Shown one piece after another: positions 1-64,000 of a stretch of 64,000 bases of DNA (the first letter of the stretch is position 1; each line of letters begins with the position of its first letter). This DNA is from Thermomonas brevis (GTDB lineage Bacteria > Pseudomonadota > Gammaproteobacteria > Xanthomonadales > Xanthomonadaceae), in contig NZ_CP060711.1 in NCBI RefSeq assembly GCF_014395425.1, forward strand, positions 2,480,001 through 2,544,000, written 5' to 3'. Under the pieces are notes generated by a model that saw only the letters and a program-made list of their open reading frames with translations, did no database searches and was not told where the DNA came from. The position numbers were made by a program, and so were the translations under genes.

Positions 1-1191
1 CTGCGCAATAGGCTGGAGAACCAGCTGATCGAGAAGACCCTGCAACGGGAAGTCGCCAGCCTGGTGCAGCAGGTCGAGACACATCCGGATCGGCAGCCTT
101 ATTTCCTGATGTTCGATGCGCGCACCTTCAGCGACGACAACGCCTACAAGATCAACCCGCTTTACCGTGGACTACAAAAGGGTGTCCATGAGATCCGCGA
201 GGAGGAATCCTCCGGGCGTGTGCAGGTGTACAAGGTCGCGGTTCTGCGCGGGAAAAGCCAAACGGGCAAGTCTTTCACTAGCTTGGTGCGGTACAACGTA
301 ACCGATGCCGCCGCCACCTCGGACGTGTTGACGCGCTGGTTGCTTCTGGCCGTTCTGGTGTTCAGCCTGCTGGCGTTGCTGATTGGCTGGTGGTCGGCTT
401 CGCGCGTGATGGCGCCGGTGTCCGACCTGGCGCAGCGGCTGCGGCGTTCCGGCAACAGCTCCGAGCCGGAGGCGCTGGCGCCGAATTTCCCCGACGACGA
501 AGTGGGCGAGCTGGCGAAGGCGCTGGACGACTACGCCGAGCGCCTGACCGAAGTGGTGCAGCGCGACCGCGAGTTCAACGCCGACGTCAGCCACGAGCTG
601 CGCACGCCGCTGGCGGTGATCCGCGGCGCGGTGGAACTGCTGCTGGCCCGGCCCGAGCTGGACGAGCGCGCCCGCACCCGCCTGTCGCGCATCCAGCGCG
701 CCGAGCAGCAGTGCACCGACCTGATCGGCGCGTTGCTGCTGCTGTCGCGCAACGAGCGCGCGGTCGGCCAGTGCGACGTGGTCAAGGTGGCGCAGCAGCA
801 GCTGGACAGCCATCGCGCCCAGCTCGGCGGCAAGCCCATCGATCTGAAGCTGGAAGGCGAGCCGGCGCTGGTGCTGGACGTGCCGGATTCGGCGCTGGCG
901 GTGGCGCTGGGCAACCTGATCGGCAACGCGGTGAAGTACACGCCCAGCGGCGAGGTGGTGGTGCGGGTGCTGGCCGGCGCGGTGGAAGTCATCGATTCCG
1001 GTCCCGGCCTGAGCGAGGAGGACGCTGCGAAGCTGTTCACCCGCGGCTACCGCGGCACCCACGCGGGCCATTCGCAGGGCGGCGGCATCGGCCTGTCGAT
1101 CGTGCGCCGGCTGTGCGCGCTGTACGGCTGGGACGTGCGGGTGCGACCAGGCGAAACGCAGGGCGTGGTGGCGACGCTGACCTTCGGCTGA
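1..1191 (+). CDS. Sensor histidine kinase, 5' end cut by window edge
   Basis: This is an inner-membrane sensor kinase of a two-component system. The frame is open from base 1 with no credible start, so the N-terminus lies outside the window. The visible part holds the end of a periplasmic sensor region, a hydrophobic helix at about nt 330-410 and a HAMP-like linker. The H-box SHELRTPL at about nt 590 carries the phosphoacceptor His. The ATPase has an N-box (GNLIGNAVKYTP), a G1 box (DSGPGL) and a G2 box (GGGIGLSI). The partner regulator is presumably just upstream. Its C-terminal half resembles the sensorless kinase at 59531-60226, and both end in ...FG. The signal it senses cannot be read. 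Confidence 0.9.
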   Translation: MRNRLENQLIEKTLQREVASLVQQVETHPDRQPYFLMFDARTFSDDNAYKINPLYRGLQKGVHEIREEESSGRVQVYKVAVLRGKSQTGKSFTSLVRYNVTDAAATSDVLTRWLLLAVLVFSLLALLIGWWSASRVMAPVSDLAQRLRRSGNSSEPEALAPNFPDDEVGELAKALDDYAERLTEVVQRDREFNADVSHELRTPLAVIRGAVELLLARPELDERARTRLSRIQRAEQQCTDLIGALLLLSRNERAVGQCDVVKVAQQQLDSHRAQLGGKPIDLKLEGEPALVLDVPDSALAVALGNLIGNAVKYTPSGEVVVRVLAGAVEVIDSGPGLSEEDAAKLFTRGYRGTHAGHSQGGGIGLSIVRRLCALYGWDVRVRPGETQGVVATLTFG

Positions 1192-1250
1192 GGCAATGCC
1201 GGCGCCATCGGCGGCATAATGCGTGGGCAACTCCCTCCACAGGATTCCGC

Positions 1251-2351
1251 ATGAACGCCCCCGCATCGCTGGCCTACCAGGTCGCCCTTTCCGACCACGC
1301 CCGCAGCGCCGAACAGCGCGCGGCGCTCCTCGCCGGCGAGCTCGGCTTCGGCAAGTACTTCACCGACCACATGGTCGCCATCCAGTGGGACAAGGCGAAG
1401 GGCTGGCACGACGCGCAGGTGCGCGCCTACGGTCCGCTGGCGCTCGATCCGGCCGCGGCGGTGCTGCATTACGGCCAGGAAATCTTCGAAGGCATCAAGG
1501 CGTACCGCCACGCCGACGGCTCGATCTGGACGTTCCGTCCCGAGGCCAACGGCGCGCGCCTGCAGCGTTCCGCGGAGCGCTTGGCGCTGCCGAAGCTGCC
1601 GGTCGCCGAGTTCACCGAATCGCTGCGCCAGCTGGTCGCCGTCGACCACGAGTGGGTGCCGTCGGCGCCGGAAAGCAGCCTGTATTTCCGTCCGTTCATG
1701 ATCGCCAGCGAAGCCTTCCTCGGCGTGCGCGCGGCGCAGGCGGCGTCCTATTACGTCATCGCCAGCCCGGCCGGCGCGTACTTCGCCAAGGGCGTGGCGC
1801 CGGTGTCGATCTGGCTGTCGGAGGACTACGCGCGCGCGGCCAAGGGCGGCACCGGCGCGGCCAAGTGCGGCGGCAACTACGCCGCTTCGCTGCTGCCGCA
1901 GCAGGAAGCCTATGCGCAGGGCTGCTCGCAGGTGCTGTTCCTCGATCCGGTCGAGGGCAGGTACATCGAGGAACTCGGCGGCATGAACGTGTTCCTGGTC
2001 TACAGGGACGGCCGCATCGTCACCCCGGAACTGTCCGGCAGCATCCTCGAAGGCATCACCCGCTCCAGCATCCTGCAGCTGGCGCGCGACCGCGGGCTGA
2101 AGGTCGAGGAGCGCAAGGTGTCCATCGACGAGTGGAAGAACGGCGTGGCCTCGGGCGAGATCAGCGAGGTGTTCGCCTGCGGCACCGCCGCGGTGGTCAC
2201 GCCGATCGGCGAGCTGAAGGGCAAGGGCTTCGTGGTCGGCGACATCGACGCGCCGGCCGGCGAGGTCACCATGGCGATCCGCCAGGAGCTGACCGACATC
2301 CAGTACGGCCGCGCGCCCGACCGTCACGGCTGGTTGGTCAGGTTGCGGTAA
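1251..2351 (+). CDS. ilvE: Branched-chain amino acid aminotransferase
   Basis: This fold-type IV PLP enzyme of 366 residues makes the last transamination in Leu, Ile and Val synthesis, with 2-oxoglutarate/glutamate as partner. The PLP lysine lies in AAKCGGNY and the substrate loop reads EELGGMNVF, the form seen in the longer, eukaryote-like branch of bacterial BCATs. YFRPFMI and the ACGTAA phosphate-binding region are also present. The ATG at 1251 is preceded by AGGA at 1241-1244. A CATAAT hexamer at 1215-1220 could be its -10. It follows the kinase by 59 bases and is probably transcribed on its own. Length is normal and no residue looks missing. Confidence 0.96.
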   Translation: MNAPASLAYQVALSDHARSAEQRAALLAGELGFGKYFTDHMVAIQWDKAKGWHDAQVRAYGPLALDPAAAVLHYGQEIFEGIKAYRHADGSIWTFRPEANGARLQRSAERLALPKLPVAEFTESLRQLVAVDHEWVPSAPESSLYFRPFMIASEAFLGVRAAQAASYYVIASPAGAYFAKGVAPVSIWLSEDYARAAKGGTGAAKCGGNYAASLLPQQEAYAQGCSQVLFLDPVEGRYIEELGGMNVFLVYRDGRIVTPELSGSILEGITRSSILQLARDRGLKVEERKVSIDEWKNGVASGEISEVFACGTAAVVTPIGELKGKGFVVGDIDAPAGEVTMAIRQELTDIQYGRAPDRHGWLVRLR

Positions 2352-2366
2352 GCGCGCCGGGTTCGC

Positions 2367-2933
2367 CTACAGGCGCACCCACCAGCATCCCAGGTGCCGT
2401 CGCAGGCCGAACACGGCGTGCGACGGCGTGCTGCCGTTGCTCAGCGTCTGCTCCACGCGCAGGCCGACCAGCTGCGGCCTGCGGGTCGCCTCGCCCGGTT
2501 GCCCGGCGGGATCGGGCGTTTCATAGCCGTATTCGTCTTCGCGATTGCCGGCGTACATCGGCTGCACGTCCACCAGCGGCCGCCGCGCGATCGCGTCCAG
2601 GCGGCCCATCAGCCGGTACGCGTTGGCGGTGCCCATGCCGGCCCAGTCGTACAACGCGGCGATGCGGTTGGCGTCGCCGGAGCGGATCGCCTCGTCCAGC
2701 GCATAGGCGAGGTCCTGCACGCTGCGCGCGCAGACGTTCTGCGGGACGCGGGCGGCATCGGCGGACGCCGGCGGCGCGCGGTAGTCGCTGGCGCCGATAT
2801 CCTCGCACTGGCGGTCGGTGAAGACCCGTGTGCCGTCCGCCGCGAGGCAGTGCCTGACCTGCGCGCGCGCCGCCCCGTGCGGCAGCGCCAGCGCGAGGGC
2901 GAACAGGAGCGTCAGGACGACGGAACGCGGCAT
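2367..2933 (-). CDS. Hypothetical exported protein, DUF4124-like start
   Basis: This is a protein of about 188 residues with a clear Sec signal peptide (MPRSVVLTLLFALALALPHG, cleavage near AARA-Q). After the signal comes CLAADGTRVFTDRQC, which resembles the short DUF4124 motif (x-DGxxxYTDxxC) found in many proteobacterial periplasmic proteins. The remainder, about 130 residues, is not recognised. It includes a Cys near the middle (NVCARS) and ends in a Trp-rich LGCWWVRL. An in-frame GTG at 2948 is an alternative start, but the ATG at 2933 puts the signal peptide at the very N-terminus. It is convergent with ilvE and lies upstream-adjacent to no obvious partner. No function is claimed. Confidence 0.75.
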   Translation of the reverse strand: MPRSVVLTLLFALALALPHGAARAQVRHCLAADGTRVFTDRQCEDIGASDYRAPPASADAARVPQNVCARSVQDLAYALDEAIRSGDANRIAALYDWAGMGTANAYRLMGRLDAIARRPLVDVQPMYAGNREDEYGYETPDPAGQPGEATRRPQLVGLRVEQTLSNGSTPSHAVFGLRRHLGCWWVRL

Positions 2934-2973
2934 GCGTGCAGGGTACACGCAGGCCGTGAGGCCGCCGATCGGG

Positions 2974-3795
2974 TCACAGCCGCTGCAGGATCGACTGGGT
3001 CGGCTTGGCGAGGTTCAGCGTGTAGAAGTGCAGCGCCGGCGCGCCGCCGTCGATCAGGCGGCGGCACAGCCCGGCCACCACGTCGGCGGCGAACTCGCGC
3101 ACCGCCTCGGCATCGTCGCCGTGCGCCTGCATGCGCTTGGCGATCCAGCGCGGGATCTCCGCGCCGCAGGCTTCGGAGAAGCGACGCAGCTGGCTGAAGT
3201 TGGCGATTGGCATCACCCCGGGGACGATGGGCGCGTCGATGCCGAGCGCGCGGGCGTCCTCGACGAAACGGAAGTAGGCGTCCGCGTTGTAGAAGTACTG
3301 GGTGATCGCGCCGCTGGCGCCGGCGTCCACCTTGGCCTTGAAGTGGCGCAGGTCGGCCTGTGCATCGTCGGCCTGCGGATGGGTTTCCGGATAGGCGGCG
3401 ACTTCGATGTGGAAATGGTCGCCGTGTTCGTCGCGGATCAATTGCACCAGTTCGTTGGCATAGCGCAGGTCGCCGCTGCGGGCCATGCCCGAGGGCAGGT
3501 CGCCGCGCAGCGCGACGATGCGGTCGCAGCCCAGCGCGCGGTACAGCTTGAGGAGGGTGCGGATTTCCTCGCGGCTGCCGCCCACGCAGGTGAGGTGCGG
3601 CACGCCGGTGACGCCGTGCTCGCCGCGCAGCCGCTGCACGGTCTCCGGTGTGTGGCTGAGGGTGGAGCCGCCTGCGCCGAAGGTGACCGACATGAACTGC
3701 GGCGCGTATGCCTTGAGCTTGCGCACGGTGCGGTCGAACTGCGCGTGCTGTTCGTCGGTCTTGGGCGGATAGAACTCGAAGCTGATCGGCAGCAT
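2974..3795 (-). CDS. metF: Methylenetetrahydrofolate reductase
   Basis: This FAD enzyme of 273 residues reduces 5,10-methylene-THF to 5-methyl-THF, the methyl donor for homocysteine methylation. The N-terminal SFEFYPPKT has the family's catalytic Glu. VTFGAGGS, HLTCVG, ALRGD, ITQYFYN and PGVMPI follow in the usual order of the (beta/alpha)8 barrel. The length is typical of bacterial MetF. A long AT-rich palindrome lies about 35 bases upstream of the ATG (3830-3857), and a related element precedes metK. This suggests joint control with the SAM cycle genes ahcY and metK in this window. Confidence 0.96.
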   Translation of the reverse strand: MLPISFEFYPPKTDEQHAQFDRTVRKLKAYAPQFMSVTFGAGGSTLSHTPETVQRLRGEHGVTGVPHLTCVGGSREEIRTLLKLYRALGCDRIVALRGDLPSGMARSGDLRYANELVQLIRDEHGDHFHIEVAAYPETHPQADDAQADLRHFKAKVDAGASGAITQYFYNADAYFRFVEDARALGIDAPIVPGVMPIANFSQLRRFSEACGAEIPRWIAKRMQAHGDDAEAVREFAADVVAGLCRRLIDGGAPALHFYTLNLAKPTQSILQRL

Positions 3796-3829
3796 CGCGG
3801 TCGTGGTGTTCCGGAGGTGCGGGAATTAT

Positions 3830-3857
3830 ATATCTCTTTTTCGCGATGAAGCGATAT
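3830..3857. promoter_or_regulatory. Candidate operator upstream of metF (AT-rich palindrome)
   Basis: This 28-base imperfect palindrome is centred on TCGCGA. The ends are ATATC and GATAT, with inner half-sites CTT and AAG. Flanking bases extend the AT-rich arms to TATATATC/GATATATA. Such AT-rich sequence is striking in this genome. A closely related 28-base element lies just upstream of metK (14138-14165). The TATATA arm may overlap the -10 of metF. Xanthomonads are known to use an ArsR-type SAH-responsive regulator (SahR) for methionine genes. Assigning this site to SahR is inference. Confidence 0.6.
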
Positions 3858-3956
3858 ATATAAATTCGAGGCCCTTGTGCGCGGGATGACGCGGGTCAAT
3901 GCGCGCACAGGGCGGCGCCGTTACAACAGCGGCAGGACGTAATCCGGAGAGAACGC

Positions 3957-4466
3957 ATGGATCAGGACAGCATCCCGAGCGGGCGCATCGCGCTTGCCGG
4001 CAGCGGCTACGAAGGCCGGCTGGAGCGCGTATTCGGCCACGATGCGGAGAAGGTGTGGGCGATGCTCGTCGAGCCGGCGGCGATGGCGCAGTGGCTGGCG
4101 CCGGGCGTCATCGAACGGCGGCAGGGCGGCGCGGTGCGGATCGACTTCGCCGACAGCGGCATCGTCATCGACAGCGCGGTCACCGCGTTCGAACCGCGGC
4201 GCCTGCTGGAGTATTCGTGGAGCAGCGGCGGCCAGCCGCAGCGTCCGCTGCGCTGGGAGCTGCATCCGTGCGACGGCGGCACGCGACTGGAACTGGGCGT
4301 GCGCGTACCGAAGGAAGAAGACCCCGCCAAGGCCTGCGCCGGCTTCGAGGGGCATCTGGAGATGCTGGCGGCGGCGTTGGAAGGCGTGCCGATCCGGTTC
4401 CCGTTCGACCTGTTCGTGCAGGCGCGCAAGGCGTACGCGGAGCAGGTGGCGGGCTTGCAGAGCTAG
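3957..4466 (+). CDS. SRPBCC / AHSA1-family domain protein
   Basis: This 169-residue protein has the START-like SRPBCC fold pattern of the AHSA1 (activator of Hsp90 ATPase C-terminal) group. The N-terminal strand VFGHDAEKVWAMLVEP is followed by AMAQWLAPG, the alternating beta strands RIDFADSG / AVTAFEPRRLLEYSW / RLELGV, and a C-terminal helix (GHLEMLAAAL). Members bind small hydrophobic ligands or act in stress or polyketide pathways, but the specific role cannot be inferred. A GGAGAGA ribosome site precedes the ATG. It is divergent from metF, so the 160-base gap may carry promoters for both. Confidence 0.8.
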   Translation: MDQDSIPSGRIALAGSGYEGRLERVFGHDAEKVWAMLVEPAAMAQWLAPGVIERRQGGAVRIDFADSGIVIDSAVTAFEPRRLLEYSWSSGGQPQRPLRWELHPCDGGTRLELGVRVPKEEDPAKACAGFEGHLEMLAAALEGVPIRFPFDLFVQARKAYAEQVAGLQS

Positions 4467-4657
4467 TCCATCAAGCAACGGACGTGTCGCGATACGGGCG
4501 GTAGCGATCCGTCGCCGCCGCCCGGCTTGCCGCGCCGTCCATCCGCCGCATCGGCCATTGCCCGGCCGCTGCGGCCGCTCGTCATGTTTCCTGCCGCGCC
4601 GCCGCGGCAGCCGCCAACCTGTCGCCATCCCGACCCTCGCAGAAAGGAGTGATGGCG

Positions 4658-5587
4658 ATGTCCCGCAACATCCTGTGTTCCCGCAAGCTTTCTCCCGCCG
4701 TGATGCTGGCCCTGCTGGTGGCCGCCGTGATCGCACCCGCCAGCCGCGCCGCCGAGGCGCCGACGTCCGAAGGCATCGCCGTGGACGTGGTCGGCGAGGG
4801 CCGGCCGGTGCTGATGATCCCCGGCCTGAGCAGCAGCGCCGAGGTCTGGCGCGAGACCTGCGCGGCCCTGCAGCCGCAGGTGCAGTGCCACATCGTGCAG
4901 CTGCCCGGCTTCGCCGGCCTGCCGCCGGTGAAGGAGGCGCACTTCATGGAAGGCATGCGCGACCGCCTGCTGCGCTACGTCGAAAAGCGCGGCCTGCGCC
5001 AGCCGGCGGTGATGGGCCACAGCCTGGGCGGCGTGCTGGCCCTGCAGATGGCCATCGCCAAGCCCGAGGAATTGGGGCCGCTGGTCATCGTCGATTCGCT
5101 GCCGTTCCTGCCGGCGGCGCAGAACCCGGCGGCCACCGCCGAGATGATGAAGCCGATGGTGGAGGGGATGCGCACGCAGCTGCTGTCCATCGGCGCCGAC
5201 GCCTGGCGCGCGCAGTCCGAGGCGACCGCGCGCGGCATGGTGCGCACGCCGGAGCGCGTCGGCACCGTGGCCGACTGGAGCGTCGCCAGCGACCGCGCCA
5301 CCGTCGGGCAGGCGATGGCAGAACTGATGAGCACCGACCTGCGCGGCCAGCTGGGCGCGATTCGCTCGCCGGTGCTGGTGCTGGCCGCGTGGGCGGCCTA
5401 CGCGGCGCAGGGCGGCACGCCGGAAATGACCACGAGCATCTTCCGCACCCAGTACGCCGGGCTGCACGACGTGCGCATCGAAGTGAGCCGCACGGGCTAC
5501 CATTTCCTGATGTGGGACGATCCGCAGTGGCTGCAGGCGCAGGTGCGCGAATTCCTCGCCTCGCCCGTGCAGGATACGAAGCACTGA
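4658..5587 (+). CDS. Exported alpha/beta hydrolase
   Basis: This alpha/beta-fold serine hydrolase is probably periplasmic. A signal peptide spans about residues 1-32 (hydrophobic VMLALLVAAVIAPAS, then AA). The oxyanion region is MIPGLSSS, the nucleophile elbow is GHSLGG, and a late GYHFLMWDDP supplies the likely catalytic His. The ATG at 4658 has AAAGGAG at the right distance, whereas the nearby ATG at 4652 is too close to that site. It lies five bases from the LytS-type kinase gene and is probably the first gene of a three-gene operon with it and its regulator. The substrate is unknown. A link between the hydrolase and the two-component pair is inferred only from the spacing. Confidence 0.85.
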   Translation: MSRNILCSRKLSPAVMLALLVAAVIAPASRAAEAPTSEGIAVDVVGEGRPVLMIPGLSSSAEVWRETCAALQPQVQCHIVQLPGFAGLPPVKEAHFMEGMRDRLLRYVEKRGLRQPAVMGHSLGGVLALQMAIAKPEELGPLVIVDSLPFLPAAQNPAATAEMMKPMVEGMRTQLLSIGADAWRAQSEATARGMVRTPERVGTVADWSVASDRATVGQAMAELMSTDLRGQLGAIRSPVLVLAAWAAYAAQGGTPEMTTSIFRTQYAGLHDVRIEVSRTGYHFLMWDDPQWLQAQVREFLASPVQDTKH

Positions 5588-5592
5588 CCGCC

Positions 5593-6672
5593 ATGCAGGC
5601 CGCAGGGGAGCCGTTGGACGCCGACACCGACAAGCAGCAGCGCCGTTTCCTGGCGATCAACGGCGCGGTCTGGGCGGCGTACGCGGGCATCAGCCTGTCG
5701 TTCGGCACGCTGGTCTTCGGCTGGTATTCCGGCGTCGCGGCGATCAGCGTGCTGATGGCCGCGCTGCTGTACCTGGCCAGCGCCCTGCTGCGGCGGCGCG
5801 CGCTGCGCCACGGCTGGCTCCAGCGCGACGGTCTTGCGCTGGCGGCGCGGCTGCTGGGCGGCGTGCTGGCCGGCGCCACCGCCATCCAGCTGGTGCTGGC
5901 GTTGCTGCTGCTGTCGCTGGCCGGGGCCGGCTGGATCGAACTGCCGGGCGGGCGCATGGACTACCGCCCGTCCTCCGTGTTCGGCTACTGGATCAACACC
6001 GCGATCGTGCTCGGCCTGTGGACGGCGGGCTGGGCCGGCGGACGCTCGCTGCGGCGCGCGCGGCAGAGCGAGCTGGCGCGGCTCAAGGCCGAGTCGGAGC
6101 GGCTCGCGCTGGAACGCGACGCGCTGCGTGCGCGGCTCAACCCGCACTTCGTGTTCAACGCGCTCAACAACCTGCGCGCACTGATCAACGAGGATCCGGC
6201 GCGCGCGCGGGAAATGGTGACGCGCCTGTCCAGCACGCTGCGGCACGCGCTGGAACACAACGCGCGCGACTGGGTGCCGCTGGCGGACGAGCTGCAGGTA
6301 GTGGAGGACTATCTGGCGATCGAGCAGATCCACTACGAGCAGCGCCTGCGCGTCCGCCGCGACTGGAGCGACGACGTGCGCGCCGCGCTGATCCCGCCGA
6401 TGGCGCTGCAGCTGCTGGTCGAGAACGCGATCCGGCACGGCATCGCGGTGACGCCCGGCGGCGGCGAACTGCGCCTGCGGATCGGCATGGACGCGCGCAC
6501 GCTGCGGGTCGAGGTGGAAAACCCAGGCATGCTCGGGCAAGGCGCGGCGGGCGGGCATGGCGTCGGCCTGGCCTATCTGCGCGACCGGCTGGCGCGCGCC
6601 GAGCGGCCGGGCCGCTTCGAGCTGCGGCAGCGGGGAACCGACGTGCTGGCCCGTCTGGAGATACCGCAATGA
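5593..6672 (+). CDS. LytS/YpdA-type membrane sensor kinase (His_kinase family)
   Basis: This 359-residue sensor kinase of the LytS/AlgZ (PF06580) class has about four hydrophobic helices between residues 25 and 155 and a short coiled linker (ARLKAESERLALERDALRAR). The characteristic H-box is LNPHFVFNALNNL, followed by an ATPase N-box LLVENAIRHG and a G-box GHGVGLAYL. These kinases phosphorylate LytTR regulators, and such a gene follows with an ATGA overlap. The family classically controls autolysins, peptide uptake or alginate (AlgZ). The target here is unknown. The start ATG is five bases after the hydrolase stop. Confidence 0.9.
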   Translation: MQAAGEPLDADTDKQQRRFLAINGAVWAAYAGISLSFGTLVFGWYSGVAAISVLMAALLYLASALLRRRALRHGWLQRDGLALAARLLGGVLAGATAIQLVLALLLLSLAGAGWIELPGGRMDYRPSSVFGYWINTAIVLGLWTAGWAGGRSLRRARQSELARLKAESERLALERDALRARLNPHFVFNALNNLRALINEDPARAREMVTRLSSTLRHALEHNARDWVPLADELQVVEDYLAIEQIHYEQRLRVRRDWSDDVRAALIPPMALQLLVENAIRHGIAVTPGGGELRLRIGMDARTLRVEVENPGMLGQGAAGGHGVGLAYLRDRLARAERPGRFELRQRGTDVLARLEIPQ

Positions 6673-7409
6673 CCGCGCTGCGCGTGCTGATCGTCGAGGA
6701 CGCCCGGCTGGCCCGGCAGGAGCTGCGCACGATGCTGGCCGACCTGCCGGACGTGCAGTGCGTGGGCGAGGCCGACGACGTGCCGGCCGCGCGCGAGGCG
6801 ATCGCGCGGCTGCATCCGGACCTGGTGCTGCTGGACATCCAGATGCCGTCGGGCAGCGGCTTCGACGTGCTGGACGGGCTGGAGCGCGCGCCGATGGTGG
6901 TGTTCACCACCGCCTACGACCAGTATGCGGTGCGCGCGTTCGAGGCCAATGCGCTCGACTACCTGGTCAAGCCGGTCGCGCCCGAGCGCCTGCGCGCCGC
7001 GCTGGAGCGCGCGGGCCAGCGGCTGGCGCAGGACGACGGCGAAGCGGCCGGCGGCGGGCCGCCTCGCGGCTTGCTCGGCGCCGACGACCAGGTGTTCCTG
7101 CGCGACGGCGAGCGCTGCTGGTTCGTCGCGCTGTCGGAGATCCAGCGCATCGTCGTCGACGGCAACTACGCCCGGATCTGGTTCCGCGACCAGAGCGCGC
7201 TGCTGGCGCGCAGCCTCAGCGCGCTGGAGGCGCGGCTGGATCCGGCGCTGTTCTTCCGCGCCAACCGCAACACCCTGGTCAACCTGCGCATGGTGCGCGG
7301 CGTGGAGCCGTCCATCGCCGACGGCTACCTGCTGCGGCTCAAGGGCGGCGGCGAGGTTGAGGTCTCGCGCCGGCAGGCGCGCGAGCTGCGCGAACGGCTG
7401 GCGTTGTAG
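6669..7409 (+). CDS. LytTR-family response regulator
   Basis: This 246-residue regulator has an N-terminal receiver: VLIVEDARLARQEL, phosphoacceptor Asp in LVLLDIQMPSGSG, switch FTTAYDQYAVRAF and Lys in YLVKPV. The C-terminal LytTR DNA-binding domain spans about residues 140-246, with VDGNYARIWF and FFRANRNTLVNL. It overlaps the kinase stop by ATGA, so the pair is translationally coupled. It resembles the AlgR/LytR/YehT group. The direct targets are not evident. A stem-loop follows the stop codon. Confidence 0.93.
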   Translation: MTALRVLIVEDARLARQELRTMLADLPDVQCVGEADDVPAAREAIARLHPDLVLLDIQMPSGSGFDVLDGLERAPMVVFTTAYDQYAVRAFEANALDYLVKPVAPERLRAALERAGQRLAQDDGEAAGGGPPRGLLGADDQVFLRDGERCWFVALSEIQRIVVDGNYARIWFRDQSALLARSLSALEARLDPALFFRANRNTLVNLRMVRGVEPSIADGYLLRLKGGGEVEVSRRQARELRERLAL

Positions 7410-7417
7410 GCCAAACG

Positions 7418-7451
7418 GAAACGCCCCCGTCGTTTCCGGCGGAGGCGTTTC
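7418..7451. terminator. Stem-loop between convergent lytTR regulator and ahcY
   Basis: GAAACGCC and GGCGTTTC form perfect arms, with additional CCG/CGG pairing inside, placed nine bases after the regulator stop. The T-run is short, so it may act in both directions as a weak intrinsic terminator. Confidence 0.55.
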
Positions 7452-7499
7452 GTGGCATTGCACCGTACCGCGCGCAGGGGCGCGCTGCGGCCGCCGGAA

Positions 7500-8948
7500 T
7501 CAGTAGCGGTAGTGTTCCGGCTTGAACGGGCCGTCCACCGGCACGCCGAGGTAGTCGGCCTGCTCGCTGGTCAGCCTGGTCAGCTTCACGCCGATCTTTT
7601 CCAGGTGCAGGCGCGCCACTTCCTCGTCCAGCTTCTTCGGCAGGATGTAGACCTGCGGCGCGTAGGCGTCCTTGTTCGCCCACAGGTCGATCTGCGCCAG
7701 CGTCTGGTTGGAGAAGCTGTTGCTCATCACGAAGCTCGGGTGGCCGGTGGCGCAGCCGAGGTTGACGAGGCGGCCTTCGGCCAGCAGGAAGATCGAACGA
7801 CCGTTGGGCAGATCGAAGCGGTCCACCTGCGGCTTGATGTTGACCTGCTTCACGCCGGCCAGGCCCTTGAGCGCATCGACCTGGATCTCGTTGTCGAAGT
7901 GGCCGATGTTGCAGACGATGGCCTGGTCCTTCATCCCCTGCATGTGGGCGAGGGTGATGATGTCCTTGTTGCCGGTGGTGGTGACGTAGATGTCGGCGAC
8001 GCCGAGGGTGTCCTCGACGGTCTTGACCTCGTAGCCTTCCATCGCCGCCTGCAGCGCGCAGATCGGATCGATCTCGGTCACGATCACGCGGGCGCCGTAG
8101 GCGCGCAGCGAATGCGCGCTGCCCTTGCCGACGTCGCCGTAGCCGCAGACCACCGCCACCTTGCCGGCCAGCATCACGTCCATCGCGCGCTTCAGGCCGT
8201 CGGCCAGCGACTCGCGGCAGCCGTACAGGTTGTCGAACTTCGACTTGGTGACCGAATCGTTGACGTTGATCGCCGGCACCAGCAGCTGGCCCTTCTCGGC
8301 GAGCTGGTAGAGGCGGTGCACGCCGGTGGTGGTTTCCTCCGACACGCCCTTCCAGTCGGCGACGACGCGGGTCCAGTAGCCCGGACGCTCGGCGTGCACG
8401 CGCTTGAGCAGGTTCTTGATGACCTGCTCCTCGTGGCTGCCGGAGGCCGAGTTAACCCAGCTCTCGTCGCCTTGTTCCAGTTCAAAGCCCTTGTGGATCA
8501 GCAGGGTCACGTCGCCGCCATCGTCCACCACCAGCTGCGGGCCGAGGAAGCCGCCGTTGCCGTCGGGGAAGGACAGCGCGTCCAGCGTGCAGTCCCAGTA
8601 TTCCTCCAGCGTCTCTCCCTTCCACGCGAACACCGGCGTGCCGGTGGCGGCGATCGCGGCGGCGGCGTGGTCCTGCGTCGAGAAGATGTTGCACGAGGCC
8701 CAGCGCACGTCGGCGCCGATGTCCTTCAGCGTCTCGATCAGCACGGCGGTCTGGATAGTCATGTGCAGGCTGCCGGTGACGCGCACGCCCTTCAGCGGCG
8801 TGGAGGCGGCGTGCTTCCTGCGGATCGACATCAGGCCGGGCATCTCGTGCTCGGCGATGTCGAGTTCCTTGCGGCCCCAGTCGGCCAGCGAAATGTCGGC
8901 GACCTTGTAGTCGCCCTCGGTCGAGAAGGTCCTGGTTGCGGCGTTCAT
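7500..8948 (-). CDS. ahcY: S-adenosylhomocysteine hydrolase
   Basis: This cytosolic NAD-dependent enzyme of 482 residues splits SAH into adenosine and homocysteine, removing the product that inhibits methyltransferases. It contains [30 protein letters not shown], the NAD-binding [19 protein letters not shown] and the conserved C-terminus ending PFKPEHYRY. The length includes the roughly 40-residue insertion common in bacterial enzymes. GGAG stands eight bases before the ATG. The 5' leader carries an SAH riboswitch (8979-9043), so expression should rise when SAH accumulates. metF and metK of the same cycle lie nearby but are not co-transcribed. Confidence 0.98.
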
Positions 8949-8978
8949 GCGGATGCTCCGTGAGTGCGGTGGATTGCG

Positions 8979-9043
8979 GTCACGGGCGCCGTTGTTTCGA
9001 TGCCGAGCCTGGTCGCATGTCGCGATCGCAGCGCCCCTCGGCC
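8979..9043 (-). promoter_or_regulatory. SAH riboswitch in the ahcY leader
   Basis: On the minus strand the leader shows the conserved blocks of the SAH riboswitch in order: CCGAGGGGCGCTGC (9028-9041), AGGCTCGG (9003-9010) and AACGGCGCC (8985-8993). CCGAG can pair with CTCGG to make P1. GGCGC in the first block can pair with GCGCC in the third to give the pseudoknot helix, as in the known structure. The class is known to switch on ahcY when it binds SAH. The aptamer ends about 36 bases before the ATG and close to the ribosome site, so control of translation is likely. The predicted transcription start at 9044 is immediately 5' of the aptamer. Confidence 0.9.
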
Positions 9044-9050
9044 GGCGCGC

Positions 9051-9056
9051 ATTGTA
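9051..9056 (-). promoter_or_regulatory. Predicted -10 box of ahcY (TACAAT)
   Basis: TACAAT followed by GCGCGC is the same 12-mer found before the ABC-F and dusB genes. Six bases after the hexamer gives a start at 9044, right at the 5' edge of the riboswitch. No convincing -35 was seen. Confidence 0.6.
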
Positions 9057-9134
9057 GCGCCCGCGGGCGCGGGGCGGATGAACCGGCCGTCGGGAAGCCG
9101 CCCCCGTGGCCGGATGCGGCCCGCGGCGAAGGCG

Positions 9135-11051
9135 TCAGCCGTCCAGTTCTTCCCAGCGCGCGTATGCCTTGTCCAGCTCGGCCTGCAGCGCCGCGAGTTC
9201 CGCGTTGGCGCGCTGCTGCGCGGCGGCGTCCTGCGCGTAGAAGGCGGCGTCCTGCATCGCTTCGGTGCGCGCGGCGATGTCGGTTTCGAGCTGCTCGATG
9301 CGGCCGGGCAGCTGTTCCAGTTCGCGCTGGTCCTTGTAGCTGAGTTTCTTCTTCGCCGGAGGCAAGATCGGCGCTGCCTTTTGCTCGTCATTCCCGCGAA
9401 GGCGGGAATCCAGCGTCTTTCGAGATGAAACAAGATCAACAGCTGGATTCCCGCCTTCGCGGGAATGACGGGTAAGAACGGGCCGCTGGCGCAGCCAGTC
9501 GGTATAACCGCCCACGTAGTCTCCCAGCCGGCCGTCGCCTTCCAGCGCCAGCGTGCTGGTCACCACGTTGTCGAGGAAGTCGCGGTCGTGGCTGACCAGC
9601 AGCAGGGTGCCGGTGTAATCCAGCAGCAGTTCCTCCAGCAGCTCCAGCGTCTCGACGTCGAGGTCGTTGGTCGGTTCGTCCATCACCAGCAGGTTGGACG
9701 GCTGCGCGAACAGCCGCGCCAGCAGCAGGCGGTTGCGCTCGCCGCCGGACAGGCGGGTGATCGGCGCGCGCGCGCGCTCCGGCGAGAACAGGAATTCCTG
9801 CAGGTAGCCGATGGCGTGCTTGCGGCTGCCGTTGATCTCCACGAAATCGCGCCCGCCGGCCACGTTTTCCAGCGCGCTGCGGGTTTCGTCCAGCTGGCTG
9901 CGGTGCTGGTCGAAGTAGGCGATCTGCAGGTTGGTGCCCAGCTCCACCTTGCCGGCGTCGGGCGTCAGTTCGCCCAGCAGGATCTTCAGCAGCGTCGATT
10001 TGCCGGAGCCATTCGGGCCGATGATGCCGACGCGGTCGCCGCGCAGGATCGTGGCCGAGGCGTCGCGCAGGATGACCTTGTCGCCGAACGCCTGCGACAC
10101 GCCGGTCATCTCGACGACCTTCTTTCCGGACGCCTGCGCGGCGGCGGCCTCCATCTTCACCTTGCCGGTCAGCTCGCGGCGTGCGGCGCGTTCGCGGCGC
10201 ATCGCCTTGAGGGCGGTGACGCGGCCTTCGTTGCGGGTGCGGCGGGCCTTGATGCCCTGCCGGATCCACACTTCCTCCTGCGCCAGCAGCTTGTCGAAGC
10301 GCGCGTTCTCCTGCGCCTCGGCGTGCAGGCGCTCCTCGCGGCGGCGCAGGTAGTTGTCGTAGTCGCCGGGCCAGCCGGTGACCTGCCCGCGGTCGATCTC
10401 GACGATGCGGGTGGCGAGCGCGCGCAGGAAGCTGCGGTCGTGGGTGACGAAGACGAGGCTGCCGGCGAACGACTTGAGGAAACCCTCCAGCCAGTCGATG
10501 GCCTCGATGTCGAGGTGGTTGGTGGGCTCGTCCAGCAGCAGGATGTCGGGCGCGCGCACGAGGGCTTGCGCAAGCAATATGCGCCGCTTCATGCCGCCGG
10601 ACAGCGCGGCGAAGTCGGCGTCCTCCGGCAGCTCCAGCCGCTCCAGCACCTGCTGCACGCGGCGGTCGATGTCCCAGCCGTCGCGCGCCTCGATGGCGGT
10701 TTGCGCGGCGGCCATCGCGGCCATGTCGCCTTCGTGCACCGCGTGGTGGTAGCGCGCCAGCAGCTGGCCCAGGTCGCCCAGCCCGTCGGCGACCACGTCG
10801 AACACCGAGCCCTGCGTGTCCTGCGGCACTTCCTGCGCCATCCGCGCGACCACCATGCCGTTCTGCACGCGGATCTCGCCGTCGTCGGGCCGGATCTCGC
10901 CGGCCATCAGCCGCATCAGCGTGGACTTGCCCGCGCCGTTGCGGCCGACGATGCAGACGCGTTCGCCGGGTTCGATGGTGAGGTCGACGTGATCGAGCAG
11001 CAGCGGGCCGCCGACGCCGTAGTCGACGCGCTGGAATTGCATCAAGGGCAT
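9135..11051 (-). CDS. uup: ABC-F family ATPase (Uup-like) with repeat-encoded insert
   Basis: This soluble protein of 638 residues has two ABC domains and no membrane segments. Walker A is GRNGAGKST in the first and GPNGSGKST in the second. The signatures are LSGGMKRR and LSGGERNRLLL, with DEPTNHLD and DEPTNDLD as Walker B motifs. A C-terminal coiled coil (ELEQLPGRIEQLE...) is typical of Uup. ABC-F proteins act on the ribosome or, for Uup, also on branched DNA. Between the second ABC domain and the coiled coil is a low-conservation insert (HSREGGNPA...GNDEQK) encoded by a palindromic repeat at 9386-9470. The start at 11051 fits a predicted leaderless promoter. It could instead be another ABC-F subclass. 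Confidence 0.9.
   Translation of the reverse strand: MPLMQFQRVDYGVGGPLLLDHVDLTIEPGERVCIVGRNGAGKSTLMRLMAGEIRPDDGEIRVQNGMVVARMAQEVPQDTQGSVFDVVADGLGDLGQLLARYHHAVHEGDMAAMAAAQTAIEARDGWDIDRRVQQVLERLELPEDADFAALSGGMKRRILLAQALVRAPDILLLDEPTNHLDIEAIDWLEGFLKSFAGSLVFVTHDRSFLRALATRIVEIDRGQVTGWPGDYDNYLRRREERLHAEAQENARFDKLLAQEEVWIRQGIKARRTRNEGRVTALKAMRRERAARRELTGKVKMEAAAAQASGKKVVEMTGVSQAFGDKVILRDASATILRGDRVGIIGPNGSGKSTLLKILLGELTPDAGKVELGTNLQIAYFDQHRSQLDETRSALENVAGGRDFVEINGSRKHAIGYLQEFLFSPERARAPITRLSGGERNRLLLARLFAQPSNLLVMDEPTNDLDVETLELLEELLLDYTGTLLLVSHDRDFLDNVVTSTLALEGDGRLGDYVGGYTDWLRQRPVLTRHSREGGNPAVDLVSSRKTLDSRLRGNDEQKAAPILPPAKKKLSYKDQRELEQLPGRIEQLETDIAARTEAMQDAAFYAQDAAAQQRANAELAALQAELDKAYARWEELDG
9386..9470. 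repeat. Palindromic repeat inside the ABC-F gene (29-base perfect arms)
   Basis: The arms 9386-9414 and 9442-9470 are exact reverse complements over 29 bases, with a 27-base loop. The element is read through in frame, adding about 30 residues to the protein. A related element lies in hrpA at 25514-25622. The core (arms containing TTCCCGCGAAGGCGGGAA) is a well-known dispersed repeat type of proteobacterial genomes. Confidence 0.9.
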
Positions 11052-11057
11052 GCGCGC

Positions 11058-11063
11058 ATTGTA
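11058..11063 (-). promoter_or_regulatory. Predicted -10 box for leaderless ABC-F mRNA
   Basis: TACAAT is followed by exactly six bases (GCGCGC) and then the ATG at 11051, so the predicted +1 is the A of the start codon. No Shine-Dalgarno is present. Confidence 0.55.
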
Positions 11064-11185
11064 GAGGGTCGCGGTGGCTTGGGCGCCTTGCCGTGCGTCG
11101 ACGCAGCAGGCCGGAGAACCCGGGCCCGCTTCACTTGTGGCTAACGCGGCGCGAGGCGGGTGCTGCTATATCCGAGGCTCCCCCA

Positions 11186-12412
11186 ATGCAATGGATCGCC
11201 ATGCCACGCCAGCCCCTGTCATCGACATCCCGCGTCCTCGTATTCTCCTGCGCCCTCGCGCTCGGCGCCTGTGGCGGCGCGCCCGATCCCGCGGCGACCG
11301 CCGGGCAGGCCGGCGTCTCCCCGGCCGGCGAGGCGCCCAGGCAGGCCGATGCCGGCCCGTTGAGCGCGGGCGAGATCGAGTTCCCGGCCATCCCGCAGAT
11401 CGTGGTGCCGGACATCGTCGGCGTCGGCCCGGCCCAGCGCGCGCTGGAGTCTTCGATGCAGGATGTCCTCGATCCCATCGCCGGCATCAGCGTGCGCCCG
11501 GCCAGTTGCGCGACCGATGGCGCGCTTGTGAACGATGCCGGCATCACCAGCGTCGATGAGCACGGCAGCCTGCTCCGCAACGGCGACGAGGGCATCTTCA
11601 AGATCGGCGCGGACGGCAGCGGCACCGCCAACTTCGAGGGAGGCATCGTCACGGTGAATGCGGACGGCAGCGGCACCATCAACGGCAGCGGCGAAGGCGG
11701 CGCGGACGACGCCATCATCCGGGTCGAGGCCGACGGCAGCGGCACCTACAACGGCCGCTACGGGATCATCTCGCTGGACGGCCGGGGCGCCGGCACCTGG
11801 AACGGCGACAGCGGCATCATCACCAACAACGGCGACGGTTCCGGTACGTGGAACGGCCCGCAGGGAATTGTGCGCATCGAGAGCGACGGCTCCGGCACGT
11901 GGAACGGTCCGCACGGCCTGGTGGTGAACAACGGCGACGGCACCGGTCAGGTCGGCACGCCCGCGAAGCAGGTGGCGATGGCGCCGATCCCGAAAGTGGC
12001 GCCGGCCGGCAGGTTTCCGCCGCTGAAGAAATTCGCCCCGCCGGGTGCGCCCTGCGGCTTCGTGATCACGCTGGAGGATCGCGTGCTGTTCGACTTCGAC
12101 AAGTCCGACATCCGCCCGGATGCGTCGAAGGTGCTGGACGTGCTGGCCGGCGCGCTGCGGGGCGTTCAGGCCAAGGCGATGGAGATACGCGGGCATACCG
12201 ATGCCAAGGGCGGCGACGACTACAACCAGGCGTTGTCCGAGCGGCGCGCGAACGCCGTGGTGGCCGCCCTGCGCGAACGCGGCACTGCGCGCGAGGCCGG
12301 CGCGAAGGGCTATGGCGAGGCGCAGCCGGTGGCGCCCAACGAGCTGGAAGGACGCGACAACCCCGCCGGGCGCCAGCTGAACCGCCGGGTCGAAATCTTC
12401 GTGCGCACCTGA
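11186..12412 (+). CDS. OmpA-family lipoprotein with GSGT repeats
   Basis: This protein has about 408 residues. The N-terminal hydrophobic segment ends in a lipobox (ALALGAC), so it should be a lipoprotein. Residues of about 125-260 hold six or seven degenerate repeats of roughly 18-20 residues built around DGSGTxNG and xGIxxxNxDG, a beta-strand-rich pattern. The C-terminal domain, about residues 295-408, is OmpA-like and peptidoglycan-binding: VLFDFDKSDIRPDA, IRGHTDAKGGDDYN, LSERRANAV, and NRRVEIFV. It probably tethers the outer membrane to the wall while displaying the repeat region. GAGG eight bases upstream supports 11186; ATG 11201 is an alternative. The gene downstream encodes a small exported protein. 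Confidence 0.85.
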   Translation: MQWIAMPRQPLSSTSRVLVFSCALALGACGGAPDPAATAGQAGVSPAGEAPRQADAGPLSAGEIEFPAIPQIVVPDIVGVGPAQRALESSMQDVLDPIAGISVRPASCATDGALVNDAGITSVDEHGSLLRNGDEGIFKIGADGSGTANFEGGIVTVNADGSGTINGSGEGGADDAIIRVEADGSGTYNGRYGIISLDGRGAGTWNGDSGIITNNGDGSGTWNGPQGIVRIESDGSGTWNGPHGLVVNNGDGTGQVGTPAKQVAMAPIPKVAPAGRFPPLKKFAPPGAPCGFVITLEDRVLFDFDKSDIRPDASKVLDVLAGALRGVQAKAMEIRGHTDAKGGDDYNQALSERRANAVVAALRERGTAREAGAKGYGEAQPVAPNELEGRDNPAGRQLNRRVEIFVRT

Positions 12413-12447
12413 CCGGCGCGCCATTCCGCCATCCGGAGGGAAAGGAC

Positions 12448-12846
12448 ATGACGAACACGATGCGATGCGCCATCGCCGCGGCCCTGCTGGCGGCATCCGC
12501 CGGGGGCGCGCGGGCCGGGGATTTCGGATTGGACTACGAGGTCGAGCGCGTGCCCGCCGCGCGGCTGTCGGTGGCGCAATGCGCAGCCACCATCAAGCGC
12601 GCGGCGGAGGCGGCCGGCTACGCGACGCGCGCGCAGGACGTGCAGGGCAAGCTGGCCGTGCACGTTTCCGGGCCCGGCGGCGGCGGTCGGTCGCTGGTGA
12701 CCTACTGCATCCAGGCCGGTGCGTTGACGGTCTGGGTGGTGCAGGCGCTGGACTATGCCGGGCCTGGCAACCCGGCCTCGGCGCGGATCAAGGCCGAGGT
12801 CGCGGCGGCCTTGCGCAAGGCCGCCGGGTCGGACGCGGCCAGGTAG
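12448..12846 (+). CDS. Small exported protein, possibly DUF6180
   Basis: This is a 132-residue protein with a signal peptide (CAIAAALLAASAGGARA-G). The mature part has YEVERVPAARLSVAQCA, a GYATRAQ segment, VSGPGGGG and CIQAGALTVWVVQALDY. This pattern recalls the uncharacterised DUF6180 family, from memory only. Two Cys residues could form a disulfide. AGGGAAAGGA precedes the ATG, 35 bases after the OmpA-like gene, so the two are probably one operon. The function is unknown. Confidence 0.75.
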   Translation: MTNTMRCAIAAALLAASAGGARAGDFGLDYEVERVPAARLSVAQCAATIKRAAEAAGYATRAQDVQGKLAVHVSGPGGGGRSLVTYCIQAGALTVWVVQALDYAGPGNPASARIKAEVAAALRKAAGSDAAR

Positions 12847-12868
12847 GCGTCGCGGCGGCGGAAAAGGA

Positions 12869-12892
12869 ACGGGCCGCATCGCTGCGGCCCGT
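12869..12892. terminator. Bidirectional terminator between DUF6180-like gene and metK
   Basis: ACGGGCCGC and GCGGCCCGT form a perfect nine-base-pair stem with a six-base loop. On the minus strand it is followed by TTCCTTTTCC, so it fits as the metK terminator. Confidence 0.7.
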
Positions 12893-12919
12893 CCCGGTGT
12901 CGCGTATCGAAGACGCGGC

Positions 12920-14131
12920 TTACTTCAGCTTCGCCGCCTTGCGCAGCGCCTCGGCCTTGTCGGTCTTCTCCCACGAGAAGGCGGTGGCCTTGTGCTTTCT
13001 GCCTTCGCCGTCGGTGTAGCCGATTTCCTTCGGCTTGCGGCCGAAATGGCCATAGCTGGCGGTCGGCTGGTAGATCGGATGCTCCAGGTCCAGCATGCGG
13101 GTGATGCCGTAGGGGCGCAGGTCGAAGTGGGCGCGGATCAGCTTCTCGATGGTGTCGTCGCTGACCTTGCCGGTGCCGAACGTCGTCACCGAGATCGAGG
13201 TCGGCTCGGCCACGCCGATGGCGTAGCTCACCTGCACCTCGCACTTGTCGGCCAGGCCGGCGGCGACGATGTTCTTCGCCACGTAGCGCGCGGCGTAGGC
13301 GGCCGAGCGGTCGACCTTCGACGGATCCTTGCCGGAGAACGCGCCGCCGCCGTGGCGGGCCATGCCGCCGTAGCTGTCGACGATGATCTTGCGGCCGGTC
13401 AGGCCGCAGTCGCCCACCGGGCCGCCGATCACGAACTTGCCGGTCGGGTTGATGTGCACCCTGTTCTTCGGCAGCGCGTCCAGCCACTTCTTCGGCAGCA
13501 CCGGTTTGAGGATGCTCTCGCGCACGGCCTCGATCAGGTCCTTCTGCTTCACGCCCGGATCGTGCTGGGTCGAAAGCACCACGGCTTCCAGCCCGACGAT
13601 GTCGTGGCCGTCGTAGCGCAGGGTCACCTGCGACTTCGCATCCGGGCGCAGCCACTTCAGCTTGCCGCTCTTGCGCACCTTGGCCTGCTGCTCCACCAGC
13701 CGGTGGCTGTAGTACAGCGGCGCGGGCATGAACTCCGGCGCCTCGTTGCAGGCGTAGCCGAACATCAGGCCCTGGTCGCCCGCGCCCTGGTCTTCCGGCT
13801 TCTTGCGGTCCACGCCCTGGTTGATGTCCGGCGACTGCTTGCCGAGCATGTTGATGATGGCGCAGGTGTGGCCGTCGAAGCCGACGTCGGAATTGTCGTA
13901 GCCGATCTCGTTGATGACCTTGCGCGCCAGCGCCTCGATGTCCACCCACGCGCTGGTGGTGACTTCGCCGGCGACGATGGCGGCGCCGGTCTTCACCAGC
14001 GTCTCGCAGGCCACGCGGGCGTGCTTGTCCTGGGCCAGGATCGCGTCCAGCACCGCATCGGAGATCTGGTCGGCGATCTTGTCCGGATGGCCCTCGGAGA
14101 CCGATTCGGAGGTGAACAGATAGCTGGACAT
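12920..14131 (-). CDS. metK: S-adenosylmethionine synthase
   Basis: This cytosolic enzyme of 403 residues joins ATP and methionine to make SAM. Motifs are [76 protein letters not shown] and HFGRKP. The start at [11 protein letters not shown] is standard and preceded by AGGGA. The 5' region holds a palindrome (14138-14165) like that before metF, and a TATCAT box at 14172-14177. Together with metF and ahcY this supplies three enzymes of the methyl cycle. Each appears to be its own transcription unit. Confidence 0.98.
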
Positions 14132-14137
14132 CGCTTT

Positions 14138-14165
14138 ATATCCCTGTATTCGGATGAAAAGATGG
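14138..14165. promoter_or_regulatory. Candidate operator upstream of metK, related to the metF palindrome
   Basis: Aligned base for base with 3830-3857, it keeps ATATC at one end, CT(T/G), a central T(T/C)CG(G/C)A, then TG-AA and GAT. The right end is degenerate (GATGG instead of GATAT). Both elements sit in the same orientation relative to the gene. Here it would cover about +1 to +28 if TATCAT is the -10. Confidence 0.5.
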
Positions 14166-14171
14166 GTGCGC

Positions 14172-14177
14172 ATGATA
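14172..14177 (-). promoter_or_regulatory. Predicted -10 box of metK (TATCAT)
   Basis: TATCAT on the minus strand lies about 40 bases from the metK ATG, directly upstream of the palindrome. No good -35 is visible. Confidence 0.4.
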
Positions 14178-14334
14178 CAGCGGCGCGGCCGGATATGCAT
14201 CCTGACCTGTTTTCGGCGGTCGTGGTGTTGGGCGGGTGTTAAGCCGGCCGTCACCGGCGGGTAACGCCGGTGCAATCCGATTGTCCCGGACGCGGCGCAG
14301 GCTGCCGGCCAACGGGGCCGCGAAACCGATCGCC

Positions 14335-16056
14335 ATGATCCAGCTCGAACAACGTCTGCAGCAGCGCTTTCCGCATTGGTTCCGCGGCCGCCGCGCCGCC
14401 ATCGCCCGGCCGGTGCTGCGCGGGATCGCGCGCTGGTCGCGGCTGGACGAGATCGATGCTTTCCTGGCCGCCAACCGGCACGTACGCGGCTTCGCCTTCG
14501 TGGCGGCGGCAATGCGCCACCTCGGCACGGGCTACACCGCCAGCCAGACCGACCGCGCGCGCATTCCCGTGCACGGCAGTCTGCTGATCGTCGCCAATCA
14601 TCCATCCGGCGCGCTGGATGCGCTGGCCCTGCTCGATCTGGTCGGGCAGGTGCGGCGCGACGTGCGCATCGTCGCCAACGATTTCCTGTCTGCGCTGGAA
14701 GGCTTGGGCGATCTGTTGCTGCCGGTGCGCATTCTCGGAGGTCGGCTATCGGCGGACAGCGTGCGCGCGGTCGATGCGGCGCTGGCGCGCGGCGAATGCG
14801 TGATCGTGTTCCCGGCCGGCGAGGTGTCGCGCCTCGGGCCGGGCGGCATCCGCGACGGCCGCTGGCGGCGCGGCTTCCTGCGCTTCGCCCGCGCCTGCGG
14901 CGCGCCGGTGCTGCCGGTGCGCATCCAGGCGCGCAATTCGGCGCTGTTCTATGGCGCGTCGGCGCTGTTCAAGCCGGCGGGCACGGCGCTGCTGGCACGC
15001 GAGATGTTCGCCCGCCGCGCGCGCCGCATCGTGCTGCGGGTGGGAACGCCGCGTGCGATTCCATCAGGTGCTTGCGATGCCGACCTGCTGCGCCATATCC
15101 GCCGCGAGCTGTACGCGCTAGGCACGCACCGGCAGCGCGACGAACAGCCGGACAACTTCGGCTCCGAGCCGTTGGCCGAAGCGGTCGATCCCGCATTGGT
15201 ACGCGCTGGCGTATCCGGCCTGCGCCTGCTGGGCCAAACCGGCGACGGCAAGCAAATCCGCGTCGGCACGCTGGCAGTAGGCGCGCCGCTGCTGCATGAA
15301 ATCGGCCGCCTGCGCGAGCTGACCTTCCGCGCGGTGGGCGAGGGCACCGGCCGCCGCCTCGACCTGGATGCGTGGGACAGCTGGTACGAGCACATCGTGC
15401 TGTGGGACGACGCGGCGGGAAAAATCGCCGGCGCCTACCGCATCGCCCGTGGCGCGCCGGTGCTGGCCGCGCACGGCCTGCGCGGCCTCTACACCGCCAG
15501 CCTGTTCGACTACGGCGAGGACGCGTTGGCGCGCATCGCGCAGGGCATGGAACTGGGCCGCAGCTTCGTCGCGCCGGAGTATTGGGGCAGCCGCAGCATC
15601 GACTATCTGTGGCAGGGCATCGGCGCGTACCTGCGCGCGCATCCGAAGGTGCGCTACCTGTTCGGCGCGGTGTCGATCAGCGCGGCATTGCCGCTGGCGG
15701 CGCGCGCGCAGATCGTCGCCCACTATGCGCGCTGGCACGGCGGGCCGCAGGGCGAAGCGGTCTCGCGCCGGCCGTTCCACTACGAAGCGGCGGACGCCGG
15801 CGACGCCGCGCTGGACGCCGACACCGCCTTCCGCGTGCTCAAGGCCAACCTCGACGCGCTCGGCGCGCAGGTGCCGATGCTCTACAAGCAATACGTGGAA
15901 TTGTGCGAACCGGGCGGCGCGCGCTTCCTCGCCTTCGGCGTCGATCCCGATTTCAGCGATTCGGTGGACGGGTTGATCGAAGTGGACATCCAGCGGATGC
16001 GGGCGAAGAAGCGCCAGCGCTACCTGGGCGACCCCGACGCAGCGGAGGCGGCGTGA
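14335..16056 (+). CDS. Two-domain acyltransferase: PlsC-like plus GNAT (OlsF-like)
   Basis: This protein has 573 residues. The N-terminal half is a lysophospholipid-acyltransferase domain with [10 protein letters not shown] (the HX5D variant of the HX4D motif seen in hemolysin-type members), VFPAGEVSR and [16 protein letters not shown]. The C-terminal half, about residues 315-560, is a GNAT-like acyl-ACP N-acyltransferase domain of the OlsB/hemolysin group ([37 protein letters not shown]). The same pairing defines OlsF, which makes ornithine lipids alone. Ornithine-lipid synthesis is therefore a plausible role but is inference. The stop overlaps the start of the next gene. Confidence 0.8.
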
Positions 16057-16868
16057 CGCCGGCGTCGCCGCCGCTGCGACGCGCGGTGTTCCTCTCCGAC
16101 GTGCATCTGGGCGCGCGCCACTGCCACGCAGCGGAGCTTGCGGACTTCCTGTCCGCCCTGCGCTGCAAGCGCCTGTATCTGGTCGGCGACATCGTCGACC
16201 TGTGGTGGATGGCGCAGCGCCGCGCGCGCTGGGGCGCTGCGCACAACCGCGTAGTCGAGGCGCTGCACGCGCTGCGCCGCGCCGGCACCGAGATCGTCTA
16301 CATCCCCGGCAATCACGACCGTCCGATCCGCCGGTTCTGCGGCCTTTCCCTGCCGGCGATGCGGGTGCGCCGACGCGCGATCCACGTCACTGCCGATGGC
16401 CGCCGCCTGCTGGTGACGCACGGCGACGATTACGATGCGGCGACGCACTTCGGCAATCTGCAGGAAAAATTCGGCGACTGGCTGTACTACCGCATCCTCA
16501 CCGGCAACCAGTGGCTGAACGCCCTGCGCGGCCGGGTCGGCCTGCGCTACTGGTCGTTGTCGGAGTTCCTGAAATCGAAAAGCGGCGCGGCGGAGCGCTA
16601 CATCGAACGCTTCGTGCAGGCGGGCCTGGACGATGCGCGCCGGCGCGGGTTGGACGGCATCGTCTGCGGCCACATCCACCGCGCCGCGCTGGTGCAGCGA
16701 GACGGGCTGGTTTACGCCAACGACGGCGACTGGGTGGAGAGCCTGAGTGCGCTGGTCGAGGAGATGGATGGCACGCTGCGGTTGCTGTCGCATGCAGGCA
16801 AGGAATTGGCCGAGGTGTCGCCGCGCCTGCGCGTTTCTCATGATGTGCCGCTGCCGAAGGCGGCCTAG
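16053..16868 (+). CDS. UDP-2,3-diacylglucosamine diphosphatase-like metallophosphoesterase
   Basis: This 271-residue calcineurin-like phosphoesterase is of the LpxH-related group (COG2908). Metal-binding motifs in order are SDVHLGARHC, VGDIVDLWW, PGNHD, THGDDYD and CGHIHRA. Members hydrolyse UDP-diacylglucosamine in lipid A synthesis, but this longer branch is less well defined. It starts at GTG (16053) inside a GTGA overlap with the acyltransferase, so the two are translationally coupled. That pairing points to lipid or envelope metabolism. The true substrate is not known. Confidence 0.8.
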   Translation: MTPASPPLRRAVFLSDVHLGARHCHAAELADFLSALRCKRLYLVGDIVDLWWMAQRRARWGAAHNRVVEALHALRRAGTEIVYIPGNHDRPIRRFCGLSLPAMRVRRRAIHVTADGRRLLVTHGDDYDAATHFGNLQEKFGDWLYYRILTGNQWLNALRGRVGLRYWSLSEFLKSKSGAAERYIERFVQAGLDDARRRGLDGIVCGHIHRAALVQRDGLVYANDGDWVESLSALVEEMDGTLRLLSHAGKELAEVSPRLRVSHDVPLPKAA

Positions 16869-16976
16869 GATCATCTCCGGCGCGAAAGCTCCGCCGATCC
16901 GACCCCCGGCGCCACGCGATGCGGAAGGCGAGGCTTGGCCGCGCGAACGCGGACTTTGCGGGAGGGAGGTTCCGCT

Positions 16977-16982
16977 TACCAT
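16977..16982 (+). promoter_or_regulatory. Predicted -10 box for leaderless membrane hydrolase mRNA
   Basis: TACCAT, then six bases, then the ATG at 16989. Confidence 0.45.
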
Positions 16983-16988
16983 CCGCGC

Positions 16989-18002
16989 ATGGATTCCATC
17001 ACCCACCTGTTCTACGGCGGCGTCATCGCCGCCGCCATCGCCCCGAAGCGGCACCGCCGCGCCGCCCTGCTGGCCGGCATGGCGTTGAACACGCTGCCCG
17101 ACCTCGACGTGCTGCCGCTGCTGCTCAGCGACGACCCGGTGGTGCGGATGACCTGCCACCGCGCCGCCACCCATTCGTGGCTGGTGCTGCCGCTGGTCGC
17201 ATGGGCGATCTGGTGGTGCTTCCGGCGGCGCGGCGGGCGCGTGGCGGAAGCGCCGGCGCGCTGGTGGTGGACGATCTTCGTCTGCCTGATGGCGCATCCG
17301 CTGCTGGACAGCTTCACCATCTACGGCACGCAGCTGTTCTGGCCGCTGCCGCTGCCGCCGCTGATGTGGGGTTCGCTGTTCATCGTCGATCCGCTGTTCA
17401 CGCTGCCGTGGGTGCTGGCGTTCGCGCTGGCGATGGCTGCGGGCGCGCGGCGCTGGGGCGGCCGGGCGCTGGCCGCCGGCTTCGCGCTCGGCGTCGGCTA
17501 TCTCGGCTGGTCGCTGGCGGCGAAGGCGATGGTCGAACGCGAGGCCGGCCGTGCGCTGGCGGCCATGGGCCTGGCCGACGCGCCGCGCTTCTCGGTGCCG
17601 ATGCCGCTCAACACCCTGCTGTGACGGGTGGTGGCGATGACCCCCGGCGGCTACGTCGAAGGCTTCCGCTCGCTGGCCGCCGATCGCGCGCCGATGACGT
17701 TCGCCGGCCATGCCGCCAACGTGCAGGCGCTGCGCGAGGCGGGCGACGTGCCGACGGTCAAGCGACTCGTCTGGTTTACCCGCGGCTTCGTGCAGGCGCG
17801 GGTGGTGGACGGCGAACTGGTGCTGTCCGACCTGCGCATGGGCAGCGAGCCGGACTATTTCTTCCGCTTTGCGGTGGCGAAGCGGGCGGAGCAGGGATGG
17901 CAGCCGATTCCGGTGCGCCAGCTGGCGTCCCCGCCGCGCGACGTCGGCGCGATGTGGCAGTCCACCTGGACGCGCATCTGGAACGAGCCGCCAGCGCCGT
18001 AA
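16989..18002 (+). pseudogene. YdjM-type membrane metal-dependent hydrolase, interrupted by in-frame TGA
   Basis: The first segment (16989-17624, 211 residues) has the PF04307 start MDSITHLFYGG, then LLAGMALNTLPDLDVL, HRAATHSW and HPLLDSFTIYGTQL, metal-ligand motifs of inner-membrane hydrolases, plus several hydrophobic helices. At 17622-17624 there is a TGA, and the same frame continues without a break to 18002 (RVVAMTPGGYVEGFRSL...). Family members usually read ...NTLLWRVVAMTPDGY from memory, so TGA most simply replaces a Trp TGG. A GTG or ATG just after the stop could in theory restart the C-terminal part. It may be a true nonsense allele, a sequencing error or readthrough. Confidence 0.8.
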
Positions 18003-18029
18003 GGGCGGAACCCGTGCCGTTTCCACGTG

Positions 18030-18051
18030 GCCGCCGTGAAAAGGGCGGCCT
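18030..18051. terminator. Stem-loop between convergent hydrolase and dusB
   Basis: GGCCGCC and GGCGGCC are separated by an eight-base loop in the 64-base gap between convergent genes. There is no clear T-run. Confidence 0.4.
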
Positions 18052-18066
18052 CCTGTCGCGCGTCGT

Positions 18067-19065
<999 letters not shown>

Positions 19066-19071
19066 GCGCGC

Positions 19072-19077
19072 ATTGTA
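19072..19077 (-). promoter_or_regulatory. Predicted -10 box for leaderless dusB mRNA
   Basis: TACAATGCGCGCATG is identical over 15 bases to the ABC-F start region at 11049-11063. The hexamer is exactly six bases from the ATG. Confidence 0.55.
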
Positions 19078-19177
19078 GGCCGCGGCCCGCGGCAGGGCCG
19101 CACGATGCCGGCTGCCGGGAGCGGCGAAGTGAACTTATGATGGAGCGGTCGCGAGGGGCGACGACGGGGACACGACG

Positions 19178-20023
19178 ATGACGAAACGATGGATCGCGGC
19201 CGTGCTGGCCGCGGGCCTGCTGGCCTGCAACCTGGCGTTCGCGCAGGCCAAGGACGTGAGCGAGCTGGCGTGGGTCGAGGGGCCGACCACCGCGCAGATC
19301 GCCGGCAAGGCGACGCTGAAGGTGCCGGAGGGCTACGCCTTCCTCGATCCGGCCGGCGCGCGCGAGTTCAACCGGCTGACCGAGAACCCGGATTCCGGCG
19401 TCGACGAATACGTGCTGGCCAAGGACGACCTGTCCTGGGTGGCGTTCTTCACCTTCGATCCGGTCGGCTACGTGAAGGACGACGAGAAGCTCGAGGCCGA
19501 CGACCTGCTGAAGTCGGTCACCGAGGGCACCGAGGAATCCAACGAGGAGCGCAAGCGCAACGGCTGGGATGCGGTGCACGTCACCGGCTGGGCGTTCAAG
19601 CCGCAGTACGACGGCGGGATCAAGTCGCTGGAGTGGGCATTCCGGCTCAAGGGCGAGCATTCCAAGGGCGAGAGCGTCAACTACAACACCCGCCTGCTGG
19701 GGCGGCGCGGGGTGATGCAGGTGCTGCTGGTGACGGGGCAGGACGGCTTGCAGGCGTCGGTGGCCGACTTCAAGGCGCGGCTGCCCGGCTTCTCCTTCAA
19801 CGACGGCGACCGCTACGCCGATTTCCGCCCCGGCGACCACGTGGCCGAATACGGGCTGGCGGCGCTGGTCACCGGCGGCGCGGCGGCGGTCGCGGCGAAG
19901 AAGGGCGTGTTCGCGGCCATCGGCATCTTCCTGCTGAAGATGTGGAAGGTGCTGTTGGTGGGGCTGGCCGGCGGATTCGCCGCCATCCGCAAGTTCTTCG
20001 GCGGCAAGGGCGCGCAGTCCTGA
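19178..20023 (+). CDS. DUF2167 membrane-anchored protein
   Basis: This is a 281-residue protein with a signal peptide (IAAVLAAGLLACNLAFAQ-A). The DUF2167 domain spans about residues 28-230: WVEGPTTAQIAGKATLKVP, FLDPAGAREFNRLTENPD, FFTFDPVGYVKDDE and GWAFKPQYD. The C-terminus has a small Ala-rich hydrophobic stretch and a second helix (VFAAIGIFLLKMWKVLLVGLA), so it is probably anchored at that end. The biochemical role of DUF2167 is unknown. TATGAT at 19136-19141 could be its -10. Two small genes follow with overlaps, making a three-gene unit with a DnaJ-domain protein. Confidence 0.88.
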   Translation: MTKRWIAAVLAAGLLACNLAFAQAKDVSELAWVEGPTTAQIAGKATLKVPEGYAFLDPAGAREFNRLTENPDSGVDEYVLAKDDLSWVAFFTFDPVGYVKDDEKLEADDLLKSVTEGTEESNEERKRNGWDAVHVTGWAFKPQYDGGIKSLEWAFRLKGEHSKGESVNYNTRLLGRRGVMQVLLVTGQDGLQASVADFKARLPGFSFNDGDRYADFRPGDHVAEYGLAALVTGGAAAVAAKKGVFAAIGIFLLKMWKVLLVGLAGGFAAIRKFFGGKGAQS

Positions 20024-20688
20024 ACCTGCCCGCCGCCGAGACGCTGCTGCTGCCGGGCATCGCGGCGTTCTACCTGTACGACAGCGCGCTGCTGCTGTAC
20101 GCCGACGAGGTGGTGTTCGCCCGGCCGCTGCGCCGCTGGCGGGCGGCGCTGGGCGAGGGCGCGACCTGGCAGGGCCGCTTCCTGGCGTTCCCGGCGCTGT
20201 TCGCGCCGGGCGCGCCGGTGTTCCGCGCGGTCTGGAGCGAAGGCGGCCGGACCGCCCGCGCGCCGGCGACCGAGCGCGTGCTGGGCGTGCTGCGCCCGCT
20301 GCGCTGGGCGGCCTGGCTGGTGGCGTTCGCGCTGTTCGCGCTGGTGCCGCTGGCGCTGCTGCTGCACGCGTCGCAGGGATGGCTGCTGGGCCTGCTGGCG
20401 CTGATCTACCTGCCCACGCTGCTGGCGGTGGCGCATCTTGCGCGGCACCGCGCGGCGCTGGGGCTGGCCTGGGGCGAACTGGCCGCGATCGCCTTCGACG
20501 TGCTGGCCTGCCCGCCGTTCGCGCTCAACCTGGTGCGGCGGGTGACGCTGCGCTGCGGCTTGGCGCAGCCCGCGGCGGCGTTCGCCGACGCGGTGCTGGA
20601 CGCGGCGTCGCGGGCGCGGCTGGAGCGGGCGCTGGAAGCGCGGCGCGCGCTGCTGGCGGACGACGGCGGCGCGGAGGATTCGGCATGA
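20020..20688 (+). CDS. Membrane protein of unknown family, probable CTG start
   Basis: This is a 222-residue protein with an N-terminal hydrophobic segment (LLLPGIAAFYLYDSALLLY) and two further helices near residues 90-145. No known domain is recognised. The frame has no ATG, GTG or TTG before 20110, which would remove the first helix. A CTG at 20020 overlaps the preceding stop as CTGA and has AAGGG nine bases upstream, so I chose it. It lies between the DUF2167 gene and a DnaJ-domain gene, overlapping both. It is probably an inner-membrane partner of the DUF2167 protein, by position only. Confidence 0.65.
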   Translation: MNLPAAETLLLPGIAAFYLYDSALLLYADEVVFARPLRRWRAALGEGATWQGRFLAFPALFAPGAPVFRAVWSEGGRTARAPATERVLGVLRPLRWAAWLVAFALFALVPLALLLHASQGWLLGLLALIYLPTLLAVAHLARHRAALGLAWGELAAIAFDVLACPPFALNLVRRVTLRCGLAQPAAAFADAVLDAASRARLERALEARRALLADDGGAEDSA

Positions 20689-21020
20689 CCTGGGTGGAAG
20701 CGGCCTCCATCGCCGCCGGGCTGGCCATCGGCTACTGGCTGGTGTCGGTGTTCACGCGGCGGCCTGACGAGGATGCGGATGCGGGCATGCCGCCGCCGGA
20801 ATTCGATGCGCAAACCGGCGGCGTCGAACGCCCGTGGCACGAGGTGCTGGACGTGTCCGAATGGGCCTCGGACGAGGAGGTCGCGGCGGCCTACCGCGCC
20901 AAGGCCGCGCAGTACCACCCGGACAAGGTGGCGACGATGGGGCCGGAAATCCGCGCTTTGGCCGCGCTGAAGATGGCCGAGATCAACGCCGCCTGGCGCG
21001 ACGCGCGTCGCCGCCGCTAG
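20685..21020 (+). CDS. Membrane-anchored DnaJ-domain protein
   Basis: This 111-residue protein has one N-terminal membrane helix (AASIAAGLAIGYWLVSVF) and a C-terminal J domain: WHEVLDVSEWASDEEVAAAYR, the HPD motif in YHPDK, then helix IV. It should stimulate a Hsp70 ATPase at the membrane surface. It lacks the Gly/Phe and zinc-finger regions of DnaJ. The start overlaps the upstream stop by ATGA. The gene is convergent with recQ, with 12 bases between stops. Confidence 0.85.
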   Translation: MTWVEAASIAAGLAIGYWLVSVFTRRPDEDADAGMPPPEFDAQTGGVERPWHEVLDVSEWASDEEVAAAYRAKAAQYHPDKVATMGPEIRALAALKMAEINAAWRDARRRR

Positions 21021-21032
21021 CGCGGCACGCCG

Positions 21033-22850
<1,818 letters not shown>

Positions 22851-22856
22851 GCCGCA

Positions 22857-22862
22857 AGGGTA
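22857..22862 (-). promoter_or_regulatory. Weak predicted -10 box for leaderless recQ mRNA
   Basis: TACCCT sits six bases from the ATG at 22850. It matches the consensus less well than the others, and only its position supports it. Confidence 0.3.
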
Positions 22863-22927
22863 GCAAGCGGGAGCGATGCCGCCATCGGGCATCGCCTCGA
22901 AAGCGATCAGGATTCCCGCATTGCGAG

Positions 22928-23012
22928 GTCAGCCGGCGGGCGGGCGCCAGCCTTCCAAGTCGCTCCCCGATACTCGCTTGGTTGGAAGGCTGGCGCCCGC
23001 CCGCCGGCTGAC
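22928..23012. repeat. Long inverted repeat between dps and recQ (31-base perfect arms)
   Basis: GTCAGCCGGCGGGCGGGCGC... at 22928-22958 is the exact reverse complement of 22982-23012, with a 23-base loop. It begins 15 bases after the dps stop. There is no U-run on either side, so it looks more like a REP/MITE-type palindrome than a simple terminator, though it could attenuate readthrough from dps into recQ. Confidence 0.88.
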
Positions 23013-23026
23013 TCAGACGATGCCGC

Positions 23027-23569
23027 TTACTGCAACAGCGAACGCAGCATCCACGCGTTCTTCTCGTGGACGTTCAGGCGCTGGGTCAGCAGGTCGGTGG
23101 TGGGATCGTCGCCGGCGTCGTCGGCGATCTTCAGCGCCTTGCGCGCGGTGCGGCAGACCGCTTCGTTGCCGGCCACCAGCTGGCGCACCATTTCGCGCCA
23201 GTCGGCGGTGTCGGTCAGGCCCGCTTCCTCCTTGATCGAGGTGAGGCGGGTGAACTCGCCGTAGCTGGCCGGCGCGTTGAAGCCCAGCGCGCGGGTGCGC
23301 TCGGCGATCTCGTCCAGCGCGTTCCACTGCTCGGTGTACTGGCCCTCGAACATCAGGTGCAGGCTGTTGAACATCGCGCCGGTGATGTTCCAGTGGAAGT
23401 TGTGGGTCTTCAGGTACAGGGTGAAGGCATCGGCCAGCACGTGCGCCAGGCCGTCGGCGATCTTGCGGCGGTCGGCCGCCGAAATGCCGATGTCGATGCC
23501 GGGGGCGCCGTCCGCATGTGCGGCGGGCGCGGCCTTGCCAGTCTTGCCGGTGGAGCTTTTCTTGGCCAT
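23027..23569 (-). CDS. dps: Dps-family ferritin-like DNA-protection protein
   Basis: This 180-residue four-helix-bundle protein has ferroxidase ligands in THNFHWNITG (His) and FEGQYTEQWNALDEIAER (Asp/Glu). The first 25 residues are Lys/Ala-rich (MAKKSSTGKTGKAAP), the kind of tail with which Dps binds DNA. It should form a 12-mer that oxidises and stores iron and shields DNA in stationary phase or under peroxide. AGAGGA stands before the ATG at 23569, which I prefer to an upstream start. No OxyR site was identified by eye. Confidence 0.93.
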   Translation of the reverse strand: MAKKSSTGKTGKAAPAAHADGAPGIDIGISAADRRKIADGLAHVLADAFTLYLKTHNFHWNITGAMFNSLHLMFEGQYTEQWNALDEIAERTRALGFNAPASYGEFTRLTSIKEEAGLTDTADWREMVRQLVAGNEAVCRTARKALKIADDAGDDPTTDLLTQRLNVHEKNAWMLRSLLQ

Positions 23570-23653
23570 GGGGACGTCCTCTCGGGTGGGCTTGGGCGAC
23601 AATAAACCGCCGCCACGTTGCGGGGAAATGAAACCTTACTACTCCAGGGATCG

Positions 23654-26600
23654 ATGGAAGCTATCGGAGCCGAAGCAAAATCCGCCTCCAGGCAGGCCCG
23701 GCGCGCCATCGACGGCGCGCTGACCCGCGACCGCGGCCGCCTGCTCGGCCTGTGGTCGAAGTGGAACGCGAAGCCGGGCGATGCGGCCCTGCGCGACGCG
23801 TTCTCGGCGAAGCTGCAGGCGTCGGTGGCCGAACGCGAGCGCCGCGCCGCCGCGCTGCCGTCGGCGACGGTCGATGCGGCGCTGCCCATCGCCGCGCATG
23901 CCGACGAGATTGTCGACCTGATCCGCAGCCACCAGGTGGTGGTGATCGCCGGCGAAACCGGCAGCGGCAAGACCACCCAGTTGCCCAAGCTCTGCCTGCT
24001 GGCCGGGCGCGGCGCGGCGGGCATGGTCGGCTGCACCCAGCCGCGCCGGATCGCCGCGCGCTCGGTGGCGCGGCGCGTGGCCGAGGAGCTGCAGGTGCCG
24101 CTGGGCGGCGCGGTCGGCTTCCAGGTGCGCTTCAACGACGCGGTGGGCGACACCACCGCGATCAAGTTCATGACCGACGGCATCCTGCTGGCGGAAATCC
24201 AGAACGATCGCTGGCTGTCGAAGTACGACACGCTGATCATCGACGAGGCGCACGAGCGCAGCCTCAACATCGACTTCCTGCTCGGCTACCTGAAGCAGCT
24301 GCTGCCGAAGCGGCCCGACCTGAAGCTGGTGGTGACTTCCGCCACCATCGATACCGCCCGCTTCGCCGCGCATTTCGGCGATGCGCCGGTGGTCAGCGTG
24401 GAAGGACGCGGGTATCCGGTCGAGGTGCGCTATCGGCCGCTGGAAGGCGAGGGCGGACATGCCGATGCGCCTGCGTCCGGGGCCGCGGGCGGCGAAGGCG
24501 GGCAGCGCACGATCGTCGACGGCATCGTCGCCGCCTGCGACGAGATTCAGCGGGAGAAGGGCATCGGCGACGTGCTGATCTTCCTGCCCGGCGAGCGCGA
24601 GATCCGCGACGCCCACCAGGCGCTGGAGAAGCGCAAGTACCGCCACACCGAAGTGCTGCCGCTGTACGCGCGGCTGTCGGCGAAGGACCAGGACCGGGTA
24701 TTCCACCCCGGTCCGCAGCGGCGCATCGTGCTGGCGACCAACGTGGCGGAAACCTCGCTGACGGTGCCGCGCATCCACTACGTGGTCGATCCCGGCGTGG
24801 CGCGGGTGAAGCGCTACAGCCCGCGGCAGAAGTTGGACCGCCTGCACATCGAGGACGTGTCGCAGGCCAGCGCCAACCAGCGTGCCGGCCGCTGCGGGCG
24901 CATCGCGCCTGGCGTGTGCATCCGCCTGTATTCGGAAGCGGATTTCGCGTCGCGGCCCGAGTTCACCGATCCGGAAATCCGCCGCGCCGCGCTGGCGGGC
25001 GTGATTCTGCGCATGCTGGCGCTGGGCCTCGGCGACATCGAGAATTTCCCGTTCCTCGAACCGCCCGATCCGCGCGCGATCGCTGACGGCTGGCAGCAGT
25101 TGAACGAACTCGGCGCGGTCGATGCGGATCGCAAGCTCACCGCCATCGGCAGGACGATGGCGAAGCTGCCGGTGGACGTGAAGTTGGCGCGCATGCTGGT
25201 GGCCGCGCAGGCGCACGGCGTGCTGCGCGAGATGCTGGTGATCGCCAGCTTCCTCGGCATCCAGGACCCGCGCGAGCGCCCGGCCGACGCGCGCGCCGCC
25301 GCCGATGCCGCGCATGCGCAGTTCGTCGACGCGAAGTCGGAGTTCGTCGGCATCCTCAAACTGTGGGACGCCTACCGCGTCGCGCACGAGGAGATGACCC
25401 AGTCGCAGCTGCGCAAATGGGCCGACCGCAATTTCCTCGGCTTCCTGCGCCTGCGCGAGTGGTGGGAGCTGCATCGGCAATTGAAGTTGCAATGCGAGGA
25501 GTTGCAATGGGATCGTCATGCCCGCGAAGGCGGGCATCCAGCGTCTTCGGCTTCCGAACAAAAGACACTGGATACGCAGACTCAAGGTCTGCGAAAAGAC
25601 GCCCGCTTTCGCGGGAATGACGAGCAAAAGCAATACGCCGCCCTCCACCGCGCCTTGATCGCCGGCCTGCCCACTCAACTCGGCAACCGCGGCGACAAAG
25701 GCCTCTACGACGGCCCGCGTGGCCGCAAGTTCCACCTGTTCCCCGGCTCCAGGCTGGCGAGCAAGCCGCCGCCGTGGCTGCTGTCGGCGACGCTGCTGGA
25801 CACCGAGAAAGTCTGGGCGATCACCAACGCCGCCATCGAGCCGGACTGGGCAATTGCCGAATTGCCGCACCTGCTGGCCCGCCGCCACCACGACCCGCAC
25901 TGGTCGCGTTCGCAGGGCCGCGTCGTCGGCAGCGAGCAGATCAGCCTGTTCGGGCTGGTGCTGGCGCCGAAGAAGCCGGTGCACTACGGCGCGCTGTTTC
26001 CAGAGGAGAGCCGCGCGATCTTCGTGCGCGAGGCGCTGCTGACCGGCGAGATCAACACCCGCAGCGCCTTCCTCGCCCGCAACCTGCGCGCGCTGGAGCT
26101 GGCGCGGCAGGAGGAAGCCAAGCAGCGTCGCGTCGGGCTGGTGGTGGACGAGGACTGGCAGGCCCGCTGGTACCTCGACCGGCTGCCCGCGCACGTGCAC
26201 AACGCGCAGGCGCTGGATGCGTGGTACGCGAAGTTGTCGAAGGACGAGAAGGCGGCGCTGGAGTGGTCGCGCGACGACCTGCTGGTGGCCGACCAGACCG
26301 ACGCCGCGCGCTTCCCCGCCTACCTGCCGCTGGGCGATGCACGGCTTGCGGTGCAGTACCGCTTCGAGCCGGGCGCGGTGGACGACGGCATGACCGTGGC
26401 GGTGCCGCTGCACCTGCTCAACGCGCTGGACGCAGCAAGGCTGTCGTGGCTGGCGCCGGGCTTCGTCGAGGACAAGGCAGCGGCGCTGATCCGCTCGCTG
26501 CCGAAGGCGCTGCGGCGCAACTTCGTGCCCGCGCCGGACTTCGCACGCGCCTTCGCCGAGGCGTTTGCGCAGCCGGACGCGGATTCCATCGAGGGCGCGC

Positions 26601-26929
26601 TGGCGAAATTCCTGAAGAAGCTCTCGGGCGTCGAGGTGTCCGCGCTGGATTTCGACGCCGCCGCCATCGAGCCGCACCTGCGTGCGAACCTGCGGCTGCT
26701 GGATGTCCCTGCTCCTCCCCTTGCCCGCGAAGCGGGGAGGGGAGGTCGGGAGGGGGTGCTGTGCGCGAAGAGCACCCCTCCCCAACCCTCCCCTTGCGCG
26801 CTGCGCAGAGGGAGGGCGTTGTCCTGGCCGAATCGCGCGACCTCGACGACCTGCGCGCCCGCTTCGGCGAACGCGCCGCGCAGGCGTTCGCCCGCCATGC
26901 GGCGCAGGGCATGGCGAAGTCGGGCATGA
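23654..26929 (+). CDS. hrpA: ATP-dependent RNA helicase HrpA, N-terminal part before frame break
   Basis: This is a DEAH-box helicase. Walker A is GETGSGKTTQ, motif II DEAHERS, motif III SATID, then IVLATNVAETSLT and the QRAGRCGR motif, followed by the helicase-associated domain and the start of the HrpA-specific C-terminal region. Homology runs to about 26706 (NLRLLDV). After that the frame reads a palindromic repeat and ends at 26929 in unrelated Arg/Pro-rich residues, while the true C-terminus continues in another frame (26818-27795). A second repeat (25514-25622) is translated in frame within the protein. HrpA is normally about 1300 residues; this frame yields 1091. The function may be partly or wholly lost. 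Confidence 0.85.
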   Translation: MEAIGAEAKSASRQARRAIDGALTRDRGRLLGLWSKWNAKPGDAALRDAFSAKLQASVAERERRAAALPSATVDAALPIAAHADEIVDLIRSHQVVVIAGETGSGKTTQLPKLCLLAGRGAAGMVGCTQPRRIAARSVARRVAEELQVPLGGAVGFQVRFNDAVGDTTAIKFMTDGILLAEIQNDRWLSKYDTLIIDEAHERSLNIDFLLGYLKQLLPKRPDLKLVVTSATIDTARFAAHFGDAPVVSVEGRGYPVEVRYRPLEGEGGHADAPASGAAGGEGGQRTIVDGIVAACDEIQREKGIGDVLIFLPGEREIRDAHQALEKRKYRHTEVLPLYARLSAKDQDRVFHPGPQRRIVLATNVAETSLTVPRIHYVVDPGVARVKRYSPRQKLDRLHIEDVSQASANQRAGRCGRIAPGVCIRLYSEADFASRPEFTDPEIRRAALAGVILRMLALGLGDIENFPFLEPPDPRAIADGWQQLNELGAVDADRKLTAIGRTMAKLPVDVKLARMLVAAQAHGVLREMLVIASFLGIQDPRERPADARAAADAAHAQFVDAKSEFVGILKLWDAYRVAHEEMTQSQLRKWADRNFLGFLRLREWWELHRQLKLQCEELQWDRHAREGGHPASSASEQKTLDTQTQGLRKDARFRGNDEQKQYAALHRALIAGLPTQLGNRGDKGLYDGPRGRKFHLFPGSRLASKPPPWLLSATLLDTEKVWAITNAAIEPDWAIAELPHLLARRHHDPHWSRSQGRVVGSEQISLFGLVLAPKKPVHYGALFPEESRAIFVREALLTGEINTRSAFLARNLRALELARQEEAKQRRVGLVVDEDWQARWYLDRLPAHVHNAQALDAWYAKLSKDEKAALEWSRDDLLVADQTDAARFPAYLPLGDARLAVQYRFEPGAVDDGMTVAVPLHLLNALDAARLSWLAPGFVEDKAAALIRSLPKALRRNFVPAPDFARAFAEAFAQPDADSIEGALAKFLKKLSGVEVSALDFDAAAIEPHLRANLRLLDVPAPPLAREAGRGGREGVLCAKSTPPQPSPCALRRGRALSWPNRATSTTCAPASANAPRRRSPAMRRRAWRSRA
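25514..25622. repeat. Palindromic repeat inside hrpA, same family as in the ABC-F gene
   Basis: The outer arms start CGTCATGCCCGCGAAGGCGGG and end in the complementary GCGGGAATGACG. A small internal hairpin, GCAGAC/GTCTGC, is an addition relative to the ABC-F copy. In frame it adds about 36 residues reading HAREGGHPA ... KTLD ... RGNDEQK. Confidence 0.85.
26708..26816. repeat. GC-rich palindromic element that breaks the hrpA frame
   Basis: Three hairpins stand in a row. CTCCCC...TTGCCCGC pairs with GCGGGGAGGGGAG. GGGTGCT pairs with AGCACCC around GTGCGCGAAG. CCCTCCCCTTGCGC pairs with GCGCAGAGGGAGGG. The resident protein frame changes from 2 to 1 across it, as expected for an insertion of 3n+2 bases. 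The pyrimidine-rich CCCTCCCC style is a common xanthomonad dispersed repeat. Confidence 0.75.
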
Positions 26930-27795
26930 CCACATTTCCGGAAACGCCAGTTCCCGTGTCGGTGCCGGGCGCGGGCGGCGTGCCGGCGTATCCCGCCTTG
27001 CAGGACGACGGCGACGCCGTCTCGCTGGCCCTGCACGCCCAGCGCGCCGTCGCCGAGCGCCTGCACCCGCAGGGCGTGCGCCGGCTGCTGGCGATCGCGC
27101 TGGCCGACAGGATGAAGCAGGCGCGCAAGCAGCTGCCGGTGCAGCCGAAGATTTCGCTGCTGTACGCCGCCATCGAGTCCGCCGCGCCGCGCAGGGACGG
27201 CCTGAAGGACGCCGACCGCCTGCGCGCCGACCTGGTCGACGGCGCCTTCGCCGCGCTGGCCGCGGACGATCTGCTGGAGGTGCGCGATGCCGAAGCCTTC
27301 GCGCAGCGCCGCGACGCCATCGGCAAGGCGCTGTTCGGCGAAGCCATGCAGCGCCTGAAGCAGGCCGACACCATCCTCGGCCTGGTCGCCGAAGTGCGCG
27401 CGAAGCTGGAGTCGAAGCTGATCGGCTGGGCCCGCGCCAACCTCGACGACATGCAGGCGCAGCTCGACGCGCTGGCCGCCCCCGGCTTCCTGCGCGACAC
27501 CCCGGCCACCGCGCTGGCCGAATACCCGCGCTGGCTGAAGGCGCTGTCCCTGCGCGCCGAACGCGCCCAGCGCGATCCGGCGCGCGACCAGCAGCGCATG
27601 CTGGAGCTGGCCCCGTTCGCCGCCGCGCTGGCCGCCGCCGACCCGGCCGATCCCGAGGCCCGCGCGCTGCGCTGGGAGCTGGAGGAGCTGCGCGTCTCGC
27701 TGTTCGCGCAGGAGCTGGGCGCGAAGGGCGGCGTCTCGCCGAAGCGGTTGGCGGCACGGATGGAACGCCTGCGTTCCACCGGTGGCCGCGGCTGA
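26818..27795 (+). pseudogene. hrpA: HrpA C-terminal region (DUF3418) in a shifted frame
   Basis: The frame VVLAESRDLDDLRARFGERAAQ... continues directly where HrpA homology stops in the preceding frame. It covers the last 325 residues of the HrpA-specific DUF3418 region, including LHPQGVRRLLAIALADRMKQARKQLP, FLRDTPATALAEYPRWLKAL and a C-terminus ending RMERLRSTGG. The first internal ATG is at 26911, but no Shine-Dalgarno is evident. It is most likely the detached tail of a disrupted hrpA. A sequencing error inside the repeat could equally create the break. Confidence 0.8.
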
Positions 27796-27822
27796 TTGCT
27801 GGCCGCTTCATGCGCGTCCCGC

Positions 27823-27828
27823 TACTGT
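27823..27828 (+). promoter_or_regulatory. Weak predicted -10 box for leaderless relA mRNA
   Basis: TACTGT lies exactly six bases before the ATG at 27835. The consensus match is weak and the position is the main support. Confidence 0.3.
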
Positions 27829-27834
27829 AGTTCC

Positions 27835-29997
27835 ATGTCCGTTGCCGCCATCGCCACCATCACCTGGAACGACGCGCTGGCGCGCCTGCCGAAGGACGCG
27901 CTGCCTGCGCCACTGGCCGCGTTCTGGCACGAGCGCGCCGAGGCCGGCGCGCCGATGCGCGACCGCGCCGACGTGCTCGCCGATACGCTGTCGATCGTCG
28001 CCTCGCTCAACGCCGACGCCGAGGTGCTGGCCGCGACCTTGCTGGATTCGCTGGTCGACATCGAAGCGCTGGCGGCCGAGGCGCAGGTCGAGGTGCCGGA
28101 GCGCCTGCACGTGCTGCTGGAAGGCCAGCGCGCCGCCAGCCGGGTGTGGGCGCTGCACCGCGACCACGGCGGCGGGCGCAACCCGGAAGGGATGCGCCGC
28201 CTGCTGCTGGCGCTGGTACGCGACCTGCGGGTGGTGCCGATCGTGCTGTCGCGCCAGCTTTCGCGCATGCGCGCGGCGTGGCGGTTGCCGATGGAGGAGC
28301 AGCGCGCACTGGCGCGGATGACCCGCGACATCCACGCGCCGCTGGCCAACCGGCTCGGCATCTGGCAGCTGAAATGGGAGCTGGAGGACCTCGCGTTCCG
28401 CGTCCTGGAACCTGATGCCTACCTGCGCATCGCGCAGTCGCTGGACGACGACCGCAGCGGGCGCGAGCGCTACATCGAAACGGTGCTCGAACTCCTGCGC
28501 AAGGCGGTGGCGGAGCAGGGCATCGAGGCCGACGTCGCCGGCCGTCCCAAGCACATCTACAGCATCTGGCGGAAGATGCAGCGCAAGGCGCTGCCGATCG
28601 AGGAGTTGTACGACCTGCGCGCGCTGCGCGTGCTGGTCGAGGACATCCCCACCTGCTACGCCGTGCTGGGGCTGGTGCACGCGCTGTGGGTGCCGATCCC
28701 GAGCGAGTTCGACGACTACGTGGCCCGGCCCAAGCCGAACGGCTACCGCTCGCTGCACACCGCGGTGATCGGCCCCGCCGGCAAGACCTTGGAAGTGCAG
28801 ATCCGCACTCGCGAGATGCATGCGCAGTCCGAGCTCGGCGTGGCCGCGCACTGGCGCTACAAGGAAGGCGGCAGCGCCGGCGGCGCGACCATGGACAAGC
28901 GCATCGCGTGGATGCGCAAGCTGCTGGAGCAGGCCGCCGAGGCGGCAGGCGAGGGCGAGGCCGCGCCGCTGCACGGCATCGACAGCGACCTGGTCGAGGA
29001 TCGCGTGTACGCGCTCACGCCCAAGGGCGAGGTGATCGACCTGCCGCAGGGCGGCACCGTGCTCGACTTCGCCTACGCCATCCACAGCATGGTCGGCCAC
29101 CGCTGCCGCGGCGCGAAGGTGGATGGCCGGATCGTGCCGCTGACCCATGCGCTGCGCACCGGCGAGCGGGTGGAGATACTCACCGGCAAGACCGCCGAGC
29201 CGCGCCGCGACTGGCTGCAGCCGAGCGCCGGCTTCCTCGCCAGCAGCCGCTCGCGCGACAAGGTGCGGGCCTGGTTCAACAAGCTCGACCGCGAACGCAA
29301 CCTGCAGGCCGGCCGCGAGTTGCTGGACCGCGACCTGCGCCGGATGGGCCTGCTGCACACCGACCTGACGCCGGTGCTGGGCCGGTTCAACGCGCAGACC
29401 GAGGACGACCTGCTGGTGCTGGTGGCGCTGGGCGACGTCGGCCCGAACCAGGTCGGGCGCGCGCTGCTGGACCTGGAGAAGGCGACGCAGGAGCCCGAAC
29501 CCGCGCTCCCCGCGCTGCCCGCCAAACCGGCCGCCTCCGCGGCGCCGGGCGCCGGCGCGGTCACCGTGCAGGGCGTGGACAACCTGCTGGCGCAGGTGGC
29601 GCGCTGCTGCCAGCCGCTGCCGGGCGAGGCCATCGTCGGCTACCTGACCCGCGCGCGCGGCGTCAGCGTGCATCGCCCGGACTGCGCCGCGTTCCTGCGG
29701 CTGGCGGCGAAGGAGCCGGCGCGGGTGCTGCCGGTGGAATGGGGCACGCGCCGCAACGGGCAGGAGGTGGCCGTGCGCGTCGATGCCGTGGACCGCAAGT
29801 GGCTGCTCAAGGACATCACCACGCTGGTGGCGCAGGTCGGCGTGCACGTGCTGGCCTTGCGCACGGACCCGATGCGCGGGGGCAACGGGCGCGTGCGCGT
29901 GCAGCTGCAGGCGCGGGTGTCCGACTACGAACAACTCGGCCTGTTGCTGGCGCGGCTGGAATCGCTGCCCGGCGTGGAGGCCGCGCGGCGCGCATGA
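27835..29997 (+). CDS. relA: GTP pyrophosphokinase RelA
   Basis: This ribosome-associated (p)ppGpp synthetase of 720 residues triggers the stringent response. The N-terminal hydrolase region lacks the HD-motif residues (LLDSLVDIEA in their place), so it is probably synthetase-only. The synthetase domain has the RelA-type EFDDYVARPKPNGYRSLHT, whose acidic EFDD distinguishes it from SpoT-like RFDD, then VQIRTREMHAQSELGVAAHW. A TGS domain (DRVYALTPKGEVIDLP), a Cys motif (QVARCCQPLPGE) and a C-terminal ACT domain follow. Its stop overlaps the next start by ATGA. Confidence 0.95.
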   Translation: MSVAAIATITWNDALARLPKDALPAPLAAFWHERAEAGAPMRDRADVLADTLSIVASLNADAEVLAATLLDSLVDIEALAAEAQVEVPERLHVLLEGQRAASRVWALHRDHGGGRNPEGMRRLLLALVRDLRVVPIVLSRQLSRMRAAWRLPMEEQRALARMTRDIHAPLANRLGIWQLKWELEDLAFRVLEPDAYLRIAQSLDDDRSGRERYIETVLELLRKAVAEQGIEADVAGRPKHIYSIWRKMQRKALPIEELYDLRALRVLVEDIPTCYAVLGLVHALWVPIPSEFDDYVARPKPNGYRSLHTAVIGPAGKTLEVQIRTREMHAQSELGVAAHWRYKEGGSAGGATMDKRIAWMRKLLEQAAEAAGEGEAAPLHGIDSDLVEDRVYALTPKGEVIDLPQGGTVLDFAYAIHSMVGHRCRGAKVDGRIVPLTHALRTGERVEILTGKTAEPRRDWLQPSAGFLASSRSRDKVRAWFNKLDRERNLQAGRELLDRDLRRMGLLHTDLTPVLGRFNAQTEDDLLVLVALGDVGPNQVGRALLDLEKATQEPEPALPALPAKPAASAAPGAGAVTVQGVDNLLAQVARCCQPLPGEAIVGYLTRARGVSVHRPDCAAFLRLAAKEPARVLPVEWGTRRNGQEVAVRVDAVDRKWLLKDITTLVAQVGVHVLALRTDPMRGGNGRVRVQLQARVSDYEQLGLLLARLESLPGVEAARRA

Positions 29998-31502
29998 AGC
30001 GCTTCGCGTCCGTGCCGGCCCGGCGCGCCGAATGGCGCGCGCGCTGGCAGGCGCTGCCGAGGCAGGGACGTATCGCCGCGCTGGCCTGCGCTGTCGTCCT
30101 GCCGCTGGCGCTGTTGGGCGTGTTCGTGTTCCGTGATGCGCTGGGCCGCTGGCTGTGGCCCGATCCGCGCTACGACGCGCTGCGCCAGCGCGCGGAAGTC
30201 GCGCTGCAGGCGGGCAGGTTGACCAGCACGGACGGCGGCGGCGCGCGCGAACTGTTCGAAGCGGCGCTGGCCCTGCAACCCGATCAGCTGGAAGCGCGCG
30301 ACGGCTTGGCGCGGGTGGCGCTGGCCGCGGCGGCGCGCGCCGAAGCCGGCGCGAAGGCGGGCGATGCCGCACGTGCGCATGCCGCACTGCAACTGGCGCG
30401 CGAGCTGCAGGCGCCGAAGGCGCGCGTCGATGCGCTGGAAGCCAGGTTGCAGACGATGCAGGCGCAGGCGGTCGGCATCGACGACCTGCTGGAACGCGCG
30501 CGCGCCGCGCACGACGCCGGCCATCTGGACGACGGCTCCGATGCCGCGCTGCCGCTGTTCCAGCAGGTGCTGCAGGCGCAGCCGCGCAACCAGCGCGCGC
30601 TGGAAGGCCGCGAGGACGCGCTGGAAGACCTGTTGAAACCGGCCGACGGCTTGCTCGCGCGCGGCGACCTGCTGCGCGTGTCGGAACTGGTGCATCGCGC
30701 CGAGAGTTTCGATCCCGGCCATGCCGCGCTGCCTGCCCTGCACGCCGATCTGGCGCGGGCGCTGGAAGCGCGCGGCCTGCGCATCCAGAGTCTGCTGGCG
30801 CGCGGCCGCGTCGAAGCCGCGGCGCAGGCTTGCGGCGAGCTGCGCCTGCTGGAAGTCGGATCGGTGCCCGGCGTCTGCGCCGCGCCGCTGGGCGATGCGC
30901 TGCTGCGCGCGGCCGGCACCGTTCCTGCTGATCGGGCCACCCGCCTGCTGGCATTGGCCCGTGAAGCCGGGGTGGATCCGGCGCGCGTGCAGCAGGCGCA
31001 GCGGCATCTGCGCCAGACCCATCGAAATGGATCGCATTCCGCGCCGGTCGCGGAAACCCCGCATGCCCGCATCCGCGTCACGGCGTTGCTGGAACAGATG
31101 GAACGCGCCCGCATCCGCGGCGACTGGCTGACCCCGCCCGGCGACAGCGCCTGGGACCGGCTGCGCGAAGCGCGCGCGCTGGCCCCGCACGACCCGCGCG
31201 TGCTGCGCGCTTCGGAATCGCTGCTGGCGGCGGCGCGCAACTGCAACGCCGACGCCCTGCGCGACAACAACCTCGGCCGCGCGCTGGCCTGTCTCGACGC
31301 GTGGCGGCAGCTCGCGCCGTCCGACGAAGGTGTCGCCGAGGCGCGGCGACGGCTGGCCCAGCGCTGGATCGCCATCGGCATCGAACGGCTGGAAGCCGGC
31401 CAGACCCTGGATGCCCGCCGCGCGCTGGAGCAGGCGCGCGCGCTCGACCCGCAGGCGCCGGGGCTGGGCGAGTTCGCGGAGCGGGTGGGGAAGGCGCGGT
31501 AG
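29994..31502 (+). CDS. TPR-like inner-membrane protein of unknown function
   Basis: This is a 502-residue protein with a basic cytoplasmic N-terminus, one membrane helix (IAALACAVVLPLALLGVFVF), then a long helical region of repeated A/L/E-rich helices with TPR-type spacing (ARELFEAALALQPDQLEARDGL, ALPLFQQVLQAQPRNQRAL and RRALEQARALDPQAPGLGEF). The region is probably periplasmic. It overlaps relA by four bases and should be co-expressed with it. It is not recognised as a named family. A scaffold or complex-assembly role is possible but not shown. Confidence 0.75.
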   Translation: MKRFASVPARRAEWRARWQALPRQGRIAALACAVVLPLALLGVFVFRDALGRWLWPDPRYDALRQRAEVALQAGRLTSTDGGGARELFEAALALQPDQLEARDGLARVALAAAARAEAGAKAGDAARAHAALQLARELQAPKARVDALEARLQTMQAQAVGIDDLLERARAAHDAGHLDDGSDAALPLFQQVLQAQPRNQRALEGREDALEDLLKPADGLLARGDLLRVSELVHRAESFDPGHAALPALHADLARALEARGLRIQSLLARGRVEAAAQACGELRLLEVGSVPGVCAAPLGDALLRAAGTVPADRATRLLALAREAGVDPARVQQAQRHLRQTHRNGSHSAPVAETPHARIRVTALLEQMERARIRGDWLTPPGDSAWDRLREARALAPHDPRVLRASESLLAAARNCNADALRDNNLGRALACLDAWRQLAPSDEGVAEARRRLAQRWIAIGIERLEAGQTLDARRALEQARALDPQAPGLGEFAERVGKAR

Positions 31503-31519
31503 CGGGAATTCGCCTGCCG

Positions 31520-31558
31520 GCGATCAGTCCAGGCGATCAGTCCAGACAATCAGCCTAG
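31520..31558. repeat. Short tandem repeat, three 13-base units
   Basis: GCGATCAGTCCAG occurs twice in exact tandem (31520-31532, 31533-31545), then a diverged third copy ACAATCAGCCTAG that overlaps the stop codon of the glycosyltransferase gene. Confidence 0.85.
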
Positions 31559-33640
31559 GAACAGGGCACGCACCACCGCGCGCGCGGCGTCGATGGAAAA
31601 ATGCCGCGCCACGTTCTCCCGGCCGCTCTCCGCCAGCCGCTCCCACAGCGCCGCATCGTCGTACGCGCGCAGCGTCGCGCGGGCGAACGCTTCGGCGTCG
31701 TCGGCCACCAGCACGTCCTCGCCGTCGCGCAGGTGCATGCCCTCGACCGCGCAGGCGGTGGCTACGACCGGCAGGCCGTGCGCCATCGCCTGGTTGATCT
31801 TGCCCTTGACGCCGGCGCCGAAGCGCAGCGGCGCCACCGAGACGCGGCAGGCGTCCAGCCACGGCTGCAGGTCGGGTACGTGGCCGTGGATGTGCACGCC
31901 CGGAAGCGCGGCGAGCCGCTCGATCGCGTCCGGCACGTCGCCGCCGATGCAATGGAAGCGGATGTCCGGATGCACGGCGCGAATATGCGGGAACACCGAT
32001 TCCGCGAACCAGCGCACCGCATCCGCGTTCGGCGGATGGCGGAAGCCGCCGACGAACAGCAGGTCGCGACGCGCGGCGAAACCGGGGCCGGAGGGTGCGA
32101 GCCGGTGCAGGTTGGACAACACTTCCACCCGCGCCTCCGGCGCGTCCTGCGCCAGCAGCGCGCGCTCGGCGTCGCTGACCACGAAGGTGGCGTCGGCGCG
32201 CGCGATCAGCTCGAGTTCCAGCGCGCGCGTCTGCTCCGCGGCGCGCAGCGCGGCGGCATCGCCCGCCAGTTCCGCAGCGCGGCGTTCGCGCAGGTAGTGC
32301 AAATCCACGGTGTCGAACAGCAGGCGCGCCTGCGGCGCGTGCCGGCGCAGCAGCGGGAAAAGCTCGCGGGCGATGTAGTGGCGGCTGACCATCGCCGCAT
32401 GGAAGCGCGGCCCGTGTTCGCGCAGCCAGGCCGGCAGGCGCGCCGCGTACGGCGCGTGCCAGCACTCCACGCCCAGCGCCTGCAATGCGCGGGTGTAGCC
32501 GTCGTCGCTCTTGCCGCTGGACGGCAGGAACACCACGTGCGCGCCTTCCTCGATCAGCAGGCGCATCAGTTCGACCAGCCGCAGCGATCCGGAATCGCGG
32601 TCCGGGCGTGGCGTGTATTCGTCGACGATCAGGATCTGCCGCTGCCCGCGATGCAGCAGCGCCGGGGACGGTTCGCGTCCCGGCGTTGGCTGGCCGCGCA
32701 GCGCGTCGCCCCACTTATCGGCGAACACGCGCTGGTTGCGTACCTGCGCCGCTTTCGGGCCGCTGGACAAATCGGTGCCGGCGCTGGTGCCTTCGTCGTG
32801 CACCACCACGGCCGCCGGCTGGTAGAGCGTTCGCCGGCCGGCGGCGCGCACCGCGAAGGCAAGGTCGGTGTCCTCGTAATAGGCCGGCGCGTAGCGCGTG
32901 TCGAACCCGCCCAGTTGCCGGAACAGCGCGCGCGGGATCGCGATGGCCGCGCCGCTGAGGTAGTCGGCGTCGCGCAGGTAGCAGAAGCGGCAATCGTCCG
33001 GATCCTCGAAGCGGCCGTAGTTCCAGCCGCCGCCGTCGGAGAACGCGACGCCGCCGGCTTCCTGCAGGCGGCCGTCCGGATAGACCAGCTTGGCGCCGGC
33101 CAGCCCGGCGTCCGGATGGTCGTCGAAGGTGCGGAGCAGCGCGTCCAGCCAGCCGGGCTGCGGCACGGTGTCGTTGTTGAGGAACACCAGGAACTCGCCG
33201 CGCGCCTGCGCCGCGCCGTCGTTGCAGGCGACGATGAAGCCGCCGTTGCGCGTCCGCGGGTGCAGGCGAATGCCGCCGATGGCGCGGAGCTTCTCCAGCG
33301 AATCGTCGGGCGAGGCGTCGTCGACCACGATCACTTCGAACGGCACGCCCGGCGGATGCGCGGCGATGCTGCGCAGGCAGGCCAGGGTGTGGGCGAACGC
33401 GCCGTACACCGGGATGACGATGCTGGCCCGCGGCGAGCCGGATGACGGCAGCGCGAACGGCGCGAACGCCGCCGGTTCCGGCGCGTACAGCGCCGCGGAT
33501 GCGGCCGGTGCGCGCCGGAACTGCAGCGCCACCCGCCGCCAGGTGGCGGCCAGTCCGCGGCTGCGCAGGCTGGCCCAGCCGCGCCGCCACAGGCCAAGCG
33601 CGCGCAGATACCAGAAGCGCGCTTCGACGGGGACGGGCAT
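31550..33640 (-). CDS. Two-domain glycosyltransferase (GT2 plus GT4)
   Basis: This protein has 696 residues. The first half is a GT-A family 2 domain: ASIVIPVYGAFAHTLACL, VIVVDDASPD, the metal-binding FLNNDT, then AYYEDTDLAFAVRAAG. The second half is a GT-B family 4 domain: LIVDEYTPRPDRDSGS, LFDTVDLHYLRER, LLFVGGFRHPPNADAVRWF and the C-terminal PLRFGAGVKGKINQAMAHGLPVV with the Glu motif region. It probably builds a surface polysaccharide, O-antigen or glycan. The acceptor is unknown. AGGAG before ATG 33640 decides the start. It is divergent from mrcB, and no other polysaccharide genes are in view. Confidence 0.9.
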   Translation of the reverse strand: MPVPVEARFWYLRALGLWRRGWASLRSRGLAATWRRVALQFRRAPAASAALYAPEPAAFAPFALPSSGSPRASIVIPVYGAFAHTLACLRSIAAHPPGVPFEVIVVDDASPDDSLEKLRAIGGIRLHPRTRNGGFIVACNDGAAQARGEFLVFLNNDTVPQPGWLDALLRTFDDHPDAGLAGAKLVYPDGRLQEAGGVAFSDGGGWNYGRFEDPDDCRFCYLRDADYLSGAAIAIPRALFRQLGGFDTRYAPAYYEDTDLAFAVRAAGRRTLYQPAAVVVHDEGTSAGTDLSSGPKAAQVRNQRVFADKWGDALRGQPTPGREPSPALLHRGQRQILIVDEYTPRPDRDSGSLRLVELMRLLIEEGAHVVFLPSSGKSDDGYTRALQALGVECWHAPYAARLPAWLREHGPRFHAAMVSRHYIARELFPLLRRHAPQARLLFDTVDLHYLRERRAAELAGDAAALRAAEQTRALELELIARADATFVVSDAERALLAQDAPEARVEVLSNLHRLAPSGPGFAARRDLLFVGGFRHPPNADAVRWFAESVFPHIRAVHPDIRFHCIGGDVPDAIERLAALPGVHIHGHVPDLQPWLDACRVSVAPLRFGAGVKGKINQAMAHGLPVVATACAVEGMHLRDGEDVLVADDAEAFARATLRAYDDAALWERLAESGRENVARHFSIDAARAVVRALFLG

Positions 33641-33751
33641 GCGGCTGAACTCCTGCACAAGGATCGGGGAAATCCGCGCATGGCCGCACCGGCGGCTGCG
33701 CTAGACTCGGGACCGACGCCATTGTCGCATCCAGCGGCCCACTGCCAGCCA

Positions 33752-36208
33752 ATGCCCCGCATCCAAGACGAAGAAGACGAGCTGTACGACGACGAAGACG
33801 GCGATGGCGGCGGTCCCGGCTGGCGCCGCCGGCTGCTGACCTGGGGCCTGGCCGCCGCGGCGCTGCTGCTGGGCTTCCTGATTCCCTACCTGCTGTACCT
33901 GAACCACGAAGTCGGCGAGCGCTTCGGCAAGCTGCGCTGGCAGGTGCCGACGCGGGTGTACGCGCGGCCGCTGCTGCTGCGCACCGGGCTGGCGATGGAT
34001 GCGCAGACGCTGAAGACCGAGCTGGACGCCGCCTCGTACCGCGACGGCGACGGCCAGCGCGCCGGCACCTACGCGCGCAACGGCGCGCGCTGGCGCATTT
34101 CCAGCCGCGGTTTCAACGACGTCGACGGGCGCATCGCTCCGGCGCAGCTGGAAGTGACGCTGTCGGGCGGCGAAGTGGCCGCCATCCGCGACGTCGCCGG
34201 CAAGCGCGCGCTGCGCAGCGCGCGGCTCGATCCGGCGCGGATCGCCACGCTTTATGGCCAGAACCAGGAGGAACGCCGGCTGGTGCGGATCGAGGAGGTC
34301 CCCGAGCTGCTGGTGACCGGCCTGCAGGCGGTGGAGGACCGCGACTTCAACCACCACATCGGCATCGACATCAGCGGCATGCTGCGCGCCGCCTTCGTCA
34401 ACGTGAAGTCCGGCGGCGACACCCGCCAGGGCGCCAGCACGCTGACCCAGCAGCTGGCGCGCAGCGGCCTGCTCGGCATCGGCAAGGAACAGACCTACAG
34501 CCGCAAGTTCAAGGAGATCCTGTTCGCGCTGCTGCTGGAGGCGCGCTACGACAAGCGCACGATCCTGGAGGCGTATTTCAACCAGGTCGACCTGGGCCAG
34601 CGCGGCGCGCAGGCGATTCGCGGCGTGTCGGCGGCGTCGGAGTTCTGGTTCGGGCGCGAGCTGAAGGATCTGTCCACCGAGCAGATCGCGCTGCTGATCG
34701 GCATGGTCAAGGGGCCGTCCTGGTACAACCCGCGCCGTAACCCGGAGCGCGCCACCGGGCGCCGCAACTTCGTGCTCGGCGAAATGCGCGAAACCGGGCT
34801 GATCGACGACAAGGAATACCGCCGCGCGCTCAAAGCGCCGCTGGGTGTCACCGCGAACGCCGGCAACCTGGCCGCCAACCGCTTCCCCGCCTACGTGGAC
34901 CTGGTGCGCAAGCAGCTCGCCCGCGACTACCCGGCGGACAAGCTGTCCGGCGCCGGCCTGGCGGTGATGACCGGGATGTCGCCGTCCGCGCAGGGCTATG
35001 CCGAGGGCGCGGTGGCGCGCACGCTGAAGGCGCTGCACGGCAAGAATCGGCCGCCGCTGCAGGCCGGGCTGGTGATGACCGACGTGCACGACGGCGACGT
35101 GCTGGCGGTGGTCGGCAGCCGCGAGTTCACCGAGCCCGGCTTCAACCGCGCGGTCGACGCCAGGCGCCCGGTCGGCTCGCTGCTCAAGCCGTTCGTGTAC
35201 CTGCTGGCGCTGGCGCAGCCGGACAAGTGGTCGCTGGCCAGCACCATCAGCGACGCGCCGGTGAGCGTCGGCCTGGGCCGGGGCCGCACCTGGAATCCGG
35301 GCAATTCCGACGGCCGCAGCCACGGCACCGTGCACCTGCTGGACGCGCTGGCGCAGAGCTACAACCAGGCGACGGTGCGGCTGGGCATGGACGTGCAGCC
35401 GCAGCGGCTGGCGGCGCTGATCCGCGCGCTGGCGGGGATCGAATCCGAGGCGCAGCCCTCGCTGATCCTGGGCGCGGTGGACCAGAGCCCGTACGCGATG
35501 GCGCAGCTCTACCAGTTCCTCGCCTCCGGCGGCGAAATCCAGCCGCTGCACGCGGTGCGCGGCGTGCTCGATCTGCAGGGCCGCACCATCAAGCGCTACG
35601 ACAGCGACGCCCCGCCGGCGCAGAAGGGCGACGCGGTGGCGGCGCGGCTGGTGGGCAGCGCGCTGCAGTACGCGGTGACCTCCGGCACCGGCCACGCGCT
35701 GATCCGCGACGGCCTGGGCCGGCTCGCCCCGGCCGGCAAGACCGGCACCAGCAACGACAGCCGCGACAGCTGGTTCGCCGGCTATACCGGCGATCACCTC
35801 GCCGTGGTCTGGGTCGGCAACGACCAGAACCAGCCGACCGGCCTGTACGGCGCGACCGGCGGCATGCGGGTGTGGTCGGACATCTTCGCGCGGCTGCCCA
35901 GCGAATCGCTGCGGCTGTCCGGTGAGGGCATCGACTGGCGCTGGCTGCTGGACGGGCAGAGCACCGACGCCGACTGCCCCGGCGCGCGCCGCTTTCCGTT
36001 CGTGGCCGGCCACGCGCCCGCCTACCAGCCCTGCCAGTACGCGCCGCCGGTGGAACTGGACGAGTTCGGCAATCCGCTGCCGCCGGAAGACGAGACGCAG
36101 AATCCGCTGCAACGCGCCGGCCAGGCGCTCCGCAATTTCTTCGGTGGCGGCGATCCCGCCAGGCAGGCACCGCCGCAGGAGACGCCGCAGCCGCGGCCGG
36201 CGCAGTGA
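33752..36208 (+). CDS. mrcB: Penicillin-binding protein 1B
   Basis: This bifunctional murein synthase of 818 residues makes and cross-links peptidoglycan in the periplasm. It has an acidic cytoplasmic tail (DEEDELYDDEDGDGGG), one anchor helix at about residues 30-52 and a UB2H-like domain. The glycosyltransferase has EDRDFNHHIGID, RQGASTLTQQLAR, ILEAYFNQV and KGPSWYNPRRNP. The transpeptidase has SLLK (SxxK), SYN (SxN) and KTGTSND (KTG). A Pro/Gln-rich C-terminal tail follows. The ATG at 33752 begins the acidic tail. The length is close to that of E. coli PBP1B. Confidence 0.95.
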   Translation: MPRIQDEEDELYDDEDGDGGGPGWRRRLLTWGLAAAALLLGFLIPYLLYLNHEVGERFGKLRWQVPTRVYARPLLLRTGLAMDAQTLKTELDAASYRDGDGQRAGTYARNGARWRISSRGFNDVDGRIAPAQLEVTLSGGEVAAIRDVAGKRALRSARLDPARIATLYGQNQEERRLVRIEEVPELLVTGLQAVEDRDFNHHIGIDISGMLRAAFVNVKSGGDTRQGASTLTQQLARSGLLGIGKEQTYSRKFKEILFALLLEARYDKRTILEAYFNQVDLGQRGAQAIRGVSAASEFWFGRELKDLSTEQIALLIGMVKGPSWYNPRRNPERATGRRNFVLGEMRETGLIDDKEYRRALKAPLGVTANAGNLAANRFPAYVDLVRKQLARDYPADKLSGAGLAVMTGMSPSAQGYAEGAVARTLKALHGKNRPPLQAGLVMTDVHDGDVLAVVGSREFTEPGFNRAVDARRPVGSLLKPFVYLLALAQPDKWSLASTISDAPVSVGLGRGRTWNPGNSDGRSHGTVHLLDALAQSYNQATVRLGMDVQPQRLAALIRALAGIESEAQPSLILGAVDQSPYAMAQLYQFLASGGEIQPLHAVRGVLDLQGRTIKRYDSDAPPAQKGDAVAARLVGSALQYAVTSGTGHALIRDGLGRLAPAGKTGTSNDSRDSWFAGYTGDHLAVVWVGNDQNQPTGLYGATGGMRVWSDIFARLPSESLRLSGEGIDWRWLLDGQSTDADCPGARRFPFVAGHAPAYQPCQYAPPVELDEFGNPLPPEDETQNPLQRAGQALRNFFGGGDPARQAPPQETPQPRPAQ

Positions 36209-36221
36209 ACCGGACCGGGCA

Positions 36222-38234
36222 GTGAATCTGATCGAGCAGCCGAACACGCGGCTCGGGCGCGCGGTGCATGAAGCGTTGGGCGAAGACGCGGCGCTGGCGC
36301 GCGCGCTGCCCGGCTTCAAGCCGCGTCCGGCCCAGCAACGGCTGGCGGTGGCGGTGGCCGACGCCTTCGAGCGCCGCGACGTGCTGCTGGCCGAGGCCGG
36401 CACCGGCACCGGCAAGACCTACGCCTACCTCGTGCCGGCGCTGCTGTCGGGCATGAAGACCATTGTCAGCACCGGCACCCGCGCCTTGCAGGACCAGCTC
36501 TACCTGCGCGACCTGCCGCGGGTGCGCGACGCGCTCGGCATCGGCCTGAAGACCGCGCTGCTGAAGGGACGCGCCAACTACCTGTGTCGCTACCGGATGG
36601 AGCAGGCGAAGGGCGAACCTCGGTTCACGTCGAAGGAGCAGATCACCCAGTTCCAGCGCGTGGTCGCCTGGAGCGGGCGCACCCGCAGCGGCGACATGGC
36701 GGAGATGGAATCGCTGCCGGAGGATTCGCCGCTGCTTCCGCTGGTGACCTCCACCGCCGACAATTGCCTCGGCACCGACTGCCCGTTCTGGAGCGACTGC
36801 TTCGTGGTGCAGGCGCGCCAGCGCGCGCAGGCGGCCGACCTGGTGGTGGTCAACCACCACCTGCTGCTGGCCGACCTGGCGCTGAAGCAGGAAGGCTTCG
36901 GCGAAATCCTGCCGGGCGCGCAGGCGTTCGTGGTGGACGAGGCGCACCAGCTGCCGGAGCTGGCCGCGCAGTTCTTCGGCGAAGGCTTGGGCGCGCGCCC
37001 GCTGGTGGAGCTGGCGCGCGACGCGCTTTCCGAGTGCAAGGACGTCTCCGGCGCGCTGGCCAGCGTGCAGGAACCGGCGCGCGCGCTGGAGCAGGCCACC
37101 CGCGCATTGCGCGCGGCGATGGACAACCTGCCGGTGCGCGGCACCGCCTGGCGCGCGCTGGACGAGGCGGACATCGAGCCGGCGTTCCATGCGCTTACCC
37201 AGTCGTTGCAGACGTTGCACGACGTATTGGTGCCGCTGCGCGAAGCCGCGCCCGGCTTCGACGCCTGCCATGCGCGCGCGCGCGAACAGCTCGGCCGACT
37301 GCGGCGCTGGCTGGGCGATGCCGCGACGCCGGAACCGGAGTTCGACGCGGACGACGGCCACGCTGCGCCGGACGCGGCAGCCGGCTCCGGTCTGGAAGTC
37401 CACTGGTACGAACTGACCCCGCGCGGCTTCCGCCTGCAGCGCACGCCGCTGGACGTGTCCGCGCCGCTGCGCGCGCATCGCGACGCCTCGCATGCGGCCT
37501 GGGTGTTCACCTCGGCGACGCTGGCGGTGGCCGGGCGCTTCGACCACGTCGCCCAGCGCCTCGGCATCATCGAGGCCCGCGAGCTGATCGAACCGAGCCC
37601 GTTCGACTGGGATACGCAGGCGCTTTGCTACCTGCCGCGTGGTCTGCCGGAGCCGGCCTCGCGCGACTACGGAACCGCATTGATCGACGCGCTGATGCCG
37701 GTGCTGGACGCCTCCGGCGGTCGCGCCTTCCTGCTGTTCGCCTCGCACCGCGCCCTGCGCGAAGCCGCCGAGGCGCTGCGCGAGGCGCCGTGGCCGCTGT
37801 TCGTGCAGGGCACCGAGCCGCGCCACGTGCTGCTGCAGCGCTTCCGCGACTCCGGCAACGGCGTGCTGCTGGGCACCGCCAGCTTCCGCGAGGGCGTGGA
37901 CGTGGCCGGCGATGCGCTGTCGGTGGTGGTCATCGACAAGCTGCCGTTCGCCGCGCCGGACGATCCGGTGTTCGAGGCGCGCCTCGATGCCATCCGCTGC
38001 GCTGGCGGCAACCCGTTCCGCGACGAGCAGCTGCCGCAGGCGGTGATCGCGCTCAAGCAGGGCGCGGGTCGGCTGATCCGCACCGAGACCGATCGCGGCG
38101 TGCTGGTGTTGTGCGACCCGCGCCTGCTCGGCAAGACCTACGGCCGTACCTTCCTCGATTCGCTGCCGCCGCTGCCGAAGACGCGCGACGTGAACGATGT
38201 GCGGGCGTTCTTCGCGGATAATCGACCGAAATGA
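36222..38234 (+). CDS. yoaA: DinG-family ATP-dependent helicase YoaA
   Basis: This XPD/DinG-type superfamily 2 helicase has 670 residues. Walker A is EAGTGTGKTYAYL. Four Cys in NYLCRY...CLGTDCPFWSDC suit an iron-sulfur cluster. The DEAH box is VVDEAHQLPE, followed by SATLAVAGRFD, FASHRALRE, SFREGVDVAGD and GAGRLIRTETDRG. YoaA takes part in DNA damage tolerance. The start is GTG at 36222, 13 bases after mrcB; no in-frame ATG is close. tsaB follows with an ATGA overlap, an order also found in E. coli (yoaA-tsaB), which supports YoaA over DinG. Confidence 0.9.
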   Translation: MNLIEQPNTRLGRAVHEALGEDAALARALPGFKPRPAQQRLAVAVADAFERRDVLLAEAGTGTGKTYAYLVPALLSGMKTIVSTGTRALQDQLYLRDLPRVRDALGIGLKTALLKGRANYLCRYRMEQAKGEPRFTSKEQITQFQRVVAWSGRTRSGDMAEMESLPEDSPLLPLVTSTADNCLGTDCPFWSDCFVVQARQRAQAADLVVVNHHLLLADLALKQEGFGEILPGAQAFVVDEAHQLPELAAQFFGEGLGARPLVELARDALSECKDVSGALASVQEPARALEQATRALRAAMDNLPVRGTAWRALDEADIEPAFHALTQSLQTLHDVLVPLREAAPGFDACHARAREQLGRLRRWLGDAATPEPEFDADDGHAAPDAAAGSGLEVHWYELTPRGFRLQRTPLDVSAPLRAHRDASHAAWVFTSATLAVAGRFDHVAQRLGIIEARELIEPSPFDWDTQALCYLPRGLPEPASRDYGTALIDALMPVLDASGGRAFLLFASHRALREAAEALREAPWPLFVQGTEPRHVLLQRFRDSGNGVLLGTASFREGVDVAGDALSVVVIDKLPFAAPDDPVFEARLDAIRCAGGNPFRDEQLPQAVIALKQGAGRLIRTETDRGVLVLCDPRLLGKTYGRTFLDSLPPLPKTRDVNDVRAFFADNRPK

Positions 38235-38920
38235 CAAGACTGCTTGCGTTCGAAACCTCCACCGAAGCCTGCTCGGTCGCCGTCTACGTCGATGGACAGG
38301 TGCACGAGCGCTTCGGCATCGCCCCGCGCCGGCATACCGAACTGGCGCTGCCGTGGGCGGACGAGGTGCTGGCCGAGGCCGGCGTCGTGCGCTCGCAGCT
38401 GGACGCGATCGCGGTCGGGCGCGGTCCAGGCGCCTTCACCGGCGTGCGCCTGGCCATCGCCATCGCCCAGGGCATCGCGCTGGCGCTGGACCGGCCGGTG
38501 CTGCCGGTGTCCACGCTGGCGGCGCTGGCGATGCGGGCCGGCGGCGAGCGCCGCATCGCCGCCATCGACGCACGCATGGGCGAGGTCTACCTGGGCGCGT
38601 TCGCCCGCGACGGCGACGGGCTGGTGGCGCTGTCGGACGAAGTCGTGGTCAAGCCGGACGCGGCGGTCGTGCCCGACGGCGACGGCTGGCACGGGGCGGG
38701 CACCGGCTTCGCCGCGGCCGAGGGCGCCTTGCAGGCGCGACTGGCGGGCCGATTGGCGGCGGTGGATGCGGAGGCGCTGCCGCATGCGGCCGACGTCGCC
38801 CGGCTGGCGGCGCCGGCGTTCGCGCGCGGCGAGGTGCTAGCGGCCGAGCGCGTCGAGCCCGCCTATCTGCGCAACGACGTGGCGCTGACCCTGGCCCAGC
38901 AGCGCGCGCTGCGCCAGTAA
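38231..38920 (+). CDS. tsaB: tRNA threonylcarbamoyladenosine protein TsaB
   Basis: This 229-residue ASKHA-fold protein partners TsaD in making t6A37 of tRNAs that read ANN codons. The N-terminal LLAFETSTEACSVAVY, then PRRHTELALPWADEVL, VGRGPGAFTGVRLAI and DARMGEVYLGAF are the family's hallmarks. It lacks TsaD's metal-binding His pair, as expected. It overlaps yoaA by four bases. Confidence 0.95.
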   Translation: MTRLLAFETSTEACSVAVYVDGQVHERFGIAPRRHTELALPWADEVLAEAGVVRSQLDAIAVGRGPGAFTGVRLAIAIAQGIALALDRPVLPVSTLAALAMRAGGERRIAAIDARMGEVYLGAFARDGDGLVALSDEVVVKPDAAVVPDGDGWHGAGTGFAAAEGALQARLAGRLAAVDAEALPHAADVARLAAPAFARGEVLAAERVEPAYLRNDVALTLAQQRALRQ

Positions 38921-39051
38921 GCGCGCGCCGCCGGCACGATGCCGCGCGCGCGTGGCGTTCGCGCGGCTGTCCGCCTTCGCACCGCGTCGTGACAACGCGC
39001 CCGGCGTTTTTGGCTATCCTCCCCCTGAGGTCCACTGAAACAGGGGTGAAA

Positions 39052-39543
39052 GTGAAGGTTCGGATCCTGATTCTGGTCGCCGCGCTGGCGGCGCTGCCGG
39101 CACTCGCGGAAGACGTGTCGTTCAAGGGGCGGACGCTGGACGTCGCCACCGGCCAGGAAGCCCGGCCCATCCTGCGCATGACCGGCACGCAATACGTCCT
39201 GCCGCGCTCGCAGGAACAGCTGGTCAACCAGGCGCAGGCCTGCCTGGGCGGGCAGGGCGGCATCGCCATCGAGTCGGCGGACGCGGCGCAGGGGCTGCTG
39301 GTGGCGCGCGTCGCCACCTCGTTCCGCGCCAGCTTCGCCACCCAGACGCTGCGCAGCCGGCTGGAACTCACCGCCGGCGAAGGCTATTTCCAGGTCGTCG
39401 AATCGGAACTCGCGCTCGCCCAGGCCGGCGACGACGGCAACGCGACCTACGTGCCGCTCGTGCAGGACGGCGGCCTCTGGGAAAAGGGGCTGGAAGCGCT
39501 GATCCAGACCGAGAACAAGCTGGTCGACTGCCTCTACAAGTAG
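39052..39543 (+). CDS. Hypothetical exported protein
   Basis: This is a protein of about 163 residues with a signal peptide (KVRILILVAALAALPALA-E). The mature part has a conserved-looking CLGGQGGIAIESADAAQG and VATSFRASFATQTLRSRLEL and ends KLVDCLYK, so its two Cys may pair. The start is GTG: 39052 has AGGGG five bases before it, and GTG 39046 is the alternative. TATCCT in the upstream gap could be a -10. It is not recognised as a named family. Confidence 0.7.
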   Translation: MKVRILILVAALAALPALAEDVSFKGRTLDVATGQEARPILRMTGTQYVLPRSQEQLVNQAQACLGGQGGIAIESADAAQGLLVARVATSFRASFATQTLRSRLELTAGEGYFQVVESELALAQAGDDGNATYVPLVQDGGLWEKGLEALIQTENKLVDCLYK

Positions 39544-39563
39544 GCCGCCGGAGCGTCATCGAC

Positions 39564-39986
39564 ATGAAGTGGACTGGCTGGAAAAACCGGACGCTGCGCC
39601 GCCGGCTGCTCGGCGTCGCGTCGCTGCTGCTGGTGCTTGCCTTCGTGGCGCATCCCGAACTGCGCCTGCTGCTGCCGCTGCTGGATGCGTCGATGCTCGA
39701 CCTGTTTTTGGCGCTGTTCAGCGCCCAGCTGCTGGTGTTCCTGGGGACCTACGTGAAACCGCTCCTGCTGCTGCTCTGGCAGCGCGGCGCCGGCGTCATG
39801 CGGGTCATCGAGGACCTGATCGAATCGACCGCCATGCGGCGCGCCAGGAATGCGCTGGATCGCCTGATCCACGGTTCCGGCAGCGACTGGGACCGGCAGG
39901 CGTGGCAGTACGGCGCCCTGCTGTGGTGGCGCCTGCGAAACGGGCCGGGCGAGCCGCCCGGAGCGACGGCGCTTCCCGCCGCCTGA
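39564..39986 (+). CDS. Hypothetical membrane protein
   Basis: This is a 140-residue protein with two or three hydrophobic helices (LLGVASLLLVLAFVA, LLLPLLDASMLDLFLALFSAQLLVFLG) and an Arg-rich N-terminus. The C-terminal third is soluble and Trp-rich (WDRQAWQYGALLWWRLRNG). It is 20 bases after the preceding exported-protein gene, so both are probably in one operon. No family is recognised. Confidence 0.65.
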   Translation: MKWTGWKNRTLRRRLLGVASLLLVLAFVAHPELRLLLPLLDASMLDLFLALFSAQLLVFLGTYVKPLLLLLWQRGAGVMRVIEDLIESTAMRRARNALDRLIHGSGSDWDRQAWQYGALLWWRLRNGPGEPPGATALPAA

Positions 39987-40040
39987 TCCGTTCCGACGTT
40001 TTCGATCCCGCCGCAGGCGGCCGGGTCTGGTCGCCCCGCC

Positions 40041-40927
40041 TCAGCGATCCACCAGTTCGCCGCCCGGCAGGAACTGCCAGGTGCGGGTGACGTGCAGCAC
40101 GTCCGGGTCCTCGGCGGTCTTCGGCAGCGGCGCGAACGGCTCGGACAGCTTGACGATGCGCAGGGCCGCCTCGTCCAGCATCGGGATGTGGCTGGAGCGG
40201 ATGAGCCGCACGCTCTCCACGCTGCCGTCGCGACGCACGCCCACGCTGATCACCACCAGCCCGCCGATGCGGCGGCGGCGCGCCTCGTCCGGGTAGTTGA
40301 GGTTGCCGACCCGCTCGACCCGATCCACCCAGCCGCGCAGGTACTGCGCCCAGGCGTATTCGCGGGTGCTGGCGGAGACGAACTTGCGCTTCGGGCGCTT
40401 GGCGTATTCCACCGAGCGCAGCTGGATCTCGGCGGCCAGCCGCGCCATTTCGATGTCGCGCTCGATCTTCTCGCGGCCGGGCGGGGCGTCGTCCGGCCGG
40501 GTTTCCGGCTGCGGCTTCGGCGCGGGCAGCGCGGTCTCGCCGTTGGCCGAGGCCACCACCCGCGCGTCCGGCGGCGGGCTGGGCGCGGGCGTCTGCGCGT
40601 GCAGCGGGCGCGGCGCCAGCCCGTCCTTCTGCTGCGCCAGCGGGCCGGCCTGCGGCGCGCCGGGGCGGCTGCTCTTGTCGTGTTCGCCGCCGCCCTGGTT
40701 GTTGGCCTGGGCGAGGAAATCCGCCTGCGCCGGCGTCAGCGGCGTCTGCGTGCGGGTCTGGATCACGTCGAGGGTGGGCAGCAGCGGCGCCGCGTCCTCG
40801 ATCGCGAAGCCGATCCCGAACACCACCATCGCATGCACCAGCACCGACAGCACGAAGGTGGCGCGCAGCCGCTCGGTTTCGCCGATGCGGGGCGGGGCGG
40901 GCACGGCGGGGGCGGCGGCGGCCGGCA

Positions 40928-40928
<1 letters not shown>
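40041..40928 (-). CDS. tonB: TonB-family energy transducer (TonB3-like)
   Basis: This protein has 295 residues: a single N-terminal anchor (FVLSVLVHAMVVFGIGFAI, with the TonB-type His), a Pro/Ala/Gln-rich periplasmic linker and a C-terminal TonB domain (YPDEARRRRIGGLVVISVGVRRDG...). It should couple ExbBD energy to an outer-membrane process. The neighbour order tonB-gshB-pilG matches Pseudomonas aeruginosa, where TonB3 is needed for normal pilus assembly and twitching. A link to type IV pili here is therefore inferred from synteny. The ATG overlaps the gshB stop by one base (TGATG). Confidence 0.88.
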
Positions 40929-41890
<962 letters not shown>

Positions 41891-41964
41891 CTGCGCATCC
41901 GTGGGTGGGTGCGGGGATGGTAGCAGGCGGCGGAGCGGGCCCATCCGCGGCGGTATCGCGGCGC

Positions 41965-41993
41965 TTGACACATCGGGCGCAGGCTTGGATAAA
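41965..41993 (+). promoter_or_regulatory. Predicted sigma-70 promoter of the Pil-Chp operon
   Basis: A perfect -35, TTGACA (41965-41970), is followed by a 17-base spacer and GATAAA (41988-41993, four of six matches). It leads to a leader of about 50 bases before pilG, which has its own AAGGGGA ribosome site. Confidence 0.65.
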
Positions 41994-42047
41994 GACAGTC
42001 CGCAACGCGCGAAGACGCGGCGGTTGGCAATCGCGCAAGGGGATTAC

Positions 42048-42449
42048 ATGGCGCAGCAGGACGGTACCGACCTCGACCTCAGGGGTCTGAGGGTGATGGT
42101 CATCGACGATTCCAGGACGATCCGCCGCACGGCGGAGACGCTGCTCGTGCGCGAGGGCTGCGAAGTCGTCACCGCGACCGACGGGTTCGAGGCGCTGTCG
42201 AAGATCGCCGACCACAACCCGCAGATCGTGTTCGTGGACATCATGATGCCGCGTCTGGACGGCTATCAGACCTGCGCGTTGATCAAGAACAACCAGACCT
42301 TCAAAAGTGTGCCGGTGATCATGCTTTCGTCGAAGGACGGTTTGTTCGACAAGGCGCGAGGCCGTATCGTCGGCTCCGAGCAATACCTGACCAAGCCGTT
42401 CACGCGGGAAGAACTGCTTGGCGCCATCCGCACGTACGTCAACGCCTGA
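42048..42449 (+). CDS. pilG: Twitching motility response regulator PilG
   Basis: This single-domain CheY-like receiver has 133 residues: VMVIDDSRTIRRTAE, the phosphoacceptor Asp in IVFVDIMMPRLDGYQ, then IMLSSKDGLFDKARG and the Lys in YLTKPF. In Pseudomonas PilG is phosphorylated by ChpA and promotes pilus extension through PilB and cAMP. Here it heads the operon pilG-pilH-pilI-pilJ-chpA-chpB-chpC. Confidence 0.95.
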   Translation: MAQQDGTDLDLRGLRVMVIDDSRTIRRTAETLLVREGCEVVTATDGFEALSKIADHNPQIVFVDIMMPRLDGYQTCALIKNNQTFKSVPVIMLSSKDGLFDKARGRIVGSEQYLTKPFTREELLGAIRTYVNA

Positions 42450-42466
42450 CCGGGGGAAGGGCATTC

Positions 42467-42832
42467 ATGGCACGCATTCTGCTGATCGAGGATTCTCCGA
42501 CCGAGGCCGCGGTCATGGTCCAGTTGCTGGAACGCAACGGCCACCAGGTCACCACCGCCGGCAGCGCCGAGGACGGCATCGCCAGCTGCAAGCGCGACAA
42601 GCCGGACCTGGTCCTGATGGACATCATCCTGCCCGGCATGAACGGCTTCCAGGCCACCCGCGCGCTGACCCGCGACGCCGAGACCAGCCACATCCCGGTC
42701 ATCATCGTCAGCACCAAGGGGCAGGAGACCGACCGCGTCTGGGGCATGCGCCAGGGCGCGCGGGACTACATCGCCAAGCCGCCGCGCGAGAACGAGCTGA
42801 TCGCGCGCATCGACGCGCTGACCGGACGCTGA
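42467..42832 (+). CDS. pilH: Twitching motility response regulator PilH
   Basis: This is a 121-residue stand-alone receiver: ILLIEDSPTEAAVM, the Asp in LVLMDIILPGMNGFQ, VSTKGQETDRVWGMRQGA and YIAKPP. PilH is the second CheY of the system, thought to act as a phosphate sink or in retraction. It is 17 bases after pilG, with a GGGGAAGGG ribosome site. Confidence 0.95.
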   Translation: MARILLIEDSPTEAAVMVQLLERNGHQVTTAGSAEDGIASCKRDKPDLVLMDIILPGMNGFQATRALTRDAETSHIPVIIVSTKGQETDRVWGMRQGARDYIAKPPRENELIARIDALTGR

Positions 42833-42836
42833 CGCG

Positions 42837-43595
42837 ATGAGCAAGCGCGGCAAGCACAAGCACAAGTTCCGGCAGCAGGCGGCGTCGGCGCCGGTGCAGG
42901 GCACCGCCGTGGCCGAGGTCGTGGCCGACGACGCGGCATCCGTTGAATTCGGGGAAGCGGACGACGCGGCCGAAGCGGACGTCGTGGCGGCCGAACCGCA
43001 GCCGGCGGCAACGCCGGCCGACGACGCGCCGGCCGCCCGCGCCTACGCGCCGCTGGCGGGCGAACAGCGCTCGCCGTTCCTGGTCCTGGCCGACTACGAA
43101 CAGCGCAGCCTGGCTCACGTCGCCGGCCTGCCGGAGCAGCTGGACGCGCCCGGCCTGTGGCGCGGCGTGGCCTACCGCGTGGGCGCGCACCGGCTGGCGT
43201 CCGGCTTCGACGAGGTGGTCGAAATCCTGCCGATGCCGGCGCTGACGCCGGTGCCCGGCGCGCTGGCGTGGATGCTCGGCGTCGCCAACATCCGCGGCGC
43301 GCTGCTGCCGGTGGTCGACCTCAAGCAGTTCCTGGAAGGCGAGCGCACCGTGCTGCACGAGCGCCAGCGCGTGCTGGTGGTGCGCCAGCCGGGCGGCGAC
43401 GTCGCCGTCACCATCGACGAACTCTACGGCCAGCGCAGCTTCGTCGAGGAGCACGGCATCGACGCCGACGCCGTGGCCGACGGGCGCTACGCGCACTTCG
43501 TCGATCGCGCCTACCGCATGAACGGGCAGGACTGGGGCGTGTTCAGCCTCGAACGCCTCGCCCGTACCCCCGAATTCCGCCAAGCCGCCGCGTAA
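42837..43595 (+). CDS. pilI: CheW-like adaptor PilI with N-terminal extension
   Basis: This 252-residue adaptor couples the receptor PilJ to the kinase ChpA. The CheW domain covers about residues 105-250: [33 protein letters not shown] and [22 protein letters not shown]. About 75 extra N-terminal residues are Lys/His-rich at first ([14 protein letters not shown]), then Ala/Glu/Asp-rich. This tail is not needed for a CheW fold. It follows pilH by four bases. Confidence 0.92.
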
Positions 43596-43629
43596 CCCGC
43601 GGAACGCCAAGTCAGCCGAGGTCGCAACA

Positions 43630-45645
43630 ATGAGCAATTTGATGGATTCCGCCGCCGGCAAGGGCCGCAATCTCAGCACCAACTTCTGGATCTGGTTGCT
43701 GATCGGCTCGCTGGTCGTGTTCGCCGGCAATACCCTGTATGCCACCACCAAGGCCTCGCGCCTCGGCGGCGCGAGCACCGCGGCCTCCCGCCTGCAGCTG
43801 AACTCGCAGCGCTTGGCCAACCAGGGCCGCGAGGCCATCGACGGCAACGTGCAGGCGTTCGAATCGTTCAAGGCCACCAAGGGCGAGATCGACGCCGACA
43901 TCAAGTGGCTCAACGACCGCTTCGGCGACTCCGCCGACGTGGCCGCGCCGATCCGCACGGTGACCGAAACCTGGACCCCGCTGACCACCCGCGCCGACGA
44001 GGTGCTGGGTTCGCAGCAGGCGGTGCTGGCGCTGTCCGGCCGCGCCGACAGCTTCACCGCCAAGGTGCCGCAGCTGCAGGCGCAGCTGTACGAAGTGCTG
44101 CGCGGCCTGGTCTCGGGCGGCGCGAACTCCGCGCAGGTGAGCGCGGCGCTGCAGCAGGCCAACATCAGCTCGCGCATGGCGCAGCGCATCGCCGAGCTGC
44201 GCGCCGGCGGCGACGGCGCGCAGGTCGCGGCCAACGCGCTTGGCCGCGACGCGGCGGTGTTCGACCGGCAGATGAACGCGCTGATCAACGGCAGCGGCGA
44301 CATCGCCAAGGTCAGCGCGGCCGGCGCCACCGGCCCGCTCACCCAGGCCAACGTGCTCTGGCAGGGCATGAAGAAGGACCTCGACGCGATCGTCGGCGAC
44401 TCGCGCAAGCTGATCGGCGCGCAGGCCTCGGCGTCCGCGCTGGCGACCGGTTCCGACAAACTGCTGGGCGACAGCGAAAGCCTGTTCGCCGCGTTCACCT
44501 CGTTCGGCTCGCTGAAGGACACCAGCATCATCGGCGGCGTCTGGGTCAGCATCCTGTCCGGCGCGCTGGCGCTGTTCTCGATCGTCGGCCTGCTGTGGGC
44601 CCTGAACCGCGCGCAGCGCATCCGCTACCAGACCACCAAGGAACTGAACGACCGCAACCAGGAGGCGATCATGCGCCTGCTGGACGAAATGGGTTCGCTC
44701 GCGGAAGGCGACCTGACCGTGAAGGCGACCGTGACCGAGGACATGACCGGCGCGATCGCCGACTCGATCAACTTCGCCGTGGAACAGCTGCGCACCCTGG
44801 TGACCACCATCAACGACACCTCGGTGCAGGTCTCGGCCAGCGCGCAGGAAACCCAGGCGACCGCCATGCACCTGGCCGACGCCGCCGAGCACCAGGCGCA
44901 GGAGATCAACTCCGCCACCGACCGCATCAACGAGATCGCCTCCAGCATTAATCAGGTGTCGCGCAACTCCGCCGACTCCGCCGAGGTGGCGCGCCGTTCG
45001 GTGCAGATCGCGACGAACGGTGCGGGCGTGGTGCGCCAGACGATCGCCGGCATGGACAGCATCCGCGACCAGATCCAAGAAACCTCGAAGCGCATCAAGC
45101 GCCTGGGCGAGTCCTCGCAGGAAATCGGCTCGATCGTGGAACTGATCAACGACATTTCCGAACAGACCAACATCCTGGCGCTGAACGCGGCCATCCAGGC
45201 GGCCTCCGCCGGTGAAGCGGGCCGCGGCTTCGCGGTGGTGGCGGACGAAGTGCAGCGACTCGCGGAACGCAGCTCCAGCGCGACCAAGCGCATCGAATCG
45301 CTGGTCCAGACCATTCAGGCCGATACCAACGAAGCGGTGTCGTCGATGGAACAGACGACTTCCGAAGTGGTCGCGGGCGCGCGCCTCGCCGAGGACGCGG
45401 GTACCGCGCTGGGCGAGATCGAAAAGGTGTCGTCCGACCTGTCGGGCCTGATTGAAGGCATCTCGGTGGCGGCGCAGGAGCAGTCCAACGCGGCCTCCAA
45501 CATCACCCAGACCATGAACACCATCCAGTCGATCACCGCGCAGACCTCGCAGGGCGCCAGCCAGACCGCCGAGTCGATCGGTAATCTGGCCCAGCTCGCC
45601 GCCGACCTGCGCCGTTCGGTCGCCGACTTCAAGCTGCCCGCCTGA
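43630..45645 (+). CDS. pilJ: Type IV pilus methyl-accepting chemoreceptor PilJ
   Basis: This is a 671-residue receptor with two membrane helices ([19 protein letters not shown] near residue 20, [22 protein letters not shown] near residue 305) around a periplasmic PilJ-type four-helix region. A HAMP domain follows, then a long signalling coiled coil with the conserved hairpin tip ([20 protein letters not shown]) and [16 protein letters not shown]. In Pseudomonas PilJ reports pilus retraction or surface contact. pilK, the methyltransferase gene that follows pilJ in Pseudomonas, is absent. The next 79 bases hold no gene. Confidence 0.95.
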
Positions 45646-45724
45646 GCCGGACTGACACAGGGATCGGGATGAACAGCAGCCACCAGGCCAGCATCGCCTC
45701 GCCGGGTCTTGTCGGAGCCACGGC

Positions 45725-48700
45725 ATGACCACGGCGCTGCGGGATGCCATCGACCACACCGCGCTCGGCTGGGTGAAGCCGGAGATCGACGAGACTCTGC
45801 GCCAGGCGCGGATCGAGCTCGAAGCCTTCGCCGAAGCGCCGGACGACGCTTCGCCCATGGCCACCTGCATGGGCCATCTGCACCAGGTGCAGGGCACCCT
45901 GCGCATGCTCGAACTGCAGGCCCCGGCGATGGTGGCCGGCGAGATGGAGCAGCTGGCCGAAGCGCTGCGCGACGGCGCCACCGCCGATCGCGACGAGGCG
46001 CTGGCCGTGCTGATGCGCGGCGTGGTGCAGCTGCCGGACTATCTGGAACGCCTGCAAGGCGGCCACCGCGACATCCCGATCGTGCTGCTGCCGCTGATCA
46101 ACGAGCTGCGCGCGGCGCATGGCGCGGCAGCGCTGGGGCAGGATGCGCTGCCCAGCCTGCTGGACGCGCCCACCGAGGCCGAACTGGAACACGCGCGCGG
46201 CAGCCTGGCCGGGCGCAACCGCGCGCTGCTGGACACCGTGTCCGCGGCGATCAAGGAAGACCTGCTGAAGGTCAAGGACGCGCTCGACCTGCACCTGCGC
46301 GGCAGCCGCGACAACGTGCAGGAGCTGCAGCCGCAGGCCGAAGCGCTGGACCGCATCGGCGACACCCTCGGCATGCTGGGCCTCGAAAGCGCGCGCGCGG
46401 TGGTGCAGGAACAGCGCAAGATCGTGCACGGCATCGCCAGCGGCGCCCGTCCTCCGAACGAGAGCGACCTGCTCGACGTGGCCGGCGCGCTGCTCTACAT
46501 CGACCATTCGCTGGACGACCAGGTCGCGCAGCTCGGCAGCGCCGCCAGCGCGGACGAGGCCGGCGGCCTGCTGGCGCAGGAATCGCGCAAGGTGATGGGT
46601 GCGCTGACCCGCGCCGCGGTCAGCAACTTCGCCGAAGTGCGCAACGCCTTCGTCGCCTTCGTCGAAACCGACTGGGACCACGCCGCGCTGGAATCGGTGC
46701 CGCGCCTGCTGGGCGAAGTCGCCGGCGCGATGCGCATCCTCGAACGCCCCGAACCGGCCGACTACCTGGAAGCGCTGCGGCGCTACAGCCAGGACGAACT
46801 GGTCTCGCGCAGGCAGGTGCCGGGCGGCCGCCAGCTGGACACGCTGGCCGACGCGCTGGCGAGCATGGAGTACTTCCTGGAGTCCATGCACGACCCGCAC
46901 GGGCAGCGCCTGGATCTGCTGGAAAAAACCCGCGCCAGCCTGGAAGCGCTGCGTTACTGGCCGCTGCCGGAGGCCCGCGCCATCGAACCGGAAGCGCCGG
47001 CCGTGGCGGAGCCGGCGGTCGAACATGTCGAAGAAGCCGCGGCGGACGCCGTGGTCGAAACCGTCGTCGCCGAGGAAGAAGCGCCCGCAGTCGAAGCCGC
47101 GCCTGTGACCGCACAAGTGGCGGTGGGCGGCGGTGCCGCGCTGGCCGTCGGCTTCGAATCGGCCGGCGACGAAATCGACGACGAGATCCGCGAGATCTTC
47201 CTGGAGGAATTCCAGGACGAGATCGGCAACCTCGACACCCTGCTGCCCGCCTGGAAGCTGGCGCCCGACGACGCCGAAACGCTGCGTCCGATCCGGCGCG
47301 TGTTCCACACCCTGAAGGGCAGCGGCCGGCTGGTCGGCGCCAAGGTGCTGGGCGAGTTCGCCTGGCACGTCGAGAACATGCTCAATCGCGTGCTCGACGG
47401 TTCGCGTCCGGCCAGCCACGCGGTGGTGGCGTTCGTCGGCCAGGCCCGCGAATCGCTGCCGCAGCTGCACGCCGCGCTGCGCGGTGAGGGCAGCGTCGGC
47501 ATCGACATCCACGCGATGGAAGCCGTGGCCGACCGCCTGGCGGCCGGCGAGGACGTGCTGCTGACCGCGGCGCCGATGGCGCAGCCTGCGGCCCCGCACG
47601 AAGAAGCGGCGGCGCCCGATGTTGCTGTCGCCGCCGAACCCGAAGCCGCCGCGGAAACGCAGGCGGTCTCGGTGGATCCGGTGCTGCTGGAAATCCTGGG
47701 CACCGAAGTCGGCGGCCACTTGGTCACGGTCGACGCCTGGCTGGCGCAGGCCCGCGCGGGCGATGCCGCGGCCAGCGATGCGCTGGTGCGCGCCATCCAC
47801 ACCCTCAACGGCGCGTTCGCGATGACGGAAGTGCCGTCGGTGACCGCGTTCACCGCGCCGGCCGAAGGCTACGTCAAGCGGCTGCTGGCCGCCCGCGCGC
47901 AGGCCGATGCCGACGGCGTCGCAGCGCTGGGCGAAGTCGCCGAGGCGGTGCGCGCCTCCACCCTGGCGCTGCAGACCACGCCGGCGCAGGTGCCCGCCTT
48001 CGCCGCGCTGGCGGCGCGGATGGCCGCGCTGCGCGACGCGCTGCCGGAAGCGAACCTGCCGTTCATCGACACCGCACCTGCCGGCAACGAGGACGCGGAC
48101 GCCGCGCGCGTCGCCGCCGAGCAGGCGGAAGCGCAGCGCCTGGCGGCCGAAGCAGCCGCACGCGCCGAAGCCGAACGCGTTGCTGCGGAGGAAGCCGAAG
48201 CCGCGCGCCTGGCTGCCGAGCAGGCGGAAGCGGAACGCCTTGCGGCCGAAGCGGCTGCGCGCGCCGAAGCCGAACGTCTCGCCGCGGAAGAAGCGGAGGC
48301 CGCGCGTCTGGCGGCCGAGGAGGCCGCGCGCGTCGAAGCCGAGCGCCTTGCCGCGGAAGAAGCCGCGCGCCAGGAGGCCGAACGCCTCGCCGCCGAGGCG
48401 GAAGCCGAGCGTCTGGCGCAGGAAGAAGCGGCCCGCGTCGAGGCCGAGCGTCTCGCCGCCGAGCAGGCCGAAGCCGAACGCCTTGCGGCGGAACAGGCCG
48501 AGGCCGCGCGCCTTGCCGCCGAGGAAGCGGAGCGTCTCGAAGTCGAACGCCTCGCGGCGGAAGAAGCCGAAATCGCCCGTCGCGTCGCCGAGCAGGCGGA
48601 GGTCATGCGCCTCGAAGCCGAGCGGGCGGTCGCCGAGGAAACCGAACGCCTCGAAGCCGCGCGTCTGGCGGCGGAAAGCGCCGAACACCAGGAGGCCGAG

Positions 48701-51607
48701 CGCCTCGCGGCCGAAGCGGCTGCGCGCGCCGAAGCCGAACGCCTTGCGGCGGAAGAAGCGGAAGCCGCGCGGCTTGCGGCGGAGCAGGCGGAAACCGAAC
48801 GCCTGGCGGCCGAAGAGGCCGCACGCCTCGAAGCCGAGCGGATCGCCGCGGAACAGGCCGAGGCCGCGCGTCTCGCTGCCGAACAAGCGGAAGCCGAGCG
48901 CCTGGCGGCCGAAGAAGCCGCACGCCTCGACGCCGAGCGGATCGCCGCGGAAGAAGCCGAAGCGGCGCGTCTTGCCGCCGAACAGCAGGCGGAAGCCGAA
49001 CGCCTGGCGGCCGAAGAAGCCGCACGCCGCGAAGCGGAGCGCCAGGAAGCCGAACGCATCGCCGCCGCCCGCGCCGAGGCCGAGCGCCAGGAAGCCGAAC
49101 GCGCGGCGGTCCGCCGTGCGGAAGCCGAGCGCGCCGAAGCCGAGCGTCGCGCCGCCGAGGCCGCCGCCGCCGCGCAGGCGCGCGAGCAGGCCGCGCTGGC
49201 GGCGCTGCAGTCGGCGGCCAGCGCCGCGGAAGACCCGGACGAGCCGCTGGACACCAGCGAGCTGGACCTGGAGCTGGTGGACATCTTCGTCGAGGAGGCC
49301 GGCGACCTGCTCGACCACTCCGACGGCCTGCTGGCCAAGCTGCGCGACACGCCGGACGACAACGAACTGGTGAGCGGCTTGCAGCGCGACCTGCACACGC
49401 TCAAGGGCGGCGCGCGCATGGCCGGCATGATGCCAGCCGGCGAGCTGGGCCACGCCATGGAGTCGCTGCTGGAAGCGGTGGCCGCGCAGAAGACCGAATT
49501 CGGCGCCGACGGCGTGCCGCTGCTGGAACGCGGCTTCGACCGGCTGCACGGCATGATCACCCGCATCGCTGCACGCCGCGCGATCGGCATGCCGGCGGGT
49601 CTGATCGAAGAGTTCAGCGCCCGCGCCGAAGGCCGCGCGCCCGCGGTGGAGCAGGCGGCGGAACAGGCCGCCACGCCCGCGCCGCGCGCCGTACCCGCGA
49701 AAAAGCCCGAGCTCAAGCCGCTGTCCGCGCCGATGGGCCAGGACGGGTTCGGCGAGGACGAGGACATCGGCGTGCGCGCGCCGCAGGAACAGGTACGCAT
49801 CCGCGCCGACCTGCTCGATCGGCTGGTGAACTACGCGGGCGAAGTCGCCATCTACCGCGCCCGCCTGGAACAGCAGCTGGCCGCGTTCCGCAGCACCGCG
49901 CAGGAAATGGAGCAGACCAACCTGCGCCTGCGCGACCAGCTGCGCCGCCTCGATTCGGAAACCGAAGCGCAGATCATCGCCCGCTTCCAGCGCGAGAACG
50001 ACACCGCCAACGAAGCCTTCGACCCGCTGGAGCTCGACCGCTTCAGCACCCTGCAGCAGCTCTCCCGCGCGCTGGCCGAATCGGCCGCCGACTTGCAGAG
50101 CCTGCACGGGTCGATGGACGATCTGACCCGCCAGTACGAGACGCTGCTGACCCAGCAGTCGCGCGTCAGCTCCGAGCTGCAGGAAGGCCTCATGCGCACG
50201 CGCATGCTGCCGTTCGACTCGCTGGTGCCGCGTCTGCGCCGCGTGATCCGCCAGGCCGCCGGCGAAACCGGCAAGCAGGCGCAGCTCAAGCTGGAAGGCG
50301 CGCAGGGCGAACTCGACCGCAACGTGCTGGAGCGCATGACCGCGCCGCTGGAGCACATGCTCCGCAACGCCATCGCGCACGGCCTGGAAACGCCGGACGC
50401 GCGCCGCGCCGCCGGCAAGCCGGAGGAAGGCAGCATCCGCGTGGTGGTGCGCCGCGAAGGCTCGGAAGTCGTGCTGCAGATCGCCGACGACGGCGCCGGC
50501 CTCAACCGCGACGCGATCCGCGCGCGCGGCATCGACCGCGGCCTGATCAAGGCGGACGCGACGCTGAGCGACGCCGAGCTCGACCAGCTGATCATGCAGC
50601 CGGGCTTCTCCACCGCCGAAACCGTCAGCCGCCTGGCCGGCCGCGGCGTCGGCATGGACGTGGTGGCGAGCGAAGTGCGCCAGCTCGGCGGCACCATCGA
50701 CATCGCCTCGCGCCCCGGCCAGGGCACCACCTTCACCCTGCGCCTGCCGCAGACGCTGGCGGTGACGCAGGCGGTGTTCGTCAAGATCGGCGAGACCGAA
50801 TACGCGGTGCCGATCGCCTCGGTGCGCGGCGTGGGCCGCATCGCCCGCGAGGACATGGCCAAGGCCGGCGCGGGCTACCGCTACGGCGGCGAGGACTACG
50901 CGCTGCACGACCTCGGCGCGCTGGTCGGCGCCGCCCCGGCGAAGGCGGAAGGGCATCTGCAGATGCCGCTGCTGCTGGTCGGTTCCGGCGAGCTGCGCGC
51001 GGCGGTGGCGATCGACCAGGTGGTCGGCAGCCGCGAAATCGTGGTCAAGACCGGCGGCCCGCAGCTGGCGTCGGTGCCGGGCATCTTCGGCGCCACCATC
51101 ATGGGCGACGGCCGCGTGGTGGTGATCCTCGACGTCGCGCCGCTGGTGCGCCGCCAGGCGGCCGCCGCGCAGGTCGACGAGGGCGAGGTCCACGTGCCGG
51201 GCGCGCAGCGGAAGGTGCCGCTGGTCATGGTGGTGGACGACTCCGTCACCATGCGCAAGGTCACCGGCCGCGTGCTGGAGCGCCACAGCTTCGAGGTGGC
51301 GACCGCGAAGGACGGCCTCGACGCGCTGGAGCGCATGGCCGACTTCGTGCCCGATCTGATGCTGCTCGACATCGAAATGCCGCGCATGGACGGCTACGAG
51401 CTGGCGACCGCGATGAAGGCCGACCCGCGCCTGCGCAACGTGCCGATCGTGATGATCACCTCGCGCACCGGCGACAAGCACCGCCAGCGCGCCTTCGAGA
51501 TCGGCGTCGAGCGTTACCTCGGCAAGCCGTACCAGGAAGTCGAGCTGATGCGGAACGTGTTCGAGCTGTTGGGGCTGGAGCACGCGGGCGACGGAACCCT
51601 GCAATGA
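45725..51607 (+). CDS. chpA: Pil-Chp hybrid histidine kinase ChpA (PilL-type), with long Ala/Glu repeat
   Basis: This CheA-type kinase of 1960 residues phosphorylates PilG and PilH. HPt-like sites are H53 (HQVQGTLRM, degenerate), H528 (HTLKGSGR), H692 (HTLNGAFAM, degenerate) and H1224 ([11 protein letters not shown]). Residues about 790-1165 are an almost pure Ala/Glu/Arg/Leu repeat ([18 protein letters not shown]), predicted to be a long helix or coiled coil. A dimerisation region follows, then the ATPase (N-box [13 protein letters not shown]2 GRGVGMDVV), a CheW domain and a C-terminal receiver with phosphoacceptor D1882 ([14 protein letters not shown]). Pseudomonas ChpA has more HPt sites. 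The stop overlaps chpB. Confidence 0.95.
48095..49215 (+). repeat. Degenerate tandem repeat coding for AERLAAEEA units within chpA
   Basis: Roughly 370 codons of repeated blocks GAAGCCGAACGCCTGGCGGC and variants occur in units of about 10-15 codons. They code almost only for Ala, Glu, Arg, Leu and Gln. Blocks recur nearly unchanged at several positions, suggesting expansion by duplication. Confidence 0.9.
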
Positions 51608-52581
51608 GCGCCAGGCGCGTGGTGGTGCTGGCGCGCGCGGGAGCCGCGTGCGACCGCACCCGGGCGGCGGTGCAGCAGGCGGGTGCGGAACTGGCGGCGG
51701 TGCTGGACCCGACCGCCGTAGGCGAGGAGGACGTTCGCGTGGCCGCGCCCGACGCCGTGCTGGTGGTGCTCGACCCGGTGGCCGAGACCGCGCTGGAGAA
51801 ATTCGACGGCGTGCTGGCCGATCCGGCGCTGGCGGTGATGTACGACGACGCCGAGGTGGCGGCCAGACGCGACGGCTGGGAAGCGGCGCGCTGGGCGCGG
51901 CACCTGGCGGCCAAGCTGCACGGGCACCAGGACGTGCTGCCGGCGATGCCGGGCGGCGACGCCGGGCGTGGTTTCGCGCAGGAGATGGAAGACCTGACGT
52001 TGCAGGTGGCGGCGATGCCGCCGGTAGCGCAACAGGCCAAGGCGCCGACAGCGGCGCCCGCGAACGGCGCGGTGGTGGTCGCGGCCGGCGTCGGCGGCCC
52101 CGACGCGGTGCGCCAGCTGCTGGGCGAACTGCCGGAGGCGTTCCCGCGCCCGGTGCTGCTGCGCCAGCGCATCGAAGGCGGGCAGTACGACCGGCTGGTG
52201 CGGCAGATGCAGCGCGCTTCGCGCATGCGGGTGATGCTGGCGCAGGCCGGCGAGCCGCTGCACGGCGGCACCGTGTACGTGATGCCCGACGGGCTCGACG
52301 TCGGCGAAGCGCCGGCCGGCCTGCACTTCGTGGCCACCGCCGGGGAGCCCGGCTTCGCCGCCCTGCGCGCCGCCGACAGCGCCATGCTGCTGCTCAGCGG
52401 CGCGCCGCCCGCGCTGGTGGACGTGGCGCTGGCGATGCGCTGGGCCGGCGGCCTGGCGCTGGGCCAGGCCGCGGAGAACTGTTTCGATCCCGCCGCCAGC
52501 AATGCGCTGGTGGCGCGCGGCGGCGAGGCGAGCAGCCTCGCCGGGATGTCCCGACAATTGCTGCAACGCTGGTCTGCCTGA
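51604..52581 (+). CDS. chpB: Degenerate CheB-like protein ChpB lacking catalytic residues
   Basis: This protein has 325 residues. The N-terminal part is not a clear receiver. The C-terminal half aligns to the CheB methylesterase domain: [20 protein letters not shown] matches the GASTGG strand-loop, then [28 protein letters not shown] and GQAAENC. The catalytic Ser of GASxGG is Gly (AAGVGG), the His of QHM is Arg (RQRI), and the GMGxDG loop with the catalytic Asp is replaced (SGAPPALV). It should be inactive as a methylesterase and may now be a structural or regulatory part. It overlaps chpA by four bases. The name is given by homology and position. Confidence 0.8.
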
Positions 52582-52589
52582 GGTCCTCC

Positions 52590-53060
52590 ATGTCCGACAT
52601 CGCATACATCATCCGCGGCGTGCTCATCCAGGTGGCCGATGCGCGCCTGCTGCTGCCCAACGCGACCATTGCCGAAGTGCTGTCCTACGCCACGCCCGAG
52701 CCGCTGGCGGATGCGCCGGACTGGCTGTTGGGCCGGATCCGCTGGCGCGGCTGGCAGCTGCCGCTGATGTCGTTCTCGCGCTTCGCCGGCATCGCCGAGG
52801 AAGAGGGTGGGCTGGGCAGCAAGGTGATCGTGCTCAAGGCGCTGGGCGGCAACGCGCGCCAACCCTATTTCGCGATGCTGACCCAGGGCTTCCCGCGGCT
52901 GGTGACGGTGACCGAATCCACGCTGGCGACGCTGGACGACGGCGGCGAACTGCCCGCCGGCGTGCTGGCGCGCGTGCGCCTCAACGAGAACGATGCGATG
53001 GTGCCCGACCTGGCGGCGCTGGAGCAGCGCCTGCACGCGGCGCTCGCCGCCGCCGCGTAA
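52590..53060 (+). CDS. chpC: CheW-like protein ChpC
   Basis: This 156-residue CheW-type adaptor, IAYIIRGVLIQVADARLLLP, has the inner strand LLGRIRWRGWQLPLMSF and ends in an Ala-rich helix. In Pseudomonas ChpC is the second adaptor of the Chp system, linking other receptors to ChpA. It is nine bases after chpB and closes the operon. Confidence 0.88.
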   Translation: MSDIAYIIRGVLIQVADARLLLPNATIAEVLSYATPEPLADAPDWLLGRIRWRGWQLPLMSFSRFAGIAEEEGGLGSKVIVLKALGGNARQPYFAMLTQGFPRLVTVTESTLATLDDGGELPAGVLARVRLNENDAMVPDLAALEQRLHAALAAAA

Positions 53061-53073
53061 GGCCGCCGGAGCG

Positions 53074-53370
53074 GTGGACGCCTTCGCGAAAGCGTTCGTG
53101 GCGTTCGCGTTGCTGGTGGGATGCCCTTGGGGATACTCGGTCTACAAGCGCCATCCCGTCGAGGCGTTCTGTCGCGGTCTTCCCGCTGCCGCGACCCGGG
53201 AGCGGGTGATCGCCGACGCGGAGGCCGCCGGCCTCTGGATCAATCCGCTGGGCAGGCAAGCCCCGAGCCTCTGGATATACAACCAGCGCGCGCCTTGGTG
53301 GCGCTATGCGTGCGTCATCGAGTTCGATGCGCGCCACGGCATATCCGCGAAGGTGATGGCGGCGGATTAG
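53074..53370 (+). CDS. Small membrane or exported hypothetical protein
   Basis: This is a 98-residue frame starting at GTG 53074 with GGAG just upstream. It has a hydrophobic N-terminus (FVAFALLVGCPWGYSV), then a soluble part with a Cys (EAFCRGLP) and a Trp-rich region (LWIYNQRAPWWRYACVIEF). LVGC could be a poor lipobox. It follows chpC by 13 bases, perhaps as a readthrough gene of that operon. No family is recognised. Confidence 0.55.
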   Translation: MDAFAKAFVAFALLVGCPWGYSVYKRHPVEAFCRGLPAAATRERVIADAEAAGLWINPLGRQAPSLWIYNQRAPWWRYACVIEFDARHGISAKVMAAD

Positions 53371-53419
53371 GCGAGGGATCCGGCAGACAATGCGGCGGTA
53401 TTTGCGTGTCTCCCGGCCG

Positions 53420-54151
53420 CTAAGCCAGATCGCCCAGCATCGCCTGCAAGGCCGCGATCGCCGCAATGCCGGCGGTTTCGGTGCGCAGCACGCGCGGCCC
53501 CAGCCGCAGGCCTTCGTAGCCTGCCGCCATCAATTGCTCGCGGTCGCGCGGCGACCAGCCGCCTTCCGGACCGATCGCCAGCGTGCAGACTCGCAGTTCG
53601 CCGCCTTGCAGCGAGGCCAGCGTGCGGTCGGCGAATGGATCGAGGAGGAAGCCGTGTCCCTCGCGCAGCGCGGCGCCCTGCGCCAGCGGCTGCGGCGCCA
53701 GCACTTCGGGCACGACCGCGCGGCCGCTCTGCTCGCAGGCGGAGACCACCACTTCGCGCCAGTGCGCCAGCCGCTTGGCGGCGCGCTGCGCGTCCAGCTT
53801 CACTTCGCTGCGCTCGCTGTCCACCGGCAGGATGCGGGCGACGCCGAGTTCGGTCGCCTTCTGCAAGATCAGGTCCATTTTTTCGCCGCGGGCGATGCCC
53901 TGCACCAGCGAGATGCGCAGCGGCGATTCGTTGTCGATCCGACGCGCGCCGAGCACCTCCGCCTGCGCGCCACGTTTGTCGGCGGCGACGATGCGGGCGT
54001 CGTAGTCGAAGCCGTCGCCGTTGAACAGCACGCAGGCATCGCCCGCCTGCAGGCGCAGCACGCGGACGAGATGCGCGGCGGCATCGTCCGGCAGGGTCAC
54101 GGTGTCGCCCGACTGCAAGGGCAGGGCGACGAAGCTGCGGGTCAGGCGCAT
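53420..54151 (-). CDS. rsmE: 16S rRNA (uracil-1498-N3)-methyltransferase
   Basis: This SPOUT-fold methyltransferase of 243 residues modifies U1498 of 16S rRNA with SAM. An N-terminal PUA-like domain (MRLTRSFVALPLQ, HLVRVLRLQAGD) precedes the knotted domain with QGIARGEKMDLILQKATELGV, AIGPEGGWSPRDREQL and LGPRVLRTETAGIAA. It overlaps bioA by ten bases, so the two are one operon on the minus strand. Confidence 0.95.
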   Translation of the reverse strand: MRLTRSFVALPLQSGDTVTLPDDAAAHLVRVLRLQAGDACVLFNGDGFDYDARIVAADKRGAQAEVLGARRIDNESPLRISLVQGIARGEKMDLILQKATELGVARILPVDSERSEVKLDAQRAAKRLAHWREVVVSACEQSGRAVVPEVLAPQPLAQGAALREGHGFLLDPFADRTLASLQGGELRVCTLAIGPEGGWSPRDREQLMAAGYEGLRLGPRVLRTETAGIAAIAALQAMLGDLA

Positions 54152-55548
54152 CGGGTGGCTTCCTCCAGTGCGGCGGCGGTGGCGCGCGCCAGCAGGTCGA
54201 GCTGCGCGTCGTCGATGCAGTAGGGCGGCATCCAGTACAGCACGTCGCCCAGCGGGCGCAGCAGCGCGCCGGCGTCCAGCGCCGCGCGGTACATGCGCAG
54301 GCCGCGGCGGCCGGCGATCTCCACCGCGTGGCCGTCCTCGGCGTTGCCGGTTTCCGGATGCAGTTCGATGGCAACCACCATGCCGGTCTGGCGCACTTCG
54401 GCCACCGCCGGGTGCGCCCGGAACGGTGCGGCCAGCACGGCCATCTTCGCGGCGGTTGCGCGGTTCCGCGCCAGCACGCCGTCGCGTTCGAGGATGTCCA
54501 GCGAAGCCAACGCCGCCGCGCAGGCCAGCGGGTTGCCGCTGTAGCTGTGCGAATGCAGGAACGCGCGCTCGCGCGAGTCGTCGAGGAAGCCGTCGTAGAT
54601 GGCTTGCGTCGCCAGCACCGCGCACAGCGGCAGGAAGCCGCCGGTCAGGCCTTTGGACAGGCATAAAAGGTCGGGCTGGATGCCAGCCTGCTCGCAGGCG
54701 AACAGCGTGCCGGTGCGGCCAAAGCCGGTGGCGATCTCGTCGGCGATCAGGAACACGCCGTGCGCGTCGCAGAGTTCGCGCGCGCGGCGCAGCCAGGCGG
54801 GATGGTGCATGCGCATGCCGCCGGCGCATTGCAGCAGCGGTTCCACGATCAGCGCGCAGATTTCGCCTGCGTGCGCATCGAGCAACTGCGCCAGTGCGTC
54901 GGCGGCGGCGTGGGCGAGGCGCTCGGCTTCGGCGGCGTCGCGCGCGCCGAACGCGTCGGGGGAAGGCGCGAACAGCGTTTCCAGCAGCAGCGGCGCGTAC
55001 ACGCGGCGGTACAGCGGGATGTCGCCCACCGACAGCGCGCCCAGCGTTTCGCCGTGGTAGCTGCCGGTCAGCGCGACGAACTTGGTGCGCCCTTCGATGC
55101 CGCGATTGTGGAACCAATGGAAGGCCATCTTCAGCGCCACTTCCACGCCGGCCGAGCCGTTGTCGGCATAGAACACCTTGGACAGCGGACCGCGACCGGC
55201 CTCGCGCGGGGCGATGGCGAGCAGGCGCTCGGCCAGTTCGACGGCGGGCGCGTGCGAGAAACCGGCCAGGATCACCTGCTCCAGCGTCCGCGCCTGCCGG
55301 GCGATGGCTTCGGCGATGCGCGGCTCGGCGTGGCCGTGCAGATTGGTCCACCAGCTGCTGACGCCGTCCAGCACGCGGCGGCCATCGAAGCCGACCAGCC
55401 AGGCGCCTTCGCCGTGCGCCACCGGGAACAACGGAAGCGCATGCGGGTGCTCGCGCATCTGCGTGCACGGATGCCAGAGCACGGCCAGGTCGCGCGCGCG
55501 CCAGTCATCGGTGGCGGCTATCATGGGGCCATCGTGAAATCCTTCCAT
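54142..55548 (-). CDS. bioA: Adenosylmethionine-8-amino-7-oxononanoate aminotransferase
   Basis: This class III PLP aminotransferase of 468 residues makes diaminopelargonate in biotin synthesis, with SAM as amino donor. Motifs are LWHPCTQM near the start, SSWWTNLHGH, FYADNGSAGVEVALKMA, LTGSYHGETLGALSVGD, IADEIATGFGRTG and the PLP Lys in LCLSKGLTGGFLPL. A predicted leaderless promoter (GATAAT, six bases, ATG) supports 55548; ATG 55524 is an alternative. No other bio genes are in view. Confidence 0.95.
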   Translation of the reverse strand: MEGFHDGPMIAATDDWRARDLAVLWHPCTQMREHPHALPLFPVAHGEGAWLVGFDGRRVLDGVSSWWTNLHGHAEPRIAEAIARQARTLEQVILAGFSHAPAVELAERLLAIAPREAGRGPLSKVFYADNGSAGVEVALKMAFHWFHNRGIEGRTKFVALTGSYHGETLGALSVGDIPLYRRVYAPLLLETLFAPSPDAFGARDAAEAERLAHAAADALAQLLDAHAGEICALIVEPLLQCAGGMRMHHPAWLRRARELCDAHGVFLIADEIATGFGRTGTLFACEQAGIQPDLLCLSKGLTGGFLPLCAVLATQAIYDGFLDDSRERAFLHSHSYSGNPLACAAALASLDILERDGVLARNRATAAKMAVLAAPFRAHPAVAEVRQTGMVVAIELHPETGNAEDGHAVEIAGRRGLRMYRAALDAGALLRPLGDVLYWMPPYCIDDAQLDLLARATAAALEEATRCA

Positions 55549-55554
55549 CCCGCC

Positions 55555-55560
55555 ATTATC
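55555..55560 (-). promoter_or_regulatory. Predicted -10 box for leaderless bioA mRNA
   Basis: GATAAT (five of six consensus) is followed by GGCGGG and the ATG at 55548. No Shine-Dalgarno lies upstream of this start. Confidence 0.55.
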
Positions 55561-55577
55561 GCCGCCGGGGCGGCCGC

Positions 55578-56132
55578 ATGAGCCGCCGCCTGCCCGTCAT
55601 CCACGGCATCACCGAGCACGACGCCGGCCCGTACCGCATGGAGCGGCTCGACCTGGAGTTCAGCAACGGCGAGCGCCGCCTGTACGAGCGCTTGCACGGG
55701 CGCGGTCACGGCGCGGTGGCGGTGGTGCCGATGCTGGACGCCGAGACCGTGCTGCTGGTCCGCGAATATGCGGCCGGCGTGCACCGCTACGAGTTGGGGT
55801 TGGTCAAGGGCCGCATCGACGCCGGCGAGACGCCGGTCGAGGCCGCCAACCGCGAGCTGATGGAGGAGGCCGGCTATGGCGCCCGCGACCTGCACGTGCT
55901 GCGCAGCCTGACGCTGGCGCCCACCTACATGAGCCACCAGACCCACGTGGTGCTGGCGCGCGACCTGTATCCGCAGCGCCTGCCCGGCGACGAGCCGGAA
56001 GAGCTCGAAGTGGTGCCGTGGAGGCTGGCCGAGCTGGACCGGCTGATTTTGCAGGAAGACTTTTCCGAGGGCCGCACCATCGCGGCATTGTTCATCGCCC
56101 GCGAATGGTTGCAGCAGCATGCACATGAATGA
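55578..56132 (+). CDS. nudE: Nudix ADP-compounds hydrolase NudE
   Basis: This 184-residue Nudix hydrolase splits ADP-ribose, Ap3A and NADH-type substrates. The Nudix box is complete: G-RIDAG-E-TPVEAAN-RELMEEAGYG. The N-terminal strand and the C-terminal PWRLAELDRLI and FSEGRTIAALFIAREWL match NudE. The stop overlaps the start of cysQ, so the two are co-expressed, a pairing also seen in other proteobacteria. Confidence 0.93.
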   Translation: MSRRLPVIHGITEHDAGPYRMERLDLEFSNGERRLYERLHGRGHGAVAVVPMLDAETVLLVREYAAGVHRYELGLVKGRIDAGETPVEAANRELMEEAGYGARDLHVLRSLTLAPTYMSHQTHVVLARDLYPQRLPGDEPEELEVVPWRLAELDRLILQEDFSEGRTIAALFIAREWLQQHAHE

Positions 56133-56925
56133 CGCGCTGCGCGACGCCGTGATCGGCCTCGCGCGCAGGGCCGCCGCCGAGATCCTCGCCGTCTACGACA
56201 GCGCGTCGTTCGAGGTGGATGCCGCGGTCCAGCACAAGGATGACAACTCGCCGCTGACCGCCGCCGACCTGGCCTCGCACCGCTGCATCGTCGCCGGCCT
56301 GCGTGCGCTGACGCCGGACATCCCGGTGCTGTCGGAGGAATCGAAGGACGCCGACATCGCCGAGCGCCGCGCGTGGAAGACGCTGTGGCTGGTCGATCCG
56401 CTGGACGGCACCCGCGAGTTCGTCAAGCGCAACGGCGAGTTCACCGTCAACATCGCGCTGATCGAGGAGGGCGTGACGACCTTCGGCGTGATCCAGCAGC
56501 CGGTCACCGGCGCGCTGTGGCACGGCGCGCCCGGTCGCGGCGCGTTCCGCCGCGACGCCGACACCGACGTGCCGATCCATGCGCGCATTCCCGCCGCCTC
56601 GCCGTTGCGCATCGCCGCCAGCCGCTCGCACCGCGACGCGCGCACGCAGGCGCTGCTGGACGCGCTGCCGGGCAGCGAGGTGCTGGGCTGCGGCTCCTCG
56701 CTGAAGTTCTGCCGGATCGCCGAGGGCGCGATGGACCTGTATCCGCGCTTCGGCCCGACCAGCGAATGGGACACCGCCGCCGGGCAGGCGATCCTGGAGG
56801 CGGCCGGCGGCGCGGTGCTCGATCCGCGCGGCCGCCCGTTCCGCTACAACCAGCGCGACACGCTGCTCAATGGCGATTTCGTCGCGCTCGGCGATGTCGC
56901 ACTGCCGTGGCGGGATTGGGTTTGA
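56119..56925 (+). CDS. cysQ: 3'(2'),5'-bisphosphate nucleotidase CysQ
   Basis: This Mg-dependent, Li-sensitive phosphatase of 268 residues converts PAP to AMP, preventing build-up from sulfate assimilation. Metal motifs are SPLTAADLASH, LSEESKD and the signature LVDPLDGTREFVKRNGEF, then GCGSSLKFCRIAEGAMDLYPR and WDTAAGQAILEAAGG. The start may be ATG 56119 or 56125. It overlaps nudE. An inverted repeat follows the stop. Confidence 0.94.
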   Translation: MHMNDALRDAVIGLARRAAAEILAVYDSASFEVDAAVQHKDDNSPLTAADLASHRCIVAGLRALTPDIPVLSEESKDADIAERRAWKTLWLVDPLDGTREFVKRNGEFTVNIALIEEGVTTFGVIQQPVTGALWHGAPGRGAFRRDADTDVPIHARIPAASPLRIAASRSHRDARTQALLDALPGSEVLGCGSSLKFCRIAEGAMDLYPRFGPTSEWDTAAGQAILEAAGGAVLDPRGRPFRYNQRDTLLNGDFVALGDVALPWRDWV

Positions 56926-56931
56926 TTTTTT

Positions 56932-57012
56932 GACGCGGATTGGCGCGGACGACACGGATGAAGCTTCGGATGCGAAAAGGCTTTATCCGCGTCATCCGCA
57001 TTGATCCGCGTC
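56932..57012. repeat. Imperfect inverted repeat between cysQ and mazG (33-base arms)
   Basis: GACGCGGATTGGCGCGGACG... (56932-56964) pairs with GCTTTATCCGCGTCATCCGC... (56980-57012) over 33 bases with about seven mismatches. Within each arm a GCGGA(T/C) unit recurs. A run of six T precedes it. It resembles dispersed xanthomonad palindromes and may double as a terminator. Confidence 0.75.
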
Positions 57013-57034
57013 CGGATGTTCCTGAGGTTCACCG

Positions 57035-57916
57035 ATGCAAGACAAGACGGAAAACATCGCGCAACTGCTCGCCATCATGGCGAAGCTGCGCGATCCGGAC
57101 GGCGGCTGTCCCTGGGATCTCGAACAGGACTTCGCCACGATTGCGCCGTACACCATCGAGGAAGCCTACGAGGTCGCCGACGCCATCGACCGGGGCGACA
57201 TGGCCGACCTGAAGGATGAGCTGGGCGACCTGCTGCTGCAGGTGGCGTTCCACGCGCGGATGGCGGAGGAGGCCGGCGCCTTCGATTTCGATGACGTGGC
57301 GGCTGCGATCTGCGACAAGATGGTGCGTCGGCATCCGCATGTATTTGCCGCACAGGGATGTGCCAATGCCGCGGGAGGCAGGATGCCGGGAGCGGCCGGC
57401 GACATGCATGCGGACGACAGCGGCGAAGTGCTGCGCAACTGGGACGCGATCAAGCGCGCCGAGCGCGAGGCGAAGGGCGAAGCCGACGCGTCGGCGCTGG
57501 CCGGCATTTCGCGCGGGCTGCCGGAATGGCAGCGCGCGGTGAAGCTGCAGCACAAGGCGGCCAAGGTCGGCTTCGACTGGCCAGATCCTGCGCCTGTGCT
57601 GGACAAGCTGCGCGAGGAACTCGACGAGGTGCGCGCCGAGTTCGACGCCGTCGCCGCCGCGCCGGGCGATGCCGAAGCGCGCGACCGGCTGGAGGACGAG
57701 ATCGGCGACGTGCTGTTCGTCTGCGCCAATCTGGCGCGGCACGCCAAGGTCGACGTGGGCGGCGCGCTGCGCCGCGCCAACCGCAAGTTCGAGCGCCGCT
57801 TCCGCGCGATGGAAGCGCTGGCCGAGGCGGACGGCGGCCTTGCCGGGAAACCGCTGGACGCGCAGGATCGCTATTGGGACCTGGCCAAGGCGGCGGAGAA
57901 GGAAGGCAAGCGATGA
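57035..57916 (+). CDS. mazG: Nucleoside triphosphate pyrophosphohydrolase MazG, with short insert
   Basis: This 293-residue protein has two all-alpha MazG domains and hydrolyses NTPs to NMPs and PPi. MAKLRDPDGGCPWDLEQDFA, EEAYEVADAID, DELGDLLLQVAFHARM, then RRHPHVF; the second domain has EELDEVRAEF and EDEIGDVLFVCANLARH. After RRHPHVFA there is an extra segment of about 17 residues (QGCANAAGGRMPGAAGDM), where E. coli MazG has a short loop before EVLxxWxxIK. It is encoded by a small palindrome-rich stretch. The stop overlaps the next gene by ATGA. Confidence 0.95.
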   Translation: MQDKTENIAQLLAIMAKLRDPDGGCPWDLEQDFATIAPYTIEEAYEVADAIDRGDMADLKDELGDLLLQVAFHARMAEEAGAFDFDDVAAAICDKMVRRHPHVFAAQGCANAAGGRMPGAAGDMHADDSGEVLRNWDAIKRAEREAKGEADASALAGISRGLPEWQRAVKLQHKAAKVGFDWPDPAPVLDKLREELDEVRAEFDAVAAAPGDAEARDRLEDEIGDVLFVCANLARHAKVDVGGALRRANRKFERRFRAMEALAEADGGLAGKPLDAQDRYWDLAKAAEKEGKR

Positions 57917-58218
57917 GCGAGGGTTTCGCCAGCTTCCGCGAGTTCTATCCGTTCTATCTGGGCGAACACCGCAACCGCACCTGCCGGCGGCTGCATTTCA
58001 CCGGCACGAGCTTCGCCATCGGCTTCATCGTGCTGGCGATCAAGAGCGGCAATGCCTGGTGGCTGCTGGCGGCGCTGCTCTCGGGCTACGCCTTCGCCTG
58101 GATCGGCCACTTCTTCTTCGAGAAGAACCGCCCGGCCACCTTCAAGCATCCGCTCTATTCCTTCGCCGGCGACTGGGTGATGTACCGGGACATCCTGATC
58201 GGCCGCATTCCGTTCTAG
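57913..58218 (+). CDS. DUF962 / Mpo1-like membrane protein
   Basis: This 101-residue protein matches the Mpo1-like (DUF962) pattern: FYPFYLGEHRNRTCRRLHFTGT, two hydrophobic helices (FAIGFIVLAIKSG, WWLLAALLSGYAFAWIGHFFFEKN) and HPLYSFAGDWVMYRDIL. The yeast relative Mpo1 is a 2-hydroxy fatty acid dioxygenase; conserved His residues are present here. The bacterial role is unknown. It overlaps mazG by four bases. Confidence 0.88.
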   Translation: MSEGFASFREFYPFYLGEHRNRTCRRLHFTGTSFAIGFIVLAIKSGNAWWLLAALLSGYAFAWIGHFFFEKNRPATFKHPLYSFAGDWVMYRDILIGRIPF

Positions 58219-58231
58219 CGATGATGCGGGC

Positions 58232-58347
58232 GGCATCCGTGCGGCCGGAACCCGCCCAGGGACACGCCGTGAATACGTCCATGTAGGCTCATCGGCGGCA
58301 TCCATGCCGCCGATGGTCCCTGAGCGGGCCCCGGCCACACGGATGCC
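58232..58347. repeat. Nested inverted-repeat element between convergent genes
   Basis: The outer arms 58232-58255 (GGCATCCGTGCGGCCGG...) and 58324-58347 are reverse complements over 24 bases with about three mismatches. Inside is a hairpin, CGGCGGCAT/ATGCCGCCG, and the text GTGAATACGTCCATG, a familiar xanthomonad dispersed repeat. It may also serve as a bidirectional terminator. Confidence 0.8.
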
Positions 58348-58362
58348 TCTGCGACATCGGCG

Positions 58363-58704
58363 TCACTCCTGGAAGATCAGCCACGCCGCCACCAGGATCA
58401 GCGCGAACCCCGCCCAATGGTTCCACTTCAGCGGCTGGCCGAGATAGAAGGCGGAGAAGCCGGCGAACACCAGCAGGGTGATGACCTCCTGCATGCCCTT
58501 GAGCTGCGGCGCGCTGTAGACGGTGCTGCCGATGCGGTTGGCCGGCACCATCAACATGTATTCGAAGAAGGCGATCCCCCAGCTGATCAGGATGACCTTG
58601 GGCAGCGCCACCTCCTTGTGTTTGAGGTGACCGTACCAGGCGAACGTCATGAACACGTTCGAGAACACCAGAAGAAGCGGCGACAGCAAGCGGGCGTACG
58701 GCAT
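58363..58704 (-). CDS. DUF486 (DMT-like) small membrane protein
   Basis: This 113-residue protein has four hydrophobic helices: LLSPLLLVFSNVFMTFAWYG, VILISWGIAFFEYMLMVPANRIG, QEVITLLVFAGFSAFYLG and HWAGFALILVAAWLIFQE. This is the DUF486 family, distantly related to drug/metabolite transporters. The substrate is unknown. It is a single gene, divergent from the response regulator at 58813. Confidence 0.9.
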   Translation of the reverse strand: MPYARLLSPLLLVFSNVFMTFAWYGHLKHKEVALPKVILISWGIAFFEYMLMVPANRIGSTVYSAPQLKGMQEVITLLVFAGFSAFYLGQPLKWNHWAGFALILVAAWLIFQE

Positions 58705-58812
58705 GCGAGACTTCCACGGAATGTCCGGAGCGGGGCGCAGTTTAGTCTTCTTCACGCCGTGTCGACCTGCGGATGGGCATGTTTTTCCAAGGGCTATCCA
58801 AACGAGGCGCGC

Positions 58813-59514
58813 ATGCGCGAACAGGAACAGGCGGGACTGGTACTCATCGTCGAGGACAACCGCAACATCTCCGAGATGGTGGGCGAATACCTGGAAAGCC
58901 GCGGGTTCGAAGTGGACTACGCGGCCGATGGCGTGGACGGCTACAGGCTGGCGGCGGAGAACGCCTACGACGCCATCGTGCTCGACCTGATGTTGCCGCG
59001 GCTGGACGGCATCGAGGTCTGCCGGCGGCTGCGCGCCGAGGCGCGCAAGTCCACGCCGATCCTGATGCTGACCGCGCGCGACACGCTGGACGACAAGCTG
59101 ACCGGGCTGTCGTCGGGCGCCGACGACTACCTGACCAAGCCGTTCGCGATCCGCGAACTGGAAGCGCGCCTGCACGCGCTGATCCGCCGCGACCGCCGCC
59201 AGGTGGGTTCGGAGGTCTTGCAGGTCGCCGACCTGTCCCTGGATCCGGCCTCGCTGCGCGCCACCCGCGCCGGCTGCGAGCTGCAGCTGTCGCCGATCGC
59301 GCTGCGCCTGCTGTCGATCCTGATGCGCGAGTCGCCGCGGGTGGTCAGCCGGCAGGAGATCGAGCGCGAGATCTGGGGCGACGAGCTGCCGGATTCCGAC
59401 ACCCTGCGCAGCCACCTGTACAACCTGCGCAAGGTCATGGACAAGCCGTTCGAACGGCCGCTGCTGCACACCGTGCAAAGCGCCGGCTACCGGATCGCGG
59501 ATCTGGCGGCGTAG
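58813..59514 (+). CDS. OmpR/PhoB-family response regulator
   Basis: This 233-residue regulator has a receiver (LVLIVEDNRNISEMV, phosphoacceptor Asp in IVLDLMLPRLDGIE, MLTARDTLDDKL, YLTKPFAIREL) and a winged-helix DNA-binding domain (LSPIALRLLSILM, VVSRQEIEREIWGD, LRSHLYNLRKVMD, TVQSAGYRI). It is followed within about 16 bases by a kinase without a sensor domain, and then by MacA/MacB genes that it may control. Confidence 0.94.
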   Translation: MREQEQAGLVLIVEDNRNISEMVGEYLESRGFEVDYAADGVDGYRLAAENAYDAIVLDLMLPRLDGIEVCRRLRAEARKSTPILMLTARDTLDDKLTGLSSGADDYLTKPFAIRELEARLHALIRRDRRQVGSEVLQVADLSLDPASLRATRAGCELQLSPIALRLLSILMRESPRVVSRQEIEREIWGDELPDSDTLRSHLYNLRKVMDKPFERPLLHTVQSAGYRIADLAA

Positions 59515-59530
59515 CGCATTGTCCGCGGCC

Positions 59531-60226
59531 ATGTCCACGCACTCGCCCAGTTCCTTGCCAGCCGTCGGACCGGCTGCGGATGCTGAATCCCGCGAGCGCG
59601 ATTTCACCCGCGACGCCAGCCATGAGCTGCGCACGCCGCTGACCGTGATCCGGGTCGCCAGCGACCTGATCGCCCATGACGACGGTCTGTCGAACGCCTC
59701 GCGTCGCTCGCTGGGGCGCATCCAGGACGCGGTGGCGGGCATGGAGGCGATCATCGACGCGCTGCTGCTGCTGGCGCGCTGCGAGCAGACGGTGATGGAG
59801 CTGGAAGAGGTGCGGGTGCGCGAGGTAGTGGAGCACGAGCTGGAGCGCGTGCTGCCGCTGCTGCGCTACAAGGGGCTGGAGCTGCGGCTGGAGATCGAGG
59901 CCGAGCCGGTGCTGCACGCGCCGCCGCGGGTGCTGCAGGTGATGCTGGGCAATCTGCTGGGCAACGCGGTGCGCTTCACCGACGCCGGCGAAGTGCGGGT
60001 CTGTCTGCAGGCGGACCGGCTGTGCGTGGAAGACACCGGCATCGGCATGGACGCGGCGACGCTGGCGCGCGCGTTCGAGCCGTTCTACCGCGGCGAGGGC
60101 GAGCAGGTGGCCGGGCCGGGGCTGGGCCTGTCCATCGCCCACAGGCTGGGCCAGCGCTGCGGCTGGCCGCTGCGGCTGGAGAGCGCGCCGGGGCGCGGGA
60201 CGCAGGCGACCATCCTGTTCGGCTGA
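59531..60226 (+). CDS. Histidine kinase core without sensor or membrane segments
   Basis: This is a protein of about 231 residues. HisKA has the H-box SHELRTPLTVIRVASDL, and the ATPase has the N-box LGNLLGNAVRFTD, G1 VEDTGIGMD, F-box FEPFYRG and G2 GPGLGLSIAHRL. There is no membrane helix or sensory domain, and the upstream gene ends four to 16 bases earlier, so nothing is missing on the DNA except by deletion. TTG 59519 is an alternative start. It probably pairs with the regulator at 58813. It may take its signal through another protein, or it may be a truncated kinase. Confidence 0.88.
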   Translation: MSTHSPSSLPAVGPAADAESRERDFTRDASHELRTPLTVIRVASDLIAHDDGLSNASRRSLGRIQDAVAGMEAIIDALLLLARCEQTVMELEEVRVREVVEHELERVLPLLRYKGLELRLEIEAEPVLHAPPRVLQVMLGNLLGNAVRFTDAGEVRVCLQADRLCVEDTGIGMDAATLARAFEPFYRGEGEQVAGPGLGLSIAHRLGQRCGWPLRLESAPGRGTQATILFG

Positions 60227-60354
60227 CTTCGGCCGAAGCGGGGCCATGACTGACGGCACGGTTGCGGCGCGCGCGCGCCGGTCAGGATGCGCCGCTGTCA
60301 ACCGGATGCGCAGCCGCGCGTTCCCACCCGTCAATCCTCCCCGACTGCCCACGC

Positions 60355-61926
60355 ATGAGCCAGACACGCCGTCCCCGTAGCACCTTCCCCCTGCGCAAGA
60401 TCGGCGTGGCCGTCGCCATCGTGGCCGTCCTCGCGGCCGGCGGCTATTTCTGGCACAAGCGCGGGCAGGCCGACGCGGCCGGCGGCTACCGCACCGAGAC
60501 GGTGCAGCGCGGCGACATCCGCGTGGCCATCTCCTCCACCGGCACGCTCAGCGCCATCACCACCGTCACCGTGGGCAGCCAGATTTCCGGGCAGGTCACC
60601 GACGTGCTGGTCGATTTCAATTCGCCGGTGAAGAAGGGCGACGTGCTGGCGCGGATCGACCCCAGCACCTACCAGGCGCAGCTGGAGCAGGGCAACGCGC
60701 AGATCGCCTCGGCCCGCGCCTCGCTGGCGCAGGCGCAGGCGACGCTGAAGAACGCCGAACTGGACTACCGCCGCAAGGCCGACCTGGGCCAGCAGAAGCT
60801 GGTGGCGCAGGGCGACGTCGACCAGGCGCGCGCCGCGTTCCAGCAGGCGCAGGCGCAGGTGAACTCGGCGCAGGCGCAGATCCGCCAGCAGACCGCCTCG
60901 CTGAAGAACACCGAGGTGAACATCGACCGCGCGGTCATCCGCTCGCCGGTGGACGGCGTGGTGCTGACCCGCAGCATCGAGCCGGGCCAGACCGTGGCGG
61001 CCAGCTTCTCGGCGCCGGAGCTGTTCACCATCGCCGAAGACCTGTCGAAGATGAAGATCGAGCTGGCCGTCGACGAATCCGACATCGGCCAGGTCAAGGT
61101 CGGCCAGGCCGTGAGCTTCACCGCCGACGCCTTCCCCGACCGCCAGTTCAAGGGCACGGTGGAGCAGGTGCGGCTGGCCGCCACCACCACCAACAACGTG
61201 GTGACCTACCCGGTGGTGGTGACCGTGGACAACACCGACGGCACCCTGCTGCCGGGGCTGACCGTCAACGCGGAAATCGAGGTCAGCAAGCGCGAGGGCG
61301 TGCTCAAGGTGGGCAACGCGGCGCTGCGCTTCAAGCCGGCGGACGGCTCGGCGCTGGCCGACATGAAGCCGGAAGGCGCGGCGCAGGGCGGCCAGAATGG
61401 CGGCGCCGGCCGCGGTCCGGGCATGGGCGAGGACCTGCAGAACCTGGCGGCGACGCTGGGCCTGTCGGCGGAGCAGAAGGCCGCGTTCGACGGCGCGTTG
61501 CAGGAGATGCAGCAGCGCCAGGCCGAGCGCGCCGCGCAGGCGCAGCAGAGCGCGCAGGGCCAGCAGCAGGGCGGCAGCCGGCTGTTCGGCGGCGGCCCCG
61601 GCATGCGGATGGGCGGCGGCCAGGGCCGCGGCGACGCCGGCATGATGGCGCAGATGCGCTCGCGCATGCGCGACCGCTTCAACCAGCAGTTCTCGGCCTT
61701 CGTGGCGACCCTCGACGACGCCCAGCGCGCGAAGTGGAACGCCGGCCTGGACGCGCAGCTCAACGCAAAGCGCGTGGTGGCCTACAAGCTGGCGAACGGC
61801 AGGCCGCAGGCGGTGATGGTCAAGGTCGGCGTCAGCGACGGCAGCAGCACCGAGGTGTCCGGGCGCGACATCAAGGAAGGCGACCTGATCATTTCCGGCG
61901 AGCGCGCGGCCACGGAGAGCAAGTGA
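60355..61926 (+). CDS. macA: MacA-like periplasmic adaptor with CpxP-like insert
   Basis: This 523-residue adaptor has one N-terminal helix (IGVAVAIVAVLAAGGYFW), lipoyl halves (GTLSAITTVTVGSQISGQV and AVIRSPVDGVVLTRSIEPGQTV), an alpha-hairpin rich in Ala/Gln and a beta-barrel (DIGQVKVGQAVSFTADAFPD). About residues 345-470 are an insert unlike MacA: LGLSAEQKAAFDGALQEMQQ, then Gly/Met-rich linker, then MMAQMRSRMRDRFNQQF and LDDAQRAKW, resembling CpxP/Spy metal- or stress-binding proteins. The membrane-proximal domain resumes after it. It works with the ATPase and permease that follow. Confidence 0.9.
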   Translation: MSQTRRPRSTFPLRKIGVAVAIVAVLAAGGYFWHKRGQADAAGGYRTETVQRGDIRVAISSTGTLSAITTVTVGSQISGQVTDVLVDFNSPVKKGDVLARIDPSTYQAQLEQGNAQIASARASLAQAQATLKNAELDYRRKADLGQQKLVAQGDVDQARAAFQQAQAQVNSAQAQIRQQTASLKNTEVNIDRAVIRSPVDGVVLTRSIEPGQTVAASFSAPELFTIAEDLSKMKIELAVDESDIGQVKVGQAVSFTADAFPDRQFKGTVEQVRLAATTTNNVVTYPVVVTVDNTDGTLLPGLTVNAEIEVSKREGVLKVGNAALRFKPADGSALADMKPEGAAQGGQNGGAGRGPGMGEDLQNLAATLGLSAEQKAAFDGALQEMQQRQAERAAQAQQSAQGQQQGGSRLFGGGPGMRMGGGQGRGDAGMMAQMRSRMRDRFNQQFSAFVATLDDAQRAKWNAGLDAQLNAKRVVAYKLANGRPQAVMVKVGVSDGSSTEVSGRDIKEGDLIISGERAATESK

Positions 61927-62636
61927 TGGCCGCGGCGGACGCGGTGCCGGTCATCCTCACGCGGGGGCTGGGCAAGGTGTATTCGCCCGGCACCGAGGCG
62001 GAAGTGGTGGCGCTGCAGGGCGTGGACCTGCGCATCGAGCGCGGCGAGTTCGTCGCGATCATGGGGCCGTCGGGTTCGGGCAAGTCCACGCTGATGAACC
62101 TGATCGGCTGCCTGGACACGCCCACTTCCGGCCGCTACGAATGCGACGGCGTGGACGTGTCGACGCTGGACGCCGAGCAGCTGGCGGCGCTGCGCCGCGA
62201 CAAGATCGGCTTCGTGTTCCAGGGCTTCCACCTGCTGCCGCGCATGGACGCCACCGACAATGTGGCGATGCCGATGGGCTACGCGCAGATCCCGCCGGCC
62301 GAGCGCCGCCGCCGCGCGCTGGCGGCGCTGGAGGCGGTGGGGCTGGGCGGGCGCGCCGGGCATTTCCCCAACGAGCTGTCCGGCGGTCAGCAGCAGCGCG
62401 TGGCGATCGCCCGCGCGCTGGTCAACCATCCGCCGATCCTGCTGGCCGACGAACCCACCGGCGCGCTGGACAGCAAGACCGGCGAGGAAATCCTCGCCCT
62501 GTTCAAGCGCCTGCGCGACGACGGCCACACCGTCATCCTGATCACCCACGACGCGCACGTCGCGGCGCACGCCGACCGCACCTACGTGATGCGCGATGGC
62601 GAGCTGCACGCGCAGACCGAAGCGGAGGCCGCATGA
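61926..62636 (+). CDS. macB: MacB-type ABC transporter ATP-binding protein
   Basis: This 236-residue ATPase of the LolD/MacB group has Walker A GPSGSGKST, Q-loop FVFQGFHLLPRMDA, signature ELSGGQQQRVAIARAL, Walker B LLADEPTGALD and H-loop ITHD. In E. coli MacB the ATPase and permease are fused; here they are separate proteins. The ATG is next to the macA stop and the gene overlaps the permease by ATGA. Confidence 0.92.
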   Translation: MAAADAVPVILTRGLGKVYSPGTEAEVVALQGVDLRIERGEFVAIMGPSGSGKSTLMNLIGCLDTPTSGRYECDGVDVSTLDAEQLAALRRDKIGFVFQGFHLLPRMDATDNVAMPMGYAQIPPAERRRRALAALEAVGLGGRAGHFPNELSGGQQQRVAIARALVNHPPILLADEPTGALDSKTGEEILALFKRLRDDGHTVILITHDAHVAAHADRTYVMRDGELHAQTEAEAA

Positions 62637-63871
62637 GCTTCACCGACATCCTGCGCACCGCGTTCTTCGCGCTGCGCGGCAACTGGATGCGCAGCGCGCT
62701 GACCTCGCTGGGCGTGATCATCGGCATCGCGGCGGTGATCGTGATGGTGTCGATCGGCCAGGGCACCCAGGCCGAGATCGACAAGATGGTCTCGGGCCTC
62801 GGCTCGCAGCGGCTGGACATCAGCAGCTTCGGCGGGATGGGGCCGGGCGGCGCGCGCATTGCGCAGGGCAGCCGCTGGACGCTGGGCGAAGGCGACGTGG
62901 AAGCGATCCGCAACGAAGTGCCGGAGGTGCAGTACGCCGCCGGTTCGCTGCGCGGCGGCACCCAGGTGGTGTACGCCGAGAACAACGCGTCCACCCAATG
63001 GCAGGGCGTGGAGCCGGACTGGTTCGCGATCAACGATTGGCAGGTGGCCAAGGGCCAGGGATTCGACGCCGGCGACTACGGCGGCGGCGCGAAACCCGTG
63101 ATCCTGGGCGAAACCGTGCGCAAGGCGCTGTTCGGCGACGACGAGGACGGCATCGGCCAGACCGTGCGCTTGGGCCGCGTGCCGTTCACCGTGGTCGGCG
63201 TGCTGGCGTCCAAGGGGCAGGGCGGTTTCGGCCAGGACCAGGACGACATCGTGGTGGTGCCGCTGGAAGCCGCGCGCCGCCGCCTGTCCAGTTCGCAGAG
63301 CATGCCGCCGGGGGCGGTGCAGGCCATCGCGGTGGGCGTGGACGACGCGAAGAACCTCGCCAGCGCGCAGGCCGAGATCGAGAGCCTGCTGCGCCAGCGC
63401 CACAAGATCGAGCCGGGCGCGGACGACGACTTCGTGGTCCGCAACATCAGCCAGATCGTCGCCACCCGCACCGCCACCACCAATCTGATGTCCAAGCTGC
63501 TGGGCGCGGTGGCCGGCATCTGCCTGATCATCGGCGGCATCGGCATCATGAACATCATGCTGGTGTCGGTGACCGAGCGCATCCGCGAGATCGGCCTGCG
63601 GATGGCGGTGGGCGCGGGCCCGAGCGACGTGCGCCGGCAGTTCCTGGCCGAGGCGATGCTGATCTCGCTGATCGGCGGCGTGATCGGCATCGCGATCGGC
63701 GTGGTCGGCGCCTTGGTGGTCGGCAAGTTCGGCGACCTGCCGGTCGAGCTCAACGCCAAGGTGGTGCTGCTGGCGGCGACGTTCTCGATCTGCACCGGCC
63801 TGTTCTTCGGCTACTACCCGGCGCGCAAGGCCTCGCTGCTGGATCCGATCGAGGCGTTGCGCTCGCAGTAA
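62633..63871 (+). CDS. MacB-type ABC transporter permease
   Basis: This 412-residue permease has one N-terminal helix (ALTSLGVIIGIAAVIVMVSIG), a large periplasmic MacB domain (about residues 50-270) and three C-terminal helices (LGAVAGICLIIGGIGIMNIML, ISLIGGVIGIAIGVVGALVVG, VVLLAATFSICTGLFFGYYPA). It ends in the classic ARKASLLDPIEALR. With the ATPase and MacA-like adaptor it should export an envelope-borne substrate such as a peptide, lipid or drug through an outer-membrane channel that is not encoded in the window. Confidence 0.93.
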   Translation: MSFTDILRTAFFALRGNWMRSALTSLGVIIGIAAVIVMVSIGQGTQAEIDKMVSGLGSQRLDISSFGGMGPGGARIAQGSRWTLGEGDVEAIRNEVPEVQYAAGSLRGGTQVVYAENNASTQWQGVEPDWFAINDWQVAKGQGFDAGDYGGGAKPVILGETVRKALFGDDEDGIGQTVRLGRVPFTVVGVLASKGQGGFGQDQDDIVVVPLEAARRRLSSSQSMPPGAVQAIAVGVDDAKNLASAQAEIESLLRQRHKIEPGADDDFVVRNISQIVATRTATTNLMSKLLGAVAGICLIIGGIGIMNIMLVSVTERIREIGLRMAVGAGPSDVRRQFLAEAMLISLIGGVIGIAIGVVGALVVGKFGDLPVELNAKVVLLAATFSICTGLFFGYYPARKASLLDPIEALRSQ

Positions 63872-63901
63872 GCGCCTTCTTCGCCTTGCCGGGCGGCTTT
63901 T

Positions 63902-64000
63902 CCTTCTCCCTCCGGGAGAAGGTGCCCGAAGGGCGGATGAGGGGACGGCGGAGCCGGCGGCACCGTTCGTGCCCGAACCCTCACCCGACCGCTCCCCGCG
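63902..64000. repeat. Palindromic intergenic repeat at the window end
   Basis: CCTTCTCCC and GGGAGAAGG form a perfect nine-base-pair stem (63902-63922), followed by a second hairpin in GTGCCCGAAGGGC. GGATGAGGG and the later CCCTCACCC form outer arms. It is the common CCTTCTCCC/ATGAGGG dispersed repeat of proteobacteria, and it is cut by the window edge. Confidence 0.75.

Follow-up and report, generated by a model that had tools for sequence, protein, structure and literature searches.

ChpB of Thermomonas brevis is probably a catalytically dead CheB retained in a Pil-Chp system without PilK

ChpB of Thermomonas brevis keeps the fold of a CheB methylesterase and has lost all three catalytic residues, in an operon from which pilK is gone. 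Comparison with related genomes indicates that the two losses are one ancestral, clade-wide event, not a peculiarity of the T. brevis genome. We propose that ChpB is probably a pseudoenzyme, a catalytically dead CheB that the Pil-Chp system retains as a subunit without enzymatic function.

The pil-chp operon and the ChpB active site

The window, a stretch of 64,000 nucleotides from the T. brevis assembly (a single contig of 3.4 Mb), contains a pil-chp operon in the order pilG, pilH, pilI, pilJ, chpA, chpB, chpC, with every gene on the + strand. The name pilG is based on gene order. The features are as follows.

41805..42449, + strand: pilG, receiver (Pfam, residues 97-209 of the longest ORF; the real start is likely further inside)
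42467..42832, + strand: pilH, receiver (Pfam)
42837..43595, + strand: pilI, CheW-like (Pfam)
43630..45645, + strand: pilJ, receptor (Pfam MCPsignal; alignment)
45646..45724, + strand: pilJ-chpA interval of 79 bases, the position of pilK in relatives; no PilK remnant
45725..51607, + strand: chpA/pilL, CheA-like kinase with Hpt domains, HATPase, CheW and receiver (Pfam)
51604..52581, + strand: chpB, 325 aa; degenerate receiver-like N domain (1-113), linker, CheB-fold C domain (155-325) without the catalytic triad
52087..52089, + strand: Gly162 of ChpB, at the position of the catalytic Ser of CheB (aligned column)
52168..52170, + strand: Arg189 of ChpB, at the position of the catalytic His (aligned column)
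52411..52413, + strand: Ala270 of ChpB, at the position of the catalytic Asp (aligned column)
52590..53060, + strand: chpC, CheW-like (Pfam CheW, 55.7 bits)

The gene order around pilGHIJ-chpA-chpB-chpC resembles that of Pseudomonas aeruginosa, where we take the operon to be pilG-H-I-J-K-chpA-B-C, with PilK as the methyltransferase and ChpB as the methylesterase. PilJ methylation and directional motility in P. aeruginosa require both PilK and ChpB (PMC12632253). The T. brevis system differs in having no PilK, a ChpB without Ser, His or Asp at the active site, and a PilJ whose third methylation pair lacks its Glu.

A first-pass annotation of this DNA had proposed that chpB overlaps chpA and that pilK is missing, and both points hold. 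chpB lies directly 3' of chpA in the pilGHIJ-chpA cluster, and its ATG shares four bases with the chpA stop. pilJ ends at 45645 and chpA starts at 45725; the 79 bases between them are too short for pilK and contained no PilK remnant at a permissive threshold. We rejected the idea of a PilK elsewhere in the genome because there are only two CheR matches and neither is PilK-like: one adjoins CheD and an intact CheB (the che cluster), the other is a CheR domain in a hybrid-kinase/CheB neighbourhood, and they score 151 and 82 bits on a PilK profile, compared with 410-453 for ten PilKs. Thus, the genome encodes no PilK, which a complete Pil-Chp methylation system would include. In the che cluster (L001/L003, ~3.33 Mb), CheD and a soluble receptor-like protein share a C-terminal hexapeptide, GSVELF, perhaps a common docking tail.

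The catalytic triad of CheB consists of Ser, His and Asp. ChpB residues 157-306 match Pfam CheB_methylest (PF01339) at 55.9 bits (cut-off 24), and a profile built from 30 clade sequences matches the CheB PDB chains 3sft, 6ymz, 1chd and 1a2o, with which ChpB shares its two-domain layout. The C domain therefore has the CheB catalytic-domain fold, as had been suggested at first pass. Unlike CheB, however, ChpB has no triad. When ChpB was aligned to the intact CheB of the same genome, with positions taken from the aligned motifs, the Ser, His and Asp columns were occupied by Gly162, Arg189 and Ala270, in line with the Gly for Ser, Arg for His and missing Asp of the initial reading, and no better alignment rescued the active site. 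A substitute triad was considered and rejected; the C domain contains no invariant His among 30 aligned clade members. The invariant His100 lies in the N domain and is also present in PilK-bearing relatives.

The N domain of ChpB also departs from CheB in giving no Pfam receiver match; it is receiver-like but degenerate. This may be set beside the ChpB of P. aeruginosa, which is thought not to be phosphorylated (PMC12632253). The domain contains a motif of the approximate form GW(D/E)xARWxRHLAAK, which was seen with small variations in all 26 order members displayed, whether or not they have PilK, and was lacking from the four class members displayed. The interdomain linker is highly variable, total length in the family running from 322 to 850 aa and being shortest in the genus of the window (L044-L100).

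Distribution of PilK and of the ChpB triad

We examined 141 operon stretches (the window, 51 others from the family, 29 from the order and 60 from the class), of which 139 had a PilJ ORF. In 92 operons, PilK occurred with an intact ChpB in 30, PilK was absent and ChpB degenerate in 56, PilK was absent and ChpB intact in six, and PilK never occurred with a degenerate ChpB; ‘degenerate’ here means any departure from Ser, His and Asp at the three aligned columns, a class whose strength is uneven between groups. One PilK-bearing class operon outside the 92 (L104) had the appearance of an exception, which was rejected because its ChpB frame is split over two ORFs.

The family contributed five operons with PilK and an intact ChpB and 41 with neither PilK nor a complete triad. 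Its remainder comprised two PilK-bearing operons whose contigs end before ChpB and four PilK-less operons without ChpB (three contig ends and one true absence, L085). The corresponding counts for the order were six with PilK and an intact ChpB, 15 without PilK and degenerate, and six without PilK and intact. For the class they were 19 with PilK and an intact ChpB and one with PilK and no ChpB on a short contig. L074 (G040) has PilK together with an intact ChpB. Neither pilK nor chpB was found in 39 of the 60 class-level operons (L107-L163), some of them on short contigs. Losing both genes is thus common; operons that retain a ChpB devoid of its active site were seen only inside the order of the window.

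A scan with the ChpB alignment supplied 80 further loci, the best 80 of 280 confirmed. These are biased toward near relatives and share some genomes with the 51 family stretches; Xanthomonas cucurbitae, Pseudoxanthomonas, Lysobacter, Luteimonas and Vulcaniibacterium are some of the names in their titles, and no Xylella locus is present. Within these best 80, all had Gly at the Ser column and none showed a PilK ORF, 11 being too short to show a PilJ ORF. Together with the 41 fetched operons, partly from the same genomes, this makes 121 clade sequences (106 distinct C domains), every one of which has Gly at this column. The triad loss is shared by orthologues across the family. In the PilK-bearing operons whose ChpB could be read, 30 in all, the column always held Ser. 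Only the Gly-for-Ser change is fixed within the clade: among the 41, His is kept in five, the Asp column holds Asp in four, and one operon (L066) has both.

The degenerate set from the rest of the order is weaker evidence. Ten of its 15 members keep His and Asp, with Ser replaced by Ala (five) or Thr (five), and Thr might still serve as a nucleophile. In L171 the Ser column is a gap; in L078 and L167 Ser is present, with His and Asp gone.

The six PilK-less operons with an intact ChpB (L079, L080, L176, L177, L082 and L174) are truly without PilK. Three of their genomes (G421, G452 and G488) have no CheR match, and the other three (G404, G413 and G422) have only a CheR that scores 96-107 on the PilK profile, compared with at least 410 for PilKs. 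Across the order's PilK-less operons, a search of the pilJ-chpA interval for pilK remnants gave a best E-value of 1. These six operons look like an earlier stage, in which pilK has been lost and ChpB has yet to decay. Because CheB is also a glutaminase, according to the molecule name of 6ymz, an intact ChpB without PilK could still deamidate PilJ, and is a candidate for acting only as a PilJ glutamine deamidase.

On the PilJ tree, the PilK-less family rows formed one clade of 45 rows (SH-aLRT 97); under a mixture model, and after removal of four rows that were partial or short, it contained 43 rows (SH-aLRT 99). PilK and an intact ChpB are present in the five family members that fall outside this clade. 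Thirteen degenerate f12 rows made up a second clade (support 100), and L078 and L167 fell outside both. The tree required three changes for the intact state and four for PilK, and when the changes were read as losses every triad loss lay in a PilK-less lineage. An independent-pairs test found only three pairs on supported branches, with ChpB changing in the same direction in about two and in the opposite direction in none (p 0.25-1). Thus, the association between PilK loss and triad loss is consistent, but is unproven by this test.

Constraint on ChpB and the methylation pairs of PilJ

In the five own-genus pairs of lowest dS, the dN/dS of chpB was 0.11-0.36; for the other 17 listed pairs of the genus, on which NG86 is less reliable, it was 0.45-0.69. 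Measured against PilJ, C-domain distance was 1.9-2.5 in the clade, 1.5-1.8 in PilK-bearing order members, 1.7-2.9 in the PilK-less operons with an intact ChpB and 3.1-3.7 in the degenerate order set. Thirteen divergent clade members had 19 invariant C-domain columns, compared with 43 in ten PilK-bearing homologues, which are somewhat closer to one another than the 13 are. Thus, the C domain is under constraint, though to a lesser degree than the enzyme.

These data bear on whether ChpB is vestigial, that is, roleless since the loss of pilK, slowly decaying and preserved temporarily by its place in the operon. The faster evolution of the C domain, its fewer invariant columns, the higher dN/dS of the further pairs and the far more relaxed degenerate set in the order's other families would all fit such a gene, as would genome G012 (L085) of the family, which has PilJ and no chpB between chpA and chpC. 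The ORF that lies there instead (L085:10032-10814) starts with apparent translated repeats, which we take to be of REP/MITE type. We nevertheless consider a vestigial ChpB unlikely. A ChpB-like match was found in 388 of 395 family genomes, dN/dS is low in the five closest pairs, one and the same residue has replaced the catalytic Ser throughout the clade, and the GGP loop is invariant. In Xylella fastidiosa, a chpB deletion caused a significant drop in twitching and had no effect on natural competence (PMC9956873, in the parts available), a phenotype that would fit a working protein.

It is also conceivable that the C domain has acquired a new activity or ligand, with the GGPD loop, Cys293 and Asp295 binding a small molecule or doing other chemistry. 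Gly162, Asp167, Cys293 and Asp295 are invariant in the 13 divergent clade members, and the position of Asp295 is Val or Ile in the ten PilK-bearing homologues. However, 13 of the clade's 19 invariant columns are invariant in those homologues too, one with a changed residue (Gly for Ser), and only seven are newly invariant, too few for us to press a strong case for a novel function. The homologues already have D/E at Asp167, Cys293 is ancestral, and the C domain has no invariant His. We therefore regard new chemistry as very doubtful.

The third question is whether PilJ is still methylated by other enzymes. PilJ of P. aeruginosa has three predicted methylation pairs (PMC10896506, in the parts available). 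The predicted pairs in T. brevis are Q406/E407 (pair 1), E617/Q618 (pair 2) and Q633/S634 (pair 3, its Glu lost). Of the 41 clade members, 39 have QE at pair 1 and 40 have QQ or EQ at pair 2. Pair 3 is QE in five of 41 (a Glu/Gln pair in 14 if QQ is counted), and its Glu is gone in 36; it is QE in all seven PilK-bearing family members and in 26 of the order's 27 other members. Common descent largely accounts for the pair 3 change. Erosion on the receptor side thus appears to be partial, with pair 3 altered and pairs 1 and 2 kept. The first-pass reading that both halves of the methylation cycle look lost holds for the dedicated pilK and for the ChpB triad; pairs 1 and 2 of PilJ remain, as do the che-cluster CheR and CheB.

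The che-cluster CheR and CheB could still act on PilJ in T. brevis, where CheR is encoded beside CheD and a fully intact CheB, and such cross-talk would have relieved ChpB of its task; the retention of pairs 1 and 2 would agree with it. Cross-talk can be ruled out only in relatives that have no CheR match at all. In the family, 129 of 390 genomes gave no CheR match (E 0.001), including 14 of 25 in the window's own genus, all 14 with a ChpB match and three of them single-contig (G225, G237 and G270). Seven family genomes lack a ChpB-like match and six of them fall among the 129, leaving 123 with a ChpB-like match and no CheR match, a figure from comparing lists by eye in which weak ChpB-like matches could be other CheBs. 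In 15 fetched clade loci from CheR-less genomes (matched by eye), pair 1 was QE in 15 and pair 3 in one. Pair 1 therefore seems to be kept for some other reason there, being retained even where no CheR-family methyltransferase was found. The loss of the pair 3 Glu and the low score of the che-cluster CheR on the PilK profile also speak against cross-talk, which we consider quite improbable.

A model for a ChpB without catalysis

Based on these results, we propose that ChpB is kept as a non-enzymatic Pil-Chp subunit. In the ancestor of one large Xanthomonadaceae/Lysobacteraceae clade, comparison indicates, pilK was cleanly deleted. Cyclic methylation of PilJ by a dedicated pair would then no longer have been possible, and the active site of ChpB would have been free to decay; the same comparison indicates that the residues were lost and pair 3 of PilJ changed while the ChpB fold and reading frame were retained, and activity would have gone with the residues. 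A possible reason for the retention of ChpB is that its conserved receiver-like N domain and its folded C domain still bind partners in the system, such as PilJ, ChpA or polar PilG. PilJ would signal from one fixed receptor state, its QE and QQ pairs frozen, and ChpB would tune PilJ output stoichiometrically, not through methyl turnover. A binding role of this kind, such as the scaffold or allosteric partner suggested at first pass, is a probable reading based on the purifying selection, the conserved N-domain motif and the published Xylella knockout. The proposal is weakened by a C-domain distance above that of PilK-bearing order members (although the PilK-less operons with an intact ChpB overlap), by the drop in invariant columns and overall constraint, by the one sampled genus without chpB (G012), by the His and Asp kept in a few operons and by the non-significant pairs test. 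More tentatively, the dead methylesterase may itself be the clade's adaptation element: ChpB could read PilJ conformation through the methylation helices, or go to the leading pole with PilG, giving methylation-independent adaptation or polarity control.

The absence of pilK is already in print for a related bacterium, Lysobacter capsici AZ78, whose pilGHIJchpABC was reported without a pilK orthologue (PMC4960238, in the parts available). The genes of X. fastidiosa, also related, are given as pilGHIJL and chpBC, and ‘pilk’ is absent from the available main text (PMC9956873). In the available parts of both papers the ChpB active site goes unmentioned, and among open-licence PMC papers, to which our search was limited, no title or abstract opening found named its loss. 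Ralstonia solanacearum likewise has pilJ and chpA without pilK, with 79 bp there too, but is described in the available text as lacking chpB and chpC altogether (PMC7056806), whereas Thermomonas keeps chpB minus its active site.

Some databases label the ChpB proteins of this clade putative protein-glutamate methylesterases, and models of twitching chemotaxis may transfer the P. aeruginosa methylation cycle onto Xanthomonas, Xylella and Lysobacter. Judging by the sequences, the dedicated cycle is absent from the clade's Pil-Chp system. As a third of the sampled family has no CheR match, the clade would be a clean setting for asking whether surface chemotaxis needs adaptation and of what kind, and what role a CheB fold plays when it has no catalysis.
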